DNA of 64,000 bases, taken from contig JAKQHS010000178.1 in NCBI GenBank assembly GCA_029557915.1, positions 51,516-115,515 of the forward strand, read 5' to 3'. A program made the translations under genes and the position numbers. This document shows, one piece after another, positions 1-64,000 of the stretch; position 1 is the first letter of the stretch, and every line of letters starts with the position of its first letter. The DNA comes from Bacteroidota bacterium. Its GTDB lineage: Bacteria > Bacteroidota > Bacteroidia > Chitinophagales > Saprospiraceae. The notes beneath the pieces are model-generated. The model searched no databases. It saw nothing but the letters and a program-made list of their open reading frames with translations, and was not told the origin of the DNA.

Positions 1-211
1 CAGCTTCAAAAACATCGTCGGAATGCTGAACGAATCCGCCGGTATCGATGATGGTGAAATTCTTCCCGTTCCACTCACATTCTCCGTAGATCCGGTCCCG
101 GGTCACTCCGCTGGTATCATCGATGATGGCCTGACGTTCCCCGAAAAGTCGGTTGAACAGAGTGGATTTACCCACATTTGGCCTTCCCACAATCGCTACA
201 ATGTTGCTCAT
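1..211 (-). CDS. der: GTPase Der (EngA), 5' part only
   Basis: The gene begins at an ATG (complement of 209-211) and runs leftward off the window; 70 codons are visible. They encode the start of the first G domain of a ribosome-assembly GTPase of the Der family: G1 motif GRPNVGKST at residues 9-17, a GVTRDR switch region, and G3 DTGG at 56-59. The second G domain and the KH-like domain lie outside the window. The start follows the era stop by 7 bases, so era and der form one leftward unit, and both act in late ribosome assembly. Confidence 0.93.
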
Positions 212-218
212 AATTTTT

Positions 219-1112
219 TCAATAACCGTATTTTTTCAGCGCTTGGGGATTATTCCTCCAGTTTTTTTCAACCTTTACCTGGAGATCGAGATAAACCCCA
301 TGACCCAGGAAGGATTCGATTTCCTGGCGGGCCCGGATGCCCAGATCTTTGATGGCCTGGCCTTTCTGGCCCAGGAGAATAGCTTTTTGGCTCTCCCGCT
401 CCACAATGATATAGACAAAAATCCGGGCGAAGGGCGACCCTTCCTTGCCGGTGGTTTCTTTATAGTCTTGCACCTGAACTTCACAGGAGTAAGGGATTTC
501 GTCATGAAACAGCCGGAAAATATTTTCCCGGACGATTTCCGCAACAAAGAACCGTTCATGACGGTCACTCAGGTCTTCTTTGGGATAATAGGGCGGTCCT
601 TCCGGCAAGGCTTCCAACAGGGAGGACATCAGTTCGGGGATATTTTCCAGGGTGAGCGCAGAAACGATAAATGATTTTTGGAACGGATGGACCGCAGCCC
701 ATTTGGCCACGTACTCAGCCAGCCTGGCTTTGCCAAAAAGATCGGCTTTGTTGACAACCAGCCAAACGGGCATTTTTGCCCTGGAAAGGGTAGCGGCGAT
801 CTCCGGATCAACGGGTTCTGCTGCGGTGGTGCAGAAAAGCAAAATATCGGCATCGTGAAGCCCGGCATGGGCCTGCAGGTTCATCCTCTCCTGCAACATG
901 TATTGCGGCATTTTGATTAGGCCAGGGGCATCCGAAAAAACAACCTGATGGCCGGGGTCATTGTAAATGATGAAAATCCGGTGCCTTGTGGTTTGTGGCC
1001 GGTCACTGATGATCGCCAGTTTCTGACCGCAGAACGCTTTAACCAGGCTGGATTTCCCAACATTAGGGTTACCCAGTAAATGCACAAATCCGGACCGGTG
1101 TGTTTTTTCCAT
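219..1112 (-). CDS. era: GTPase Era
   Basis: Protein of 297 residues, the usual length for Era, a GTPase that binds the 3' end of 16S rRNA during 30S maturation. G1 GNPNVGKSS is at residues 14-22, G3 DAPG at 61-64 and G4 NKAD at 121-124. A KH RNA-binding domain occupies the C-terminal third, with the GQKGQAIK turn near residue 248. The ATG start lies 10 bases downstream of a TATCTTTG promoter box. It is the first gene of an era-der pair. Confidence 0.96.
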
Positions 1113-1121
1113 TTAAAGGTG

Positions 1122-1129
1122 CAAAGATA
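1122..1129 (-). promoter_or_regulatory. -7 promoter box for era-der
   Basis: On the minus strand the sequence reads TATCTTTG, a full match to the Bacteroidota -7 consensus TAnnTTTG, placed 10 bases before the era ATG. No clear TTTG -33 box is present at the expected distance, so the promoter is inferred from one element and its position. Confidence 0.5.
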
Positions 1130-1299
1130 CTCATTCGCCGGCATGGACCGGGGCCCCGGTCCGGGAACCCCTTGAGGGATGAAAAATAGGACTCAAAACC
1201 ATGACAATCAGAATATTATTTATCCCTGAGTACCTGATTTTTTTCAGCAGACCCCGGTCGGCGGAAGAGGCTCCATAAAGACAACCGCTTCATCCGGGC

Positions 1300-1884
1300 T
1301 CAGTACCTCAGTCGCCTGGACTGGCTATGCAAGGTCTTTTCCACGATGGCAAATACACCGACCGGATCAAGCCGCCTCCACTCGATGGCATTAAAATTCT
1401 TGCCCAGGTGGATATAATGCTGGAGGCCAGCCTGCACCATTTCTTCCTCGACGTGTTCGAGCGTGCCGAGCATGACGATCCATCCTCCTTCTTCCGACAG
1501 TTCTTCCTGCCATTCCTCGTAATAACAATCGTCCGAACTGTGAAAGTTGTATACATTGTCCATGATGAGAATGAAGTATTTGATTTCGGACCGGAGGAGT
1601 TTTTCGATCACGTTCCTTTTCAGGTACATGATGTCGTTTTGTATCGCATCATTCCACTCCCCAATGAGTTCGATGATGGCGAATTGCTCAGCATAATCGA
1701 CGAAAAGGATCTTGAGGTACAAGGTACTGGAATCAAATTCATCCCATTGGGGATGGATGTAATAATTGTAGATGGCATGGGTATATTCAAATTCGTTGTA
1801 TTGCCGCCTGTAAAACGGCGAATGCGGGTCTTCGGAAGCCACATATTGGTCTCGCCATCTGAAAAAAGGTTCTATATCTTGCAT
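1300..1884 (-). CDS. Conserved-looking hypothetical protein, acidic and aromatic-rich
   Basis: Not recognised. The 194-residue protein is rich in Trp, Tyr and acidic residues, has no signal peptide or membrane segment, and looks like a compact cytoplasmic alpha/beta protein (strand-like stretches YLKILFVDYAEQFAIIELIG and IKYFILIMDNVY). Codon use matches its neighbours. It is transcribed divergently from the ATPase gene that begins about 70 bases away, so the two may share a control region. The C-terminus ends in a basic run (SQSRRLRY). Confidence 0.7.
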   Translation of the reverse strand: MQDIEPFFRWRDQYVASEDPHSPFYRRQYNEFEYTHAIYNYYIHPQWDEFDSSTLYLKILFVDYAEQFAIIELIGEWNDAIQNDIMYLKRNVIEKLLRSEIKYFILIMDNVYNFHSSDDCYYEEWQEELSEEGGWIVMLGTLEHVEEEMVQAGLQHYIHLGKNFNAIEWRRLDPVGVFAIVEKTLHSQSRRLRY

Positions 1885-1957
1885 ACCGGCTCTAACTAGG
1901 ATGGTAATTTAAAGGATTGTATCATTACAAAGTTTAAATTTCAGGCAAATTAACCGC

Positions 1958-2476
1958 ATTTTTAAGATCAACATCACCGGACCGGAATCAGCTGGAAAAT
2001 CCACATTGAGCGCTTTCCTGGCCCTGCAATACCAAGACCCTTGGGTCGAAGAATATGCCCGTGTATTTCTGAACCAGGGTCAGGGGATCCGGGATGCAGG
2101 CACCCTGGTCAGCCTGGCCCACATCCAGATTGAATGGGAAAACCTGGCTTTAAAAGATGCGGACCGGGTCGTCTTCTGCGACACCGACCCCCTGGTATTA
2201 TTGATCTGGGCCCATGAAAAATTCAGAAAGCGGCCCCCTGAGTTGGTGGCCCTGGCCAGACACCACCGCTATGACCTTACCCTGCTTTGCAAACCCGACT
2301 TGGACTGGGAACCGGATCCTTTGAGGGAAAATCCCCATGACCGGGACAAATTGTTTGACCTTTATCTGGATCATGTGAATAAATTCCGGTTTAACTATGC
2401 CATCGTTGAAGGATTGGGGGAAGCACGCCTGAAAAAGGCCCTGGCCACTGTTGATCCTTTTCTGAAAGCACATTAA
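1958..2476 (+). CDS. NadR-like P-loop ATPase/kinase (AAA_28 type), non-canonical start
   Basis: Small P-loop protein of about 172 residues resembling the nucleoside-kinase-like domain of NadR. The Walker A motif GPESAGKST lies just upstream of the first usual start codon, a TTG at 2006, so a protein begun there would lack its nucleotide-binding loop. Reading the frame leftward from the Walker A gives FKINIT preceded by ATT codons at 1958 and 1949, then a TAA at 1910; there is no ATG, GTG or TTG in between. I place the start at ATT 1958 because homologues have 6-10 residues before the motif. A small 5' deletion or sequencing error is the alternative. The gene sits just before a TPP riboswitch and receptor gene. 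Confidence 0.6.
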   Translation: MFKINITGPESAGKSTLSAFLALQYQDPWVEEYARVFLNQGQGIRDAGTLVSLAHIQIEWENLALKDADRVVFCDTDPLVLLIWAHEKFRKRPPELVALARHHRYDLTLLCKPDLDWEPDPLRENPHDRDKLFDLYLDHVNKFRFNYAIVEGLGEARLKKALATVDPFLKAH

Positions 2477-2481
2477 CTTTG
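2451..2481 (+). promoter_or_regulatory. Promoter for the TPP riboswitch/receptor transcript
   Basis: TTG at 2451-2453 is followed after 20 bases by TAACTTTG at 2474-2481, fitting the Bacteroidota -33/-7 pattern. The -7 box overlaps the TAA stop of the preceding ATPase gene, so transcription of the receptor would start about 2487, a few bases before the riboswitch aptamer. Confidence 0.6.
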
Positions 2482-2495
2482 TTCCATCTCACGAT

Positions 2496-2576
2496 ATCGG
2501 GGTGCCTACTGATTGGATTAAATCATGGCTGAGATTATACCCGTTGAACCTGTCCGGGTAATACTGGAAAGGAAAC
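2496..2576 (+). promoter_or_regulatory. TPP (thiamine pyrophosphate) riboswitch, THI element
   Basis: The conserved THI-box features occur in order: GGGGTGCC at 2499-2506, CTGAGA at 2529-2534 (pyrimidine pocket), GAACCTG at 2546-2552, and GGGTAATACTGG at 2556-2567. GCC/GGC closes the junction, TGATT/AATCA forms a P3-like arm, and ACCCG/CGGGT forms the P4/P5 arm. Downstream, AAGCTC at 2581-2586 can pair with GAGCTT at 2618-2623, which includes the G of the receptor ATG. Control of translation start is therefore the likely mode; no terminator with a T-run is seen. Confidence 0.88.
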
Positions 2577-2615
2577 TTAAAAGCTCCGATCACAAACTGT
2601 TTTAAACGTTGATCC

Positions 2616-5054
2616 ATGAGCTTAAAAATATTTTCATTGACCCTGGTTCTGTTGTTCACAAGGCCCCTGCAAGGACAGGAAATAATCCTGCAGGTCCTCG
2701 GTCCCGACGACCCGGTCAACGGAGTATTGGCTTATTCCCACGACCGCTCCCGGTTCGCCATCTCTGACCGGGAGGGCAAGATGAACTGGAAACTTGTTGC
2801 TTTTCCAGATACCATCCATATTTCACACCTCTCCTTTTTGGACCATACTGAAATCATTCAAACTGCTGCCCTTGCCGGCGGGACGCTCCTAATCAGGCTC
2901 CAACCCAGAACCATAAACCTGGCCACCGCTGAAATCGCAACCACCTGGGTTAAACCCAATACCCATGTGGTACAGTCCACCCTTAACGAGAGCCAGATTG
3001 CCAGCAGGTTCCTGGTGCAGGACATTCCTTATATCATCCAACAGTTTCCTTCCACGGTGACTACCAGCGACGCAGGCAACGGGATCGGATATACCAATGT
3101 CCGGATCCGGGGCCTCGACCCCACGCAAGTCAATGTCATGGTCAACGGAGTGCCGCTCAACGATGCGGAATCACAGGCCGTTTTCTGGGTGGACCTGCCC
3201 GACCTGATCGCTTCGGCTTCCGCTCTTCAGGTGCAGCGGGGGATAGGCACTTCCGGGGCCGGCCAGGTTGCTTTTGGATCATCCCTGCTCCTCAGCACCT
3301 ACAAAACGTCCCCCGTGCCCTATGCCCAACTGGAGTCCTCCGTGGGGTCTTTTGCAACTTTAAAAAACAGTCTGCAACTCAATTCCGGTACCTTGGGCAA
3401 GGCCTGGAATTTTTCCGGTCGAGTCTCCCGGATCAGGTCCGATGGATATGTGGACCGCGCGGCTTCTTCCCTGTGGTCAGGTGCTTTCAACGCCTCCTAT
3501 ATCGGGACAGGACGGTCTGTACGGTTTTTCATCTTTGATGGCTTCGAAAGGACTTACCAGGCCTGGTATGGATTGCCGGTGCAATATGTTGGCGACAAAG
3601 AAAAAAGGACCTACAATCCCGCGGGAACCGAGAAGCCCGGCCTGCCCTACGAGGACCAGATCGACCGTTACCGGCAGACCCATTTTCAGCTCATTCATCA
3701 GGAAGATCAGGGTAAACGATGGGCTTTTCAGAACACCTTTCATTTCACACCGGGCAGGGGATTTTATGAAGAATACAAGTCAGGCCAGTCTCCCTCGGAT
3801 TACCTGCTGGACAGCGGGGATGAACTCGATATTGTCCGCAGGCGAAATCTCGAGAATCATTTCCTGGGCTCCATTCACACGGCCAGGTTCCGGATGGGGG
3901 ATTATGAAATCAATGGGGGTTTGGCATGGAACCTGTATTCGGGGCGCCATTTTGGCCAGGTCATCCAGGCCGGAAACAAACCCTTGCCTGACCAGCCGGT
4001 CTATTACGACAACGAGGCAACCAAATGGTCGGCGATGACTTTCGGAAAAATGACCTGGGACCTCCATCCCTGGTCCCTGATGGCAGACCTTCAGTACCGG
4101 AGGATTGGGTATAGCTATCAGCCCGCCTATGACCCTGAACAGGGAATTAAAACAGTACATCATCATTTTTTAAATCCCAAACTTGGATTTACCCTTGCCG
4201 TTGGCCCCCATGCCCAGCTTTTCGGTTTCTCCGGTATAGCCCGGCGTGAACCCAACCGGGATGATTATGTGGATGCGGACCGGACGCTTCCGAGGGCAGA
4301 GAGGCTTTGGGATCATGAAGCCGGTTTCCGCTGGGGCAGAAGAAACCTGCAGATCGAACAAAATATTTATTACATGATGTACAAAGACCAACTGATCCCG
4401 ACCGGAAGGCTGAATGACGTAGGCGCGTATATCCGCAGCAACGTGGAAAAGTCCTACCGCCTGGGGTCTGAAACCTCAGTGACCTGGAATCCGGGAAAAT
4501 TGAATGTACAGGCCAGTCTGACCCTCTCCCGGAACCGTACCCTGAATTATCAGGCTTATTTCGACGACTGGGATTCCGGTACACAGGAAAAGGTGAATTA
4601 TGGAAGCCAGCCCATCGCTTTTTCTCCCTCCTTTATTGGAAATCTGTCTTCGGAATACCTTTTTTATGATAAACAGGCCGGGCAGACCCGTCATTTTTTA
4701 TTCCTGGATGGCTCGGTACAGGCGGTAGGTCGTCAATTCCTGGATGGTACCGGGGACCCAAGCGCCTTGCTGCCGGCTTACCGCCATGCCCAACTGGCTT
4801 TGCGGTACCGCCTGATCGGTGACAAAATTCCGTCAATGGACTTCCATTTACAGGTCAACAATCTTTTTAACAGCCGCTACGAGTCCAACGGATGGATTTA
4901 CAGGTTCAGGTCGCCTTCATACAACCCGGTACCGGATGATCCTTATGCGGGTGGGGAAGGGGACCACCGCTATTATCTGAAGGGGCTTTATCCCCAGGCC
5001 GGCCGTCATTTTATGTTATCCTGCCGGATCCGATTGGAAGGAAAGGGCGGTTAA
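2616..5054 (+). CDS. TonB-dependent outer-membrane receptor, probably for thiamine compounds
   Basis: Protein of 812 residues with an N-terminal signal peptide (cleavage after about residue 20), a short carboxypeptidase-like regulatory segment, a plug domain (near residues 120-230, including the typical VRIRGLD and NGVPLNDAE segments) and a 22-strand-type barrel to the C-terminus. Such receptors import scarce ligands using TonB energy. The substrate is inferred from the TPP riboswitch directly upstream; the sequence alone does not distinguish a thiamine receptor from a siderophore receptor. Its stop overlaps that of the convergent gene at 5051. No inner-membrane partner lies beside it. Confidence 0.88.
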   Translation: MSLKIFSLTLVLLFTRPLQGQEIILQVLGPDDPVNGVLAYSHDRSRFAISDREGKMNWKLVAFPDTIHISHLSFLDHTEIIQTAALAGGTLLIRLQPRTINLATAEIATTWVKPNTHVVQSTLNESQIASRFLVQDIPYIIQQFPSTVTTSDAGNGIGYTNVRIRGLDPTQVNVMVNGVPLNDAESQAVFWVDLPDLIASASALQVQRGIGTSGAGQVAFGSSLLLSTYKTSPVPYAQLESSVGSFATLKNSLQLNSGTLGKAWNFSGRVSRIRSDGYVDRAASSLWSGAFNASYIGTGRSVRFFIFDGFERTYQAWYGLPVQYVGDKEKRTYNPAGTEKPGLPYEDQIDRYRQTHFQLIHQEDQGKRWAFQNTFHFTPGRGFYEEYKSGQSPSDYLLDSGDELDIVRRRNLENHFLGSIHTARFRMGDYEINGGLAWNLYSGRHFGQVIQAGNKPLPDQPVYYDNEATKWSAMTFGKMTWDLHPWSLMADLQYRRIGYSYQPAYDPEQGIKTVHHHFLNPKLGFTLAVGPHAQLFGFSGIARREPNRDDYVDADRTLPRAERLWDHEAGFRWGRRNLQIEQNIYYMMYKDQLIPTGRLNDVGAYIRSNVEKSYRLGSETSVTWNPGKLNVQASLTLSRNRTLNYQAYFDDWDSGTQEKVNYGSQPIAFSPSFIGNLSSEYLFYDKQAGQTRHFLFLDGSVQAVGRQFLDGTGDPSALLPAYRHAQLALRYRLIGDKIPSMDFHLQVNNLFNSRYESNGWIYRFRSPSYNPVPDDPYAGGEGDHRYYLKGLYPQAGRHFMLSCRIRLEGKGG

Positions 5055-5665
5055 AAATTGTAGGTGATCCCAAAACGGTAAACCAGGGGCAGGGTGGTGC
5101 TTTGACTGTCTGAAGTCAGGTCATAAAGGAGGTAGATCTCGGATTTGAGGAGTCCCCCGCCTGTATAACCCAATCCGACCAGAAACTGGTTGTCCCCAAC
5201 TCTTTCCGTTTCCAGCCGGTTGCCATTAAATCCCACCGGAAAGACCCTGTTGATATAACTGAATTCGGTATGCGCAAAAAGCACATTCAGGAATTTTGCG
5301 CGGCCGAAAAGCCCGGCGCCATAGTCAAGTCCATTGTATTTGTAGACCGGGCCCCCAAAATTTCTGAACCGGCCGGTGGTATATAAAAACTCAAAACGGG
5401 GGCCTGCGGATAAAAAGGAATTGAATTTGTATCCGAGCATGGGAGAGAGGCCGATGCCAAAGGTGTTGCCGTCCAAACCGGCCAGGCCACTTGAAAAATT
5501 GATGGTAAAACCTCCCCCGTACCAAAGATGGTCGGCAAAGGATTTCATTTCCGGGGATTGTTCTTTCTGAGGCTGGCGTCGGTAAATCTGGGCTTCCAGC
5601 CTGGATGGACTCAAACACAGAACCAGCATCAGGATGGAGAACACGCGGAGGCAGGTATATTTCAT
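5051..5665 (-). CDS. Predicted outer-membrane beta-barrel protein
   Basis: Protein of 204 residues from the ATG at 5663-5665. It opens with a classical signal peptide (hydrophobic core FSILMLVLCL, cleavage near residue 26). An upstream in-frame start at 5758 would put this signal peptide inside the protein and overlap cmk, so it was not used. The mature part alternates Gly/aromatic strands (GFTINFSSGLAGL, LGYKFNSFLSAGPRFEF) and ends in Phe (RFGITYNF), as small porin-like barrels do. Function unknown. It shares the four bases TTAA at 5051-5054 with the stop of the convergent receptor gene. Confidence 0.75.
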   Translation of the reverse strand: MKYTCLRVFSILMLVLCLSPSRLEAQIYRRQPQKEQSPEMKSFADHLWYGGGFTINFSSGLAGLDGNTFGIGLSPMLGYKFNSFLSAGPRFEFLYTTGRFRNFGGPVYKYNGLDYGAGLFGRAKFLNVLFAHTEFSYINRVFPVGFNGNRLETERVGDNQFLVGLGYTGGGLLKSEIYLLYDLTSDSQSTTLPLVYRFGITYNF

Positions 5666-5681
5666 AATCGGAGGATGTTGA

Positions 5682-6383
5682 TTAGTTTTCAAAATTAGGC
5701 TTTCCGGCCAGAGTCTCTTCCACCCAGGACAGCGCGAGTTCAAATTGTTGTTTTTCATTGAGAAAAGAATTGTCCAGGACCCGGGCCTCCGGCGCTTTTT
5801 TCAAAGGCGAATCGGACCGGGTGGAATCGATATGGTCCCTTTCGAGCAGGTTTTGTTTAATCACTTCCTTGTCCAGATTCAGCCCTTTCAGGAGAAGTTC
5901 TTTAAACCTTCGTTCCGTCCGGATTTCCAGGTCCGCGGTCATGAATATTTTAAGTTCGGCATCCGGCAAAACCACCGTGCCGATATCGCGGCCATCCATG
6001 ACCACGCCTTTGTGGATAGCCATTTGTTTTTGCTGCCGGGAAAGGAACCGGCGAACCTGGGGGATCGTGCTGACCGGACTCACTAAGTCCTGGATCTCAG
6101 GCATCCGGATCGCTGCGGTGACATCCTCCCCGTTCAGGTAAATCTTGTTTCCCGATTCCGACCAGACACAATCAATTTGAATATGGTCCAGGTGGGGCAG
6201 GAGGCTTGCCGGTAAATCCCCGGTGATCTTATGCCGGATGGCATAGAGGGTGACGGCCCGGTACATGGCCCCGCTGTCGATGTACTTGTATTTGAGGTGA
6301 CGGGCCAGGGCCTGGGCGAGGGTGCTTTTACCACAAGCGGAATAACCGTCTATGGCAATATTTATTTTTTTCGGGACCGCCAT
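5682..6383 (-). CDS. cmk: Cytidylate kinase
   Basis: Phosphorylates CMP and dCMP for nucleotide synthesis. The 233-residue protein has the P-loop GYSACGKST at residues 13-21, the YIDSGAMYRA substrate-binding segment near 34-43, and the CMP-kinase signature DGRDIGT at 130-136, followed by the lid region with RRFKELL. Length and motif order are normal. It is followed leftward by a small outer-membrane protein gene after 16 bases. Confidence 0.95.
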   Translation of the reverse strand: MAVPKKINIAIDGYSACGKSTLAQALARHLKYKYIDSGAMYRAVTLYAIRHKITGDLPASLLPHLDHIQIDCVWSESGNKIYLNGEDVTAAIRMPEIQDLVSPVSTIPQVRRFLSRQQKQMAIHKGVVMDGRDIGTVVLPDAELKIFMTADLEIRTERRFKELLLKGLNLDKEVIKQNLLERDHIDSTRSDSPLKKAPEARVLDNSFLNEKQQFELALSWVEETLAGKPNFEN

Positions 6384-6461
6384 CCTATTTTAATTTGAAG
6401 AGGCTATACCGGGTCGCCGATATAGCCTCTTGTATTTTTTCGGTGGTACTGGAAATAAGGA

Positions 6462-6683
6462 TCAATATTCATCCTCATTGAACAGAAAATCATCCTTGCG
6501 CGGGTAGTCGGGCCAGATATCTTCGATGTTGTCGTAGATTTCGCCTTCATCTTCCATTTGCTGTAAATTTTCTATGACTTCCAGGGGAGCACCCGAACGA
6601 ATGGCGTAATCGATCAATTCATCACGGGTTGCCGGCCAGGGAGCGTCTTCCAGGTGGTGAGCAAGTTCAAGCGTCCAATACAT
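6462..6683 (-). CDS. DUF2795 family small acidic protein
   Basis: Protein of 73 residues that begins MYWTLELAHHLEDAPWPAT, the start typical of Bacteroidota DUF2795 proteins. It is strongly acidic towards the C-terminus and has no membrane segment. The biochemical role of the family is not known to me. A minus-strand TACATTTG box at 6743-6750 could be its promoter, leaving a leader of about 55 bases. Confidence 0.85.
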   Translation of the reverse strand: MYWTLELAHHLEDAPWPATRDELIDYAIRSGAPLEVIENLQQMEDEGEIYDNIEDIWPDYPRKDDFLFNEDEY

Positions 6684-6796
6684 ATGCTAATAGTTTTTCA
6701 AATTAACTCAGAAGGGAACCCAAGAGTTCCTGAAAAAACGCACAAATGTATCAAAGAAATATTTTATAATGCAATTAAATTCTCTAATTTGCCAGG

Positions 6797-7285
6797 ATGG
6801 GCATCGGAGCTGAAAACCAGGACTTTAATTTTCTAACGCAGGCCATTCAGGAAGCCCTGGCAGGAGTCCGGCGGAAAGAGGGCGGACCTTTCGGGGCGGT
6901 CATAGTGAAGGACGGGTTGATCATTGCTGCCGGGAACAACCAGGTATTGCTTACCATGGATCCAACGGCGCACGCCGAGGTGGTGGCGATCCGGCGGGCC
7001 TGCCAGGTCCTGGGAAATTACCAGTTGCATGACTGCATCATCTACTCCTCCTGCGAGCCCTGCCCGATGTGCCTGGGGGCCATTTATTGGTCCAGGCCCA
7101 AAAAAATCATTTATTCGGCCACCCGCCTGGATGCCGCCGGGGCCGGTTTTGACGATTCGTACATCTATGACCAATTTGCCCTGGAAAACCAGGACAGGAA
7201 AATCGAGACCCTTTGTTTACCGGTCCCGGAAAGGATGGATCCGTTCAACTGGTGGGAAAAATGGGGGGATAAATCCTTTTACTGA
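6797..7285 (+). CDS. guaD: Guanine deaminase, cytidine-deaminase fold
   Basis: Zinc enzyme predicted to convert guanine to xanthine. The zinc site is visible as HAE (residues 59-61, with the catalytic Glu) and CEPCPMC (86-92). The family also includes tRNA adenosine deaminase TadA, but three features point to the GuaD branch: the segment GAGFDDSYIYDQ at 115-126, the text NNQVLLTMDPTAHAEV, and a C-terminal tail with aromatic residues (DPFNWWEKW) like the domain-swapped tail of Bacillus GuaD. It is 162 residues long, as expected. Single gene between divergent and convergent neighbours. Confidence 0.85.
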   Translation: MGIGAENQDFNFLTQAIQEALAGVRRKEGGPFGAVIVKDGLIIAAGNNQVLLTMDPTAHAEVVAIRRACQVLGNYQLHDCIIYSSCEPCPMCLGAIYWSRPKKIIYSATRLDAAGAGFDDSYIYDQFALENQDRKIETLCLPVPERMDPFNWWEKWGDKSFY

Positions 7286-7343
7286 GCCGGCTAAACCTGA
7301 TTTGGCGGAAACCCCCTACCGGTGGTGAAATGGATCCGGGGGA

Positions 7344-8408
7344 TCAGAGGATAAGCATGGCGTCGCCATAACTGAAAAAGCGGTATTTTTTCTTCAGGGC
7401 CTGCTGGTAAGCTTCCATGATCAGTTCCGTCCCTCCGAAGGCTGCAGCCATGATGAGCAGGCTGGATTTGGGGAGGTGAAAATTGGTAAGCATGGCGTTG
7501 GCGATGCTGAAATCATAGGGAGGGTAGATGAATTTATTGGTCCATCCTTCCTGGGGTTTCATCAGGCCATGGGCGGAGACGGCGGTCTCGATGGCCCGCA
7601 TGACCGTAGTCCCAACCGCGCAGATTTTTTTGTTGTTGGCCATCGCCTTATTTACCGCTTCCACTGCTGCCGGGGGCACCCTGAAATATTCCGCTTCCAT
7701 TTTGTGCTTGGATAAATCTTCCACGTCGATGCTCCGGAAAGTGCCGAGGCCGACATGCAGGGTGACTTCAGCGAAATGGGCGCCTTTGATTTCCAGGCGC
7801 TTCATCAGTTCTTTGGTGAAATGGAGCCCGGCGGTGGGGGCGGCCACGGCGCCGATTTCTTTGGCAAAAACGGTCTGATATCTTTCTTCATCCAGGCTTT
7901 CCGCAGGCCTTTTGATGTATTTGGGCAAGGGGGTATGCCCCAGGATTTTCAGCTGGGCCTGGAAGTCGTCGTCGCTTCCATCATGGAAAAACCGGATGGT
8001 CCGTCCACGGCTGGTGGTATTGTCCACCACTTCAGCCACCAGGATTTCGTTTCCCTTTTTGTCGTTAAAGTAGAGTTTGTTTCCCACGCGGATCTTACGG
8101 GCCGGGTCGACCAAAACGTCCCAGAGCCTGGCTTCCTTATTCAGTTCCCTCAGCAGGAAGACCTCGATCTTGGCGCCGGTTTTTTCTTTCTTGCCGTACA
8201 TTCTGGCCGGGAAGACCTTGGTATTGTTGAAAATGAAGGTATCCCCGTCTTCAAAGATGTTGAGGATATCTTTAAAATTCTTGTGTTCGATTTTACCGGT
8301 ATCCCGGTGTACGACCATCAATTTGCTGCCATCCCTTTCTTTGGAAGGATATTGGGCAATGGCATCTTTGGGTAAAACGAAGTTGAACTGGGAAAGTTTG
8401 GTGCGCAT
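7344..8408 (-). CDS. queA: S-adenosylmethionine:tRNA ribosyltransferase-isomerase
   Basis: Transfers the ribosyl group of SAM to preQ1 in tRNA to make epoxyqueuosine. The 354-residue protein covers the whole QueA family: N-terminal [28 protein letters not shown] near residue 60, and the strongly conserved [10 protein letters not shown] and [10 protein letters not shown] segments near 190-230. A minus-strand TAAATTTG box at 8437-8444 lies 29 bases before the ATG. No other queuosine genes are nearby. Confidence 0.96.
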
Positions 8409-8639
8409 AAGTTCTTTTTTTACGGAAAAAGAGGTGCAAATTTACAAAAATTCCAGCGGAGAAACCGGCTTATTTTTCAAACAAATTGCAAATACAACCT
8501 GACCGCACGGTCGGCTTAGACGCGCATGCGGGGGTAAAAAGGGCGGTTCGCGGTCAAAACGCGGCGGTTCATCGAAAGACGGCCCGGATTCCCGAAAAGC
8601 GGTTTAATTTAGAGGGAGCAAAAAATATTTTCCAAGGCC

Positions 8640-9887
8640 ATGTTTTTTCGACTTTTTTATGAAGGAGTGGTGCAATCCTTTTCGCAGCTGGTAGCCAATA
8701 AGCTCAGGACTTTTTTGTCTCTCCTGGGCATTACCATTGGCATCTTTTGCATCATATCCGTCCTTTCGGCGGTGGATTCGCTGGAAGACAATATAAAAAG
8801 CAGCTTCGAAAAACTGGGAAACGACGTCCTCTACATCACTAAAATGCCCTGGAACGAAGACCCCGGCCAGAATTATTTTAAATACCTGCGCAGGCCAAAC
8901 GCCACCTACCAGGAACTCGAGGCGGTGAAAACCAAGGTCAGGAACGCATCCATGGTCGCCCTGCAGGTCTTTATCGGGGGCAGCAACCTGAAATACCAAA
9001 ACAACAGCGTCGGCGGGGCCTTTGTGCTGGCCGTGAGTTACGATTACAACGACCTGTATAAGATAGAATATCAGGGTGGCAGGTTCCTCACCCCCTTTGA
9101 GTATGAAAACGGGTCGGACAAGGTGATTATCGGCGCTGAAATCGCGGAAAACCTCTTTAATACCCTCGACCCGGTCGGCAAGTCCATTAAGCTGAAAGAC
9201 CGGAAAATGGAAGTGGTCGGTGTCATTAAAAAATCCGGCAAGGACCTGATCAACCCGGCTGATTTTGACCGGGCGGTCATCGTCGGGTATAATACCGCTA
9301 AAAAGCTGGTGAATGTCAAAAACAACCGCCTGTGGGGCACCAACCTCATGGTAAAAGCCGCTGAAGGGTCAGATCTGGAAGACCTCAAAGCCGAAGTCAT
9401 TTCCGTACTAAAAGCCGAGAGGCGGCAAAAACCTTATGAAGAACCCAACTTTTCGATCAATGAAATGTCCATCCTCACCAATATCCTGGATAATTTTTTC
9501 GGAGTACTCAACCTGGTGGGCATTGTCATCGGATTTTTTGCCATCCTCGTGGGCATGTTCAGCGTGGCAAACATCATGTTTGTCAGTGTCAAGGAACGGA
9601 CCAACATCATTGGCATCAAGAAGGCGCTCGGCGCGAGACAGTACTTTATCCTCCTTGAATTTTTAATCGAAGCCGTCATCTTGTGCGTCGTCGGAGGCAT
9701 ATTGGGCCTGAGCCTGGTCTTTCTGATCCTTAAAGTGCTTTCCTCCGTCTTCGGATATGTCATGTTCCTTTCCCTCAAGAATATCCTGATTGGAGTCAGC
9801 CTCTCCATATTTATCGGTATCCTGGCCGGGTTTATACCGGCATTGAATGCTGCAAAAATGGACCCTGTGGTGGCGATAAGGAAGTAG
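8640..9887 (+). CDS. ABC transporter permease, MacB/FtsX family
   Basis: Protein of 415 residues with the four-helix layout of the family: one membrane segment at about residues 20-42, a large periplasmic MacB-type domain (about 45-280), then three helices (about 285-310, 335-360, 375-400) ending AALNAAKMDPVVAIRK. The C-terminal signature is typical of these permeases, which work mechanically rather than moving solutes through a channel. No ATPase gene is adjacent, so the partner is encoded elsewhere. The TAG stop at 9885-9887 is also the first three bases of a heptanucleotide array. Confidence 0.9.
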   Translation: MFFRLFYEGVVQSFSQLVANKLRTFLSLLGITIGIFCIISVLSAVDSLEDNIKSSFEKLGNDVLYITKMPWNEDPGQNYFKYLRRPNATYQELEAVKTKVRNASMVALQVFIGGSNLKYQNNSVGGAFVLAVSYDYNDLYKIEYQGGRFLTPFEYENGSDKVIIGAEIAENLFNTLDPVGKSIKLKDRKMEVVGVIKKSGKDLINPADFDRAVIVGYNTAKKLVNVKNNRLWGTNLMVKAAEGSDLEDLKAEVISVLKAERRQKPYEEPNFSINEMSILTNILDNFFGVLNLVGIVIGFFAILVGMFSVANIMFVSVKERTNIIGIKKALGARQYFILLEFLIEAVILCVVGGILGLSLVFLILKVLSSVFGYVMFLSLKNILIGVSLSIFIGILAGFIPALNAAKMDPVVAIRK

Positions 9888-9992
9888 TCAGTAATCAGTA
9901 ATCAGTAGTCAGTAGTCAGTAGTCAATAGTCAATAGTCAATAGTCAGCGGTCAGTAGTCAGTAGTCAATAGTCAATAGTCAGCATTCAGCAT
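9885..9992 (+). repeat. Heptanucleotide tandem array TAGTCAG/TAGTCAA
   Basis: About 15 imperfect copies of a 7-base unit, mostly TAGTCAG and TAGTCAA, starting at the TAG that ends the permease gene. Because 7 is not a multiple of 3, successive TAGs fall in all three frames. After the array (9993-10143) the spacer holds degenerate TCAGCAT copies and a run of AGCTGA-like units at 10096-10133, with no gene. Confidence 0.85.
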
Positions 9993-10143
9993 TCAAGCTC
10001 ACTGCTCGCAAACGACTCTCGTTTCTCAATAAGTGGTTCGGTCGACTCGACGTGGGGATGGTCGTGCAGATCATAAAAGTGATATTCCAGCTAAGCTGAT
10101 AGCAGATAGCTGAAAATTGAAAGCTGAAAGCTGATCCCTGGCC

Positions 10144-10488
10144 TTATTTCGCTTTAGCGGCGACGGCTTTGAATGCCTCAGGATGGTTCATGGCCAGGTC
10201 AGCGAGAACCTTCCGGTTGAGCAGGATATTTTTGGAAGAGAGGCCATGGATCAATTTGGAATAAGAAAGGCCTTCCAGACGGGCAGCGGCGTTGATTCGC
10301 GCGATCCAAAGGGCCCTGAAAGCCCTTTTCTTGGTTTTGCGGTCCCGGTAAGCGTATTTCCAGGCCCTTTCCAGGGTATGCTTGGCTGCGGTGAGAATGT
10401 TTCTACGAGCTCCCCAAAATCCTTTGGTGGCTTTGAGTAATTTTTTCCTTCTTGCTCTGGAGGCAACGTGGTTGACTGAACGTGGCAT
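10144..10488 (-). CDS. rplT: 50S ribosomal protein L20
   Basis: Protein of 114 residues with the family start [16 protein letters not shown] and the [11 protein letters not shown] segment near residue 66. It binds 23S rRNA early in 50S assembly. It is the last gene of infC-rpmI-rplT, in the order usual for bacteria. Confidence 0.97.
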
Positions 10489-10569
10489 TTGAAGATGGGT
10501 TAGCGGCTTTCCAGGGACTTTTTTAAGGTACTTTGCTCCTGATGGGCCGGGTTAAAAAATGGAAGTCGG

Positions 10570-10767
10570 TTAACGCAAGGCGAGCATTCGCAATACTCTT
10601 TTTTCATCGGCCTGGCTGACCAGGGCCATATCGCGGTTGGCCAGTTTGGCTTTTTTGGATTTCTGGCGAAGCCGGTGGGACGTATTCGCCTGGAATCTTT
10701 TGACTTTACCTGTTCCAGTGACGCGAAAACGCTTCTTCGCACTGGAATTTGTTTTCATCTTTGGCAT
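10570..10767 (-). CDS. rpmI: 50S ribosomal protein L35
   Basis: Small basic protein of 65 residues starting MPKMKTNSSAKKRF, with the family segments TGTGKVKRF and SHRLRQKSKK. It lies between infC and rplT, 81 bases before rplT. It has its own promoter candidate just upstream, so L35 and L20 may be made at higher levels than IF3. Confidence 0.97.
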   Translation of the reverse strand: MPKMKTNSSAKKRFRVTGTGKVKRFQANTSHRLRQKSKKAKLANRDMALVSQADEKRVLRMLALR

Positions 10768-10789
10768 ATCGCTTAATTAAAAAGTGGGG

Positions 10790-10822
10790 CAAAGATAATC
10801 TTTTCCTGTGGATCCTGTCAAA
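10790..10822 (-). promoter_or_regulatory. Internal promoter before rpmI-rplT
   Basis: On the minus strand TTTG (10819-10822) is followed after 21 bases by TATCTTTG (10790-10797), close to the ideal Bacteroidota promoter. It lies in the 77-base gap between infC and rpmI, about 23 bases before the rpmI ATG. Confidence 0.65.
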
Positions 10823-10844
10823 AATGTTTGCCCCGGAAATCCGG

Positions 10845-11459
10845 CTATTTTTTGACCGTTCCTTTGCGGGGGGCAAGCAGGATGAACATTTTTTTCCCTT
10901 CCAGTTTGGGGAGGGCCTCCGTAGCGGCGATGTCTTCCAGTTCCTTTATGAATTTGAGCAATAAAAGTTCTCCGCGATCCTTAAAAACCACGCTCCGGCC
11001 TTTAAAAAATACATAGGCCCTTACTTTGGACCCTTCCTGAAGGAAATTGCGGGCATGCCTAACCTTAAATTCAAAATCGTGGTCGTCGGTATTGGGGCCA
11101 AACCGGATTTCCTTGACCTCGGCCTTGATGGCCTTGGCTTTCAGTTCCTTTTCTTTTTTTTCCTTCTGAAAGAGGTATTTATTGACATCAATGATCCTGC
11201 AGACGGGCGGGTCGGCATTCGGTGAGATTTCCACCAGGTCAAGATTAAGCAGCTCAGCCCAGCGCAGGGCCTGCCTGGTCGGATATACGCCCGGCTCAAT
11301 GGGTGGTTCGTTGTCTATGACCAGTTCGTGAAGATTTTCCCCGACGAGCCGGACCTCGGGGACCCTGATTTCCCCATTGATCCGGAATCCATAATCTTTT
11401 TTAATCGGTGCCCCCCGGTAGGGCATTCGTGGCTTAAAAGTGGGCTTTTGCTGCTGCAA
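10845..11459 (-). CDS. infC: Translation initiation factor IF-3
   Basis: Both IF3 domains are present: the N-terminal domain ([17 protein letters not shown]), the linker rich in Lys and Glu, and the C-terminal domain ([20 protein letters not shown]). The listed start is a TTG at 11457-11459, preceded in frame by AAC, ATA and a TAA stop. An internal ATG at 11424-11426 would give 193 residues, still with the complete N-domain. Many bacteria use a rare infC start codon for autoregulation, so the absence of ATG at the frame start may be functional. Confidence 0.93.
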
Positions 11460-11611
11460 GTTTATTTATGTTTGGTTAAAAAATATCAAGCTGGAATAAA
11501 GGCAGGCTCCTGCAAACCGCTGACGGAATATTGATTGCATGAAAAATCTGCACCGTAATACAAGGGATCAGCGGACAAAACTAAATAATATTTTTCATTC
11601 AGGAGGCTGGC

Positions 11612-14143
11612 CTAGGAAGTCGCTTCCTTGTGAAGCATGATTTTTAATCCGGTCTTTTCCTCATTCAGGGTTGCTTCCAGGATAGACCCTTCTTCCGGTC
11701 CTTCATTCAGGATGAATTCGGCCAGCGGATCTTCTATGTATTTCTGTATCGCACGGTTTAAAGGCCTTGCCCCGAACTGAGGATCGAAGCCCTTTTCAGC
11801 CACAAACTTTTTAGCTTCAGGGGTCAGTTTCAACTCGTAGTTGAGGTTGCCCAGCCTTTTGGCCAGTCCGTTGAGGGAGAGGTCTATGATCTGGAAGATC
11901 TGGTCTTCAGAAAGGCTATTGAAAATGATGACGTCGTCAATCCGGTTGAGGAATTCAGGCGAAAAGGTCTTTTTCAAGGCGTTTTGGATCACCGACTTCG
12001 TATTGTCCTCAGCCGCTTCCACGCGGGCCTTGGTAGCAAATCCAACGCCCTGCCCGAAATCTTTCAACTGGCGGACCCCGATATTGGAAGTCATGATGAT
12101 CAGGGTATTTTTGAAATCGATTTTACGGCCGAGGCCATCGGTGAGTAAACCATCGTCCAGCACCTGGAGCAGGATGTTATAAATATCCGGGTGTGCCTTT
12201 TCTATTTCATCCAACAGGATCACCGAATAAGGTTTTCGCCTGACTTTTTCGGTGAGTTGGCCCCCTTCTTCGTACCCGACATAACCCGGAGGCGCCCCGA
12301 TCAGCCGGCTCACGGAAAACTTCTCCATGTACTCGCTCATATCAATCCGGATCAGCGAATCTTCATTGTCGAAAAGATAGCGGGCAAGGGCTTTGGCAAG
12401 TTCGGTTTTTCCGACTCCGGTGGGGCCGAGGAAAATGAAAGTGCCGATCGGTTTTTTAGGGTCTTTGAGCCCAACCCGGTTACGCTGGATGGCTTTGGTG
12501 ATTTTCTCTATGGCTTCATCCTGCCCGATGATCACTTTTTTCATGTCATCGGTCATATTGACCAGCCGTTTGCTTTCGCTTTGGGCGACCCGTTTGACCG
12601 GAATACCCGTCATCATAGCGATGATTTCGGCAATATCGTCCGTATCCACCGGGTATTTTTTGACCTTGGCTTCCTCTTCCCATTGTTCTTTGGCAGATTC
12701 CAGTTTGGCCTGCAATTTAGATTCCGTATCCCGGTATTCGGCGGCTTTTTCGTATTGCTGATTTTTTACCGCGCTGTTTTTGAGTTCCTTGATCGCCTCT
12801 ATTTTTTGCTCGATCTCTTCGATGTGTTTTGGAACATGAATGTTTTTCAGGTGCACCCTGGCGCCCACCTCATCCAGGACGTCAATGGCTTTATCCGGTA
12901 AAAAACGGTCGGTGATGTACCGGTCGCTCAGTTTTACACAGGCTTTGATGGCCTCATCGGAATAATTGACGTTGTGATAATCTTCGTACTTGGATTTGAT
13001 GTTGTTGAGGATGGCTATGGCTTCGTCGGCAGATGGCGGATCCACCATCACTTTCTGAAATCTCCGGTCGAGCGCCCCGTCTTTTTCAATGTACTGGCGG
13101 TATTCATCCAGGGTGGAGGCTCCAATGCACTGCAACTCACCCCTGGCCAGGGCCGGCTTAAAAATATTGGAGGCATCCAGCGATCCGGTAGCTCCCCCGG
13201 CTCCCACAATGGTATGAATTTCGTCGATGAAAAGAATGACATCCCTGGATTTCTCCAGTTCGTTCATGATGGCTTTCATGCGCTCTTCAAACTGGCCGCG
13301 GTATTTGGTGCCGGCCACCAGGGCCGCCAGGTCGAGCATGACAATCCTTTTGTTGTAAAGGGTCCGGCTCACTTTTTTCTGTATAATCCGGAGGGCAAGG
13401 CCCTCCACGATGGCGGTCTTGCCGACCCCGGGTTCTCCAATGAGGATCGGGTTATTTTTCTTGCGGCGGCTCAGGATCTGGGAAACCCTCTCGATCTCAT
13501 TCTCCCGGCCTACGATGGGGTCCAGTTTGTCTTCTTCGGCAAGACGGGTGATGTCCCGGCCGAAATTATCCAGTACGGGAGTGCGGGATTTGTTGCCGCC
13601 TTTCCGTGGAAATTTGGAAGAGCCCTCTTCCTCAAAATTGGATTCGGATTCACTTTGGGCCTGGGCAAAATAGTCGCTGTTGGCCAGGTCCTGCTCCTGG
13701 ATCACATACTGCAACTCCGAACGGAAGGTTTCATAGTCCACGTCCAGTTCACCCAGGATCCGGGTGGCTTCGCTGTCTTTATGTTTTAAAATGGAAAGCA
13801 TGAGGTGCTCCGGAGCCACAGTGTCCTGTTTCATTTCTTTTGCTTCGAGGTGGCTCAGGCGGTAAATGCGTTCCGCATGTTTGCTCAGGGGTAAATCCTC
13901 CCGCACGGCAGCAGAAGGAGGATTATTGGCCAGCTCTTTCTGCAGCACTTTTTCAAGCTTATATTTCAACTCGGTACAGTCGACTTCGAGGCTTTCCAGG
14001 ACTTTAACAACCAGATTGTCCTTGTCCTTGAGTAAACCAAGGAGGAAATGCTCAGTACCGACAAAATCATGGCGCAGCCGGTTGGCTTCTTCCCGGCTTT
14101 TGCGAATCACATCCTGAAATTGCGGTGATCTTTTATTGCTCAT
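11612..14143 (-). CDS. clpC: ATP-dependent Clp protease ATP-binding subunit ClpC
   Basis: AAA+ unfoldase of 843 residues. A double Clp N-domain covers residues 1-150. AAA module 1 has Walker A GEPGVGKT at 236-243 and Walker B VILFIDE near 302-308. A UVR motif with [12 protein letters not shown] lies near 460-475, which distinguishes ClpC from ClpB. AAA module 2 has Walker A GPTGVGKT at 573-580. It feeds substrates to ClpP, which is not in the window. A Ser/Glu-rich linker (residues 160-185) separates the N-domain from the first module. Leftward single gene. Confidence 0.95.
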
Positions 14144-14364
14144 TGGTAAAAATTAATGGTCAAACAAGTTTACGGTTTTTAAAACAGATCCACAAATCAT
14201 TTTAATCATGTACCTGTTCTTGAGAAATTAACAAATTATCCGGCATTAGTTTCATGTTTTATAAAAAATTAAGTAAACACTAACTACTTCCGGTTTTGCA
14301 TTTCTTTTAACCGATTTTAAATCCTCAAATTTCGACCCAAATGCCTTTTATGGACAAAAAAATC

Positions 14365-14372
14365 TAATTTTG
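14365..14372 (+). promoter_or_regulatory. -7 promoter box for the STAS gene
   Basis: TAATTTTG matches TAnnTTTG 22 bases before the ATG at 14395. A -33 box is not clear. The rest of the clpC/STAS spacer (14144-14364) is AT-rich and holds no gene I can see. Confidence 0.45.
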
Positions 14373-14394
14373 CGTCTCAAAATGACGAAATGAC

Positions 14395-14775
14395 ATGAAA
14401 TACGCAATCGATAAGGAAGACAGATATGCCATTTTAAAGTTAAATGAGGAGAATTTGAACTCGTTGATCGCCCCGGACCTTAAATCGGAATTTATATTTC
14501 TGAGGAACGAAGGGGTGCGAAACCTGATCCTGGACCTGTCCCAGGTCAAATATGTGGATTCGTCAGGTTTGTCTTCTATATTGACTGCCAATAGGTTGTG
14601 GAAGGATTTTGGTTCTTTCATCGTCACCGGCGTCCAACACGCCCCCGTGCAGAAACTCATTGAAATTTCCCGGCTTGAAACCATTCTCAACCTCGTGCCC
14701 ACGGTCCAGGAATCCATTGAATTTGCCATGATGGAAGATCTTCAGAAAGAGCTGGAAGACGGCAGCGACGAGTGA
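14395..14775 (+). CDS. STAS domain protein (anti-sigma factor antagonist type)
   Basis: Protein of 126 residues with one STAS domain. The segment SQVKYVDSSGLSSIL near residues 48-62 contains the Ser that partner kinases phosphorylate in SpoIIAA-like proteins. The last 20 residues are acidic. No anti-sigma kinase or sigma factor is nearby, so the partner is unknown. rnz follows after 21 bases in the same direction, so the two are probably cotranscribed. Confidence 0.88.
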   Translation: MKYAIDKEDRYAILKLNEENLNSLIAPDLKSEFIFLRNEGVRNLILDLSQVKYVDSSGLSSILTANRLWKDFGSFIVTGVQHAPVQKLIEISRLETILNLVPTVQESIEFAMMEDLQKELEDGSDE

Positions 14776-14796
14776 CCGGTAAGCCTCTCACACCCC

Positions 14797-15717
14797 ATGG
14801 CCCGCTTTGAAGTACTCATCCTGGGGAGCAGTTCCGCCCTCCCGGCCTATGGGCGGCACCCTTCGGCTCAGCTGGTCAATCTCCACGAAAACCTTTTCCT
14901 GATCGATTGCGGGGAAGGCACTCAAAGCCGTCTCGCCGAATTTGGATGCAAGATGCACCGCATCCGGGCTGTTTTTATTTCGCATCTTCACGGGGACCAT
15001 TACTTTGGACTGCCCGGATTGCTTACTTCCCTGAACCTCCTGGGCAGGACCGGGCCCCTGGATGTGTTCTGCCCTGAAGGCCTTGAACCCCTGATGGATG
15101 AAATCCTCCGCCTGGGACAAGGCGAGTTGCAATACAAAATCCAATGGCATACCCTGGTTGCAGGCGGGAAGAAAAAAATTTTTGAAGACCGGGTGATGGA
15201 AGTATTTTCATTTCCGCTGGCCCACCGGATCACCACCTTTGGATTTATGTTTTGTGAGAAACCCGGTATGCGTAAATTAAGACCGGAAAAGATCGCAGGC
15301 AGGGCTATTTCCTACGAAACGCTTAAAAAGCTCAAGGCGGGTATCGATGTCGTGGAAGAGTCCGGCCCGACTTATCTGTTCAGCGAATTTACAGAAGATC
15401 TTCCATCGCCCAGGAAGTATGCCTATTGTTCGGATACCCTGCCCCTGCACGGCCTGGTTTCCATCATCCGCGAAGCGGACCTCCTTTACCACGAGAGCAC
15501 TTATATGGAAGAACACCTGGAAAAAGCAGGTCTGAATTATCACAGCACCGCCTCACAGGCCGGTGCGATGGCTGCCTCAGCCAAAGTCAAAAAACTGATC
15601 GTCGGTCATTTTTCATCCAGGTATAAGCTTTTGGATGAGCTCCTGGCCGAAGCAAGAGCCGTTTTCCCAAATTCGGAATTGGCCCTGGAAGGCAAAAAAT
15701 TTGAAGTAGGCGGCTAA
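14797..15717 (+). CDS. rnz: Ribonuclease Z
   Basis: Metallo-beta-lactamase fold endonuclease that trims tRNA 3' ends. The 306-residue protein carries the zinc motif HLHGDH at residues 63-68, a DCGEGTQ segment near 37, and later histidine ligands in SDT and VGHFSSRY. A tRNA gene lies 12 bases past its stop on the other strand. That tRNA lacks an encoded CCA, the kind of substrate RNase Z processes. Confidence 0.95.
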   Translation: MARFEVLILGSSSALPAYGRHPSAQLVNLHENLFLIDCGEGTQSRLAEFGCKMHRIRAVFISHLHGDHYFGLPGLLTSLNLLGRTGPLDVFCPEGLEPLMDEILRLGQGELQYKIQWHTLVAGGKKKIFEDRVMEVFSFPLAHRITTFGFMFCEKPGMRKLRPEKIAGRAISYETLKKLKAGIDVVEESGPTYLFSEFTEDLPSPRKYAYCSDTLPLHGLVSIIREADLLYHESTYMEEHLEKAGLNYHSTASQAGAMAASAKVKKLIVGHFSSRYKLLDELLAEARAVFPNSELALEGKKFEVGG

Positions 15718-15729
15718 GGAAGGAAAAAG

Positions 15730-15802
15730 TGACTCCGCTGGGACTCGAACCCAGGGCCCATACATTAAAAGTGTATTGCTCTACCGACTGAGCTACGGAG
15801 TC
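15730..15802 (-). tRNA. tRNA-Lys (anticodon TTT)
   Basis: A 73-base minus-strand cloverleaf. The acceptor arms GACTCCG/CGGAGTC, D-arm GCTC/GAGC, anticodon stem ATACA/TGTAT with loop CTTTTAA (anticodon TTT), and T-arm CTGGG-TTCGAGT-CCCAG all pair perfectly; the discriminator base is A. CCA is not encoded. A T-run follows the 3' end. Confidence 0.97.
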
Positions 15803-15890
15803 AACCCTTTTGTATAAAGCGCTGCAAAGATATCTTTTTTTGATAAAATACCAAGCAATCGTCCAGATCAAAAATGGGCTCGACGATGCA

Positions 15891-16268
15891 TCAGAAGGGC
15901 AGGTCGTCTTCAAATTCGGGTGGGGCGGAGGTAGCCGGAGGAAAGGAAGACGGAGCCTGTGGTCCACTGGCTTTGGCAGACGGCGATGCCGGGCTGCCGG
16001 GGGAATCGGATTCGGTCACCCGCCAGGCTTTCACATCGGTGTACCACCGGCCATTGTATTCCCGGCTTTCGATATCAAAATCGATACTGAGATCGGTCCC
16101 CGGGATCAGTTTAAGTCCTCCCAATTTATCGCCCCAAACCGAAACACAGATCTTTCTCGGGTATTGGCCTTCCGTTTCGACGATGATCTCCTGTTTTCTC
16201 CATTCCCCGTTTTTGCCTTGTCCGGTCTGTGCCGGAAGCACTTGTACCAGTTTTGCCGTGATTTGCAT
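15891..16268 (-). CDS. DUF3127 protein with an SSB-like C-terminal tip
   Basis: Protein of 125 residues. Residues 1-85 form a beta-rich domain (ITAKLVQVLPAQTG, KQEIIVETEG, WTD-like strands) typical of DUF3127 and resembling an OB fold. A Ser/Pro/Ala-rich linker follows, then the acidic tip EFEDDLPF. The tip resembles the DDDIPF end by which SSB recruits repair and replication proteins, so a DNA-maintenance role is plausible but inferred. It follows xylA by 6 bases. Confidence 0.85.
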   Translation of the reverse strand: MQITAKLVQVLPAQTGQGKNGEWRKQEIIVETEGQYPRKICVSVWGDKLGGLKLIPGTDLSIDFDIESREYNGRWYTDVKAWRVTESDSPGSPASPSAKASGPQAPSSFPPATSAPPEFEDDLPF

Positions 16269-16274
16269 AAGCCT

Positions 16275-17609
16275 TTAAATATATAAGTTAATCAATTGTT
16301 CATAGAGTTCCTGCTTGCCGCTGAGTTGGGCGGGTTCGCCGTTTTGAAAAGCCAGGTCCCTCAGGTTTTCGAGGGTCATTTTGCCTTCTTCAAACAATTT
16401 GCCCTGTCCCTGGTCGAAGGATGTGTAACGGGCAGTCAGCCACTGGCTGTAGGGCGACTCCCGGAGCATCTGATCGGCTATGATCAGCGACCTGGCAAAA
16501 AGGTCCATTCCGTGGATATGAGCGATAAACAGGTCTTCCAGGTCGGTGCTGTTTCGGCGGATTTTGGCGTCAAAATTTATACCCCCTCCCTGGAGGCCGC
16601 CGGCCCTGAGGATGACCAGCATGGCTTCCACCGTTTCGTAAAGGTTGAGGGTGAACTGGTCGGTATCCCAACCGTTTTGTTGATCGCCCCGGTTGGCATC
16701 GATGCTTCCCAACATGCCGGCATCGGCCGCCACCTGCAGTTCATGCTGGAAGGTATGCCCCGAGAGGGTGGCATGGTTGACTTCGACGTTGATTTTAAAA
16801 TCCTTTTCCAGCCCATGGGCCCTTAGAAAGCCGATGACGGTTTCGCAATCGTAATCATACTGGTGTTTGGTGGGCTCCATGGGTTTGGGTTCAATAAAAA
16901 AATGGCCTTTAAATCCCTGTTTCCGGGCATAGTCCCTGGCCATTTGCAGGAACCTAGCCAGGTGTTCCTTTTCTCTTTGCATGTCTGTATTCAACAGGGA
17001 GAGGTAACCTTCCCGACCCCCCCAGAAAACATAATTTTCTCCTCCAAGCGTTATGGTCGCATCCAGAGCGTTCTTAACCTGAGTGGCTGCATAAGTGAGA
17101 ACGCGGAAATCCGGATTGGTAGCCGCCCCATTCATATACCTGGGATGGGAAAACAGGTTGGCGGTGCCCCAAAGCAGGCGGATACCGGATTCTTCCTGTT
17201 TGGTTTTGGCGTAACCGGTGATCGCCTGCAACCTTTTTTCCGACTCCGCCAGGGTGTCCGCTTCCTCGACCAGGTCAAAATCATGAAAACAATAATAGGG
17301 CGCCCCGACTTTGCTGATAAATTCAAAGGCGGCATCCATTTTATTTTTTGCCCGCTCCATGGGATCACGGCCTTCGAGCCAGGGCATGGGACGCGTGACC
17401 GATCCGAAAGGATCCGCGTTGCCATTGCAGAAGCTGTGCCAATAAGCAACGGCAAATTTCAGATGGTCTTTCATCTTTTTCCCGTTTACCACACGCTCCG
17501 GTTCGTACCATTTGAAGGCCAGTGGATTCTTTGACTGGCGCCCTTCGAACTGGATTTTTCCAATCCCCTTGAAATATTCCCGGTTCCCGATGGTGATTTT
17601 TCTAGTCAT
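16275..17609 (-). CDS. xylA: Xylose isomerase
   Basis: Interconverts D-xylose and D-xylulose. The start is the ATG at 17607-17609 (MTRKITIGN), giving 444 residues, the size of the longer XylA class; an upstream in-frame start would overlap the GH29 gene. Conserved features include [10 protein letters not shown], the catalytic His region near YYCFHDFD, metal-site segments [15 protein letters not shown] and [13 protein letters not shown], and WGGREGY. It lies 7 bases after the GH29 gene and one gene after xylB, completing the xylose-to-xylulose-5-phosphate pair. Confidence 0.96.
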
Positions 17610-17616
17610 GTTATTT

Positions 17617-19800
17617 TTAGTTTTTCTTTTCTTGAATAACGAGGTTGATGTTTGGGGTGCCGAGATTTTCTCCCGGGTGGTCGGGGTCGGCCAATTCGAT
17701 TTCAATATGGTTGTTCTGCCGGGCTTCAAGACGGTTAGCCCCGGCCTCCTTTTCAAAGCGGATCTGATCTACTTTAAAACTGTAAAACGTATTGAAGCTT
17801 CCCCCGATATTAAAATGTTTGACAACGAGGGTATTGCTGCCGTTATCCAGAGGGAGTTCGATAAATCGGACATGGTCGGGCGGGTGCGCGTATCCGGTGG
17901 AATAGAGCTGTTTACCGTTGAGCCAGATCATAAAGGCGTCATCGGTACCCATGGCGCAAATCTTTTTTTCCGGCTGGGAAGCGAGGATGTTGAACAGGTA
18001 GTAGCAGGCAGACATCGGCGGCATGGTCACCTGAAGGAATTTTCCTTCTTCCGATCCCGGTATGGGATTCCAGGGAGTCAGGTCACTGCCCCATCCTTCA
18101 GTGGGGGACATATAAGAGATCAGTGCGGGATGACTGTTCATATCCAGTCCGGGATATGGTCCTTTCAGGTTGGCAATGCTCGGTACCGCATTCGTTGATT
18201 CAGGGGCCTGACGAAAGGTCTTGTATTTGCTCAAGTCCAGGATTTCCTCATGCCCGTTTACCTTCAGTCTGATCCGCTTGTTTTTTTCTTCCTGGGTGTA
18301 GAAAAGCATCATGGAATAGTCTATGTCTTTAGGATTGGAGATATCCCAGCTATACCGTGTAACTGAAGGCGCCGCGGAATAATAATTGGTACCGTCCATC
18401 CCCCAGGAGATGTTCGCGTTGCGGGCATTCAGTTCATATTTTCCAGACGCGTCGGAATAAACCAGCTTTGCAGGGGTGATATCCAACTGGTCTCCCATAT
18501 ACTGAAGCCTTAAAATGGTTGAAGGTTCAAAACGGAGCGGGATCATGCCCAGGTCAATGGTAGTCACTTTGCCTGTCACCGAATAGCTTGCAATTTCTGC
18601 AGGATTGACCAGGGACCAGATCCCAGAAATAGGATTGTTAAGCCCGTAGAGAATCAGGCTCCCTTCATCGGGAATCCGGGTAATATGTATAAATACGTTT
18701 CCGGGCGAATAGGTGAAAACTCCCCAGGGCTTATCACTGATCGGGAAGGGCCTCGTATTGTAAATCGCTTCGCTATGCAGGTTCAGCCATTGACCCATCC
18801 CGAGAATGAGTTCTTTTTCAAAAGGATCGACGGAGCCATCTCCCTTTGGCCCGATATTGATAAGGAAGTTACCCCCTTTGCTTACGACCTGGGTAAGGTC
18901 GGACAGCATTTCCTGGAGCCTTTTGTTGAGGTCCGGTCGTTCCTGCCAGGAGCGGTAGCCCCAGGTTGCTTTATTAATGGACACCGGAGTTTGCCATGGT
19001 TGGTCAAACTTAACTTCCGGGATCTGGTTGTCACCCAGGACGATAAAATCCCCCTGGCCGTTGCCCAGGCGCCCGCTGATCAGGCATTCCGGTTGAAGAT
19101 CCTTGACTACTTTGCGGATTTCCTTGCTCTGCGCGGGGGTGAGGGTCCCCATATCAAACCAGATTTCGCGGAGCGGGCCGTAATGCTGGCAAAGTTCGGT
19201 CACCTGGTTGACGTTAAGCCTATGCAGGGCTTCGGAAATGGAATCCGCATTGTGGCCGGATACCGGCGTGGCGCCCTCTGGTGCGTTCCAGTCGATCAAC
19301 GAGTAATAAACACCGAATCCCAGGCCGATCTTCTTACAGGCCTCCGACATTTCACTTACGAGGTCTCTTTTGAATGGGCTCGCTTTGGTAATGCTGAATT
19401 CCGAGTGCCGGCTGTCAAACATGCAAAATCCATCATGGTGTTTTGCGGTGATGATTACAGACTTCAGTCCGCCGCGATAGGCCAGATTGGCGATGGAATC
19501 CGCATTCCAGGAATCCGGATTGAATTGAGCGGCGGATGCGCGGTATTCCTCCGCCGGGATGGGTGCATGGGCCATGATTTGTTCACTGTAGCCCTTGGTC
19601 ACCGGCTGGCCCTGGTAGACTCCTCCATACATCGAGTACAGACCAAAGTGGACAAACAGGCTCAGTTTATCATTCTTCCATTTGGTGATGGTTTCGTTTT
19701 CCCCTTCGGTAAAGGGTACCAGGGTAGGAATAAAAGCTTCTTTTTTACAAGCAGGCAGGAAGGCCAAAAAGGTCAGGAAAACCGTAAGGTACCGGATCAT
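17617..19800 (-). CDS. GH29 glycoside hydrolase lipoprotein (alpha-L-fucosidase family)
   Basis: Protein of 727 residues from the ATG at 19798-19800, which overlaps the xylB TGA as ATGA. A lipoprotein signal ends in LPAC (Cys18), so the enzyme should be membrane-anchored outside the cytoplasm. The GH29 barrel shows HFGLYS near 51, KHHDGF at 120-125 and the nucleophile Asp216 in REIWFD. The C-terminal half (about 390-727) carries beta-rich accessory domains, including a lectin- or PA14-like stretch around [13 protein letters not shown]. Its position between xylB and xylA suggests xylose- and fucose-containing glycans; the true substrate is not shown by sequence. Confidence 0.88.
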
Positions 19801-21287
19801 AGGGTGGACAATAAGGTTTTTTCCAATTGATTTTTCCATGTATGGTAAAGTTCGTTTAGGACGGAACCCAAGGCAGGGTCCGGACTGAGTTCTTCTATTC
19901 GATGCAGGGTTTCGAAAGCGGTGGACGGAGTATACACCCCCAGGCCAATGCCGGCTCCGCGTGCAGCACCGGTTGCTCCATCCGTATCGTAAAACTCCAG
20001 AGGCACCTGGAGCAAGCTGCTGAACATTTGACGAAAGACGGGGCTGAGGAATAAATTCGCCTTACCGGCCTTGATCGCCCTTGGGGTCATGCCGTTGGCC
20101 GTCATGATATCCACCCCATAACGGAGTGCATATACAATGCCTTCCTGGATGGCCCTGGCCAGGTGCCCAATTCCATGGCGGTTAAAATCGAGATTCATCA
20201 AATGGCTCTGAACCATCCGGTTGCCTAACATCCGCTCCGCCCCATTGCCAAAAGGATAAAACAACAAGTGGTCCGAACCGGCCGGGACCTGGGCGGCTTG
20301 CTGGTTAAGTTTATCGTAGGTCATGGTGCCCCCCAGGTTTTTTTTCAACCAGGAGTTGGCGATGCCGGTCCCGTTGACACAGAGCAGAATACCAATTCTG
20401 GGATCCGTGGCTGTATGGTTGACATGAGCGAATGCATTGATCCGGGATTGTTCATCCGTGGCCAGTTTCTGTTGGACCCCATATACGACTCCGGAAGTAC
20501 CTGCGGTGGCCGCTATTTCTCCCGGCCGGAGTACGTTGAGGGAAAAGGCATTATTGGGCTGATCTCCTGCCCGGTAACAAACCGGGGTGCCCGGGTGAAG
20601 CCCTGTTTCGGAGGCGGCCTGTGAGCTCAGCCGGCCCTGGATCGCAAAGGTCGGTACCAGGGAAGGGCACCAACTTTCTGGGATCCGGTAGTGCCGGAAT
20701 AAAGGCAGGGCCAGGCTGTCCTGGGCAAAGTCCCAAAACATTCCTTCACTGAGGGCCGGGACCGTGGTGTTGATTTCCCCCGTAAGTTTAAAATTGATAA
20801 AATCGCCGGGAAGCAGGAAGGCATGCACCTGTTCAGCGAGGGAGGGTTCATTTTCAATGACCCACCTGAGTTTGGAGGCTGTGAAATTACCCGGTGAATT
20901 CAAAAGGTGGCCGAGGCAATAGGAGGTTCCAAGATCCTTAAAAGCGGCATCGCCGATCGGTACGCTGCGACTGTCGCACCAGATTATGGATGGCCTTAGG
21001 ACCTGCCCTTTATGATCGATTAATACCAGGCCGTGCATCTGATAACTGATGCCGATGGCGGATATATCCCGCCCGGGTATGCCCGTCTGGACCAGGATTT
21101 TCCGGACCAGGGCTTTTATATGATCCCACCATACCTCCGGTTCCTGTTCGGCCCATCCGGGGTGGAGTGACCGCATGGGCATCTCTTGGTCCGGCACGGA
21201 TGCCGTTGCCAGGGCCCGCTGGGACGATAGTTCGATCAGCGAGGCTTTGATAAAAGAACTGCCCAAATCAATACCGAGGATATACAT
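19797..21287 (-). CDS. xylB: Xylulokinase, FGGY family
   Basis: Phosphorylates D-xylulose. The start at 21285-21287 (MYILGIDLGSSFIKASL) gives 496 residues; a start at 21353 would add a non-homologous extension. The N-terminal actin-like phosphate loop is DLGSS, WAEQEPEVWW matches xylulokinases, and the second domain carries GTSGVVYGV and DGATGAARGAG. It is the first gene of xylB-GH29-xylA. A TATTTTTG box on the minus strand at 21300-21307 is 12 bases upstream. Fuculokinase is an alternative for the family, but the linked xylA argues for xylulose. Confidence 0.92.
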   Translation of the reverse strand: MYILGIDLGSSFIKASLIELSSQRALATASVPDQEMPMRSLHPGWAEQEPEVWWDHIKALVRKILVQTGIPGRDISAIGISYQMHGLVLIDHKGQVLRPSIIWCDSRSVPIGDAAFKDLGTSYCLGHLLNSPGNFTASKLRWVIENEPSLAEQVHAFLLPGDFINFKLTGEINTTVPALSEGMFWDFAQDSLALPLFRHYRIPESWCPSLVPTFAIQGRLSSQAASETGLHPGTPVCYRAGDQPNNAFSLNVLRPGEIAATAGTSGVVYGVQQKLATDEQSRINAFAHVNHTATDPRIGILLCVNGTGIANSWLKKNLGGTMTYDKLNQQAAQVPAGSDHLLFYPFGNGAERMLGNRMVQSHLMNLDFNRHGIGHLARAIQEGIVYALRYGVDIMTANGMTPRAIKAGKANLFLSPVFRQMFSSLLQVPLEFYDTDGATGAARGAGIGLGVYTPSTAFETLHRIEELSPDPALGSVLNELYHTWKNQLEKTLLSTL

Positions 21288-21394
21288 AAAATCAGGGCTC
21301 AAAAATAACAACATAATGCCGATCCGCTCCATAAATACCCTGCCTGATCCCACCGTTTCAATCGAATAGGCTTAATTTCACCATTGATTGAACC

Positions 21395-22321
21395 ATGGAT
21401 AGTCAGGATGAACGTTTGGATGTCCGGGTGGTGTTTGCTTTTGCTGCCGTGTACATCATCTGGGGATCCACTTATCTGGGTATTTATTTTGCCATCCTGA
21501 CCTGGCCTCCCATGATCCTTGGGGCCGCCCGATTTATCATCATGGGAGTACTGATGTATTCCTATATCCATTTTGTAAAGAAGGAGAGGCTGGACCTGCC
21601 CTTGTTCCGTTTTGGACTGATATCCGGATTTCTGATGTTTTTTATCGGCAACGGGGCAGTCATTCTTGCTGAAAAGCAACTGCCCTCCGGTCTGGTATCC
21701 ATTATCGCCGGGACCGTCCCGTTTTGGTTGTTGCTGCTGGATAAAAGGTCCGGTGCCGCCCGGTTCAGGAACATGCTTACCTGGCTGGGCCTGATCCTTG
21801 GTTTTGCCGGGGTCATCCTGCTTTTTACCGGCAGGCTGGAGTCGGTACGCATGGATTCGGGAATGATCTGGAGTTACCTCATCCTGATCGTGGGCACCCT
21901 GGGCTGGACCACCGGGACGCTTTATTCGAAATACCATGAAGTGAAAGGATCGGTGCTTGCCAAGGTCAGCGTGCAGGTCCTGTGCGCAGGTTTCCTCTTT
22001 TTACTGGCCGCCTGGATCAAAGGGGAATTCAGGGGTTTCAGCCTGTCTCAGGTGAGCGATACTTCCTGGATCGCCCTTTGGTACCTGATCTTTTTCGGAT
22101 CCATGATCGGTTATTTCTGTTATATGTGGTTATTGAACAGGGTTTCACCCCATGCGGTGGGCACTTACGCCTATGTAAATCCGGTGGTAGCCGTCATCCT
22201 GGGAAATGTACTGGCAGGGGAAATTTTATCAAGCCGGGAATTCATCGCCCTGTTCTTGATCACCGGGGGATTATTGATTTTGTACCTGAGCAAGAAGCCT
22301 TGGGCTCCCAGATTCAGATGA
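21395..22321 (+). CDS. EamA/DMT family transporter
   Basis: Protein of 308 residues with about ten hydrophobic helices in two repeats, each an EamA domain. Typical segments are AAVYIIWGSTYLGIYFA near residue 12, and MIGYFCYMWLLNRVSPHAV with AYVNPVVAVILG in the second half. DMT proteins mostly export metabolites; the substrate is unknown. It is divergent from xylB and its last 8 bases overlap the end of the convergent GH29 gene. Confidence 0.9.
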   Translation: MDSQDERLDVRVVFAFAAVYIIWGSTYLGIYFAILTWPPMILGAARFIIMGVLMYSYIHFVKKERLDLPLFRFGLISGFLMFFIGNGAVILAEKQLPSGLVSIIAGTVPFWLLLLDKRSGAARFRNMLTWLGLILGFAGVILLFTGRLESVRMDSGMIWSYLILIVGTLGWTTGTLYSKYHEVKGSVLAKVSVQVLCAGFLFLLAAWIKGEFRGFSLSQVSDTSWIALWYLIFFGSMIGYFCYMWLLNRVSPHAVGTYAYVNPVVAVILGNVLAGEILSSREFIALFLITGGLLILYLSKKPWAPRFR

Positions 22322-24527
22322 TTTCAATTTCGCTGACGAACAGGAACCCGTTGACCGGATCGTCGTCGGCGGGCAGCCGATTACTGACCACGATTTTTAC
22401 AAAACGCAGCCTGCGGTCAATCCGCGGAACGGCCCAGGTCACCAGGCCGTCTTCCGGGTGCGCTTCAAAGTTTTCCACTTTGGTTTTGATCAATTGGAAA
22501 TTTTCACCGTCCCCGGAGCCGTAAATGCTTACCTGGAGTGGTGGAAAAATTCCTTTTTTTACCAGGGAGAGGGAATGAATAAGAATGGAGTTGACCGGTC
22601 TTGACTGCCCGAGGTCAAATATGGTCTCGAGGTCCTGGTTTTCATAACCCAGCCATTTTTTTGATTTAAAATCGAGGTCCCCTTTGAGGCCGTCGCAAAG
22701 CACCAGGGCGCCTTCACTCATATACTGGGGCGAAGGGGTGGTCAACAGCCGGGCTTTGTATTTTGCTTTTGAATAAACTTCATCACGAATAAAACCGGAC
22801 AGGCCGTCGGGGTTGATGGCTATGGCCAGGATAGGGGAGCTGTGGTTCAGTTTTACCGGACCGGTATAAAGGTTTGAAGCCACTGAGGGCAGGCTGTAGT
22901 TTTGGGAATAATAGATATTGGCTTCGGGATCATTGGTGGACATGGTGACCACCAGGCTGTCTTCGAAGGGTTTGCCCGGCGGGGTCAGGGTGACTTCCGG
23001 CATGTTTTGATAAAAACCGATTTCAGAAATATTGACAGTGTTGCGGAAATCCGTGAAAATGATTCTCGCTTTTTGGGTCCTCACCCAGGGAAAACGCAGG
23101 AGGCGGGTATAGCCTACCGTGGTCCCGCTGGCTTTTTTTATCCACTGGCCATCCTCCAGGATTTCAAGTTGAAACCCGGCCACCCGCTGGCCTAACTCAA
23201 TCTGTTCACAGATCTTCAGGATATTGAACCAGACCGGTTTTTGCCATTCAAAGGAAATAAAAGGCGCGGCATTGCCTTCATCCGGGCTCCAGTACGTATC
23301 CCGGTGGCCGTCGTTGGTATTTTTGGGCAGGTGACTGATGGTGAAATCATTATCATCCGCGCGGGCGGCCCGGGCCAGGTCATTGGAAAAGATCTGCCTG
23401 AGGCTGTTGCTGAACACTTTCAGGATGGTGGCATCTTTTTCAGGAATGAGACCCTGTCTGTCCGGGGGGATGTTCAATAAAAGGACGCTGTTTTTCCCTA
23501 CCGAATTAAAATAGATGTCCAGCAGTTTTTCGGGTGATTTCACGAGTCGGTCCTCCGAAGCATGATAGAACCATCCCGGCCGGATGGAAACATCCACTTC
23601 GGAAGGATACCATTTCATCGCACCGGCAACACCCAATTGTTCCAGGTTGGCTATTTCTTCACGGGTTTCATCGAGGACGGGCTTTACCATATTGTCGTGG
23701 AGATCGTCCGCGGTGACCGGGATGGAATCCTGAATGGGAATCACGCTCCACTCCGTCTCCCGGCCGTAGCCGGATTCGGTGCCCACCCACCGGACGTCGG
23801 GGCCCATAATGGCAATGACGGCCTGAGGTTGAAGTTCCCTGACCAGCCTAAAATATCCCTGCCAGTCGTACACCTGTTTTTTACCGTTTGGCCCTTCCCC
23901 GACGGCGCCGTCAAACCAGACTTCATCCACGGGGCCATAGTTGGTCAGCAATTCACGCAGTTGTCTTTTGTAATAATCGTTGTAGGCTTCAGATCCGTAA
24001 GTCGGCTCATGCCTGTCCCAGGGAGAGAGGTATAAACCCAACTTCATATTCTGTCTGACGCAGGCATCGGCCAGTTCCTTGACCACATCACCCTGTCCGT
24101 TTTTCCAAAGGCTGTTTTTTACAGAATGGCTGGTGAATGCGCTTGGCCAGAGGCAAAAACCGTCATGGTGTTTTGCGGTGAGGATCACGAGACGGAACCC
24201 CGCTTCTTTCAAAACGGAGACCCATTGATTTGCATCCAGGTTGGTGGGAAGGAAAATCTTCGGGTCTTCCTGGCCGTCCCCCCACTCGTTGTCCGTAAAC
24301 GTATTCACCCCGAAATGAAGGAAAGCGGTCATCTCCAGCTTTTGCCATTCCAGTTGACGGGGGGTGGGAATTACGTGCGCGGCCTTAAATAAGATATCCC
24401 CATGGTCGTCTGTGGAATCAATCAGGATTAAGTTGGCAAACCGGGTCTCCTCATTCCCAAAACGGCAGGCCGAAAGGACGAGCAGGAAAAACAGGAATAA
24501 AATTGAATTTTTGAGCAGGCCGTACAT
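22314..24527 (-). CDS. Second GH29 lipoprotein, with discoidin-like and chitobiase-type domains
   Basis: Protein of 737 residues. The lipoprotein signal ends LSAC (Cys21). The GH29 barrel has HFG at 71-73, KHHDGF at 119-124 and the nucleophile Asp206 in DEVWFD. After about residue 390 come an F5/8-type carbohydrate-binding domain, a chitobiase-type segment (VTMSTNDPEANIYYS, NPDGLSG) and another discoidin-like domain at the C-terminus. It is of a different GH29 subgroup from the enzyme at 17617. It overlaps the convergent transporter gene by 8 bases. Confidence 0.88.
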   Translation of the reverse strand: MYGLLKNSILFLFFLLVLSACRFGNEETRFANLILIDSTDDHGDILFKAAHVIPTPRQLEWQKLEMTAFLHFGVNTFTDNEWGDGQEDPKIFLPTNLDANQWVSVLKEAGFRLVILTAKHHDGFCLWPSAFTSHSVKNSLWKNGQGDVVKELADACVRQNMKLGLYLSPWDRHEPTYGSEAYNDYYKRQLRELLTNYGPVDEVWFDGAVGEGPNGKKQVYDWQGYFRLVRELQPQAVIAIMGPDVRWVGTESGYGRETEWSVIPIQDSIPVTADDLHDNMVKPVLDETREEIANLEQLGVAGAMKWYPSEVDVSIRPGWFYHASEDRLVKSPEKLLDIYFNSVGKNSVLLLNIPPDRQGLIPEKDATILKVFSNSLRQIFSNDLARAARADDNDFTISHLPKNTNDGHRDTYWSPDEGNAAPFISFEWQKPVWFNILKICEQIELGQRVAGFQLEILEDGQWIKKASGTTVGYTRLLRFPWVRTQKARIIFTDFRNTVNISEIGFYQNMPEVTLTPPGKPFEDSLVVTMSTNDPEANIYYSQNYSLPSVASNLYTGPVKLNHSSPILAIAINPDGLSGFIRDEVYSKAKYKARLLTTPSPQYMSEGALVLCDGLKGDLDFKSKKWLGYENQDLETIFDLGQSRPVNSILIHSLSLVKKGIFPPLQVSIYGSGDGENFQLIKTKVENFEAHPEDGLVTWAVPRIDRRLRFVKIVVSNRLPADDDPVNGFLFVSEIEII

Positions 24528-24579
24528 GAGTCTGTCTCAAAAGTAGGAAATTAAACAGGTTCAGACAGTCCGGACCCCC

Positions 24580-25632
24580 TTATCTGAGTTCTGCATTTAT
24601 CGTTTGGAGCACGGAATTTCCGGGACAGAGTTCGTAATATTCCAGGGCATTGAGTGGCGTGTCCACGGTATTCAGGATATCGTGCAGATTTTTGCGTTCC
24701 GCCTCGTAATACAACAAGCCGGTTACCACTTCCTGGTTCATCCGCGAACGGTGGATTTTGGTAAGGGAAGAAATCCGGTCCGTGGGGTCCCAGTCCAGGG
24801 CCAGTTTATTGATCTGGAGATAGGTGCCGTCATGCATGGTGATGCGCCCGGACTCCCCGCTGGCAATGTCCGAGGTGATTTCTTCGGCAAGGGGGACAAA
24901 ATCAAGCTCGGCAACGGTCTCGAGATGGTCCCGGACATAATCATAGGATTTGGTCGAGCCTTTGTTGTTGTTGAAGGTGACACAGGGGGAAATGACATCG
25001 ATAAAGGCAAAACCCGGAAAAGAGACGGCGGCTTTGATCAGGGGGATCAATTGCTCCTTATCCCCGGAGAAGCTCCGGGCGACAAAACTGGCACCCAATT
25101 CGAGGGCCATTCCGGCCATGTCGATGGTTTCAAACAAATTGGTATGCCCTGATTTGTTGATGCTTCCGGGATCGGCCGTAGCCGAATCCTGGCCCTTGGT
25201 GAGCCCGTAACAACCGTTGTTCATGACGATGTACACCATATTGAGATTGCGCCGGATGGCATGCACAAACTGGCCCATGCCGATGGAAGCGGAGTCCCCA
25301 TCCCCCGAAACACCCAGGTAGATGAGGTCTTTGTTGGCCAGGTAAGCGCCGGTGGCCACGGAAGGCATCCGGCCATGCACGGAATTAAAGCCATGGCTGT
25401 TGCCCAGGAAATAAGTCGGTGTTTTGGAACTGCATCCTATACCGGAGAGTTTTGCAACCCGGTGCGGCGGAATGGACAATTCAAATATGCCTTGCACGAT
25501 GGCCGCGCTGATGGAATCATGTCCACAGCCGGCACAAAGGGTGGACAAGGCCCCTTCGTATTCTTTCCGGGTATATCCGAGTTTGTTTTTGGCAGCCTCA
25601 GGATGCCGAAAAGCTGGTTTTACGTAAGTCAT
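24580..25632 (-). CDS. korB: 2-oxoacid:ferredoxin oxidoreductase, beta subunit
   Basis: Thiamine-pyrophosphate-binding subunit of 350 residues. CAGCGHDS near residue 35 holds an Fe-S/TPP motif, and GDGDSASIGMGQF with the following Asn residues is the TPP-Mg site. It pairs with the alpha subunit encoded just upstream, whose end overlaps this start by 35 bases. The likely reaction is oxidative decarboxylation of 2-oxoglutarate with reduction of ferredoxin; pyruvate is possible. Confidence 0.93.
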   Translation of the reverse strand: MTYVKPAFRHPEAAKNKLGYTRKEYEGALSTLCAGCGHDSISAAIVQGIFELSIPPHRVAKLSGIGCSSKTPTYFLGNSHGFNSVHGRMPSVATGAYLANKDLIYLGVSGDGDSASIGMGQFVHAIRRNLNMVYIVMNNGCYGLTKGQDSATADPGSINKSGHTNLFETIDMAGMALELGASFVARSFSGDKEQLIPLIKAAVSFPGFAFIDVISPCVTFNNNKGSTKSYDYVRDHLETVAELDFVPLAEEITSDIASGESGRITMHDGTYLQINKLALDWDPTDRISSLTKIHRSRMNQEVVTGLLYYEAERKNLHDILNTVDTPLNALEYYELCPGNSVLQTINAELR

Positions 25633-27460
25633 GTTGATCGGTTAAGGTGGTTGAAGCATACCCGATGTGTTCCATGATTTTGTCATGGATCAGCATTCCG
25701 GTGATGGGGAGACCATCGTAATTAAGTACCGGGATCAGCCGGGCAGGGTCTACATCCAGTTCATTGATAAGGAGGGTTCTCATTTGGGCATCGCGGTTTT
25801 GCTCGACTACAAATATTTTCTGGTGGTCCTGGATAAAATCGGCAATGGAAGGATGGAAAGGGAAGGCCCGGATCCGGCCCAGATCGAGATGGATTCCCTT
25901 CTCTTCGAGCAGGTCGGCCGCTTCCAGGGATGAACTCTCCGAGGTCCCGAAATAAAGCATGCCCATTTTATTTTCCTGTTCCTGATTCTGCCATTCAGGA
26001 GCCGGCAGGTAATTTTTAATAGTGTCCCATTTCTTCAGAAGCCGGTCCATATTCCGCACATAAGGCTCTGATTCTTCGGTGTACCGGGCCATTTCGTCCC
26101 TGGAAGTACCGCGGGTAAAAAAACTGCCCTTGGTGGGATGGGTTCCCGGGATGGTCCGGTAGGGAATTCCGTCTCCATCCACATCCAGGTACCGGCCGAA
26201 TTCTTTGATCTCATCGAGTTGGGCGGCATTCAGCACCTTGCCTCTTTTATAATTTCTGCGGTCGTCCCAAACCAGGGGCTGACTGCTGTGTTCGTTCATG
26301 CCGAGGTCGAGATCGCTCATGAGGATGATCGGAGTCTGCAACTGTTCGGCCAAGTCAAAGGCCTCTGCGGTCATTTCAAAACATTCCCTGGGGGTGCTCG
26401 GGAAGAGCAGGGGGTGCTTGGTGTCCCCATGTGAGGCATAGGCACAGGCGAGGATATCGGATTGCTGGGTTCGGGTGGGCATGCCGGTCGATGGGCCACC
26501 CCGCTGGACGTCGATCAGTACGAGGGGGATCTCTGCAAAATAGGCCAGTCCCAGGAATTCACTCATCAAGGAAATACCCGGCCCGCTGGTGGCCGTAAAT
26601 CCGCGGGCTCCGTTCCAATTTGCCCCGATGGCTATCCCTATGGCCGCCAATTCATCTTCAGCCTGTACGAAGGCAAATTTTTTCTTGCCGGTTTTAGGGT
26701 CCAGGCGGTAGGAGGAAGCATATTCGTCAAAGGCCGACATCAGGGAGGTCGACGGGGTGATGGGATACCAGGCCGCGACGGTAGCTCCTCCATAGAGGGC
26801 GCCCAGGGCACAGGCACTGTTGCCATCGATCATGATCAGGTCTTTGTTTAGGTCGCGTCGTTCAATCCTGAATTTGGACGGAAGTTCAAAATGATCAATC
26901 AGGTATTGCCGGCCCAGGTGCAGGGCCTTTACATTGGGGGTGATCAGTTTTTCCTTACCCTTAAACTGGTCCGACACCATTTGTTCAAGGACCGCCATTT
27001 CCATATCCAGCAGGGTAGCCACGGCTCCCACATAGACCATGTTTTTAAACAGGAGGCGCTGTCTCGGGTCGGCGTAATTCTGGGCGCAGATTTCGGTCAT
27101 CGGGATCCCGATATTGTTCACTTCGTCCCGGAGCAAACCCTTCGGCATGGGTTTGGTATTGTCATAGATGAAATACCCTCCGGCCGAAACGCTGGCAATG
27201 TCCTTGGCCAGGCTCTGCGGATTGATGCTGACCATGATATCTATTCCGTTTCTCCGTCCGAGATGGCCTTTTTCATTGACCCGGATCTCATACCAGGTGG
27301 GCAGGCCCTGGATGTTGGAGGGGAAGATGTTTTTAGGTGAAACAGGCACCCCCATCCGGAAAATAGCTTTTGCAAATAGGTTGTTTGCACTGGCCGATCC
27401 GGTGCCGTTGACATTGGCAAACCGGATGACGCAGTCGTTTATTTTTTCTATACGTGACAT
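25598..27460 (-). CDS. korA: 2-oxoacid:ferredoxin oxidoreductase, alpha subunit (gamma-alpha fusion)
   Basis: Protein of 620 residues joining the gamma domain (residues 1-190, starting FANVNGTGSASANNLFAKA) to the alpha pyrimidine-binding domain (from about 205, NSACALGALYGGATVAAWYP) and a C-terminal transketolase-like domain. This is the two-subunit KorAB form. Its first 13 bases overlap the preceding oxidoreductase gene and its last 35 overlap korB, so the three are translationally coupled. Confidence 0.93.
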   Translation of the reverse strand: MSRIEKINDCVIRFANVNGTGSASANNLFAKAIFRMGVPVSPKNIFPSNIQGLPTWYEIRVNEKGHLGRRNGIDIMVSINPQSLAKDIASVSAGGYFIYDNTKPMPKGLLRDEVNNIGIPMTEICAQNYADPRQRLLFKNMVYVGAVATLLDMEMAVLEQMVSDQFKGKEKLITPNVKALHLGRQYLIDHFELPSKFRIERRDLNKDLIMIDGNSACALGALYGGATVAAWYPITPSTSLMSAFDEYASSYRLDPKTGKKKFAFVQAEDELAAIGIAIGANWNGARGFTATSGPGISLMSEFLGLAYFAEIPLVLIDVQRGGPSTGMPTRTQQSDILACAYASHGDTKHPLLFPSTPRECFEMTAEAFDLAEQLQTPIILMSDLDLGMNEHSSQPLVWDDRRNYKRGKVLNAAQLDEIKEFGRYLDVDGDGIPYRTIPGTHPTKGSFFTRGTSRDEMARYTEESEPYVRNMDRLLKKWDTIKNYLPAPEWQNQEQENKMGMLYFGTSESSSLEAADLLEEKGIHLDLGRIRAFPFHPSIADFIQDHQKIFVVEQNRDAQMRTLLINELDVDPARLIPVLNYDGLPITGMLIHDKIMEHIGYASTTLTDQHDLRKTSFSAS

Positions 27461-29238
27461 GGAGTCCCTGCTTTAGCGGTGTTGTACAAGAATCGCTGCA
27501 TATCCCAGGCAGCAGTCGGGCATCGTTCGGCGCATAAACCGCAATGGAGGCAAACGTTTTCATCTTTGACCATTACCCTTTTGGTGGCCAGGGGGGAGGA
27601 AACGTAAAGATCCTGGCTCAATAGCTGCGCGGGTGCGTTGAGGCGGCCCCGGAGATCCTCTTCCTCGCCGTTGTGGGTAAAGGTGATGCAGGAGGTAGGG
27701 CAGATGTCGGCACAGGCGTCGCATTCAATGCAGCGTTCAGCAGTAAAGACCGTCTGGACGTCGCAATTGAGGCATCGCTGGGCTTCCTTGAAAGCAAGCA
27801 GGTCATCAAACCCCAGTTCGACTTCCTTCTTCCTGTTGGTAAGGGTTTCCGATTTACTGGCGTGAGGCACTTTGTACCTGAGGTCGGTGACTACGGTGCT
27901 GTCATAGCTCCATTCATGAATACCCATTTTCTGGGTAACCAGGTTGGTCAGGGGATCCGGCCGGTTGTAAAGGTCCTCTCCATTGCAGAAAAGATCGATG
28001 GACACGGCCGCCTGGTGGCCCTGGGCCACCGCCGTGATCACATTCTTAGGACCGAAGGCCGCGTCGCCGCCGAAAAATACCCGGGGAAGGGTGGAGCCAA
28101 AAGTGATTTTGTCCACCAGGGGCATTCCCCATTTATCGAATTCAAGCCCAAGATCCTTTTCGATCCAGGGAAAAGCATTTTCCTGGCCTATGGCAATGAT
28201 GACGTCATCGGCCTCAAAAAATATATCCGGTTCGCCGGTGGGTACCAGGGAGCGTTTCCCTTGGTCATCATATTGGGCAGCCACCTTCTCAAACAGCATT
28301 CCCCTGAGCTTGCCGTTTTCATGGACAAAGGCTTTTGGGTTATGGAGATTGAAAAAAGGAATGTCTTCGTGTTGGGCGTCTTCAATTTCCCAGGGTGAGG
28401 CTTTCATCTCATCAAACGGACTCCGCACCACCACTTTTACGTCGGTGCCGCCCAGGCGGCGTGAAGTCCTGCAACAATCCATGGCCGTGTTGCCCCCGCC
28501 CAGGACCAGGACTTTTTTGCCGATCTTATCCACATGGTTAAACGCCACATTGGCCAGCCATTCAATGCCAATGTGAATATTGGCCTGAATTTCCTTTCGT
28601 CCGGGGAGCCCGGACAGGTCTTTGCCCCGCGGGGCCCCGGTACCGACAAATACCGCATCGTAACCGGACTCCAGCAGGTCTTTGAGACTGTGTACATAGG
28701 TTTTGAAATGCGTGGATATGCCTCCAATGCCCAGGACATATCCCACCTCTTCATTCAACACCTCCTCCGGGAGGCGGAAGGCCGGGATTTGAGACCGCAT
28801 CATGCCTCCGCCCAGGGGCTGTTCATCATAGAGGTCGATTTCATATCCGAGGGGGGCCAGGTCACGGGCTACCGTCAGGGAAGCGGGGCCTGCGCCCACA
28901 AGAGCAATTCGTTTACCATTGCCGGTTTCCGGTGCCGAGGGCATCCTGGAGACCACTTCACCTTTAAAATCCGCAGCGACGCGTTTGAGACGGCATATGG
29001 CCACGGGCTCTTTTTCCACCCGGCCGCGGCGGCAGGCAGGCTCACAGGGCCGGTCACAGGTCCTTCCGAGGATCCCCGGGAAGACATTGGATTCCCAGTT
29101 GACCATATAGGCGTCGCTGTATCGTTCAGCGGCTATAAGTCGGATATATTCAGGTACCGGGGTATGGGCAGGACAGGCGTATTGACAGTCGACTACTTTA
29201 TGAAAGTACTCTGGGTCTTTAATATTTGTCGGTTCCAA
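27448..29238 (-). CDS. GltD-like FAD/NAD(P) oxidoreductase with C-terminal 8Fe ferredoxin domain
   Basis: Protein of about 596 residues from a TTG at 29236-29238 (EPTNIKDPEYFHKVVDC); an ATG at 29406 would add a 56-residue extension lacking family character. The N-terminal Fe-S domain has CQYACP and CDRPCEPACRRG. The flavin domain has VGAGPASL, and the NAD(P) domain has LGGGNTAMD. The C-terminus carries two 4Fe-4S clusters (CIECDACADICP, CLHCGLCAERCP). Overlap with korA suggests it passes electrons between reduced ferredoxin from KorAB and NAD(P)H. That role is inferred. Confidence 0.88.
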   Translation of the reverse strand: MEPTNIKDPEYFHKVVDCQYACPAHTPVPEYIRLIAAERYSDAYMVNWESNVFPGILGRTCDRPCEPACRRGRVEKEPVAICRLKRVAADFKGEVVSRMPSAPETGNGKRIALVGAGPASLTVARDLAPLGYEIDLYDEQPLGGGMMRSQIPAFRLPEEVLNEEVGYVLGIGGISTHFKTYVHSLKDLLESGYDAVFVGTGAPRGKDLSGLPGRKEIQANIHIGIEWLANVAFNHVDKIGKKVLVLGGGNTAMDCCRTSRRLGGTDVKVVVRSPFDEMKASPWEIEDAQHEDIPFFNLHNPKAFVHENGKLRGMLFEKVAAQYDDQGKRSLVPTGEPDIFFEADDVIIAIGQENAFPWIEKDLGLEFDKWGMPLVDKITFGSTLPRVFFGGDAAFGPKNVITAVAQGHQAAVSIDLFCNGEDLYNRPDPLTNLVTQKMGIHEWSYDSTVVTDLRYKVPHASKSETLTNRKKEVELGFDDLLAFKEAQRCLNCDVQTVFTAERCIECDACADICPTSCITFTHNGEEEDLRGRLNAPAQLLSQDLYVSSPLATKRVMVKDENVCLHCGLCAERCPTAAWDMQRFLYNTAKAGTPCHV

Positions 29239-29389
29239 ACAATTTATCTTAAAAATTTTGGGACGAAAATTACGGTTTTTAAGCGATTTACTGTGGTGAA
29301 AAAAAATTGCCGCCGGGGTTCCGACGACAATCTTTCTGTTCACTCCTGCCGGCATTTCCTGCCGGCAAGTCAAGGCCTGGTAAACAACA

Positions 29390-29417
29390 GGAGAGACCGT
29401 AATCATGTGGTCTCTCC
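29390..29417 (-). terminator. Hairpin downstream of the peroxiredoxin gene
   Basis: Perfect 9-bp inverted repeat GGAGAGACC/GGTCTCTCC with a 10-base loop, starting 26 bases after the peroxiredoxin stop on the minus strand. The sequence after it is only moderately T-rich. A second hairpin of two TGCCGGCA copies lies at 29347-29367. Together they probably end the cysM-to-peroxiredoxin transcript. Confidence 0.45.
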
Positions 29418-29442
29418 CGAAGTCGGTCCACCGCGGGGGTGT

Positions 29443-30078
29443 TTAAAGGTTGGGTTGAGGGGTATAGCGGAGATAGGGTTTGATTTTCCGGAACCCTTTG
29501 GGAAATCTCTTTTCCGCATCGGCATCGGATATGGATGGAAGGATGATCACATCCTCCCCGTTTTTCCAGTTGACGGGGGTGGCCACCCCGCTGTTAGCGG
29601 TTAGTTGCAGGGAGTCGATGACCCGGAGGATTTCATCAAAGTTTCTGCCGGTGGATGGCGGATAGGTGATGGATAATTTCAGTTTCTTATCCGGTCCGAT
29701 GATAAATACGCTGCGCACCGTGGTCTTTTCAGCGGCCCCGGGATGGATCATATCATACAGCTCAGCCACGTGGCGGTTTTCATCGGCGATGAGGGGATAA
29801 TTGACCTTGGTCACCTGGGTCTCTTCAATGTCGTGGATCCAGGTGGTATGGGAAGCCAGCGGGTCGACGCTCAGGGCAAGGATTTTTACATTGCGATTGT
29901 CAAATTCGGGCTTCAATTTGGACATGTATCCCAGTTCGGTAGTGCAGACGGGGGTGAAGTCTGCGGGATGGGAAAACAGGACCGCCCAGCTGTTGCCGAG
30001 CCAGTCAAAAAAGTCAATTTCTCCCTGGGAGGTTTGAGCTTTAAAATTCGGGACGAGGTCCCCAAGTCTAAGTGCCAT
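29443..30078 (-). CDS. 1-Cys peroxiredoxin (Prx6 type)
   Basis: Thiol peroxidase of 211 residues. The active-site motif PVCTTE (Cys45) and the long C-terminal domain (KRFPKGFRKIKPYLRYT) place it in the Prx6/1-Cys group. It reduces hydrogen peroxide or organic peroxides. It lies 83 bases after moeZ in the same direction with no clear terminator between, so it may be the last gene of the cysteine operon. Confidence 0.93.
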   Translation of the reverse strand: MALRLGDLVPNFKAQTSQGEIDFFDWLGNSWAVLFSHPADFTPVCTTELGYMSKLKPEFDNRNVKILALSVDPLASHTTWIHDIEETQVTKVNYPLIADENRHVAELYDMIHPGAAEKTTVRSVFIIGPDKKLKLSITYPPSTGRNFDEILRVIDSLQLTANSGVATPVNWKNGEDVIILPSISDADAEKRFPKGFRKIKPYLRYTPQPNL

Positions 30079-30161
30079 AGTTTTTTGAAATTAAATAATT
30101 AAGGAATTAAAGAATTAATAAAATGAATAATTAAGGGGTTGTCATGGTCATTGTTGGAATA

Positions 30162-31340
30162 TTAGTAGGTGGGCATGGACTGGTCAATTTCTTTGGCCCA
30201 GGCCAGGATGCCCCCTTCCAGATTATACAGGTTGTCAAATCCGTATTTTTCCTGCAGCATTTCAATGACATCGGCGCTTCTTTTGCCGCTGCGGCAATGC
30301 ACGATCACCTGCTTGTCTTTCGAAATTTTCTGCACGTGGCTGGTGACTTCGCTTTTGGGCATGAGTTCGCCGTGGATATTTGCGATTTCATATTCATACG
30401 CTTCACGGACATCCACGATCTGGATATTGGCATTCCGGTCGATCAACTCCTGGAGTTGTTTGACATTGATGGACTTGACGGGCAGTTTTTCGGCCTGGTC
30501 GGTAGGTTTTTCAAAGCCGCAGAACTGCTGATAGTCAATGAGACCGGTCTGGCTGGGATTTTCGCCATTGAGGGGATTGTCCTTGCGCCTTTTTATTTTG
30601 AGGGTACGGGTTTCAAACGTTGCGGCATCAAACAAAAACAACCTTCCGCTAAGAGGTTCCCCAACCCCGGACAGGACTTTGATCACCTCACTGGCCTGGA
30701 TGCTTCCCAGGATTCCGGGCAGGACGCCCAATACTCCGCCCTCCGCACAACTGGGTACGAGTCCCGGGGGTGGCGGGGTCGGAAAGAGGTCCCTGTAATT
30801 GGGGCCCAGCTCCCCGGCTTTATTTTTATAATTAAAAACGGTGGCCTGCCCTTCGAACCGGTAGATGGAGGCATAGACATTGACCTTTCCCAGGAGTACG
30901 CAGGCATCATTGACGAGATAACGGGTTGGAAAATTGTCGGTTCCGTCCGCCACGACATCGTAATCCCGTATGATGTCCAGGGCATTGTCGCTGGTCAGCG
31001 CGGTCTGGTGGGGAATGATTTTGATAAAGGGGTTTAGGGCTTCCAGTCTTTTTTTCGCGGCGATCACTTTGGGGATCCCGAGATCATCCCTCGTAAAGAG
31101 CACCTGTCTCTGCAGGTTGCTGTCATCGACTACATCAAAATCAACCAGGCCAATGGTCCCAACGCCCGCAGCAGCAAGGTACAGGAGGAGGGGAGCCCCG
31201 AGGCCACCGGTGCCCACGACCAGGACTTTGGCCTGTTTCAGTTTTTTCTGGCCTTCGATATTAAATTCCGGAAGGATGAGATGCCGGCTGTACCGGGCCA
31301 GTTCTTCCGGTGAAAATTTTATTTCTCCGTTCACGGTCAT
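30162..31340 (-). CDS. moeZ: MoeZ-type sulfur-carrier adenylyltransferase with rhodanese domain
   Basis: Protein of 392 residues. An E1-like/MoeB domain with ATP loop GTGGLG at 43-48 and Cys198 in VPSCAEGG is joined to a C-terminal rhodanese domain whose active loop is CRSGKRS (Cys349). Enzymes of this type adenylate the C-terminal Gly of a ubiquitin-like carrier and then load sulfur as thiocarboxylate. The adjacent cysO-like gene (28 bases upstream) supplies the likely carrier. The same gene content is known for the Mycobacterium CysO pathway. Confidence 0.92.
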   Translation of the reverse strand: MTVNGEIKFSPEELARYSRHLILPEFNIEGQKKLKQAKVLVVGTGGLGAPLLLYLAAAGVGTIGLVDFDVVDDSNLQRQVLFTRDDLGIPKVIAAKKRLEALNPFIKIIPHQTALTSDNALDIIRDYDVVADGTDNFPTRYLVNDACVLLGKVNVYASIYRFEGQATVFNYKNKAGELGPNYRDLFPTPPPPGLVPSCAEGGVLGVLPGILGSIQASEVIKVLSGVGEPLSGRLFLFDAATFETRTLKIKRRKDNPLNGENPSQTGLIDYQQFCGFEKPTDQAEKLPVKSINVKQLQELIDRNANIQIVDVREAYEYEIANIHGELMPKSEVTSHVQKISKDKQVIVHCRSGKRSADVIEMLQEKYGFDNLYNLEGGILAWAKEIDQSMPTY

Positions 31341-31368
31341 TTATTATTGATTTTTAAAAGGTTCGCAA

Positions 31369-31644
31369 TCAGAGGCCGCCGGCGATGGCCGGAATGATGC
31401 TGATGGTATCGCCCGGGTTGACCCGGGTCTCCTGTCCTTCCAGGTCCTCAATATCGTTTTCCCCGATAAAAATCCGGACAAAGCCCCTCAGTTTCTGATC
31501 TTCATTAAAGAGGTGTTTGTCCAGGTCGGGAAATTGTTGGGTGAGGTCGCGGATGGATTCCAGGACGGTGCCTTCCTGGACGGCTACCGCGGCCTGGTTT
31601 GAAGTGAATTTTCGCAAGGGGGTAGGGATGATGATTTTTGCCAT
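31369..31644 (-). CDS. cysO: Ubiquitin-like sulfur carrier protein, CysO/MoaD family
   Basis: Protein of 91 residues with the MoaD beta-grasp fold. It ends ISIIPAIAGGL, close to the ILPAVAGG end of Mycobacterium tuberculosis CysO but with one extra Leu after the Gly-Gly. The extra residue would have to be removed before adenylation, and the neighbouring JAMM protease is a natural candidate. It follows that gene by 6 bases and precedes moeZ. Confidence 0.9.
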   Translation of the reverse strand: MAKIIIPTPLRKFTSNQAAVAVQEGTVLESIRDLTQQFPDLDKHLFNEDQKLRGFVRIFIGENDIEDLEGQETRVNPGDTISIIPAIAGGL

Positions 31645-31650
31645 ATGAGT

Positions 31651-32088
31651 TTAATTATTTGAATGGTAGTTGATTTTTAGAGTTTCTTCCTGGAATACCC
31701 GTTGTTCGGAAAGCCTCCAGGACCGGGTATCGAGGGCCTGTCCCTGGTGGACGCTGGTGATGAAATAAGACAACTCCGGAAGGGCGTCCTCGAGGTCGCG
31801 TGCGGAAGGCCTTGGGGGATGGTCCGGATGGGAATGGAAGACCCCCACCAGCAGTTTGTTGTTTTCCAGGGCATAACGTTCAGCGCGCATAAATTCCAGG
31901 GGAGGGATGGTGTAATGCACTTTGTGGTTTTCATTGCTGTTGTTGACTACCTCACGGACCTCCTCTGCACGCAACGGTTGACCGGCTTCGCCAAATATAA
32001 ATCCGCAGCATTCATAGGGGTAGGTCTTTTCCGCGATATCGTGGATGGCCTTCAGTACCGATGGTTTGATCTCAATGTCCATGATCAT
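31651..32088 (-). CDS. mec: JAMM/MPN+ zinc protease, Mec+ type
   Basis: Protein of 145 residues with a complete JAMM site: Glu26 (YECCGF), His85-Ser-His87-Pro, Ser95 and Asp98 in HSHPDHPPRPSARD. In the mycobacterial pathway Mec+ cleaves cysteine from the CysO-cysteine adduct. The ATG overlaps the cysM stop as ATGA. MIMD offers two possible starts; the first is used because of that overlap. Confidence 0.92.
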   Translation of the reverse strand: MIMDIEIKPSVLKAIHDIAEKTYPYECCGFIFGEAGQPLRAEEVREVVNNSNENHKVHYTIPPLEFMRAERYALENNKLLVGVFHSHPDHPPRPSARDLEDALPELSYFITSVHQGQALDTRSWRLSEQRVFQEETLKINYHSNN

Positions 32089-33011
32089 TTATAGACTTCC
32101 TGGTATTTGGATGCGTCGTCGGCAAACAGGGTGACAATGGTTCCTTCTTCCATGGTCTTTGCGACCTGCAGGGCCCCGGTCAGATTGGCTGCGGCGGAAG
32201 GGCTGATGAGCAGGCCTTCTTTTTTGGCCACCTCATCGATCAGTTTAAAGGCATCATAGGATGAAACCTGCAGGATCTGGTCTGGCGTGCCGGGATCGTA
32301 GATTCCGGGGACTTCCGCGGTTTCCAGGTGTTTCCAGCCTTCCAGGCCGTGAAGCGGCCCATCGGGTTGAAGGGCGATACACCGGATGGCCGGGTTATAG
32401 GTCTTTAGCCTTTTGCTGGTCCCGGTAAAGGAGCCGGTGGTCCCGAGGCCAGCCACAAAATGGGTGATATAGCCGGAAGACTGGCGCCAGATTTCAGGGG
32501 CTGTGCTGTGGTAATGGGCCTTCCAGTTGTTTTCATTGTTGTATTGATCACAATAAAAATAGGGTTGATCCATTTTGGCATAGATTGCAAGGGCAAGCTG
32601 CCTGGATTCGTCGGTCCCTCCGTAGGGAGAACTGAGGACTAGTTCCGCGCCCAGTTTTTTCAGAATTTGCTGTCGCATCCTGGAGGCGTTTTCCGGCATG
32701 ACGAGTTTGATTTTCAGGCCCAGGCTGGCGGCGAGGGTGGCCAGTGCAATCCCGGTATTGCCGCTGGTTGCATCCAGGATGGTATGATGGGGCTGAAGCT
32801 CCCCGGTATGAATGGCTTGCCTGAGCATATTATACGCGGGGCGGCTTTTTACGCTGCCCCCAAACTGCTGCCATTCCAGTTTGGCGAAAATTTTCACCTT
32901 TTCGGTGGAAAAATGATGAAGGGGGAAAAGCGGGGTGCCGCCCACCCATCTTCCCAGGGATTCCACCGATTTCACCAGGTCCGTATTGCTCCAGGTAATG
33001 GTCTCGTTCAT
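32085..33011 (-). CDS. cysM: PLP-dependent cysteine synthase, CysM type
   Basis: Fold-type II PLP enzyme of 308 residues. The Schiff-base lysine is Lys55 in GGSVKSRPA, the substrate loop is SGNTG at 83-87, and the phosphate-binding loop is GLGTTG at 188-193. Linkage to a JAMM protease, CysO and MoeZ suggests that the sulfur donor is thiocarboxylated CysO and the acceptor O-phosphoserine, as in M. tuberculosis CysM; use of free sulfide is not excluded. It is the first gene of the operon, and its ATG is 14 bases after the second of two attenuator hairpins. Confidence 0.92.
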   Translation of the reverse strand: MNETITWSNTDLVKSVESLGRWVGGTPLFPLHHFSTEKVKIFAKLEWQQFGGSVKSRPAYNMLRQAIHTGELQPHHTILDATSGNTGIALATLAASLGLKIKLVMPENASRMRQQILKKLGAELVLSSPYGGTDESRQLALAIYAKMDQPYFYCDQYNNENNWKAHYHSTAPEIWRQSSGYITHFVAGLGTTGSFTGTSKRLKTYNPAIRCIALQPDGPLHGLEGWKHLETAEVPGIYDPGTPDQILQVSSYDAFKLIDEVAKKEGLLISPSAAANLTGALQVAKTMEEGTIVTLFADDASKYQEVYK

Positions 33012-33025
33012 ATCCGTTTTATAAA

Positions 33026-33065
33026 TCAGAAAGCCTTCCGGGTTTTATCTCGAAAGGCTTTCTGA
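33026..33065 (-). terminator. Attenuator hairpin 2 before cysM
   Basis: Minus-strand stem TCAGAAAGCCTT/AAGGCTTTCTGA, 12 bp with a 16-base loop, followed by TTTAT. Its first arm and loop contain CCTTTCGA (complement of 33050-33057). This is exactly complementary to TCGAAAGG (33101-33108) just after the Cys codons of leader 2, giving a competing 8-bp antiterminator. Confidence 0.75.
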
Positions 33066-33081
33066 ATGATTCTGAAATTAT

Positions 33082-33195
33082 TTATTGCATCATTAGATGA
33101 CCTTTCGAAAACAACCCTTTACAACAACAATACGCACAGGTACAAGCCGGTCCGGCTGCCTCATTTGTGGTATTTGTTTTGTAATAAATGGTCAT
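33082..33195 (-). CDS. Cys-rich leader peptide 2 (37 aa)
   Basis: Short frame of 37 codons, ATG to TAA, with Cys at positions 18, 20, 23, 24 and 25, all TGT codons. It lies between two terminator-like hairpins directly upstream of cysM. The window's proteins are otherwise poor in Cys, so five in eight residues is exceptional. The role proposed is a sensor of charged tRNA-Cys for transcription attenuation; a metal-binding mini-protein is the alternative. Confidence 0.75.
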   Translation of the reverse strand: MTIYYKTNTTNEAAGPACTCAYCCCKGLFSKGHLMMQ

Positions 33196-33213
33196 TTTCA
33201 AATCTGGTCTAAA

Positions 33214-33256
33214 ATCAAAAAGCCTTCGGGTTTTTCTGACCAGAAGGCTTTTTGAT
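33214..33256 (-). terminator. Attenuator hairpin 1
   Basis: Perfect 14-bp stem ATCAAAAAGCCTTC/GAAGGCTTTTTGAT with a 15-base loop; the second arm and what follows read GGCTTTTTGATTTTAG. It lies between the two leader frames. Its arm and loop can instead pair with the end of leader 1: CTTCT/AGAAG (33276-33280 with 33242-33246) and GTCAG/CTGAC (33283-33287 with 33236-33240), 10 bp in all. Confidence 0.78.
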
Positions 33257-33278
33257 ATTTTATTATATCCGTTAACTT

Positions 33279-33344
33279 CTATGTCAGATGAGGATGCCTA
33301 CAGCAACAACAACATGCACAACATATACCGATAACAGATTTCAT
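33279..33344 (-). CDS. Cys-rich leader peptide 1 (21 aa)
   Basis: Short frame of 21 codons, ATG to TAG, containing CCACCCCC at residues 8-15: seven Cys, six of them TGT. Its ATG lies 13 bases after the -7 box of a strong promoter, so it is the first thing translated on this transcript. The stop codon lies inside the segment that can pair with hairpin 1. A ribosome that reaches the stop would mask that segment, and one stalled at the Cys codons would leave it free. Confidence 0.8.
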   Translation of the reverse strand: MKSVIGICCACCCCCRHPHLT

Positions 33345-33357
33345 TGTTTCTTGTTCA

Positions 33358-33389
33358 CAAAAGTACAATTGCCGTGCCAGTTTTGCAAA
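33358..33389 (-). promoter_or_regulatory. Promoter of the cysM operon and its leaders
   Basis: Minus strand TTTG (33386-33389), 20 bases, then TACTTTTG (33358-33365): a near-ideal Bacteroidota promoter. Transcription should start around 33352, about 8 bases before leader 1. The rest of the spacer up to 33594 holds no gene I can support; a weak 8-bp inverted repeat lies at 33480-33504. Confidence 0.75.
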
Positions 33390-33594
33390 TCATCGTTTCT
33401 TTCATTCCGTTAATTGAGTGTTAAGAATCCGGCATTTCCATACCCCTGGCATTTGCCCGGAAAAAGAGAAAGGAGCATAATACTATTTTAGCAAAGAATA
33501 GTATAAATAAAAACTTAGAACGTGCGGAAGTGGTTGTCGTAATCGGCCTTGCCGGGAAAAAAGGTTCAGAGGGATTCCGGATCGCGGGTCCGGA

Positions 33595-33954
33595 TTACCA
33601 TTCCATCTGGTCACTTTTCGACTTGTCCTCGTCGTGGATCGAGTCGTCGTGGTTGTCGTGATTTTCATCGCGGTGGGCAAACTGGTCGTAGTCAAAATCC
33701 GGAAGGAGGTTGGTTTTTACATGATTGACCACATCCTGGAGGCCTTCTACAAAGCGGTTGAAATCTTCTTTGTACAGGAAAATCTGGTGGCGGATATAAC
33801 CATTGCCGTCAGACCGCCGGGTGCTTTCCGTAAGTGTGAGGTAATAATCATTGCCCCTTGTCTTCATTACATCGAAAAAATAAGTGCGTTTACGCCCGGC
33901 TTTCACCTTGTGGGAGTACACGCTTAAATTACGTTGGGTACCATCGTTTTCCAC
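33595..33954 (-). CDS. DUF3276 protein (PUR-alpha-like nucleic-acid-binding)
   Basis: Protein of 119 residues from a GTG at 33952-33954 (ENDGTQRN). An ATG at 34140 would overlap the upstream ABC gene by 137 bases and add sequence unlike the family. The domain KRTYFFDVMKTRGNDYYLTL and FLYKEDFNRFVEGL matches DUF3276, a single-repeat PUR-type domain that binds single-stranded nucleic acid in related proteins. The C-terminal tail is highly charged (Asp, His, Lys). It is downstream of the ABC exporter by 49 bases. Confidence 0.85.
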   Translation of the reverse strand: MENDGTQRNLSVYSHKVKAGRKRTYFFDVMKTRGNDYYLTLTESTRRSDGNGYIRHQIFLYKEDFNRFVEGLQDVVNHVKTNLLPDFDYDQFAHRDENHDNHDDSIHDEDKSKSDQMEW

Positions 33955-34003
33955 GGTAAGGTTAAGTTTTTGATTGGTACCAAATATACAATTTTGAAAC
34001 CAA

Positions 34004-35788
34004 TCAAAAAACCTCGACTTCACCGGGTGCGTTGGACTCTTCCCATTTTTGCCGCTCGAGGAGTTTATAATAAAGTCCTTTTTTCCGCAGCAGTTCGTCG
34101 TGGGTGCCGGATTCTTCCAGGCGCCCTTTATGGAGGACAAGGATCTGGTTGAAGCCCATCAGGTGGTTGAGGCGGTGGGTGATCAGGATGGCGGTTTTGT
34201 GATTCAATACCTGTTCAAAGGCCTGGATGATTTTTTTTTCGGTCCGGGTATCCACTGCGCTGAGGCAATCGTCAAGCAACAGGATATCGGGATTCATGGC
34301 CAATGCCCTGGCTATGGCTACCCTTTGTTTTTGCCCGCCAGACAGGCTGACCCCCCTTTCTCCAAGGATGGTCTGCATTTTATCCGGCAGTTGCCTGATC
34401 TCCTCTTCTATGGCCGCATGCCTTGCCGTTTGCCAGACCACCTCTTCGCCGAGTGAAGGTGCGCCCAGGCGGATATTGTTGTGGATGGTTTCTGAAAACA
34501 GGAAATGATCCTGCGGCACATACCCGATTTTTTTTCTCAGGGCATTCAGGTCATAGTCTTTGATGTTGACCCCATCCACGAGGATTTCCCCGGAGGTGAC
34601 GTCAAACAGCCTTAATAAAAGTTCTGCAATGGTGGTTTTGCCTGCGGCCGTCCTACCGATGACGGCCAGGCGCGAGCCGGGTTCGATGACAAAGGATACC
34701 CGGTCCAGGGCAAGGGTCCCGGTATTGGGATAAATAAAACTTACCTCCTTAAATTCTATCCTGCCCTGCAACTTCTCCGGCTTGTAAGTGCCGGTGGATT
34801 CCACGGCTGGTTTAAGGGTAAGGAATTCATTGATCCTCTTCATCGAGGCCTCAGCCTGCTGCACGATGGAAGCCAGCCAGCCGATGGCGGTCACCGGCCA
34901 GGTCAGCATGTTGATGTAGATCACAAACTCGGCGATATTCCCGGCCGTCACCGCACCGGATTGAACCCGGTAAACCCCTGCCCATACGATGATTACGGTA
35001 CTCAGGCCGGTAAGCAGCATGATCAGCGGGAAAAACAAGGCATTGACCCGGGAAAGGTCGAGGGTGTGGGTCTTGTACTCTTCGGTTTCCTCCCTGAAAA
35101 ACCCGGACATGGCTTTTTCCTGCGTATAGGATTTGACGATCCGGATACCCGAAAAGACCTCCTGCGCAATGCTGGTAAGTTTGGCCAGCTGACGTTGGAT
35201 CAGGGTGCTTTTACGGTTGATCAGGGTGCTTACATAATAAATGGATATGGAAAGGAAGGGGAGGGGCAGGAGGGTGAGCAGGGATAAAGTAAGGTCCACC
35301 TTGACCATACTAAAAACCACCAGGACGATCAGGGCCGCGAGATCAATCGCATACAATACGGCGGGACCCAGGTACATCCTGACCTTTGAAACATCTTCCG
35401 TAATCCTGGACATCAGGTCCCCCGTGGTCTGGCGGCGGTAGAAGGACTGGTCCAGGGTCGAATAGTGGGTAAAAATATTTTTGCGGAGGTCATATTCAAT
35501 CAGCCTGGAGATTACGATGATGGTCTGTCGCATGAAATACATGAATATCCCCATCAATACTGCGCAACCGAATACGATCAGGCCAAAACGAACCAGTTGG
35601 GGAGCCAACCTTTGACGGGATTCCGTATCGGGATTTTTTAATTCTTCGACCACCAGGTCCAGGGCGTCCCGGATCATCTGGGGCTGGACAATCCGGAAAT
35701 AATTCATCAACAGGACAAAAACAATGCCCGCCAGGAAACGCCATTTATATTTTAGAAAATAAGTATTGAGGGTCCAGAGCTGTTTCAA
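34004..35788 (-). CDS. ABC exporter (fused permease-ATPase half-transporter)
   Basis: Protein of about 594 residues with six N-terminal helices and a C-terminal ATPase: Walker A GRTAAGKTT, signature LSGGQKQR, and Walker B followed by DDCLSAVD. The residue after the Walker B Asp is Asp rather than the usual catalytic Glu. The TTG at 35788 is preferred, because the more upstream TTG at 35815 lies inside a TATTTTTG -7 box (35813-35820) and homologues begin at LKxLxxLNxYFLKYK. Substrate unknown; lipids or drugs are usual for this family. Confidence 0.9.
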   Translation of the reverse strand: MKQLWTLNTYFLKYKWRFLAGIVFVLLMNYFRIVQPQMIRDALDLVVEELKNPDTESRQRLAPQLVRFGLIVFGCAVLMGIFMYFMRQTIIVISRLIEYDLRKNIFTHYSTLDQSFYRRQTTGDLMSRITEDVSKVRMYLGPAVLYAIDLAALIVLVVFSMVKVDLTLSLLTLLPLPFLSISIYYVSTLINRKSTLIQRQLAKLTSIAQEVFSGIRIVKSYTQEKAMSGFFREETEEYKTHTLDLSRVNALFFPLIMLLTGLSTVIIVWAGVYRVQSGAVTAGNIAEFVIYINMLTWPVTAIGWLASIVQQAEASMKRINEFLTLKPAVESTGTYKPEKLQGRIEFKEVSFIYPNTGTLALDRVSFVIEPGSRLAVIGRTAAGKTTIAELLLRLFDVTSGEILVDGVNIKDYDLNALRKKIGYVPQDHFLFSETIHNNIRLGAPSLGEEVVWQTARHAAIEEEIRQLPDKMQTILGERGVSLSGGQKQRVAIARALAMNPDILLLDDCLSAVDTRTEKKIIQAFEQVLNHKTAILITHRLNHLMGFNQILVLHKGRLEESGTHDELLRKKGLYYKLLERQKWEESNAPGEVEVF

Positions 35789-35887
35789 CGAAGCGACAAT
35801 TAGGATTGCAGACAAAAATAATAGAAATCAACGGGTGGGTGATTTTTTATCCCGGTTTAATCCCCCTTTCGAAGACGGATGGATTTC

Positions 35888-37018
35888 TTACGGGGTGCTG
35901 AAGTCCAGATAGGGCAATAACTTTTTCCAAAAGGTCGAATCAAAAGCCTGAATCCGGATTACTGCAGCCGGATCCTTAAACGGGCCGTGCTGGCGGATAT
36001 AGTTTGCCAATATGCGGCTCTCTTTTACGCTAAGGTAGGGATGAGCTTTTTTAAGGGGCAGGTCCAGGTGAACCCGGATGAGTCGGGTGATCGGCGAAGG
36101 GATCAGATAGGGCTCGATCGCATGGTAAGTGGAATCGGGTAAGCCATAGACTTCTTTCAGTTGCCCGCGCTCATGGAAACCGCCTAATGCCTCCCTGAAG
36201 TTTATTATCCTCCTGGCCAGCACGGGCCCTATTCCGGGCAGGCGTTCCCAGGCAGAAGTGTCCGATCGGTTCAGGTCGACGGTTTCCGGGGAGGGGGGGA
36301 TCTCGTCCGCTATCGGGTTTTCAGAATGAGGATTCGCATCCGGTTCTTCCTGTTCAAATACCAGGAAAGGCAGGATGCGTTGAAGCAGTGAGTCTTGCAG
36401 GCCGTATACGCGGCTTAGATCTGCCGGTTTTAAAAACCGTCCACCTTTTTTCCGGTAGTTGTCCAGGGTATATGCCACTTTGAGCGGCAAGCCTGCCGCG
36501 GTCAGATCCCGGACACTCGCGGTGTTGGGGTTGAGGCTAAGGTTGAGGTTGAGGCTAAGGTTAAGGTTAAGGGCTGTGCCTTTCGCTTTGCCGGCATTTT
36601 CAAATACCAGGTGAGGGGTTAATTTATCCAGCAGGGACTGATCCATGCCGTAAATTTTACCGAGTTCCTGCGAAGACTTGATCTTTCCTCCTTTTGCCAG
36701 GTATTTCATCCAGGTGCCGGCTACCCTTTTGGGAACGCCGGCTTCCAGGAGCAGGTCCAGGGTAACCCGGTTGGGATCGATGCGGAGCGCAGTTGGCACT
36801 GAGGTCTTGGATTCCACAGGGGATTCCAGGGAGGAGGGGCCGGGATTTACATCTTCCCCTTTCTCCAAAGGAAGAATGACATAGCCGGATTGCGGTGGAA
36901 AAAAATGGATATACAAATAGACCAGGCCAAGAATAAATACCATAAATAAGAGGGCAAACTGGGATTTGCGCTGATGAAGGGTGTACCTGAAAAAAGCCGG
37001 GAAAGGTTTGAATTTCAT
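35888..37018 (-). CDS. Helix-hairpin-helix protein, ComEA-like, membrane-anchored
   Basis: Protein of 376 residues with an N-terminal membrane segment (about 20-40) and several HhH units: near residue 85-135, 165-215, and a canonical ERLPGIGPVLARRIINFR unit near 258-275, with a further segment to 376. HhH domains bind DNA without sequence preference, as ComEA does in transformation. The start overlaps the comEC stop (ATGA), so a DNA-uptake role is likely. Residues 149-165 are low-complexity Leu-Asn-Ser encoded by a hexanucleotide-like repeat. Confidence 0.85.
   Translation of the reverse strand: MKFKPFPAFFRYTLHQRKSQFALLFMVFILGLVYLYIHFFPPQSGYVILPLEKGEDVNPGPSSLESPVESKTSVPTALRIDPNRVTLDLLLEAGVPKRVAGTWMKYLAKGGKIKSSQELGKIYGMDQSLLDKLTPHLVFENAGKAKGTALNLNLSLNLNLSLNPNTASVRDLTAAGLPLKVAYTLDNYRKKGGRFLKPADLSRVYGLQDSLLQRILPFLVFEQEEPDANPHSENPIADEIPPSPETVDLNRSDTSAWERLPGIGPVLARRIINFREALGGFHERGQLKEVYGLPDSTYHAIEPYLIPSPITRLIRVHLDLPLKKAHPYLSVKESRILANYIRQHGPFKDPAAVIRIQAFDSTFWKKLLPYLDFSTP
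36527..36575 (-). repeat. In-frame microsatellite in the HhH gene
   Basis: Near-perfect 6-base units (AACCTT and AACCTC/AGCCTC on the coding strand) encode alternating Asn-Leu and Ser-Leu between two HhH units. Because the unit length is a multiple of 3, copy changes would lengthen or shorten the linker without breaking the frame. Confidence 0.8.
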
Positions 37019-39072
37019 TTTATTCGGATGCGCAGATAAGGAGATTCAACCGGTCGAGGGGAAGGACCATCTTTTAGGTCCGCGGCAAATGAAATTAAAT
37101 CGGGAAGGCCAGGTTTTTTTTGGGTGGTTATTGAAGGGGTTGCGGCAGGCCTGTTTTTTAGCAAGGGCTGGAATTTGGAGTATTCTGACTTGGTCTTTTG
37201 ATCTTCCAGGGCGATCTCGAAATGCTTTTCTCCGAAGATAATTTGATTTCCTTCCAGGCGCAGGGGGCCTGAGAGCAAGGATTGTTTTCCAGGATGGAAG
37301 TAAATGATGTTCTCTTCCCGGAGTTTGTATTTTTCCAGGTAGGAGCGTGGAATTTTCATACTGTCCTGAATAAGGTAGAGAAAAGCATTTTCCCGGTGTT
37401 TTATCCACAGCCAGGGCCGGTTTTTATGGGTCCCCGCGACCAATTCCGTTTTGGTTTGGTTCCTCTTTTCTTCGAGGATGAGGACAGACAGGAAAAGGAT
37501 GCCGCACAACAACATGCAGTTGAAGGAAAACCGGGTTTTTTGAAAATGAACGTAAGCCATCCCTCCACTGAGCAGGATCAGAAAAAGGGTATCTGCCAGG
37601 CTTGGCCACCAGCCCTGGATCTTACCCAGCGGCAGGGTGTAGATCCAGGAGACCGTTTCGTTCATCCAAAGTACCCCATACCGGAATGGGATACTGATCC
37701 AGGGTACCAGATGCCCGGCCAGGGGCCATAGGGCCAGGGTAAACAATCCGCCTCCCAGGATCAGGTAAGAGAACGGGGTGCTGATCAGCCCCGTGAGCCA
37801 GAAATAAAAGGCAAACTGGTGGAAATGGAATCCGACCACCGGGTATATAGCCAGTTGGGCGGCACAGGAAGCGGCGATCACCTTCACCAAGACCTGGACT
37901 ATCCTGTTTTCAACGGTGATCAGGGTACGGAAGGGTTCATACAACAGAAATAAACCGGCCATGGCCAGAAAAGACAACTGAAAGCCGATGTTGTAAATAT
38001 CGAAAGGGTTGATGCATAAAAGCACAAAGGCGGCTGCCGCAAGGATATTGACCGGTGAAGAATCCCGGAGCAGGAGCCTGGACACGGTGAGAAATGAAAA
38101 CATCAGGGCGGCCCGGAGTATAGCCGGCGCTGCCCCGGTAAGCAGGGCATAAGCCCAGATGATCCCGATCAATAAAAGAGCCTGGAGCTGCACCGGTTTT
38201 TTCTTGCCGATCCGGATAAAACCGAACAAATACTGGAAAATATGGGCCATGATTCCGACATGAAGCCCGGAAACGGCCAGGATATGCACCGCCCCGGTGG
38301 CCGAATAGGCATTGAACAGGTCCTGGTCCATTTTTTTATATGACCCCAGCAACATGGCCGAAGCCACCGGATAATCCCTGTCCGAGGGAACCGCTTCGCG
38401 GATATACCCGTCCAGCCGGGCCCTTAAGGATTCCAGTAAACCGGGACCTGGGTGATGCACGACCCTGAAATCAGCGGTATCCAGATAGGTGAAATGGTGA
38501 ATATTTCGCCGGTGGAGGAAAAGGTTCCAGTCAAACTCAAAGGGAAATGAAGGTTTAAAAGGCTCCTGGATGCGGAAGCGGGCCTGGATGACATCCCCTG
38601 AAGAAGGGTTATAAGAACCGGGCTTTGGTATCCGGATCAGCAGGTTGCCATGAACGTTCCGGTTGATTGAATCGCCGATCTCAAGGAAGGTCCTGCTGTA
38701 CCCATTCCAATAACGCTCTTTTTCGTCGACCTGGTGAATTTCAACAACCAGTTCCTGGTACTGTTTTTCCGGATCAAAAAAGTGATTTGGCAAGGTCCTA
38801 TCATCCCTCAGGGCCGCCCAGGCAAAACCCAGGGCCCACCAGGCCCCCAGGGAAGCCAAACCAAACCATGGGGCGGGCATCACCTGCCGTTTGGCCCGGC
38901 GGTGAGCCCCGATCATTGCCAAAAGGGATGGGACCAGGACTGCCAGGCCAAGCAGCAAGGATCCTGTCGTGCGGTTTGAGCAAAGGATGCCCAGGGCGAA
39001 AGGGATTAGGATTCTCACAAAAGGAACTCTCGCCCAGGGTAGCTCATATTCCGTTCCTGACCGCCAGGGCAT
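37015..39072 (-). CDS. comEC: ComEC/Rec2 family DNA-uptake channel protein
   Basis: Protein of 685 residues. Two N-terminal helices are followed by a soluble DUF4131-type region (about 95-225), then the competence domain with many helices (signature AVSGLHVGI near residue 270, and GAAPAILRAALMF). It stops soon after the last helix, so the metallo-beta-lactamase domain found in longer ComEC proteins is absent; this short form is common in Bacteroidota. Its start codon sits in the loop of a 12-bp inverted repeat covering the fucP stop. It overlaps the HhH gene by four bases. Confidence 0.92.
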   Translation of the reverse strand: MPWRSGTEYELPWARVPFVRILIPFALGILCSNRTTGSLLLGLAVLVPSLLAMIGAHRRAKRQVMPAPWFGLASLGAWWALGFAWAALRDDRTLPNHFFDPEKQYQELVVEIHQVDEKERYWNGYSRTFLEIGDSINRNVHGNLLIRIPKPGSYNPSSGDVIQARFRIQEPFKPSFPFEFDWNLFLHRRNIHHFTYLDTADFRVVHHPGPGLLESLRARLDGYIREAVPSDRDYPVASAMLLGSYKKMDQDLFNAYSATGAVHILAVSGLHVGIMAHIFQYLFGFIRIGKKKPVQLQALLLIGIIWAYALLTGAAPAILRAALMFSFLTVSRLLLRDSSPVNILAAAAFVLLCINPFDIYNIGFQLSFLAMAGLFLLYEPFRTLITVENRIVQVLVKVIAASCAAQLAIYPVVGFHFHQFAFYFWLTGLISTPFSYLILGGGLFTLALWPLAGHLVPWISIPFRYGVLWMNETVSWIYTLPLGKIQGWWPSLADTLFLILLSGGMAYVHFQKTRFSFNCMLLCGILFLSVLILEEKRNQTKTELVAGTHKNRPWLWIKHRENAFLYLIQDSMKIPRSYLEKYKLREENIIYFHPGKQSLLSGPLRLEGNQIIFGEKHFEIALEDQKTKSEYSKFQPLLKNRPAATPSITTQKKPGLPDLISFAADLKDGPSPRPVESPYLRIRIK

Positions 39073-39085
39073 GGGCGGTCAGGAA
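39054..39085 (-). promoter_or_regulatory. 12-bp hairpin over the fucP stop and comEC start
   Basis: TTCCTGACCGCC (39054-39065) and GGCGGTCAGGAA (39074-39085) are perfect reverse complements with an 8-base loop. On the minus strand the comEC ATG (39070-39072) is in the loop and the fucP TGA (39079-39081) is in the first arm. No T-run follows, so start-codon control or translational coupling fits better than termination. Confidence 0.6.
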
Positions 39086-40332
39086 CTGGAAGGGCTGTAC
39101 TTAAAGCGCCCGAAAAACCAGACCACTACAAAACAAAGGAGGGGTACGATATACGCTTTCTGGATGCTGCCGGTGCTGTCTGAAATCATACCCATGAACA
39201 AGGGGAACACGGCGCCCCCGAAAATAGCCATTACCAGGAAGGAGGATGCGATTTTCGTTTCTTCGCCCAGCCCTTTGATCCCAAGTGCAAAAATGGTGGG
39301 AAACATGATGGACATAAAAAACGGGACGGCGGCTATGGCATACACCGCCACTTTCCCTGAAGTGACGAGGGCCAGGGCCAACAAGCCGATGTTGATCAGG
39401 CTGTAAAGGGAGAGCAGCCTGGCAGGGGCTACATATTTCATGAGCCAGGTGCCAACAAAACGGCCGACCATAAATCCCACCATGGCTACGCTTCCCCAGA
39501 TATAAGCGGCTGTTTTTTCAGGCATGTCGATCAGGAAACGGGTCAGGCGAATGAAAAAACTGCCAACACAAACCTGGGCTCCGACATAGAAGAGTTGGGC
39601 GATCACGGCCCACAGCACATGCCGGTGCCGGAATACTTTCAGTGAAAAGGAATGGCCCGTATCCGAGCTGTCTTCCTCCTTGATGTCCGGAATATGGGAG
39701 AACAGAAAAAACAAGCCAACCGTAAAAACGACGGCAGCCATGACCAGGTATGGGATCTTCACGCTGGATGCTTCAAAAGACAGGTACTGATTCAGTTGAT
39801 CTACGGGGAGGGCAGCCAGTTCCTCTCCCGTTTTTTCAATACCGGAGAGGATAAATTGCCCGCCGATGATGGGTGCGAGAAAAGCGCCCACTCCGTTGAA
39901 GGATTGGGCAAAATTGAGCCGTTGTTCAGAGGTGGCGGGATCACCCAATTTGGTGATATAAGGGTTGGCCACGGTTTCAAGAAAAGTGGCCCCGCTCGCA
40001 ATGATGAACAAAGCGGTCAGAAACATCGTATAACTCCTTGCCCCGGCGGCCGGATAAAACAGGAGCGCCCCAACCGTATACAAACCCAGTCCAAGCAGGA
40101 TCCCGTTTTTATAACCGTATTTATGCATAAACCACCCGGCAGGCAAGGCCATCAGAAAATAACCCAGGTACACCGCTGAGTCAATCAGGGCAGACTGGGT
40201 ATCGGTCAACTGGCAGGCTTTCTTGAGGTGGGGAATGAGGATGGGATTCAGGTTGTGGAGAAAAGCCCATAAAAAGAAAAGGCTGGTCACCAGGATAAAA
40301 GGCAAGAGGTAATTTTTTTTCAAGGATTGCAT
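39079..40332 (-). CDS. fucP: FucP-family sugar:proton symporter (MFS)
   Basis: Protein of 417 residues with twelve predicted helices and the FucP family features FFLWAFLHNLNPILIPH near residue 19, SGATFLETVANPYI near 113 and RLNFAQSFNGVGAFLAPIIG. Known members import L-fucose, glucose/galactose or N-acetylglucosamine; two GH29 enzymes elsewhere in the window make fucose plausible. It lies between dapF (51 bases upstream) and comEC. Confidence 0.9.
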   Translation of the reverse strand: MQSLKKNYLLPFILVTSLFFLWAFLHNLNPILIPHLKKACQLTDTQSALIDSAVYLGYFLMALPAGWFMHKYGYKNGILLGLGLYTVGALLFYPAAGARSYTMFLTALFIIASGATFLETVANPYITKLGDPATSEQRLNFAQSFNGVGAFLAPIIGGQFILSGIEKTGEELAALPVDQLNQYLSFEASSVKIPYLVMAAVVFTVGLFFLFSHIPDIKEEDSSDTGHSFSLKVFRHRHVLWAVIAQLFYVGAQVCVGSFFIRLTRFLIDMPEKTAAYIWGSVAMVGFMVGRFVGTWLMKYVAPARLLSLYSLINIGLLALALVTSGKVAVYAIAAVPFFMSIMFPTIFALGIKGLGEETKIASSFLVMAIFGGAVFPLFMGMISDSTGSIQKAYIVPLLCFVVVWFFGRFKYSPSSS

Positions 40333-40383
40333 AAGACAGGTTAGGCTAGGATGATTGGAATAGGCCGGGAGGGTTAAAACGCA

Positions 40384-41172
40384 TCATGAAATATTGATCT
40401 GTCCTTCATAGACCTGTACGGCTTCGCCACAAAGCCAGATCTGGTCATAACGTCCGGGACCCAGGCGCTCAAAACGGACAGTAAGGGGGCCTCCCCTCGC
40501 TTGAAGGGTGATTTCTTTTTCACCGTTGGTTTTATCCAGTTCGGCCAAAGCCAGTGCCGCTGCGGTAGCCCCTGTTCCGCAGGCCCAGGTTTCATCTTCC
40601 ACCCCGCGTTCGTAGGTGCGGATCAGAAACCGGTCATTCTCCTTTTCCACAAAATTGACATTGATGCCTCCTGGAAACCGGTCCGAATAGCGGATCTCCC
40701 TGCCCTTTTCGACGACCGGGAAATCCGCGAGTCCGGAGACCAGGGATATATAGTGCGGAGAACCGGTATTCAGCACGGCATGGTGGTCGTGCAATTCAAT
40801 CCAGGCGACCGGATTCATTTTCAATTCCACATAATCCGGGCGAACGATGCGGGCTTCGTGCAGGCCGTCGGAGGCCTTAAAACGGGTAAGTTCCCCGGCA
40901 AGGCCCAGGCGGTAAGCCAGGGCTGCGATGCAGCGGCCCCCATTCCCGCAAAGACTTCCCGGATTCCCGTCGGCGTTATAATATATCATATCAAAGTCCG
41001 CTTCGCTGTCTTTTTCCAGAAACATTAAACCATCTGCCCCGATTCCAAAATGCCGGTGGCAGAGCCGATGGACGGTATCCGTTGATTTAACACGGTCAAA
41101 ATCATGGTTCCTGTTGTCGATCAGGATAAAATCATTGCCTGCTCCATGATATTTATAAAACGGTATTTTCAT
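40384..41172 (-). CDS. dapF: Diaminopimelate epimerase
   Basis: Converts LL- to meso-diaminopimelate for lysine and peptidoglycan. Both catalytic cysteines are present: Cys75 in NPGSLCGNGGRC and Cys198 in ETWACGTGA. The start MKIPFYKYHGAGNDF is typical. At 262 residues it is slightly shorter than the proteobacterial enzyme. Probable first gene of dapF-fucP-comEC-HhH; the 127-base divergent spacer to the OmpA gene should hold promoters for both directions. Confidence 0.95.
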   Translation of the reverse strand: MKIPFYKYHGAGNDFILIDNRNHDFDRVKSTDTVHRLCHRHFGIGADGLMFLEKDSEADFDMIYYNADGNPGSLCGNGGRCIAALAYRLGLAGELTRFKASDGLHEARIVRPDYVELKMNPVAWIELHDHHAVLNTGSPHYISLVSGLADFPVVEKGREIRYSDRFPGGINVNFVEKENDRFLIRTYERGVEDETWACGTGATAAALALAELDKTNGEKEITLQARGGPLTVRFERLGPGRYDQIWLCGEAVQVYEGQINIS

Positions 41173-41299
41173 AGCAGGTTGATGATCAAATTTTTTTATA
41201 AAAATAACTTTAGTCTCTGAATAATATATAGGGGCTTTTATATCTTGTCCGGTAATTCAAATCCGGATTGGGCCCCTCATCAATCTGCCGAAGCAAAGC

Positions 41300-42202
41300 A
41301 TGCGGATATTGTTGTTCTTTTTGTGGTTGACCCTGGGCCTGGTCTATTTCCTCATCTGGAATGAGCGGGAAACCTGTTGTACCCAGGGCTTCCGCCCATC
41401 CGATACTTCCCAAATCCTCTCAGATCACCCTGCAGGTAACCAGGCATTGGACCTGTCGCAGGATAGCGGTGCCTTGAGCGGCATGGTGGAGGAAAACCCG
41501 GAGACCACTGACGCAGAAAGCCCTGAAATGGGATGTATTCTTTTCCGCTGGGCAAAAGCCGAACCGGCTTTAAGGCCCTGTTTTGACCACATCCGGGATT
41601 CCCTGATCAACGGTTTGGACGAAGGCCAGATGATCGAAATCATCGGCTATTATTTCGAAGATGAAAACCGGATCATGGCTTCCGGTGACCTGGGGCTGCT
41701 GCGTGCCGTTCAGACCAGGGACCTTTTTTCAAATCATGTGGACCAGAGCCGCCTGAAAGTAAGAAGCAGGAGTATTCCCCTGCGTGATTCCATGGAAGGG
41801 AAATTATTTGAATCCCTCCTGATGCACCGGATTTATTACAATGACCAGGTCAAAGAACTGGATGAAAAGACACTGATTTATTTTGCATACGGTACCAATG
41901 GACAACTGGACAACCGGGTCCTTGAGGCCTATGCCCAGCAGTTGGTCAGCCGGCTGAAAAACACCCGGGATGACATCCTGCTGGTCGGGCATACCGATGA
42001 TGATGCCACCGAGGAGTCCAACCTCAAGCTGGGCCTGCAAAGAGCAGAACTCATCAAATACCTGCTGGTCAACAAGGGCCTGCCCGCGGGCAGGATCAAA
42101 ACTTCTTCCAAAGGGGAGTCCAGCCCGATCGCGCCAAACAACACCGAAGCTAACCGCAGCCTCAACCGCAGGGTTGAGCTCTTCCTCGTCCCAAAACAAT
42201 AA
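41300..42202 (+). CDS. OmpA-family C-terminal domain protein
   Basis: Protein of 300 residues with one N-terminal membrane anchor (MRILLFFLWLTLGLVYFLIW) and a C-terminal OmpA peptidoglycan-binding domain (IYFAYGTNGQLD, VGHTDDDATEESNLKLGLQRAE, NRSLNRRVELF). The middle (about 90-180) is a second, degenerate OmpA-like region beginning FDHIRDSLINGLDEGQMIEIIGYYFED. The anchor, not a cleaved signal, suggests an inner-membrane protein gripping the wall. The next gene follows after 4 bases. Confidence 0.88.
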   Translation: MRILLFFLWLTLGLVYFLIWNERETCCTQGFRPSDTSQILSDHPAGNQALDLSQDSGALSGMVEENPETTDAESPEMGCILFRWAKAEPALRPCFDHIRDSLINGLDEGQMIEIIGYYFEDENRIMASGDLGLLRAVQTRDLFSNHVDQSRLKVRSRSIPLRDSMEGKLFESLLMHRIYYNDQVKELDEKTLIYFAYGTNGQLDNRVLEAYAQQLVSRLKNTRDDILLVGHTDDDATEESNLKLGLQRAELIKYLLVNKGLPAGRIKTSSKGESSPIAPNNTEANRSLNRRVELFLVPKQ

Positions 42203-42206
42203 TCAA

Positions 42207-42821
42207 ATGAATATGGATTCCCTGCAAATCTCATTGTGTGACCTGCCCTGGTGGGCAGTCCTGGCCTCCTGGCTCTTGCCGGCCTTGCTTGGTTATTTCT
42301 GGGGTATCCTGCAATATGGCAGATATAAAAATAAAGCCAAGAAGGCGGAAAAAGAACTTTCTTCCGCGAGCAAACGGATCGTAAACCTGGAAAATGAGGT
42401 CAATGAATGCCGTAAGGCCTATGAGAAAGTGAGCCGGGAAAAAGACAAATTAACACAGCCCCCTGCCCCGGCTCAGGTACATGCCCCTGGCCAGGACCAC
42501 ACCGGATCGCCTGCCTCAGTGGAAAATATCACCACGACGGAGATCATTCATGCCACCCGAAACATCTTTGGATATTCCATCCGGCGAAACGACCTGAAAA
42601 TTGTGGATGGCATCGACCCTAAAATTGAAAAATTATTGCACGAGATCGGGATATACACCTGGGCCGACCTGGAAAGCGTGGACCTCCACTACCTGTCCAA
42701 TGTGCTCCGGGAAGCGGGTTATCCGCAGGTGAATGTGGAATCCTGGGCCTACGAAAGCGCCCTGGCCCGACAAGAAAAATGGGACGAGCTCAAAGCGTTT
42801 CAGGAAAAAGAAAAATCCTGA
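42207..42821 (+). CDS. Membrane-anchored coiled-coil protein with a helix-hairpin-helix-like end
   Basis: Protein of 204 residues from the ATG at 42207. A single membrane helix (about residues 13-35) is followed by a Lys/Glu-rich coiled coil (about 40-80), a Pro/Ala linker, and a C-terminal domain LKIVDGIDPKIEKLLHEIGIYTWADLE that resembles the HhH-like units seen at the end of many Bacteroidota OmpA-linked proteins. The pairing with the OmpA-domain gene suggests one envelope complex; function unknown. Confidence 0.8.
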   Translation: MNMDSLQISLCDLPWWAVLASWLLPALLGYFWGILQYGRYKNKAKKAEKELSSASKRIVNLENEVNECRKAYEKVSREKDKLTQPPAPAQVHAPGQDHTGSPASVENITTTEIIHATRNIFGYSIRRNDLKIVDGIDPKIEKLLHEIGIYTWADLESVDLHYLSNVLREAGYPQVNVESWAYESALARQEKWDELKAFQEKEKS

Positions 42822-42831
42822 TGTACAAGTT

Positions 42832-43536
42832 TTAGACCAGATCATCGCCTGAAAAGCCCCTGCCCAGCTGCTGGGGTTTCTCAAGCATTTGCCGGGCCAC
42901 CCAGCCCGCCACCAAACCAAAGGCAAATCCTCCGATATGCGCCCACCAGGCCACGCCGCTTACCTGGGCCCGGTCGGTGATGGTCCCCAGGGAAAAGAAT
43001 CCGCTGATCAACTGCTGGATGATCCAGAATCCCAGGAAATAAATAGCCGGCATATAAAAGGACCGGAAAAAATAAACCACCAGTACCCGGATACGCGATG
43101 CCGGAAAAAGGACCAGGTAAGCTCCCAGAACTGCGGAAATCGCCCCGCTGGCCCCCACCGCGGGAACCGTGCTTCCGGGACCGGCCAGGACATGGGCCAT
43201 GGTGGCGGCCAGGCCGCCGGCCAGGTAAAAGAGGATAAAATTAAAGTTGCCGATGACCGCTTCAATATTGTCTGCAAAGACCCATAAAAAAAGCATGTTC
43301 CCGATCAGGTGTACCCAGCCGCCGTGAAGGAACATAGAGGTCAGCAAGGTATACAGGTGTTTGCCCTGCAGAATCTCGGAGGGGATGGATCCGAACTTCA
43401 GCACAAATTGTTCCAGAACCGGCGGAGGCATCAGGGCCTGGTAAATGAACACGGCCAGGTTGAGCCCGATAAAGAGATAGGCAAAATAGGGCTTTCTGCC
43501 GCCTTGCACCTGATCGTCACCGATGGGGAATATCAT
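42832..43536 (-). CDS. Rhomboid-family intramembrane serine protease
   Basis: Protein of 234 residues with six or more helices. The catalytic Ser130 is in GASGAISAVLG, the catalytic His200 is in WWAHIGGFAFG, and the conserved HLIGNMLFLWVFAD segment is near residue 76. Such enzymes cleave membrane helices; the substrate is unknown. It is convergent with the preceding gene, 10 bases apart. Confidence 0.93.
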   Translation of the reverse strand: MIFPIGDDQVQGGRKPYFAYLFIGLNLAVFIYQALMPPPVLEQFVLKFGSIPSEILQGKHLYTLLTSMFLHGGWVHLIGNMLFLWVFADNIEAVIGNFNFILFYLAGGLAATMAHVLAGPGSTVPAVGASGAISAVLGAYLVLFPASRIRVLVVYFFRSFYMPAIYFLGFWIIQQLISGFFSLGTITDRAQVSGVAWWAHIGGFAFGLVAGWVARQMLEKPQQLGRGFSGDDLV

Positions 43537-43589
43537 ATGAATATTAAAAACAAAAAAGGAACAAGATAGTTTCTTTGCTTTCGAGGAGC

Positions 43590-44624
43590 TTAGATCAGGC
43601 CTTCGCGTACCAGGTCGTGCAGGTGGATCATGCCTACGTATATTTCATCCCGCAGCACCACCAGTTGGCTGATGTTGTGGCTGCGCATGGTTTCGAGGGC
43701 GGACATGGCCAGGGCCTGGTCCTCGATGCATTTCGGATTCGGATTCATGATTTCGGCCGCAAGGACCGTCCGGTAATCCGGACTTTTTTCCAGCATGCGA
43801 CGGAGGTCTCCGTCCGTAATGATCCCTGCCGGCCGGCCGGATTCATCAGTGACTACCGTGGCTCCCAACCTGTTTTTGGATATGGTCAGGATGACCTGAC
43901 CCAGCGTGTCCGAAGGAGCGTTTACCGGCTTTCCGTGCAGGGGATAGATGTCGTATACATGCAGGTACAGTTGTTTACCCAGGGAGCCGGCAGGATGGAA
44001 TTTGGCAAAGTCCTCTGCCGTGAATCCGCGCAGGTGAAGCAGGCTCACGGCCAGGGCGTCACCGGCGGCCATCTGGGCGGCCGTGCTGGCGGTAGGGGCC
44101 AGGTTGTTGGGATCGGCCTCCTTGTCCACCGGTGTTATGATTTTGTAATCGGCTTGCATGGCCAGGTAGGAATCCGGCTTGGCCGTGATGGCCACCACCG
44201 GGCATCCAATGTTTTTTGCAATAGGAATGACGAGCCTTAACTCTTCGGTCTCCCCGCTTTTTGAAAAACAACAGAGGAAGTCCCCCCTGGAGAGCATGCC
44301 GATATCTCCGTGAACAGCATCGGCGGCGTGCAGGAACAGGGCGGAAGTCCCGGTGGAATTCAGGGTGGCCACCACTTTTTGGGCGACCAGGGCGCTTTTG
44401 CCAATCCCGCAGCAAACGACCCGGGCCCTGGACCGGTAGATCGCTTCCACGCAGTCCGCGAAAGAACTTTTCAAATGATTTGCTAATGCGGAAAGGGCCT
44501 CTATTTCGATTCCGATGCATCGCCTGGCTATATCCAAAATCTCCTTTTCCAAATCGCGAAAAAAATGTAATTTCGGCTCCTTTTTAAAAAGACCTAAAAG
44601 TAATAAAACATCGCAAGCCGCCAT
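43590..44624 (-). CDS. kdsD: D-arabinose-5-phosphate isomerase (KpsF/GutQ family)
   Basis: SIS domain (GIGKSALVAQK near residue 73, HAADAVHGDIG, SKSGETEE) followed by two CBS domains. It makes arabinose-5-phosphate for the Kdo sugar of lipopolysaccharide. The ATG at 44624 gives 344 residues, but the first 24 are unlike the family; a TTG at 44550-44552 (EKEILDIARRC) may be the real start. Divergent from recQ. Confidence 0.9.
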   Translation of the reverse strand: MAACDVLLLLGLFKKEPKLHFFRDLEKEILDIARRCIGIEIEALSALANHLKSSFADCVEAIYRSRARVVCCGIGKSALVAQKVVATLNSTGTSALFLHAADAVHGDIGMLSRGDFLCCFSKSGETEELRLVIPIAKNIGCPVVAITAKPDSYLAMQADYKIITPVDKEADPNNLAPTASTAAQMAAGDALAVSLLHLRGFTAEDFAKFHPAGSLGKQLYLHVYDIYPLHGKPVNAPSDTLGQVILTISKNRLGATVVTDESGRPAGIITDGDLRRMLEKSPDYRTVLAAEIMNPNPKCIEDQALAMSALETMRSHNISQLVVLRDEIYVGMIHLHDLVREGLI

Positions 44625-44713
44625 TATTAGATGACCAAACGGAATAAAATTTAAAAAAGGGCTCGCTTTTTTTAATGGGAAAGATGAAATATCTTCAGTA
44701 AATTACAGGGACG

Positions 44714-46990
44714 ATGAGTGAAACATTAGCGCAGAAGAAAAAAAACAAAACCACCAGAACCACCGCCGCTACAAAACCCTCTAAAAGCAAGGATAAAGCC
44801 TCGTATGGGCTGACGGAAGCCCTCCAGCAATATTTCGGATTTGACCAGTTTAAAGACCAGCAGGAAGAAATCATACAGAGCGTGCTGGATGGCAAGGATA
44901 CTTTTGTGATCATGCCCACCGGAGGAGGAAAATCCCTCTGTTACCAGCTGCCCGCCCTGATGATGGAAGGCACGGCTATTGTGGTCTCTCCCCTGATCGC
45001 ACTGATGAAAAACCAGGTCGATTCGATCCGCGGTTATAGCCAGGGTGATGAGGTTGCCCATTTCCTTAACTCATCATTAACACGGACCCAGATCAGGCAG
45101 GTCAAGGAGTCCATCACCAATAAACACACCAAACTCCTTTATGTAGCTCCTGAGACCCTGACCAAGGATGAAAACCTGGAGTTCCTGCGGGGGGTTCAGG
45201 TTTCCCTGATCGCCGTGGACGAAGCCCACTGTATTTCCGAATGGGGCCATGATTTCCGGCCCGAGTACCGGAGGATCCGGGAGATGATCGATGCCCTGGG
45301 CCACTCCGTGCCAGTGATGGCCCTGACCGCGACCGCCACCCCAAAGGTGCAGTCCGACATCGTAAAAACCCTGGATATGAAGAATCACCGGGTTTTTAAA
45401 TCTTCCTTCAACCGCACCAACCTGTACTATGAAATCCGGCCCAAAGTCAGCAAATCACAGACCATCAAGGAAATCATCCAGATCCTGAGGACCCAGCCGG
45501 GAGGTTCCGCCATTGTCTATGTGCAGTCCCGGAAATCTACGGAAGAACTCGCCCAGGTGCTCGAAGTCAACGGCATTAAAGCCGCTCCTTATCATGCCGG
45601 CCTGGACACCAAATTGCGGGCCAAGATCCAGGACGATTTCCTCATGCAGGAGATCGATGTGATCTGCGCGACGATCGCTTTTGGTATGGGCATCGATAAA
45701 CCCGATGTACGTTTTGTGATCCACTACGACATCCCCAAAAGCATTGAAAATTATTACCAGGAAACCGGCCGGGCCGGCCGGGACGGCCTCGAAGGAAGGT
45801 GCGTCGCTTTTTATTCCGCAAAAGACATCCTTACCCTGGAAAAATTTCTGCGGGATAAGGACGCGGCGGAACGGGAAATGGGGGCCCACCTCCTGGATGA
45901 GGTGGTCGCTTTTGCCGAAACCGCGGCCTGCAGAAGGGTTTTCCTGCTGAATTATTTTGGCGAACAGTTTGCCTCGGAAGATTGCCACCAGATGTGTGAC
46001 AATTGCCGTCATCCGAAAGAGAAGGTGGAGGTCAAACAGGACATGAAACTGGTGCTTCAATCCATTCAGCAAACCAAGGAAAATTACCTGGTAAACCTGA
46101 TCGTCGATTTTATTACCGGCAAGGCGACCAAGGAAATCAAGGATTACGGATTTGATGAATATGACCTCTTTGGGAAAGGACATGATCATGAACCCCTGTA
46201 CTGGCATTCCATCTGCAGGCATGGAATCCTGAACGGACTCATCCTGAAAGACATCGAACAATACGGCACGCTCAAACTGACCGAGGCGGGCCGGAAATTC
46301 ATAGGCAAACCCACTTCGATCAAAATTCCCCTGAATACCAATTTTGAAGCCCAGGCCGAGCTGGACGAAGAGGAAGCGGAAGCCCGGGTGGTCGCCCTGG
46401 ACCAAACCCTGTATAAAATGCTGGACGATCTGCGCAAGTCCCTTTCCAGGACGCTCAAAGTCCCGCCTTATGTGATTTTCCAGGATGGTTCCCTCCAGGA
46501 CATGGCCACCGAATATCCGGTCACCCTGGAGGACCTGGCCAAGGTCAATGGGGTCAACCTCAACAAGGCGCAGCGGTACGGTAAAAAATTCGTAGAGCTG
46601 ATCGCGAAATATGTGGAAGAAAATGAGATCGACCGGCCGCAGGAAATCCAGATCAAACAAATCGCAGACAAATCCAAAACCAAGGTGGCCATCATCCAGT
46701 CCATCGACCGGAAAATGCCCCTGGAAGACATCGCCCGCACCTGCCAGATGAAAATGGATGAGCTCATGGACGAGATGGACATCATCGTCACCTCCGGCAC
46801 CAAGCTCAACCTGGATTATTACCTGGAAGACAATGTGGATGAAACCATCCAGGAGGAGATCTACGATTATTTTATGTCCGCTGAAAGCGATGATGCCGAA
46901 TTGGCCTACAAATCCCTGAAAGAAGAAGACATCACGATCGAGGAAATAAAATTGGTAAGACTGAAATTTTTGTCGGAAATGGCGATGTAG
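44714..46990 (+). CDS. recQ: ATP-dependent DNA helicase RecQ
   Basis: Protein of 758 residues. After a Lys/Thr-rich N-terminal tail come the helicase motifs: Walker A GGGKS at 70-74, DEAH at 169-172 and QETGRAGRDG in the second RecA lobe. The zinc-binding region follows (CRRVF, CHQMCDNC), then winged helix, an HRDC domain (about 565-640), and an extra acidic C-terminal region of roughly 100 residues. The longer, two-part C-terminus is usual for Bacteroidota RecQ. A heptanucleotide array begins right after the TAG stop. Confidence 0.95.
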   Translation: MSETLAQKKKNKTTRTTAATKPSKSKDKASYGLTEALQQYFGFDQFKDQQEEIIQSVLDGKDTFVIMPTGGGKSLCYQLPALMMEGTAIVVSPLIALMKNQVDSIRGYSQGDEVAHFLNSSLTRTQIRQVKESITNKHTKLLYVAPETLTKDENLEFLRGVQVSLIAVDEAHCISEWGHDFRPEYRRIREMIDALGHSVPVMALTATATPKVQSDIVKTLDMKNHRVFKSSFNRTNLYYEIRPKVSKSQTIKEIIQILRTQPGGSAIVYVQSRKSTEELAQVLEVNGIKAAPYHAGLDTKLRAKIQDDFLMQEIDVICATIAFGMGIDKPDVRFVIHYDIPKSIENYYQETGRAGRDGLEGRCVAFYSAKDILTLEKFLRDKDAAEREMGAHLLDEVVAFAETAACRRVFLLNYFGEQFASEDCHQMCDNCRHPKEKVEVKQDMKLVLQSIQQTKENYLVNLIVDFITGKATKEIKDYGFDEYDLFGKGHDHEPLYWHSICRHGILNGLILKDIEQYGTLKLTEAGRKFIGKPTSIKIPLNTNFEAQAELDEEEAEARVVALDQTLYKMLDDLRKSLSRTLKVPPYVIFQDGSLQDMATEYPVTLEDLAKVNGVNLNKAQRYGKKFVELIAKYVEENEIDRPQEIQIKQIADKSKTKVAIIQSIDRKMPLEDIARTCQMKMDELMDEMDIIVTSGTKLNLDYYLEDNVDETIQEEIYDYFMSAESDDAELAYKSLKEEDITIEEIKLVRLKFLSEMAM

Positions 46991-46991
46991 G

Positions 46992-47183
46992 AGTCAATAG
47001 TCAATAGTCAATAGTCAATAGTCAATAGTCAATTAGTTAATAGTCAGTTGTTAACAGTTTTAAATCAGACGGGCTATTTCAACGGACCATTGGCCGTGGA
47101 TCACTGATTCCTGACCTGATACCTGACTACTGACTACTGATTCCTGACTACTGACTACTGATACCTGACTACTGACTACTGCT
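46992..47183 (+). repeat. Heptanucleotide arrays in inverted arrangement between recQ and aroQ
   Basis: Left part (46992-47056): copies of AGTCAAT with some AGTCAGT. Right part (47105-47182): the opposite orientation, CTGACTA copies with CTGATTC/CTGATAC variants. The two parts are complementary at about six of seven positions per unit, so transcript or single-stranded DNA could fold into a long imperfect hairpin with about 48 bases between. Confidence 0.85.
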
Positions 47184-47184
47184 T

Positions 47185-47637
47185 ATGCTGATCTGGATCA
47201 TCAACGGCCCCAATCTGAACCTTCTGGGAAGGAGGGAACCAGAAATTTATGGCCACCGCAGTTTTGAACAATATTTTGAAGAATTAAAAGCCGCCTTTCC
47301 CCGGCTGGACCTGCGGTATTTCCAGTCCAATCATGAAGGCGCCATCCTCGATCATCTGCAGTCCATTGGTTTTGGCCAGTCGGATGGCTTGGTTTTTAAC
47401 CCGGCCGCTTTCACCCATACTTCCATTGCCATCGGCGACTGCCTGGCCGCCATCCAACTACCCTGCGTGGAAGTACATATCTCGGACATATACAAGCGGG
47501 AGGCCTTCCGCCACCATTCCTACATAAAACCTTATTGTATAGACAGCATTGTGGGCCAGGGCCTGGATGGGTACCGGTCGGCCGTGGCAAAACTGTCGGA
47601 GTATTTGTCCGCAAGGGAAGCGCGGACGCAATCTTAG
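47185..47637 (+). CDS. aroQ: 3-dehydroquinate dehydratase, type II
   Basis: Shikimate-pathway enzyme of 150 residues. The start MLIWIINGPNLNLLGRREP and the catalytic Tyr in EIYG are typical, as is the HISDIYKREAFRHHSY segment with the catalytic His. Type II enzymes form dodecamers. The ATG lies only 2 bases after a heptanucleotide array, so the 5' leader must contain that array unless the gene is read from recQ. Confidence 0.95.
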   Translation: MLIWIINGPNLNLLGRREPEIYGHRSFEQYFEELKAAFPRLDLRYFQSNHEGAILDHLQSIGFGQSDGLVFNPAAFTHTSIAIGDCLAAIQLPCVEVHISDIYKREAFRHHSYIKPYCIDSIVGQGLDGYRSAVAKLSEYLSAREARTQS

Positions 47638-47699
47638 ATTGTCCTCAAACTTGAATAAGTTGACGTGAAACCGCATGTCCCGGCCTATCATCTTTGTAT

Positions 47700-47852
47700 T
47701 GTCAATCAAGTTTATCCCTTTATACTAAAAGATTGATGGTGAAAGGACGGAAAATCCAGAGTAGCAGCTGGATGAGTCCAAGACGGCAATTTCTTACTGA
47801 AAATCAAGTCCAATAGGTGGTAGGAAAAGAAGTTGCCGTCCACCCTTTTTTT
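47700..47852 (+). ncRNA. Possible small structured RNA or aroQ 3' UTR
   Basis: No reading frame fits here. A foldable core GGAC...ATCCAG-loop-CTGGAT-GA-GTCC (about 47746-47780) precedes the strong terminator at 47782-47852. A near-consensus box CATCTTTG lies at about 47688-47695. Either an independent small RNA or an unusually structured 3' end of aroQ. Confidence 0.3.
47782..47852 (+). terminator. Strong rho-independent terminator
   Basis: GACGGCAATTTCTT (47782-47795) pairs with AAGAAGTTGCCGTC (47827-47840): 14 bp with one G-U, a 31-base loop, then CACCC and seven Ts (47846-47852). It terminates rightward transcription from aroQ or from a small RNA. Confidence 0.7.
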
Positions 47853-47894
47853 AAGCATTTCTGAATCGTCCTGCTGATTACTCCAAATTTTTTT

Positions 47895-48401
47895 TCAAGC
47901 CCTGGGTTGGGGCAAACTGAGGTCAATGAGGCGAAGCCGGTGACGGGCATTCAATTTTTTTTCTCCTTTCAAAAAAAGGCTTGAGTAAAGCCAGACCAGA
48001 GCCGTGCCCCCGGCTACGGCAAAATGAAAAGGGTAGAGGGGCGGCTTGAATACATATTGAGCCAGGCTGAAAAAACTCCATTGAATAAAAAATTTCCGCA
48101 TGGTCCGGGCCAGGGCGCCCCGGCTCCCTGGGCTGACATCAAAACCGTCCAGGTCCCGGATAGGAAGACAATAGGTGTCCGAAACGATGATGCATTGAGC
48201 GGGCAGGTCAAAGCCTTTTATGGTATAAGTATCCCAGGCCGATCCGGCTTCACCCTTGAAATGAACGCGAATCTGGCTGCCCACCGGATATTTCCTCGGT
48301 TTGACCCTTCCACTGCTTTCGAGGATCAGGAATGCCTGGCCGGGCACATGGATTCCCGGCAAAAGAAGAAAAAAAAGAAGAAGGAATTTCCTGTCCCGCA
48401 T
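47895..48401 (-). CDS. Hypothetical exported protein
   Basis: Not recognised. Protein of 168 residues with a signal peptide (FLLLFFLLLPGIHVPGQ), an N-terminal beta-rich part (VKPRKYPVGSQIRVHFKGE, about 30-90) and one membrane segment near 120-145, followed by a basic tail. The first part resembles short Bacteroidota domains found on exported proteins, but I cannot name it. The start is preceded by A-rich sequence on the plus strand (48361-48385). Confidence 0.65.
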   Translation of the reverse strand: MRDRKFLLLFFLLLPGIHVPGQAFLILESSGRVKPRKYPVGSQIRVHFKGEAGSAWDTYTIKGFDLPAQCIIVSDTYCLPIRDLDGFDVSPGSRGALARTMRKFFIQWSFFSLAQYVFKPPLYPFHFAVAGGTALVWLYSSLFLKGEKKLNARHRLRLIDLSLPQPRA

Positions 48402-48506
48402 ATCAGGCTAAAGAAACGAATTTTCCAAAGGAAGCTGCTAAATCCGGGGTTAATACACTCAGTTGTGTAAAGTATTATAGATAAAATGTAAAATAAACTT
48501 GACAAA

Positions 48507-48539
48507 TTGTAAACCAGCATTTACTTTTGTCTTTATAAA
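48507..48539 (+). promoter_or_regulatory. Promoter of the membrane protein/HTH pair
   Basis: TTG (48507-48509), 22 bases, then TACTTTTG (48532-48539), matching the Bacteroidota -33/-7 pattern. The ATG follows 8 bases after the -7 box, so the transcript would be nearly leaderless. Confidence 0.6.
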
Positions 48540-48547
48540 CATTATTT

Positions 48548-49018
48548 ATGACCTCTTTATTATTGCCCCATCGATTCAAAAAACCAGGCTGGTTCATTTT
48601 GATCCCGGCCGCCCTGGCAGGCATCCTCATCAGCATTATGGATTTCGATGCCCAATTACTGAAAGGAACCGTGTTTGCCATTGCCAATGATCCTTTATTA
48701 GGCGAGGACCATTTTTTTTCTTTTATCAAAACCGACCTCACCAATACCGTGGTCGGATCGCTGTTTATCATCGGGGGCCTCCTGGTTGGTTTTTCGAGGG
48801 AAAAGAAGGAAGATGAATTTATAGCCAATCTCAGGCTGACCTCCTTGTTGTGGGCCGTGTGGGTCAGTTATATCCTCCTGTTGCTGGCATTCTTATTTAT
48901 CTACGGCGCGGTCTTTTTTTCCGTGATGGTATACAATATGTTTACGGTGCTGATCATATTTATCATCCGTTTCAATTTCCTCCTTTACAAAAACGCGGTA
49001 CCGGCGAATGAAAAATAA
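48548..49018 (+). CDS. Four-helix membrane protein paired with an HTH regulator
   Basis: Protein of 156 residues with four predicted helices (about 16-36, 65-83, 95-118, 122-145). A charged loop REKKEDEFIANLRL sits between helices 2 and 3. No domain name is certain. The HTH gene starts inside its last codons (11-base overlap), an arrangement like the DUF2975/YozG and similar membrane-protein/HTH pairs. Signal sensing is possible but unproven. Confidence 0.75.
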   Translation: MTSLLLPHRFKKPGWFILIPAALAGILISIMDFDAQLLKGTVFAIANDPLLGEDHFFSFIKTDLTNTVVGSLFIIGGLLVGFSREKKEDEFIANLRLTSLLWAVWVSYILLLLAFLFIYGAVFFSVMVYNMFTVLIIFIIRFNFLLYKNAVPANEK

Positions 49019-49208
49019 TATCCGGGTCGAGCGTGCCATAAAAGGTTATACCCAGGAAGAACTGGCCAACCGGGTCTCCGTCAGCAGGCAGACCATCAAT
49101 GCGATCGAAGCCAATAAATATATTCCTTCCACCGCACTGGCCATTAAAATTGCCAGGGAATTTGGCAAGAGGGTGGAGGACATTTTTTATCTGGATGATA
49201 CCGACTGA
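49008..49208 (+). CDS. XRE-family HTH regulator, YozG-like
   Basis: Single-domain helix-turn-helix protein of 66 residues: RAIKGYTQEELANRVSVSRQ and TINAIEANKYIPS form the DNA-binding helices, and it ends KRVEDIFYLDD as YozG-type regulators do. There is no effector domain. Overlap with the membrane-protein gene implies coupled synthesis; it probably controls its own operon. Confidence 0.9.
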   Translation: MKNNIRVERAIKGYTQEELANRVSVSRQTINAIEANKYIPSTALAIKIAREFGKRVEDIFYLDDTD

Positions 49209-49313
49209 GTACCGGTTCTTCTTTTCCGTTTTGGATCAAAGAGCAGGTCCGGACCCGGATCCAAGGTTCGGTCAGAACAAAAAGATTCGTCCGTGTGCCG
49301 TGAAAGCGGCAGC

Positions 49314-49796
49314 TCAGACGGGCCGTTCATAAACCCATTCCCAAACCGGCCCGTCATCCGGGTCGATCACGATACCGGAATTCCGGAATCCGTTTTTTTC
49401 AAGGATGCGGCTGGAAAAATTAATTTCCGGGAGGGTCCTGGCCGTCACGGTCAGGCTGGGGTCCGTCATCAGGGCAAGCCGGGTTAAAGCACGGCAAATA
49501 GCGCCTCCCAGGCCTTTTTGCCTGAAGGGCTCAAAGACGCCATAGGCGATCTCGATCCTGCCTTCCCGGGGTGGGCCTTTGTATCCGGCGGATCCTACGA
49601 TCCTTTCCCCATGTTGAACAAAATACCCGATCCAGGGAGGCTGGTAGCCCACCCGGTGGTAATATTCCACGGACATTTCCAGGGTTTCCTTTCCTTCCGG
49701 GAATGAAAAAAAGGATTGGTTATCATCCATTTCCTGTTCAATGGGTAAGAGGATCAGGTCCCCGGATGGTCCGGGATGCAGGAAGCGATGGTTCAT
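49314..49796 (-). CDS. GNAT-family N-acetyltransferase
   Basis: Protein of 160 residues with the acetyl-CoA-binding segment RQKGLGGAICRALTR (about 97-111), a GSAGYKGPPREGRIEIAYGV strand pair, and a C-terminal ARTLPEINFSSRILEKNGF segment typical of RimJ-like enzymes. The substrate is unknown. The ATG overlaps the stop of the ankyrin-like gene (ATGA), so they are cotranscribed. Confidence 0.9.
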   Translation of the reverse strand: MNHRFLHPGPSGDLILLPIEQEMDDNQSFFSFPEGKETLEMSVEYYHRVGYQPPWIGYFVQHGERIVGSAGYKGPPREGRIEIAYGVFEPFRQKGLGGAICRALTRLALMTDPSLTVTARTLPEINFSSRILEKNGFRNSGIVIDPDDGPVWEWVYERPV

Positions 49797-50539
49797 GGCC
49801 GGGCAAGGTAGGCATTGGGCACATTGGCCGGTTCATACTTAATCCCGTAAGCGTGCCGGAGCAATTTGCTGACCGTCTCCGCGATCACGGTTTCACTCCG
49901 GTGCATTTGGGGCAGCAGGCCCATCATGGCATAAGATATGGGATTCACCGCGGGAATGAGGGTCTCCCACTCATAGCCTTTACCCCAGATCAGTCCGGGC
50001 ACGGTGACCTGGAGCTTGGCGGCGCGGTCCAGCAGGAAAGTCAGCATATCCGCCGACTGATTCGAATTCTGATTGACGGTATGGAAGACCGGGGTTTGTC
50101 CGCCAAAACCGAATTCATCAAAACCGGCGGCCGAATTGATGTCCGCACCGTACCGGAAGAGGAGGTCTGCACAGGCCACATGATTGAATTCTGCGCAAAG
50201 GTGGAGGAGGCTGACTTCATGCATCGGGGTATAAGCGCACCGCATGGAATAGGTTTTGTGGATCAGGGCCCCGTCGGCAGCCAATAATTTTTCCAATGCC
50301 GGGGCATCGTCCAGGAGGACCGCCACCAGTGCCGGGTCTTCTCCTTTCAGGCCGAAATCGACAAAGGCCTTTACGCATAAGCTGAACCTCGGGCTTCGGG
50401 TGTACTCACTGGTGAGTTCCCGGAAAAGGGGTATGCCCTGGTAGAGGTCATTGGGGCTGATCCCCCGGGCAAAGGAAGACCGGATGCCCTCCACATCGTG
50501 GAGTTCGATGGCTGTGATCAGGGAGCCAAGGTCCTTCAT
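49793..50539 (-). CDS. Ankyrin-repeat-like protein
   Basis: Protein of 248 residues built from helical pairs; the clearest ankyrin unit is SLLHLCAEFNHVACADLLFRYGADIN (about 109-134), followed by a weaker GGQTPVFHTV unit. Such proteins mediate protein binding. There is no signal peptide, so it should be cytoplasmic. Linked to the GNAT gene by a four-base overlap. Confidence 0.85.
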   Translation of the reverse strand: MKDLGSLITAIELHDVEGIRSSFARGISPNDLYQGIPLFRELTSEYTRSPRFSLCVKAFVDFGLKGEDPALVAVLLDDAPALEKLLAADGALIHKTYSMRCAYTPMHEVSLLHLCAEFNHVACADLLFRYGADINSAAGFDEFGFGGQTPVFHTVNQNSNQSADMLTFLLDRAAKLQVTVPGLIWGKGYEWETLIPAVNPISYAMMGLLPQMHRSETVIAETVSKLLRHAYGIKYEPANVPNAYLARP

Positions 50540-50613
50540 AAGGAAAAATAGATATAAAAATTAATGATGGGCTTACCGCTTCCTATTCCGCAGACCTGTA
50601 CCCATTGCCATTT

Positions 50614-51051
50614 CTATTCCTTGGTGGGAACGACCATCACCGGGACTTTGGAATGGCGCACGACGGATTCGGCGATGCTGCCGACCAGGAAATGGACCAG
50701 CCCGGTCCGGCCATGGGTGCCCATGACAATGAGGTCCGCTCCCCAGTCTTCCGCGGTTTGCAGGATTTCATCCTGGGGATTTCCTTCGGGGGTGAGTTTG
50801 GACAGCCTGGACGGATCATGGGACTGTTCCGCCAGCTGGTCAATGGTTTGCTGGGCTTCTTTCCGGAGCATCTCTTCCGCCTCCATAGGAAGGATCCCCG
50901 CGTCCACGTTGCCTATGGCTTTCGCGGCATCCACCACAAAGACCAGGGCCACGGCCGCATTGGTCTCCTGGGCGAGCTCAAACCCTTTTTTGGCGGCATT
51001 TACGGCATAGTCGCTGCTGTCGACTGCAATTAATATTTTGGAAAATGGCAT
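50614..51051 (-). CDS. Universal stress protein, UspA family
   Basis: Protein of 145 residues with a single Usp domain. The N-terminal ILIAVDSSDYA and the C-terminal ATP-binding loop GTHGRTGLVHFLVGSIAESVV, of the form G-2x-G-9x-G-S, indicate the nucleotide-binding type. Regulation and role in this organism are unknown. An octanucleotide array lies upstream. Confidence 0.95.
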   Translation of the reverse strand: MPFSKILIAVDSSDYAVNAAKKGFELAQETNAAVALVFVVDAAKAIGNVDAGILPMEAEEMLRKEAQQTIDQLAEQSHDPSRLSKLTPEGNPQDEILQTAEDWGADLIVMGTHGRTGLVHFLVGSIAESVVRHSKVPVMVVPTKE

Positions 51052-51097
51052 GTTGAATAATTTTGATTAAAGGTAAGGTGAAAATGGGAAGTAGTAG

Positions 51098-51172
51098 GTA
51101 AGTTAGCAAGTTAGCAAGTTAGCAAGTTAGCAAGTTGGCAAGTTGGCAAGTTAGTAAGTTGGGAAGTTGGCC
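51098..51172 (+). repeat. Octanucleotide tandem array AAGTTAGC
   Basis: About nine copies of an 8-base unit, AAGTTAGC with AAGTTGGC and AAGTTAGT variants, in the spacer between the divergent usp and M14 peptidase genes. A fragment of the same unit (TTAGCAAGTTAG) recurs at about 53084, inside another array. The rest of 51173-51305 shows no feature. Confidence 0.85.
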
Positions 51173-51305
51173 TCCGTTCTGAGATATTTTAATTGAAACG
51201 ATCGCAGTCAGCATATGGCCCCAACCAAACGGTTGATCAACTTACTGCTTTGCCAAAAGATTCACTTATAAACTATCTTCTATTTTTACGATCAGAAGCC
51301 TTCAT

Positions 51306-53020
51306 ATGAAATATATTTTTGCCTGTTTGTTATGCCTGAACCTCTTCGGCGGGTACGGTCAAACCCTGCCCACCCTGTTTGAAACGAGCCAAGCCCGGGA
51401 AACGCCGGATTACTGGGAAATCATCCGCTGGTGGAAAACCCTGGACCAGCACTCGGACAAGGTGCACCTGCGTACCATGGGCATGACAGATGCCGGCCAA
51501 CCCCTGCACCTGGCGGTGGTCTCGCAAGCGGGGGATACGGATTTTGAGCGCATGCGGAAGGAAAACAAAAGGGTGATCCTGGTCAACAACGGCATACACC
51601 CGGGGGAGCCCGACGGGATCGACGCGAGCATGCTGCTGGCCAGGGATATTGCTTTTGGAAAGATCCGCATGCCGGACCAACTCGTTCTTGCGATCATCCC
51701 GGTGTACAATATCGGAGGTTGCCTGGACCGGAGTCCCGATTACCGGGTGGACCAGAACGGGCCGGAGGCTTTTGGTTTTCGCGGCAATTCCCAAAACCTG
51801 GACCTCAACCGCGATTTTATCAAATGCGATTCCAAAGAGGCCCGTGCTTTCGCAGAAATTTTCCACCTGGCCGATCCGGACGTATTCCTGGACAACCATG
51901 TGAGTAACGGGGCGGATTACCAGCACATCATGACCCTGATCTGCAGCCAGCACAATAAACTGGGCGGAATCATGGGTGAATTCATGAATAAGGATTTTGA
52001 ACCGGGCATTTATGCCTCCATGAAAAAGAAAGGCTATGATCTGATCCCCTATGTCAATGCATTCGGGGACCGCGTGGACCAGGGATGGCCGGAATTTATG
52101 GACGGGCCCCGCTACAGCAGCGGTTATGCGGCGCTCTGGCATAGTTTTTCCTTTGTTGCTGAAACCCATATGCTCAAAGCCTATGACCAGCGCGTCCAGG
52201 CCACCTACGAACTCATGCTCAGTTTTATGGATTTTACCTCCGGCCACAGTAAACAAATAAAAGAACTCAGGGAAGCCACAAAAAATCAGGTAAAATCCCA
52301 GCGGGAATTCACCATTACCTGGAATCCCGACCGGACCCGTTCATCGGAACGGCTTTATAAGGGATATGAATCCGGGTACAGGAAAAGCGAGGTCTCGGGC
52401 CTGGACAGGCTCTATTATGACCGCACCAGACCCTATGAAAAGACCATCCCCTTCTACAATCATTATTTACCCGGCCAGAAGGTCCAAAAAGCTTCAGCCT
52501 ATGTGATTCCGCAGGGCTGGTGGAAAGTAATCGATTTGCTCCGGTTAAATAAGGTCAATATGATGCCCCTCGACCGGGATACCCTCATGGAGGTGGAGGT
52601 TTACCGGATTGAAGAATACGAATCCTCTTCCCGGCCTTTTGAAGGCCATCACATCAATACTAAAGTCAGGACCAGCATCTCAGTGGGAAAAATGTCCTTC
52701 CGGAAAGGGGATTATCTGGTTCCCCTGGACCAGGTTGCCAACCGTTTCCTGGTGGAGGTCCTCGAGCCCGCCGCGCCGGATTCTTATTTTACCTGGAATT
52801 TTTTCGATGCCGTCCTTGGACAGAAAGAGGGATACAGCGCTTACGCTTTTGAAGACATTGCCGCGGAATACCTGCAAAGGCATCCTGATCTCAAAGAAAA
52901 ACTGGCTGAGCGAAGGCAATCCGACAGCACCTTTGCCCGGAGCGCCCGGGCTCAGCTTTATTATGTTTATGAACATTCACCCTGGATTGAGCCGGCGTTT
53001 ATGAGGTATCCGGTTTATAG

Positions 53021-53036
<16 letters not shown>
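51306..53036 (+). CDS. M14-family zinc metallopeptidase, exported
   Basis: Protein of 576 residues with a signal peptide (cleavage after about residue 19) and an M14 carboxypeptidase domain. Zinc ligands are His98 and Glu101 in HPGEPDG and His198 in DNHVSNG; SQNLDLNRDF carries the substrate-binding Asn-Arg, and Glu in FVAETHM is the probable catalytic residue. A beta-rich C-terminal domain follows. The last four codons and the TAG stop (53021-53036) are made of heptanucleotide repeat. Confidence 0.9.
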
Positions 53037-53172
<136 letters not shown>

Positions 53173-53265
53173 GGTATTTTATTCCTCTATATCACCAGAT
53201 CACCCAAAGGGGTAAGAATAGTCCAGTCTCCGCGAAATAGCTTTGGGTACACATCCTGATTTTAA

Positions 53266-54462
53266 ATGAAGTACCTTCTGATATTCTTGTCCCTCTTTTC
53301 TCAAATCCAGGCCTTTGCTCAAAAAAGGTTCGATATCCGGATCCAGAGCGAGTCGAGGTTGCGCGAAGCCATTGTTTCAGTACCTACCACCCCTCCGCCG
53401 CCTGGGGGCTATCCCATCGTTTTTATGTGTCACGGCACCTCCGGGGAGGCGTCCAATTTTTATAACCCAGTAGGCTGGAAGGAATTGGGACAGGCCGAAA
53501 ATTTTATCACCGTATTTCCCTCGGCACTGGTTTGGTGTTACCTTGATCAGAGAGAGGATAATAAAGAGACCCATCTTTCAAAATTTGTATGCGGGGATTT
53601 ATTGTCGCAGGTGTGCGAAAAGGATATGAATGCGTTGATCAGCGATATCCTTTTTTTTAAGAAAATAATCCAGCTGATCTCGGATACCCTGAAGGTGGAC
53701 CAAAATAAAATCTTTATGACCGGATTTTCCAACGGAAGCTCCATGGCTCATAAGATTTCCATGGAAGCCACCGATGTTTTTTCCGCTTCCGGCGGTTCGA
53801 GTGGAGCCTTGCACGCCCTGGACTCCACCACTCCCAGGTCACGGAGGATCCCGATGTGGTATATGGTGGGGACCAGGGATGACCGGTATTTCAGTGACCT
53901 CTTTCCGGTGGAACTGCCCTTTGGCGGGGATTCCATTTTGATCTATTTGCAGGGCAGCATTCGAAGGGCCCTGGTTTGCCAGGGACTTACGGAGGAATTC
54001 ACTAAAACGGTAACCCCGGTAAGCCATATTTATACCTGGAACACCTGCAGGACCGGCGAAGCCTGCGCCCCTTACGTATTTATGCTCAATAAGGATCAGA
54101 CCCATGAATACCCCAACGGCCAAAACCACCCGGTAGACGCCCCTAAAATCCTCTGGAATTTTTTTAATAAGCCTCCGGCCGTGAAGATGACCACTCCCAT
54201 CCGGGAAACAAAATCCTCCGGTGTGGAGCTGGTATTCTATCCCAATCCTGCTACGGATTTTCTTAGTATAAAATTTAAAGGCCTTAAACCGGGACCAGGA
54301 TACTTGAAGATTGTAAATGGATCCGGCAAGGTCATGGTCCGACAAAATATATTGGCGGAAGGCGCCGACCGTGTGGATCTCAGCGGATGGCCCTCCGGAA
54401 TCTATTATGCGATGTTCACCTCCCGGACCGGAAGCCTGGTAAAATTATTTACGAAGGTTTAG
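53266..54462 (+). CDS. Secreted LpqC-type esterase/depolymerase with T9SS sorting domain
   Basis: Protein of 398 residues: signal peptide (1-18), an alpha/beta hydrolase domain resembling poly(3-hydroxybutyrate) depolymerases and feruloyl esterases (nucleophile Ser155 in GFSNGSS, oxyanion segment MCHGTSG), and a C-terminal type IX secretion sorting domain (VELVFYPNPATDFLSIKF, then VDLSGWPSGIYYAMF). The C-terminal domain directs export across the outer membrane. The ester substrate is not evident. Confidence 0.88.
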   Translation: MKYLLIFLSLFSQIQAFAQKRFDIRIQSESRLREAIVSVPTTPPPPGGYPIVFMCHGTSGEASNFYNPVGWKELGQAENFITVFPSALVWCYLDQREDNKETHLSKFVCGDLLSQVCEKDMNALISDILFFKKIIQLISDTLKVDQNKIFMTGFSNGSSMAHKISMEATDVFSASGGSSGALHALDSTTPRSRRIPMWYMVGTRDDRYFSDLFPVELPFGGDSILIYLQGSIRRALVCQGLTEEFTKTVTPVSHIYTWNTCRTGEACAPYVFMLNKDQTHEYPNGQNHPVDAPKILWNFFNKPPAVKMTTPIRETKSSGVELVFYPNPATDFLSIKFKGLKPGPGYLKIVNGSGKVMVRQNILAEGADRVDLSGWPSGIYYAMFTSRTGSLVKLFTKV

Positions 54463-54489
54463 AGCGACCGGTTTTACATTCTTCAGCGA

Positions 54490-55068
54490 TCATTCATTTT
54501 CCGGCCCGTAATAAAAAATGACCGCACCGCTGCCAAAGGATTTTGTTTTCAAAAGTTTAAGATTTATCCGGCCATCTATACTTTTAAACAAGGACATGCC
54601 TTTTCCAGCAATCACCGGGTGGACGCAGAGCTGGAATTCATCGATTAAATTTAAGTTCAGGGCTGCCGCGATCAGGCTTGGGCTGCCAATCAGGATGTCT
54701 TTGTTCCCATTCCCGTTTGATGAGGGAAGGGTGGACTTGAGCTCCATGATTTCTTCCCTAAGGCCTTGTTTTGCCAACCTTGAATTTCTCCACCAGATAT
54801 CTTCCGGTTGGAGGGTGTTGGAGAAAACAATTTTGGTAATGCGGTCGATGCTGAGTGCGAATTCATCCAAGGCTTTATTGCCGGAGGGATTTTTTATCAA
54901 GCCCGGCCAGAATTCCATCAGCTGATAGGTGATCCTGCCATAGAGGACGGCGTCCCCGCTGTTTAACAGTTCCTCATAATGATGGTGGACTTCTTCATCA
55001 GGATTGACGGAGGTGTGATCGAAATTCCCGTCCAGGGTCATATTGATGGCGGCAATGATTCTCCTCAT
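54490..55068 (-). CDS. Dihydrofolate reductase-like protein (RibD C-terminal family)
   Basis: Protein of 192 residues with the RibD_C fold: MRRIIAAINMTLDGNFDH at the N-terminus, LYGRITYQLMEFWP near residue 42, and KDILIGSPSLIAAALNLNLIDEFQL near 122. Such stand-alone proteins are predicted NADPH-dependent reductases of unknown substrate. The ATG overlaps the stop of the upstream methyltransferase gene. Confidence 0.9.
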   Translation of the reverse strand: MRRIIAAINMTLDGNFDHTSVNPDEEVHHHYEELLNSGDAVLYGRITYQLMEFWPGLIKNPSGNKALDEFALSIDRITKIVFSNTLQPEDIWWRNSRLAKQGLREEIMELKSTLPSSNGNGNKDILIGSPSLIAAALNLNLIDEFQLCVHPVIAGKGMSLFKSIDGRINLKLLKTKSFGSGAVIFYYGPENE

Positions 55069-55775
55069 TTGGCGGCTTTTTTTCTCCCGAAATATAAGCC
55101 TCTTCCCGTTATCCCCTCTTCATCATAACTTACTTCAAAACCCGATTCGTGGAATGCCTTATTCATTTCATCCTGGGTAAACAGGGCCAATTCGTGTTTT
55201 TCTTTGATATGTCTTACTCCTTTTTCCGGAGTCCCGACTAAATAATGGAAATTCAAGAGGGACAAACGACCTTTGGAAGCGCTCCGGTTCATGCGGCAAA
55301 TTTTTAAATGTTCTCCTTCGTAGGTCAGCATATGGATTTTTCCATCCTGCCAATGATCAGGAGTCAGCCAGGGCTCCACGAAAACAAGGCCATCTTCTTC
55401 CAGGTGCTGGTAAAAGCAAGTCAGCGCAGACTTCAGTTTTTTATACGTTTTTACATAAGCGATGGAACTGAAGAGGCAAAGGATTACCTCATATTTTTTC
55501 CCCAGTTTAAAATTTATCATGTTTTCAATATAATAATGCCCCGAGGGATTTTTCCTCTTCGCGATTTCGATAAATCCTTCGTGGAGGTCCAGTCCGTCGA
55601 TTTGAAACTCGTCTTGCAAATATTTGTGGTGTTCGGCGGTGCCGCAACCGATATCCAGGACCGTTTTGGCCCCGGGCCGGATGCGTTTTATCCTTTGGAT
55701 CAGATCTCCGGCTTCCTTCTGATAATCCTTGAAACGATAAAGCAAATCGTAGAACTCTGCGCTTTCAGTAAACAT
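55065..55775 (-). CDS. SAM-dependent methyltransferase
   Basis: Class I methyltransferase of 236 residues. The SAM-binding glycine motif VLDIGCGTAEH is near residues 40-50, the acidic residue after strand 2 is in IDGLDLHEGFIEIA, and EPWLTPDHWQDGK follows. Small-molecule methyltransferases with this EPW segment act on unknown amines. Coupled by a four-base overlap to the reductase-like gene. Confidence 0.9.
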   Translation of the reverse strand: MFTESAEFYDLLYRFKDYQKEAGDLIQRIKRIRPGAKTVLDIGCGTAEHHKYLQDEFQIDGLDLHEGFIEIAKRKNPSGHYYIENMINFKLGKKYEVILCLFSSIAYVKTYKKLKSALTCFYQHLEEDGLVFVEPWLTPDHWQDGKIHMLTYEGEHLKICRMNRSASKGRLSLLNFHYLVGTPEKGVRHIKEKHELALFTQDEMNKAFHESGFEVSYDEEGITGRGLYFGRKKAAK

Positions 55776-55894
55776 GTCATTTATTTAAGAATCGTGATCC
55801 TTTTCCTTGATTAGGACCCTTCCAAGTATATGCGCCTTATTCTGGAATTCACATGCTGCATCAGACCTTTATTAAATTTCAATACAGGTCCAGG

Positions 55895-56251
55895 TCAGAT
55901 CTTTTGCCCAAAGGTAAGGAGATTGTGGTCCGGATCGAGCACGGAGAATTCCCTCTGCCCCCAGGGTTTGTTCTCGAGGGGTCCGTTCGGGTGGATGGAA
56001 ATGTGGCGATCCAAGAGGGACCGGTACAGTTCATCAATATTATCTGTCCGGATATAGACCTGCCCGTAATTCTCCTTTGGATCCAGTCCGGGGAATCCAA
56101 AAAAGTGGATCTGGACCTGGTCTTTTTCCACCATCAGGTAAGCCGGGTGGTCCATGGATCCGAATTCGTTAAAACCAAGCCGGTGGATATAAAATTCCCG
56201 GGTGGCGGCTTTGTCGCGCATGGGGAGCTTGGGGTGGATGGCAGTGAGCAT
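55895..56251 (-). CDS. VOC-family protein (bleomycin-resistance type)
   Basis: Protein of 118 residues forming one beta-alpha-beta-beta-beta pair: IHPKLPMRDKAATREFYIHRLGF, YLMVEKDQVQIHFFGFP, then ENKPWGQREFSVLDPDHNLLTFGQ. The ending matches glyoxalase/bleomycin-binding proteins, which sequester drugs or act as small metalloenzymes. Substrate unknown; single leftward gene. Confidence 0.9.
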   Translation of the reverse strand: MLTAIHPKLPMRDKAATREFYIHRLGFNEFGSMDHPAYLMVEKDQVQIHFFGFPGLDPKENYGQVYIRTDNIDELYRSLLDRHISIHPNGPLENKPWGQREFSVLDPDHNLLTFGQKI

Positions 56252-56309
56252 GGGTGAGGTGGGGTTTGAAGCAATTTGTTAGGTGAAAGTATTCAGTACT
56301 TCATTTCTA

Positions 56310-57245
56310 TCAATACCATTGTTCCAGTCTTTTCTTATCTGTTGCCGGCAGGTATTTTTTAGCAAGCGATATGGGAGAAGCCAGGTGGTGATCAATCCAG
56401 AAAGCCAGCTTCCTTTCGTCTCCCTTGGATTCAAGGGCCAGCCAGATGGCTACCGTAAAAGCCCCCCATTTCTTATCGACGGGGCCCCTGGACAGATTGC
56501 TTACGATGCTGTTTTTGGAGGCTTCGTCGGGGGACGGAGAGGATGCAGCCGCCAGGAGCCGGTCCGTAAAAACAGGGTACAGGCTTGCCAAGGTTTTTAT
56601 TGTTATTCCCGGCAAGACCCCATCTGCGGGCAGCCATTTAGAGGAGAGAGAACGGTACATGCCAATGCCTTCATACAGGCATTCCCAAAGGATGCTGTCC
56701 TTAAAAGTTCTGAGCTCAAAATGGTTTAATTCCGCCCATTGTTTGTGCAGCAAATGGGTAAATTCATGGGCAAATATGCGGTCTATCCGGCCGGAGTTTT
56801 CCGGTATAGCAGCAGGGCCGTAATTGTTATACAGGGCCCTGAGGTCAAGGCATACTGTATTCAACCCAAAAGTAAATCCGTCGTCGTTTCCGGAATTTCC
56901 CATAAACAGAATCGTGGTATCGGGGGCTATACAATTTCTGAAGGGGATGGCCAGGGAATCCAAAATCAGGCCCCAACCGGCTTTTTTAGATTCAATCAAA
57001 TGGATCCATTCCTTTTGTTCCTGGCTTAAGGGCAGCGCCAAAGCGGCAACCGAGTCCAGCGCCGGTTTGGACATTCTAGAAGCCAATGCCGATTTCCATC
57101 CGGAGGTCATTTTATCATCGGCAAGACAAAGCACCGGAATGATGACTTTAGGTGGTGCCGGATGGCTTTGATGGCCACCTTGTTTTACCAGTCCCCATCC
57201 GGTCAAAAGGGTCAGGGTAATCCATAAAAAAATAGCATTCCCCAT
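56310..57245 (-). CDS. Predicted zinc metallopeptidase (HExxH), exported or membrane-anchored
   Basis: Protein of 311 residues with a hydrophobic N-terminus (MGNAIFLWITLTLLTGWGLV). HEFTHLLH at 160-167 is an HExxH zinc site, and Glu188 or Glu192 in WECLYEG is the likely third ligand, as in gluzincins and DUF2268-type proteins. The rest is not recognised. A minus-strand TAAATTTG box at 57261-57268 lies 15 bases before the ATG. Confidence 0.75.
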   Translation of the reverse strand: MGNAIFLWITLTLLTGWGLVKQGGHQSHPAPPKVIIPVLCLADDKMTSGWKSALASRMSKPALDSVAALALPLSQEQKEWIHLIESKKAGWGLILDSLAIPFRNCIAPDTTILFMGNSGNDDGFTFGLNTVCLDLRALYNNYGPAAIPENSGRIDRIFAHEFTHLLHKQWAELNHFELRTFKDSILWECLYEGIGMYRSLSSKWLPADGVLPGITIKTLASLYPVFTDRLLAAASSPSPDEASKNSIVSNLSRGPVDKKWGAFTVAIWLALESKGDERKLAFWIDHHLASPISLAKKYLPATDKKRLEQWY

Positions 57246-57309
57246 AATCCGTTATACCTGCAAATTTATTAATTCGGTGAAATTATCGGTCGAAACCGAT
57301 CCATTTGGA

Positions 57310-58032
57310 TTATGTCGGGCCTTTCCTTTTAACCGCCCGGATGCACATAAATGCCGGAAATTCGTTCAACTCCCTGAAATGTTTTGGATCCAATGGCTCA
57401 AATTCCTTGCTGGGTTTGGGTTCAACCAACTCGTCAATGTAAAAACCATTCCCGGTCAGGGGGGATAAACATGCACTCAATGGCCTTCTATAACTATGTA
57501 CTTCCACCGGGGAGCCAAAACCTCTCCAGGTGCATTTTACGGGTTCAATTTCAAAGTATTTTTTTGACTTAAAAAAATTAAATTCATAAAAGGGATGTTG
57601 AATGGAAATCACCAGCACCCCACCGGATTTTAATACCCGGTGAAATTCTTTAATGGTCATGGACCAGTCTTCGATATAATGCAAGGCCAGGGCACATAGG
57701 ACGATATCGCAGGAATGATCTCCGATCCGTTCCAGCGGCTTGGACAGGTCATGAACAAAAAAGGTGCCCCGACCGGGGTTCCTTTGAATAGCCAGGTCCA
57801 CCATTTTCGGGCTGAGGTCAAAACCGGTGACCAGGGCTCCCAGGTCCATTAAGATTTCGGCATATACGCCCGGACCGCAGGCCGCATCAAGGATCGTTTT
57901 CCCCTTTACGTTTGGCAGCAAGCGTAGGGTATTGGGCCGGTCGTAATAGGCGTTATGAGGTTTATGCATAACCAGGGCGTTGTAGGCTTCGGCCATTTGT
58001 TCATAAGCCGCCAGGATCTTTTCTTTTGACAT
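57310..58032 (-). CDS. SAM-dependent methyltransferase (UbiE-like class I)
   Basis: Protein of 240 residues. SAM motif ILDAACGPGVYAE near 46-58, GFDLSPKMVDLA near 69-80, and CALALHYIEDW with EFHRVLKSGGVLVISIQHP in the second half. The substrate is not indicated. The VOC gene upstream ends 4 bases before the ATG, so the two are cotranscribed. Confidence 0.9.
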   Translation of the reverse strand: MSKEKILAAYEQMAEAYNALVMHKPHNAYYDRPNTLRLLPNVKGKTILDAACGPGVYAEILMDLGALVTGFDLSPKMVDLAIQRNPGRGTFFVHDLSKPLERIGDHSCDIVLCALALHYIEDWSMTIKEFHRVLKSGGVLVISIQHPFYEFNFFKSKKYFEIEPVKCTWRGFGSPVEVHSYRRPLSACLSPLTGNGFYIDELVEPKPSKEFEPLDPKHFRELNEFPAFMCIRAVKRKGPT

Positions 58033-58036
58033 TGGA

Positions 58037-58519
58037 TTACCCGGCGTTTTCTAAAATATCGGTGGCGGTCTTATGGCCGAGCTGTTCGGCCAGCCCGATC
58101 AGCAGTCCTTCATGGCCCCGGAGGTAACAAAGCCGGTAGGCGTCTTCGAACCGGACCACTTCGCCTACGAGTTGAGCACCGTGCCTGGTGAGCCTGCTCA
58201 CCAACTCATCGAGGCGGTCCACCGTAAACATGATACGAAGATACCCAAGTGCGTTCACAGGAGCCGTCCGATGGTCGGATACGGTGGGTGGGTCGAGAAA
58301 GCGTGAAAGTTCGAGCCGGCTGTGGCCATCGGGGGTCACCATCATCGCAATTTCAACGGTTTGGGAACCCAGCCCGGTTACCCTTCCGGCCCATTCCCCT
58401 TCAACCAGGGCTCGTCCCTCCAGTTTCAGGCCGATTTCCGTAAAAAAGGAAATGGCCTTGTCAAGGGACTCCACCACGACGCCGACGTTGTGCATTTGCA
58501 ATATTTTACTTTTAGTCAT
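58037..58519 (-). CDS. VOC-family protein (glyoxalase/dioxygenase superfamily)
   Basis: Protein of 160 residues with two VOC half-modules: MHNVGVVVESLDKAISFFTEIGL and ALGYLRIMFTVDRLDELVSRL, the second ending RLCYLRGHEGLLIGLAEQLG. His10 and a Glu near 140 could be metal ligands. Function unknown. First gene of a pair with the methyltransferase. Confidence 0.9.
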   Translation of the reverse strand: MTKSKILQMHNVGVVVESLDKAISFFTEIGLKLEGRALVEGEWAGRVTGLGSQTVEIAMMVTPDGHSRLELSRFLDPPTVSDHRTAPVNALGYLRIMFTVDRLDELVSRLTRHGAQLVGEVVRFEDAYRLCYLRGHEGLLIGLAEQLGHKTATDILENAG

Positions 58520-58613
58520 GAACCAGGGCTTTGAATGATTTCTTAATGTAAGAGGTCTGTAAGGGCGGCTCCGTTGGCGGTGCCTTCCATCCTTCGTCCG
58601 GGTATGTCCGCCT

Positions 58614-59009
58614 TCATGGCTTTAGTTTATACCCTAAAAAACTTCCGAGAAATTTTGCTCCATTGGCAATTAAAAAAATGATAAGGAATTCGGCCCATCG
58701 GACACCGGCTGCGGTGACAATAATCAGGTCCAGCAAAACATAAATGAGGGGAAACAGAAAAACCAGAGTGGTCAAATTCGGATATTTCTTTTTCTTCCAA
58801 TACCGGACGACCAGAAAGAAGATGATAAATCCAAAAATGCCTGAAATATAGGGGGCGGAGGACAGGGCATGGGCATCATACACTGCAGCGTCTTGTCCGG
58901 GATTAATGAGATAGGAATAAACGGCCACTTCGAGGAATGAAATAAGCACTAAGGTGATCATGGTCAGCATAGCCAACCCGATTAATTTTAAAACCGCATA
59001 TTTTTTCAT
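58614..59009 (-). CDS. Small four-helix membrane protein
   Basis: Not recognised. Protein of 131 residues with four hydrophobic segments (about 8-30, 52-68, 76-95, 104-122) and basic loops (VRYWKKKKYPN). No charged residues suggest a transport path. Its ATG follows the propeller gene by 38 bases on the same strand, so it may be in that transcript. Confidence 0.7.
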   Translation of the reverse strand: MKKYAVLKLIGLAMLTMITLVLISFLEVAVYSYLINPGQDAAVYDAHALSSAPYISGIFGFIIFFLVVRYWKKKKYPNLTTLVFLFPLIYVLLDLIIVTAAGVRWAEFLIIFLIANGAKFLGSFLGYKLKP

Positions 59010-59047
59010 GGCCTTTTTTTAGTGTTTAAAAAAGTAAATTAAAAATA

Positions 59048-60160
59048 CTACCAGGGTCCATTTTTCTTAACCTGGTAAAACCGGGAACCGTCAAACCGAA
59101 AAAGGCCTTGCCCTGCACCCCACCACATATTTCCCGCCCGGTCCTGGTACATGCTTTGAACACAACAGGTCAATCCTTCCGCGGAAGTAAACACGGTAAA
59201 GGCTTTTGGATGGGGTAGTGGAAGAGAAGGGTCAAATCTCGTGGTACAACCCCGGGCAGTGACCCAAATAATACCTGATGCTTCGATAATGAGGCCCCAG
59301 AATTCGGTCCCGCATAATCCGTCCCGGGGTGTGTATTCCGTCAATGTATGGCCATCAAATTTGCAAATTCCGTTTTTCATGGTAAACCACATATTTCCGG
59401 CTTTATCTTCTGCCAGACCCCCTGCATAGTTATCTCCCAGACCTTCTTTTTCTGCAATATTGCTGAGGTTTACCCCGTCATAACGAAAGACCCCTCTGTT
59501 CGAAGAAGCAATCCAAATATTGCCCCTTTGGTCTTCCAGGATACCGGTGACGTTTATTGGAGGGAGTGGGTTGAATAATGAAAAGCTTTGGCCGCCCACA
59601 GTGTCCGCAGAGGGGTTATACTTGAAAACACCCCCATGGGTGCCAATCCATATCCTGCCTGATTGGTCAACGAGGATGCCTTTCCGTGTGATGTCGAGTT
59701 GGCTCAGTCCGTCTTTCTGGTTGTAATTTCTGAAGCCTGCCTGCGCTGCCACTCCGGTAGGCAGGGATTTTCCTGGGGCCCCGGCGGCACCGTATTTATA
59801 TACCCCCTGGTCCGTCCCAAACCAGAGATTCCCGTTTTTATCTTCATTGATGGCATAAACCGTGTTCTGATGGAAACCATCGGGACTGGAAAAATAGGTC
59901 AGGGTTTTTCCATCATACCGCACCACGCCCTCGCCTATGGTGCCAAACCATAAATGGCCCCTGGAATCCTGGAAAATGCTCCGGATATACTGACTGACCA
60001 GGGTCGTGTCAAAATCGGGAGCCATGGCAGCGGCCGCAAAGTTTTTAATTACCCTTGGGCTGGATATGGATGGAATGGGGACTTGCGAAGAATTTATTAT
60101 TTCTTGTCCCTTGCAGGAAGTAAGAATGGACAAAAAGAAACAAAATATTAATTTGTTCAT
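59048..60160 (-). CDS. Two-component-regulator-propeller lipoprotein
   Basis: Protein of 370 residues with a lipoprotein signal ending LTSC (Cys16). The remainder is a beta-propeller made of about seven repeats of the form DxxGxxWxGTxxGVxxYDG (for example SRGHLWFGTIGEGVVRYDG and SGRIWIGTHGGVFKYN). In hybrid sensor kinases this propeller is the periplasmic ligand-binding part; here it stands alone, without kinase or DNA-binding domain. Ligand unknown. Confidence 0.88.
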   Translation of the reverse strand: MNKLIFCFFLSILTSCKGQEIINSSQVPIPSISSPRVIKNFAAAAMAPDFDTTLVSQYIRSIFQDSRGHLWFGTIGEGVVRYDGKTLTYFSSPDGFHQNTVYAINEDKNGNLWFGTDQGVYKYGAAGAPGKSLPTGVAAQAGFRNYNQKDGLSQLDITRKGILVDQSGRIWIGTHGGVFKYNPSADTVGGQSFSLFNPLPPINVTGILEDQRGNIWIASSNRGVFRYDGVNLSNIAEKEGLGDNYAGGLAEDKAGNMWFTMKNGICKFDGHTLTEYTPRDGLCGTEFWGLIIEASGIIWVTARGCTTRFDPSLPLPHPKAFTVFTSAEGLTCCVQSMYQDRAGNMWWGAGQGLFRFDGSRFYQVKKNGPW

Positions 60161-60377
60161 GGAGTGTTATAAACTTGATGGAGCAAAAAGCTTCCGCCCT
60201 GGCTGCCAAAGATACAATGAACTGGTATCAAATAATCCCCTGTGGACCCGGCTCCACGGTGGGTTTCTGCGTTGAATTCAGGCAGGAATATTTTAACTTT
60301 ATTCCCGGCAGTTTAAACGGTACGGGCATGCTTCATTAACGCATTAGCTCCGGAGAATAAAAGTTATATATTCGAAA

Positions 60378-61733
60378 ATGTTAAAACGGGACTTGCATTT
60401 TATTTTAAATGGTTTGTTTATTTTATCCGCTGGTTTTGGTTTTATACTTTGCACTTGCACCGATCCATTAAACCATGAATCGGTACCCAAAGGGGAAGCC
60501 TATTTGTCTTTTACCGGTAATGGGGCATGGTGTTGGTTTTCAGATCCGAGGGCCATATATTTTGAGGGGAAGCATCGAAGAACTTTTGCCGGATGGGTTG
60601 ATGACTCCGGGAATATTACGGTGGGTTTCTATGACCACGACTTGAAACGTATCGAAACAACAGTATTACATAAAAACTTCGAGAAGGATGATCACGACCA
60701 CCCCAGTTTGTTGATGGACAGACAGGGAAAACTGATGGTGTTTTATTCCAGGCATGCGAGCCCGGATCCGATTTACCTGCTGAAAGCAAAACATGCCGAA
60801 GACCTTTCGGAATGGGAGCCGCCCTTGAGATTGGATTTAAACGACTCGATAACATACCCGGGAGGGTCCAATACCTATACTTATACAAACCTCTGCCGAT
60901 TGGCCGACGAAAAGGACAGGCTTTATCTTTTTTGGCGGGGCGCGGATTTTAAACCCAATCTTTCAACCTCGGATGATGGAGGTAAAGTATGGAGCCCGGG
61001 GAAAATATTCATTCTTCCTGACCGGATTTATAAAGACCGGAGACCTTATTTAAAAGTCGCTTCGGACAACAAAGCGGTCATTCATTTCGCCTTTACGGAC
61101 GGGCATCCGAATGTGGAACCGGCAAACTCCATCTACTATGTAAAATATTCCGGCAACGCGTTCTACAAAGCCGGTGGTGAAAAGATAGCCGATTGGTCAG
61201 CCCTGCCCATTCAACCTAAATCGGCGGACCTGGTTTATGATGCAACCAAAACGAATGAGAAAGCCTGGATATGGGATGTTGCTGAAAATGAAGAAGGTAA
61301 GCCGGTAATCGTATTTTCCACCTTCCCCAATGACACCAGCCACGTTTATTACTATAGTATCTGGGATAATAATCAGTGGATGAATCATAGGCTGGTCGAT
61401 TCAGGTCCATGGTTTCCGCAGACCCCGGAGGGTGAAAAGGAGCGGGAACCTTATTATTCAGGAGGTATCGTTTTAGATCACGAGGATCCTTCCAACCTCT
61501 ATTTATCCAGGTTAAAAAATAAAAAGTTCGAAATTGAAAAATGGAGCACTGCCAATAAGGGTGTGGATTGGAAGGTGGAGGAGATTACCCACAATTCTGA
61601 AAACCATAACGTTCGGCCAGTGGTGATCCGGAATTATTCAGAACCCGATTCCTTGAAAGTATTATGGATGAACGTCGAAAAATACCTTCATTACACGGAT
61701 TACCGGGCTTCGATTAAAATGAATATAAGGTAA
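60378..61733 (+). CDS. BNR-repeat beta-propeller protein, exported
   Basis: Protein of 451 residues with an N-terminal signal that contains CTC near residues 25-27, possibly a lipobox. The body matches BNR_4-type propellers (YLSFTGNGAWCWFSDPRAI, GFYDHDLKRIETTVL, YTYTNLCRL, STSDDGGKVWSPG). Some proteins of this type are polysaccharide lyases acting on ulvan or related glycans; the catalytic residues cannot be assigned here. No sugar-uptake genes are adjacent. Confidence 0.8.
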   Translation: MLKRDLHFILNGLFILSAGFGFILCTCTDPLNHESVPKGEAYLSFTGNGAWCWFSDPRAIYFEGKHRRTFAGWVDDSGNITVGFYDHDLKRIETTVLHKNFEKDDHDHPSLLMDRQGKLMVFYSRHASPDPIYLLKAKHAEDLSEWEPPLRLDLNDSITYPGGSNTYTYTNLCRLADEKDRLYLFWRGADFKPNLSTSDDGGKVWSPGKIFILPDRIYKDRRPYLKVASDNKAVIHFAFTDGHPNVEPANSIYYVKYSGNAFYKAGGEKIADWSALPIQPKSADLVYDATKTNEKAWIWDVAENEEGKPVIVFSTFPNDTSHVYYYSIWDNNQWMNHRLVDSGPWFPQTPEGEKEREPYYSGGIVLDHEDPSNLYLSRLKNKKFEIEKWSTANKGVDWKVEEITHNSENHNVRPVVIRNYSEPDSLKVLWMNVEKYLHYTDYRASIKMNIR

Positions 61734-61917
61734 TGGTTCAGGTTTGAATTGCGGGGAAATTTTTGTTTGGAAAATCGGATTTCGTAAACATGAGGTAGAG
61801 AAAACAGTGCGTCTGCATTATGCCTCACGTTGTCCGATGGCCTGAGGTTTGAAATCATTTTTCTTGATATTTGTAAAGGTTTGTCAGACAGTTATATAGC
61901 AGTTATTTTCAATTGTA

Positions 61918-61925
61918 TATCTTTG
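61918..61925 (+). promoter_or_regulatory. -7 promoter box for asnS
   Basis: TATCTTTG matches TAnnTTTG, 38 bases before the asnS ATG. No perfect -33 box stands at the usual spacing. The preceding spacer (61734-61917) holds no gene I can support. Confidence 0.5.
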
Positions 61926-61963
61926 CCGGAAAATGGAGGGTGAACTCCCTCTTTATTCGATCC

Positions 61964-63418
61964 ATGTATAACCAGCGTACAAAAATCAAGGCCCTGCTCA
62001 GCTCCGAAGCCACCCATTTTCAGACTACCGTCATGGGCTGGGTGCGCAGTTTCCGCAACAACCAGTTTATCGCCCTCAATGACGGGAGCACCAATAATAA
62101 CCTCCAGGTGGTGGTGGAACTGGGCATGCTGGATGAAAGCAACCTCAAAAGGATCACCATAGGCGCCTGCATCCGGGCCAGCGGGGAACTCCTGCCCTCC
62201 ATGGGAAAGGGCCAGAAGGTGGAACTCAAGGCCAGCGCCATCGAAATCCTGGGCGACAGCGATGCCGAGACCTTTCCCATCCAGCCCAAGAGGCATAGTC
62301 TCGAATTCCTCAGGGAGAATGCGCACCTGCGCTTCCGAACCAATACTTTCGGGGCCGTATTCCGAGTGCGCCACGCCCTGGCCTTCGCGATCCACCAGTT
62401 TTTTAATTCCAAGGGATTTGTATATATGCATACCCCCGTGATCACGGGCAGTGATGCCGAAGGAGCCGGGGAAATGTTCCGGGTGACCACCCTTCCGATC
62501 GACGGCAGCGCCCCGCGCAACGAGGACGGCAGCATCAATTTCAAATCCGACTTTTTCGGCCGGAGCACCAACCTCACGGTGAGTGGCCAGCTGGAAGGGG
62601 AACTCGCCGCCATGGCCTTCAGCGAAATTTATACCTTCGGTCCCACCTTCCGGGCGGAAAACAGCAATACGCCCCGCCACCTAGCCGAATTCTGGATGAT
62701 CGAACCCGAGATGGCCTTCTACGACCTCGAAGACAATGCCAACCTCGCCGAAGAATTTATCAAATATATCATCCGTTACGCCACTGAATACTGCAGCGAA
62801 GACCTTGCCTTCCTGGCTCAGCGACTGGAAGAGGAAGAAAAAGCCCTGCCCCAGGAAAAACGCAGCGGCATGGGCCTCCTGGAAAAGCTGGATTTTGTGG
62901 TTAAGAATCATTTCGAACGCATCACCTATACCCAGGCCATCGACATCCTCCGGGAAAGCAACCACAACAAAAAGAAAAAATTCCAATACCCCATCGACCA
63001 GTGGGGCATCGACCTCCAGAGCGAGCACGAACGATACCTGGTGGAAAAACACTTCCAGAAGCCGGTGATCCTCACCAACTATCCCGCCAAAATCAAGGCC
63101 TTTTACATGAGGCTCGATGAAAACTGCCCCCCGGACCGCCAAACCGTCGCCGCCATGGATATCCTGGCCCCCGGGATCGGAGAAATCGTAGGCGGCAGCC
63201 AACGCGAAGAGCGTATGGACCACCTGCTCCGCCGCATGAGGGAAATGCATATCCCCGAAAAAGAACTCTGGTGGTACCTCGACACCCGGCGCTTCGGTTC
63301 CTGCGTGCATTCGGGTTTCGGCCTCGGCTTTGAGCGCCTGGTCCAGTTTGTCACAGGCATGAACAATATCCGTGATGTGATCGCCTTTCCTCGGTATCCG
63401 GGGAATGCGGAGTTTTAG
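61964..63418 (+). CDS. asnS: Asparaginyl-tRNA synthetase
   Basis: Class II synthetase of 484 residues from the ATG at 61964 ([14 protein letters not shown]). An N-terminal OB-fold anticodon domain (about 15-110) precedes the catalytic domain with motif 2 [18 protein letters not shown] and motif 3 [15 protein letters not shown] near the C-terminus. A start at 61913 would read through the leader and is not preferred. An insertion of about 75 residues within the catalytic domain (around 285-360) is usual for Bacteroidota AsnRS. Confidence 0.96.
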
Positions 63419-63466
63419 GAGTCACCAGTCAGTATTCAGTAATCAGCTGCCGATGCATTGCATCGG
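63419..63466 (+). repeat. Degenerate heptanucleotide copies and a palindrome after asnS
   Basis: CAGTCAG, TATTCAG and TAATCAG units begin just after the asnS stop. They are followed by CCGATGCA-T-TGCATCGG at 63450-63466, an 8-bp inverted repeat with a single-base centre. No gene is visible from here to 63920. Confidence 0.7.
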
Positions 63467-63527
63467 GATAGCAATCTGCCGTGGCTGACCCAAAAGAGTT
63501 TGCTACTCTAACTTAAAAGCCCGATAC

Positions 63528-63852
63528 CCTCTGAAACTTCAAATACTCTAACTTAATATCTCCGTGCCCTCCGCGAACTTCGTGCGAACCATAAACACAT
63601 TTTTGATGCCGAAGGCATCAAAAACCTACCCAAGAAGGCACACGGAGATCAGGAGAGCACGGAGGAGAGTTTTTTTCCAGAATTAAAACTCCTCTGAAAC
63701 TCAAATACTCCAACTTAATATCTCCGTGCCCTCCGCGAACTCCGTGCGAACCATAAACACATTTTTGATGCCGAAGGCATCAAAAACCTACCCAAGAAGG
63801 CACACGGAGATCAGGAGAGCACGGAGGAGAGTTTTTTTCCAGTATTAAAACT
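63528..63852. repeat. Two tandem copies of a 162-163 bp structured repeat
   Basis: Copy 1 is 63528-63690 and copy 2 is 63691-63852, nearly identical; a third begins (CCTCTGAAAC at 63853) and stops. Each contains a perfect hairpin TTTTTGATGCC-GAA-GGCATCAAAAA (63600-63624 and 63762-63786). Around this hairpin, nested complementary blocks CTCCGTGC/GCACGGAG and CTCCGTG/CACGGAG could make a three-tier stem. The unit has no long frame. It resembles non-autonomous intergenic repeats. Confidence 0.85.
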
Positions 63853-63920
63853 CCTCTGAAACGTATCCACCCGGCCAAGTACATATACTCGGATTAGCGG
63901 TATGAATAAAGAAGGGTTAG

Positions 63921-64000
63921 TTATTTGGCTAAGGGCAGCAATTCATCCACCCGGTTTATCGGATGAGAGGGTAATGCCAGAAGTGTAGATTTCAACCAAT
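63921..64000 (-). mobile_element. C-terminal end of an IS66-family transposase (partial)
   Basis: The last 25 codons of a leftward frame end at the TAA complementary to 63921-63923: the translation WLKSTLLALPSHPINRVDEL, then LPLAK. IS66-family transposases typically end in a LPxHPxxRIDELLP-like segment. The rest of the gene lies beyond the window. I could not identify a terminal inverted repeat between 63853 and 63920 with confidence. Confidence 0.6.

Follow-up and report, generated by a model that had tools for sequence, protein, structure and literature searches.

Attenuation of the classical kind, as in the trp, his and ilv operons, combines a short leader frame enriched for codons of the amino acid that the operon makes with an intrinsic terminator and a mutually exclusive antiterminator. 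For cysteine, poly-Cys leader frames are described from Mycobacterium, P. acnes and B. longum; according to the section of PMC1262725 that deals with them, they have no conserved terminator, and their Cys run lies near the stop codon. Poly-Cys leaders are called cysteine-responsive in the title of Canestrari et al. 2020, as that title is cited in PMC13236596 and PMC9094748. Tandem attenuators are described for the Salmonella mgtCBR operon, where they respond to ATP and proline and are termed a singular example in the relevant passage of PMC3641672. From the Bacteroidota themselves, the transcriptome of Flavobacterium psychrophilum is said in the corresponding passage of PMC9723704 to hold strong indications of leader-peptide attenuation upstream of operons for amino acids, and short frames in 5' UTRs of Bacteroides thetaiotaomicron are noted in PMC7366714, in the lines that concern them, as reminiscent of leader-peptide attenuators.

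The leader analysed here lies upstream of cysM in the window, by which we mean the whole 64,000-nt stretch of DNA that was analysed. By its sequence, it has all three elements of the trp, his and ilv leaders, and it differs from them in that the amino acid is cysteine, in that two complete gates for this same amino acid stand in series, and in its compact design, with one alternative strand around the leader end. With the actinobacterial poly-Cys leaders, cysM leaders share short frames with Cys runs before cysteine genes, but they have terminators, matched antiterminators and often two units; as for the position of the run, the median number of codons after the last Cys is 11 in second and single gates and 4 in first gates. 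The mgtCBR leader likewise has two short frames in one leader, which govern transcription of one operon through attenuation, as is predicted for cysM; here, in contrast, the same codon is used in both frames, each of the two window frames being Cys-rich, and the layout recurs in many loci. Compared by sequence, the tandem cysM leader is a conserved variant of classical attenuation that is new among the literature matches listed. These matches, with most subscription journals outside their coverage, include no Bacteroidota cysteine attenuator and no two gates for one amino acid, in line with the first-pass annotation, which had supposed a tandem Cys version to be undescribed. An attenuation survey by Lopatovskaya from 2010 may list Bacteroidota attenuators.

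Layout of the leader and its operon

The leader and the genes behind it are read on the minus strand, in the following order.

33358..33389, minus strand: predicted Bacteroidota-type promoter (TTTG at 33389-33386, 20-nt spacer, TACTTTTG at 33365-33358)
33279..33344, minus strand: leader frame 1, 21 codons with 7 Cys, MKSVIGICCACCCCCRHPHLT, by direct reading
33266..33289, minus strand: predicted antiterminator strand A1, overlapping the leader 1 stop codon, from own-versus-swapped pairing
33214..33256, minus strand: terminator-like hairpin 1, with T-rich end TTTTTGATTTT
33082..33195, minus strand: leader frame 2, 37 codons with 5 Cys, ..ACTCAYCCC..
33094..33115, minus strand: predicted antiterminator strand A2, within leader 2, from own-versus-swapped pairing
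33026..33065, minus strand: terminator-like hairpin 2, with weak U-tract TTTCTGATTTAT
32085..33011, minus strand: cysM, cysteine synthase B-like (PALP); best NCBIfam model TIGR01138, below its cut-off
31651..32088, minus strand: Prok-JAB (JAMM) protease, Mec-like
31369..31644, minus strand: ThiS-family sulfur carrier, CysO-like
30162..31340, minus strand: ThiF plus rhodanese, MoeZ-like
29443..30078, minus strand: peroxiredoxin, next in the predicted operon
27448..29406, minus strand: NAD(P)-binding Fe-S oxidoreductase, same strand

The promoter match rests on what we take to be the Bacteroidota promoter consensus; the ATG of leader 1 is 13 nt downstream of the predicted -7 box, and the cysM ATG, at 33011, is downstream of hairpin 2. 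Promoter, both leaders and both hairpins had been placed at these positions by the first-pass annotation, and direct reading bears this out. Short leader frames in which codons for the amino acid made by the operon cluster are thus present, and between leader frame and first gene there is, as judged by sequence, an intrinsic terminator whose U-tract falls below the median of its relatives. Of the earlier description of the hairpins as terminator-like, the hairpins themselves stand, with -22.6 kcal/mol for gate 1 and -23.5 kcal/mol for gate 2 in a purpose-made terminator scan, but their U-tracts are poor, the second above all: the best 8 nt hold 6 T behind hairpin 1 and 5 T behind hairpin 2, against a median of 7 (n = 144 gates). 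A simple terminator scan did not list the two window hairpins, whose loops and T-tracts its rules probably excluded, and a search of the whole window with Rfam at gathering thresholds gave a single tRNA and no match in the leader. The window leader (341 nt) folds better than 100 of 100 dinucleotide shuffles (z -6.3), which serves as a first hint only, since a whole-leader single-strand fold ignores the ribosome and the order of synthesis.

Downstream, the genes for CysM, the JAMM protease, the ThiS-family protein and the ThiF-rhodanese protein were found in this order, as the first-pass annotation had it when it named a CysM/Mec/CysO/MoeZ operon, a gene set that we take to be the route known from actinobacteria. 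The C-terminal end of the CysO-like carrier (31369-31644) is GGL, not GG, so that one residue may need trimming before activation.

Recurrence of poly-Cys gates before cysM

We speak of a gate where a frame no longer than 60 codons has at least 3 Cys codons in 7 and an intrinsic terminator behind it, within 700 nt. From 156 non-redundant cysM loci, including that of the window, we excluded 6 distant paralogs (L016-L021) and 4 loci with less than 400 nt upstream; the 146 regions used comprise 74 from genome sets and 72 from named records, the named-record loci coming from the best 80 of 261 CysM relatives. Near-identical species remain in this set, as do L144 and L158, which come from a single genome, and the window's own locus (L001) is counted in the 146 and among the tandems below.

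At least one poly-Cys gate is present in 107 of the 146 upstream regions and two gates in 37, that is, in about a quarter of the regions and about a third of the gate-bearing loci, the remaining 70 of the 107 having a single gate. Five dinucleotide shuffles gave at least one gate in only 2, 4, 5, 2 and 2 regions, and two gates in none; when at least 4 Cys are required, 101 of the 146 real regions stand against 0 of 146 in each of the five shuffles. The signal is also seen independently of any gate definition: the coding strand has 129 TGY runs of at least four codons and the opposite strand has 1, and an ATG lies within 25 codons in the Cys frame for 121 of the 129, compared with 9 and 36 for the other two frames. 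As a control we scored other residues in the same real regions, with Leu in 65 of 146, Ser in 30, Lys in 29, Ile in 26, Val in 25 and the rest in at most 22; at 4 or more in 7, Leu remained in 42, Val in 15 and the rest in at most 7. The high Leu count can be put down to its six codons and, in part, to the same TGY repeats read in another frame. The poly-Cys leader with terminator before cysM is real and goes beyond chance, and its recurrence across relatives, doubled in 37 regions, supports the regulatory reading that the first-pass annotation had suggested for the window.

The frames have further features in common. Leader starts are A-rich (A content 0.40 and 0.44, compared with 0.30 around other ATGs), and leader Cys codons lean to TGT (583/798, against 54/117 in cysM sequences). 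No clear coding constraint was detected outside the Cys run in 16 pairs, where differences at positions 1, 2 and 3 number 61, 64 and 79 (p 0.25).

Tandems occur in records named Saprospiraceae and Chitinophagaceae and, by eye, in Flavobacteriales. The second unit of one of them (L177) is doubtful, so at least one of the 37 is affected. No gate was detected within 700 nt in 39 of the 146 regions; by eye, some of these have gates further upstream, some have poly-Cys frames without a terminator, and others have nothing. In five loci (L055, L163, L195, L147, L117), the gates lie about 1 kb upstream, before another frame that precedes cysM. In the Balneolales/Fodinibius cysM leaders (L153, L160, L161, L168, L183, L186, L191, L199), the poly-Cys run is at or near the stop codon; except in L186, there is no intrinsic terminator at the working threshold, and three have a TTG start only. 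With the run near the stop and mostly no detected terminator, these leaders are like the actinobacterial poly-Cys kind.

Alternative pairing and ribosome geometry

In each gate, we call the leader stretch behind the Cys run strand A, the 5' arm of the hairpin B, and its partner in the terminator hairpin C. The first-pass annotation held that each leader can pair with its own hairpin, and this was examined by comparing own with swapped arms on representatives (81 of the 107 loci, 112 of the 144 gates). With the 5' arm plus loop, own pairing has a mean of -15.3 kcal/mol, against -10.3 kcal/mol for swapped partners (112 gates); the mean rank of the own arm plus loop is 0.12, and it falls in the best tenth for 68 of the 112. 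By position, mean ranks are 0.104 for first, 0.100 for second and 0.147 for single gates. Since own pairing is better than swapped and the paired arm pieces differ in sequence in 109 of 112, the pairing persists through changing letters. Without the loop, the mean rank over all 144 gates is 0.24, with 56 in the best tenth.

For the window itself, A1 with B1 plus loop gives -15.3 kcal/mol and is equalled by 0 of 142 swapped arms, and A2 with B2 plus loop gives -17.3 kcal/mol and is equalled by 3 of 142, so the alternative pairing claimed for each leader is found in both. When the loop is left out, gate 2 keeps a rank of 0.007, while gate 1 falls to -6.2 kcal/mol and a rank of 0.46, no better than swapped arms; its alternative pairing would therefore run largely through the hairpin loop. 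A predicted antiterminator that excludes the terminator is thus kept through changing sequence, in gate 1 with the loop only.

Folds predicted with a ribosome in place show B held upstream with a probability of 0.66 when the ribosome stalls at the first Cys codon, 0.14 when it stands at the stop codon and 0.46 with a swapped arm. The contrast between stall and stop is partly trivial because the stalled RNA is longer, and it is the swapped arm that makes a fair control. When no ribosome is present, B is also predicted to be held upstream at 0.46, that is, about half of the time, so the default state would not be cleanly off. Strand A begins a median of 29 nt downstream of the first Cys codon and lies at most 15 nt from the stop codon in 37/37 first, 31/37 second and 60/70 single gates, 128 of 144 in total. 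In this geometry, A would stay free while a ribosome is stalled on the Cys codons and would be hidden by one that has reached the stop codon; the predicted strand A positions are the layout that ribosome-mediated attenuation requires.

Two gates in series: promoter, differences and origin

Of the 107 gate-bearing loci, 46 have the promoter-like motif TAnnTTTG no more than 75 nt upstream of the first leader; of the 37 second leaders, 1 has it, the background being 0.075 per 75 nt. First and second gates differ in a regular way. Second leaders have more codons after the last Cys in 31 of the 37 tandems and fewer in 5, and single gates have a tail like that of second gates. The Cys run is longer in the second leader in 21, shorter in 8 and tied in 8 (p 0.024), the window being an exception. 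Measured from the stop codon, the median start of strand A is 0 in first gates, -18 nt in second gates (paired p 1e-5) and -19 nt in singles.

Units within one locus are more alike than units from separate loci, to a degree that 0 of 2000 permutations reached (for the hairpins by themselves, p 0.004), and window hairpin 2 is closer to window hairpin 1 than the 36 second hairpins of the other tandem loci are. This likeness fits duplication or later conversion, and shared base composition can contribute. The earlier idea of one duplicated unit thereby gains modest support, though as first and second gates differ so regularly, the doubling need not be recent. When the label "two" (40 rows) is mapped on a CysM tree with 112 rows, it needs 16 changes, against 32.8 when shuffled, and well-supported branches force at least 2 changes of it; the tree was made by a quick method with a branch test only, leaving out rows with fewer than 200 CysM residues. 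For this tree, 11 loci outside the 37 were labelled tandem by eye or at looser thresholds (L055, L163, L195, L147, L039, L040, L150, L094, L098, L085, L117), and L039 and L040 among them have weak first U-tracts.

Leaders for other amino acids and before cysH

In 60 genomes, including the window's own, poly-His gates stand before hisG in 23 of 28 loci and poly-Trp gates before trpE-like genes in 28 of 29, the codon rule for Trp (2 in 7) being looser than the 3 in 7 asked of His and Cys. In no genome did the trpE model reach its cut-off, and 1 of 30 trpE loci was too short. Cys gates occur at 1/28 hisG loci and 0/29 trpE-like loci. The own genome has a poly-His leader (L275) before hisG and a poly-Trp leader (L301) before a trpE-like gene (MLIHHGHHHHHLLQHANG and MKKTNNSWWWQVPDPRVV), each with a terminator. 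From these poly-His and poly-Trp leaders, amino-acid attenuation looks usual in these genomes, with the residue following the pathway. Doubling is more frequent at cysM (37/107) than at his and trp together (3/51; Fisher p 6e-5, with genome samples that differ), and the difference is weaker against his alone (37/107 vs 2/23, p 0.013). In L262 and L266, two poly-His leaders with terminators stand in series before hisG, a doubling beyond cysteine; at trp, one locus was scored as two gates, and this is doubtful.

Four consecutive Cys codons are matched at 32 places in the own genome, and the reversed pattern at 9. Besides the cysM leader, the only short ATG frame of this genome with four consecutive Cys that does not lie inside a long frame stands before cysH-cysD: L207 1455-1526 (G000 contig C25, about 67894-67965), MRRIRHDDLFKHAHGCCCCCCCR, about 100 nt upstream of cysH. 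Its Cys run is at the stop codon, no terminator was found behind it, and it resembles the actinobacterial kind. Poly-Cys frames without a terminator precede cysH in 3 of 9 loci (L234, L235, L237). The poly-Cys leaders before cysM and cysH suggest that two architectures of cysteine control may operate in one cell.

Proposed mechanism and alternatives

Based on these comparisons, we consider it likely that the leader holds two transcription attenuators in series, each ribosome-mediated and responsive to cysteine. When Cys-tRNA is ample, the ribosome would reach the leader stop codon and cover strand A, so that B would pair with C in the terminator hairpin and RNA polymerase would stop. When Cys-tRNA is scarce, the ribosome would stall on the Cys codons, upstream of A; strand A, left free, would pair with B and the loop, the terminator would be blocked, and the polymerase would continue. 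With one predicted promoter box, upstream of leader 1, the polymerase would have to clear both gates before cysM. Read-through would then be the product of two probabilities, giving lower leak and a steeper response. We infer the transcription start, translation, termination, cysteine response and multiplicative effect from the sequence.

The two gates may also be specialised and act as an AND gate, a two-stage RNA filter that would ignore brief dips in Cys-tRNA and open on sustained shortage; we offer this as a tentative idea that is more doubtful than the serial arrangement itself. In such a filter, the first gate would have few codons after the Cys run and an alternative strand near the stop codon or past it; the second would have, as a rule, the longer Cys run and an alternative strand within the frame.

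It is possible, if rather unlikely, that one gate only is functional in this genome, the other having arisen by duplication or being in decay, its hairpin too U-poor to terminate. The weak U-tracts of the window, especially the second, the good alternative pairing of gate 1 through the loop only and the resemblance between units of the same locus would all suit a decaying copy, as would the prevalence of single gates (70/107 relatives), whose tail and A position are like those of second gates; in L039 and L040, by eye, the first hairpin has no good U-tract. Against this, both window gates have, with the loop, a near-best own pairing, own-arm matching is as good in first gates as in second gates, and two gates occur in several parts of the CysM tree. 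Very improbable, in our view, is an action of the leaders without intrinsic termination, in which stalling at Cys codons would control Rho-dependent termination or the translation start of the next gene. This has been proposed or reported for mycobacterial poly-Cys frames, Actinobacteria leaders without terminators are treated in section 6 of PMC1262725, and terminator-free poly-Cys frames stand before cysH in 3/9 loci and before cysM in 7/8 Balneolales/Fodinibius loci. The 144 cysM gates, however, have T-tracted hairpins (median 7 T of 8) together with a matched A strand, and the his and trp leaders of related genomes consist of frame and terminator as well.

Cys runs could bind metals, and a peroxiredoxin gene follows downstream on the same strand, so the poly-Cys peptides might instead sense metal or redox state, arresting the ribosome or acting as small proteins, with a signal other than cysteine charging. 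We find this scarcely credible: residues other than those of the Cys run show no clear protein-level constraint, TGT predominates among the Cys codons, and hisG and trpE-like genes have His and Trp leaders of comparable layout, where the residue follows the product. A variant compatible with serial attenuation would couple the gates, in that an opened gate 1 would free C1, C1 would pair with B2, and gate 2 would open, so that leaky escape past a closed gate 1 would be caught and true opening passed on; we give it very little credence. The pairing of C1 with B2 within a locus does beat permuted partners (p 0.0006 and 0.0004; -18.5 kcal/mol in the window), but the pairing of C2 with B1, a control with no role in such a relay, is no weaker (0 of 5000 permutations; -22.1 kcal/mol in the window), and the rank test is weak (mean 0.42). 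Because this control is as strong, plain likeness of the two hairpins explains the C1-B2 pairing, and we rejected this pairing as special evidence for an inter-gate relay in which C1 opens hairpin 2.

If the serial-attenuator reading is true, Bacteroidota have widespread cysteine control by classical attenuation with intrinsic terminators. The tandem leaders show that one amino acid can be spelled out in two successive frames before a single operon, in a layout that recurs across several groups. Serial gating would be a simple way to cut leak and sharpen a response, useful both for understanding regulators and for building them. The filter idea, if true, would mean that an RNA-level persistence detector can be built by repeating one attenuator. 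The analysis also supplies positions for many small frames before cysM, cysH, hisG and trpE-like genes.

Distribution of CysM and the frame upstream of the promoter

CysM is patchy: at E <= 1e-75, it was found in 46/298 genomes of the family, 59/298 of the order and 16/395 of the class. The nearest genome, G001 of the same genus, gave no cysM match at E <= 1e-60. At L247 (G001 contig C137), the region upstream of prx looks foreign by eye, and the contig is probably chimeric. In the window, a frame at 33595-34140 lies upstream of the promoter, and a relative of it is present in L248 of G001, a genome without detected cysM. The product of this frame seems to resemble the PUR-like DUF3276 proteins.
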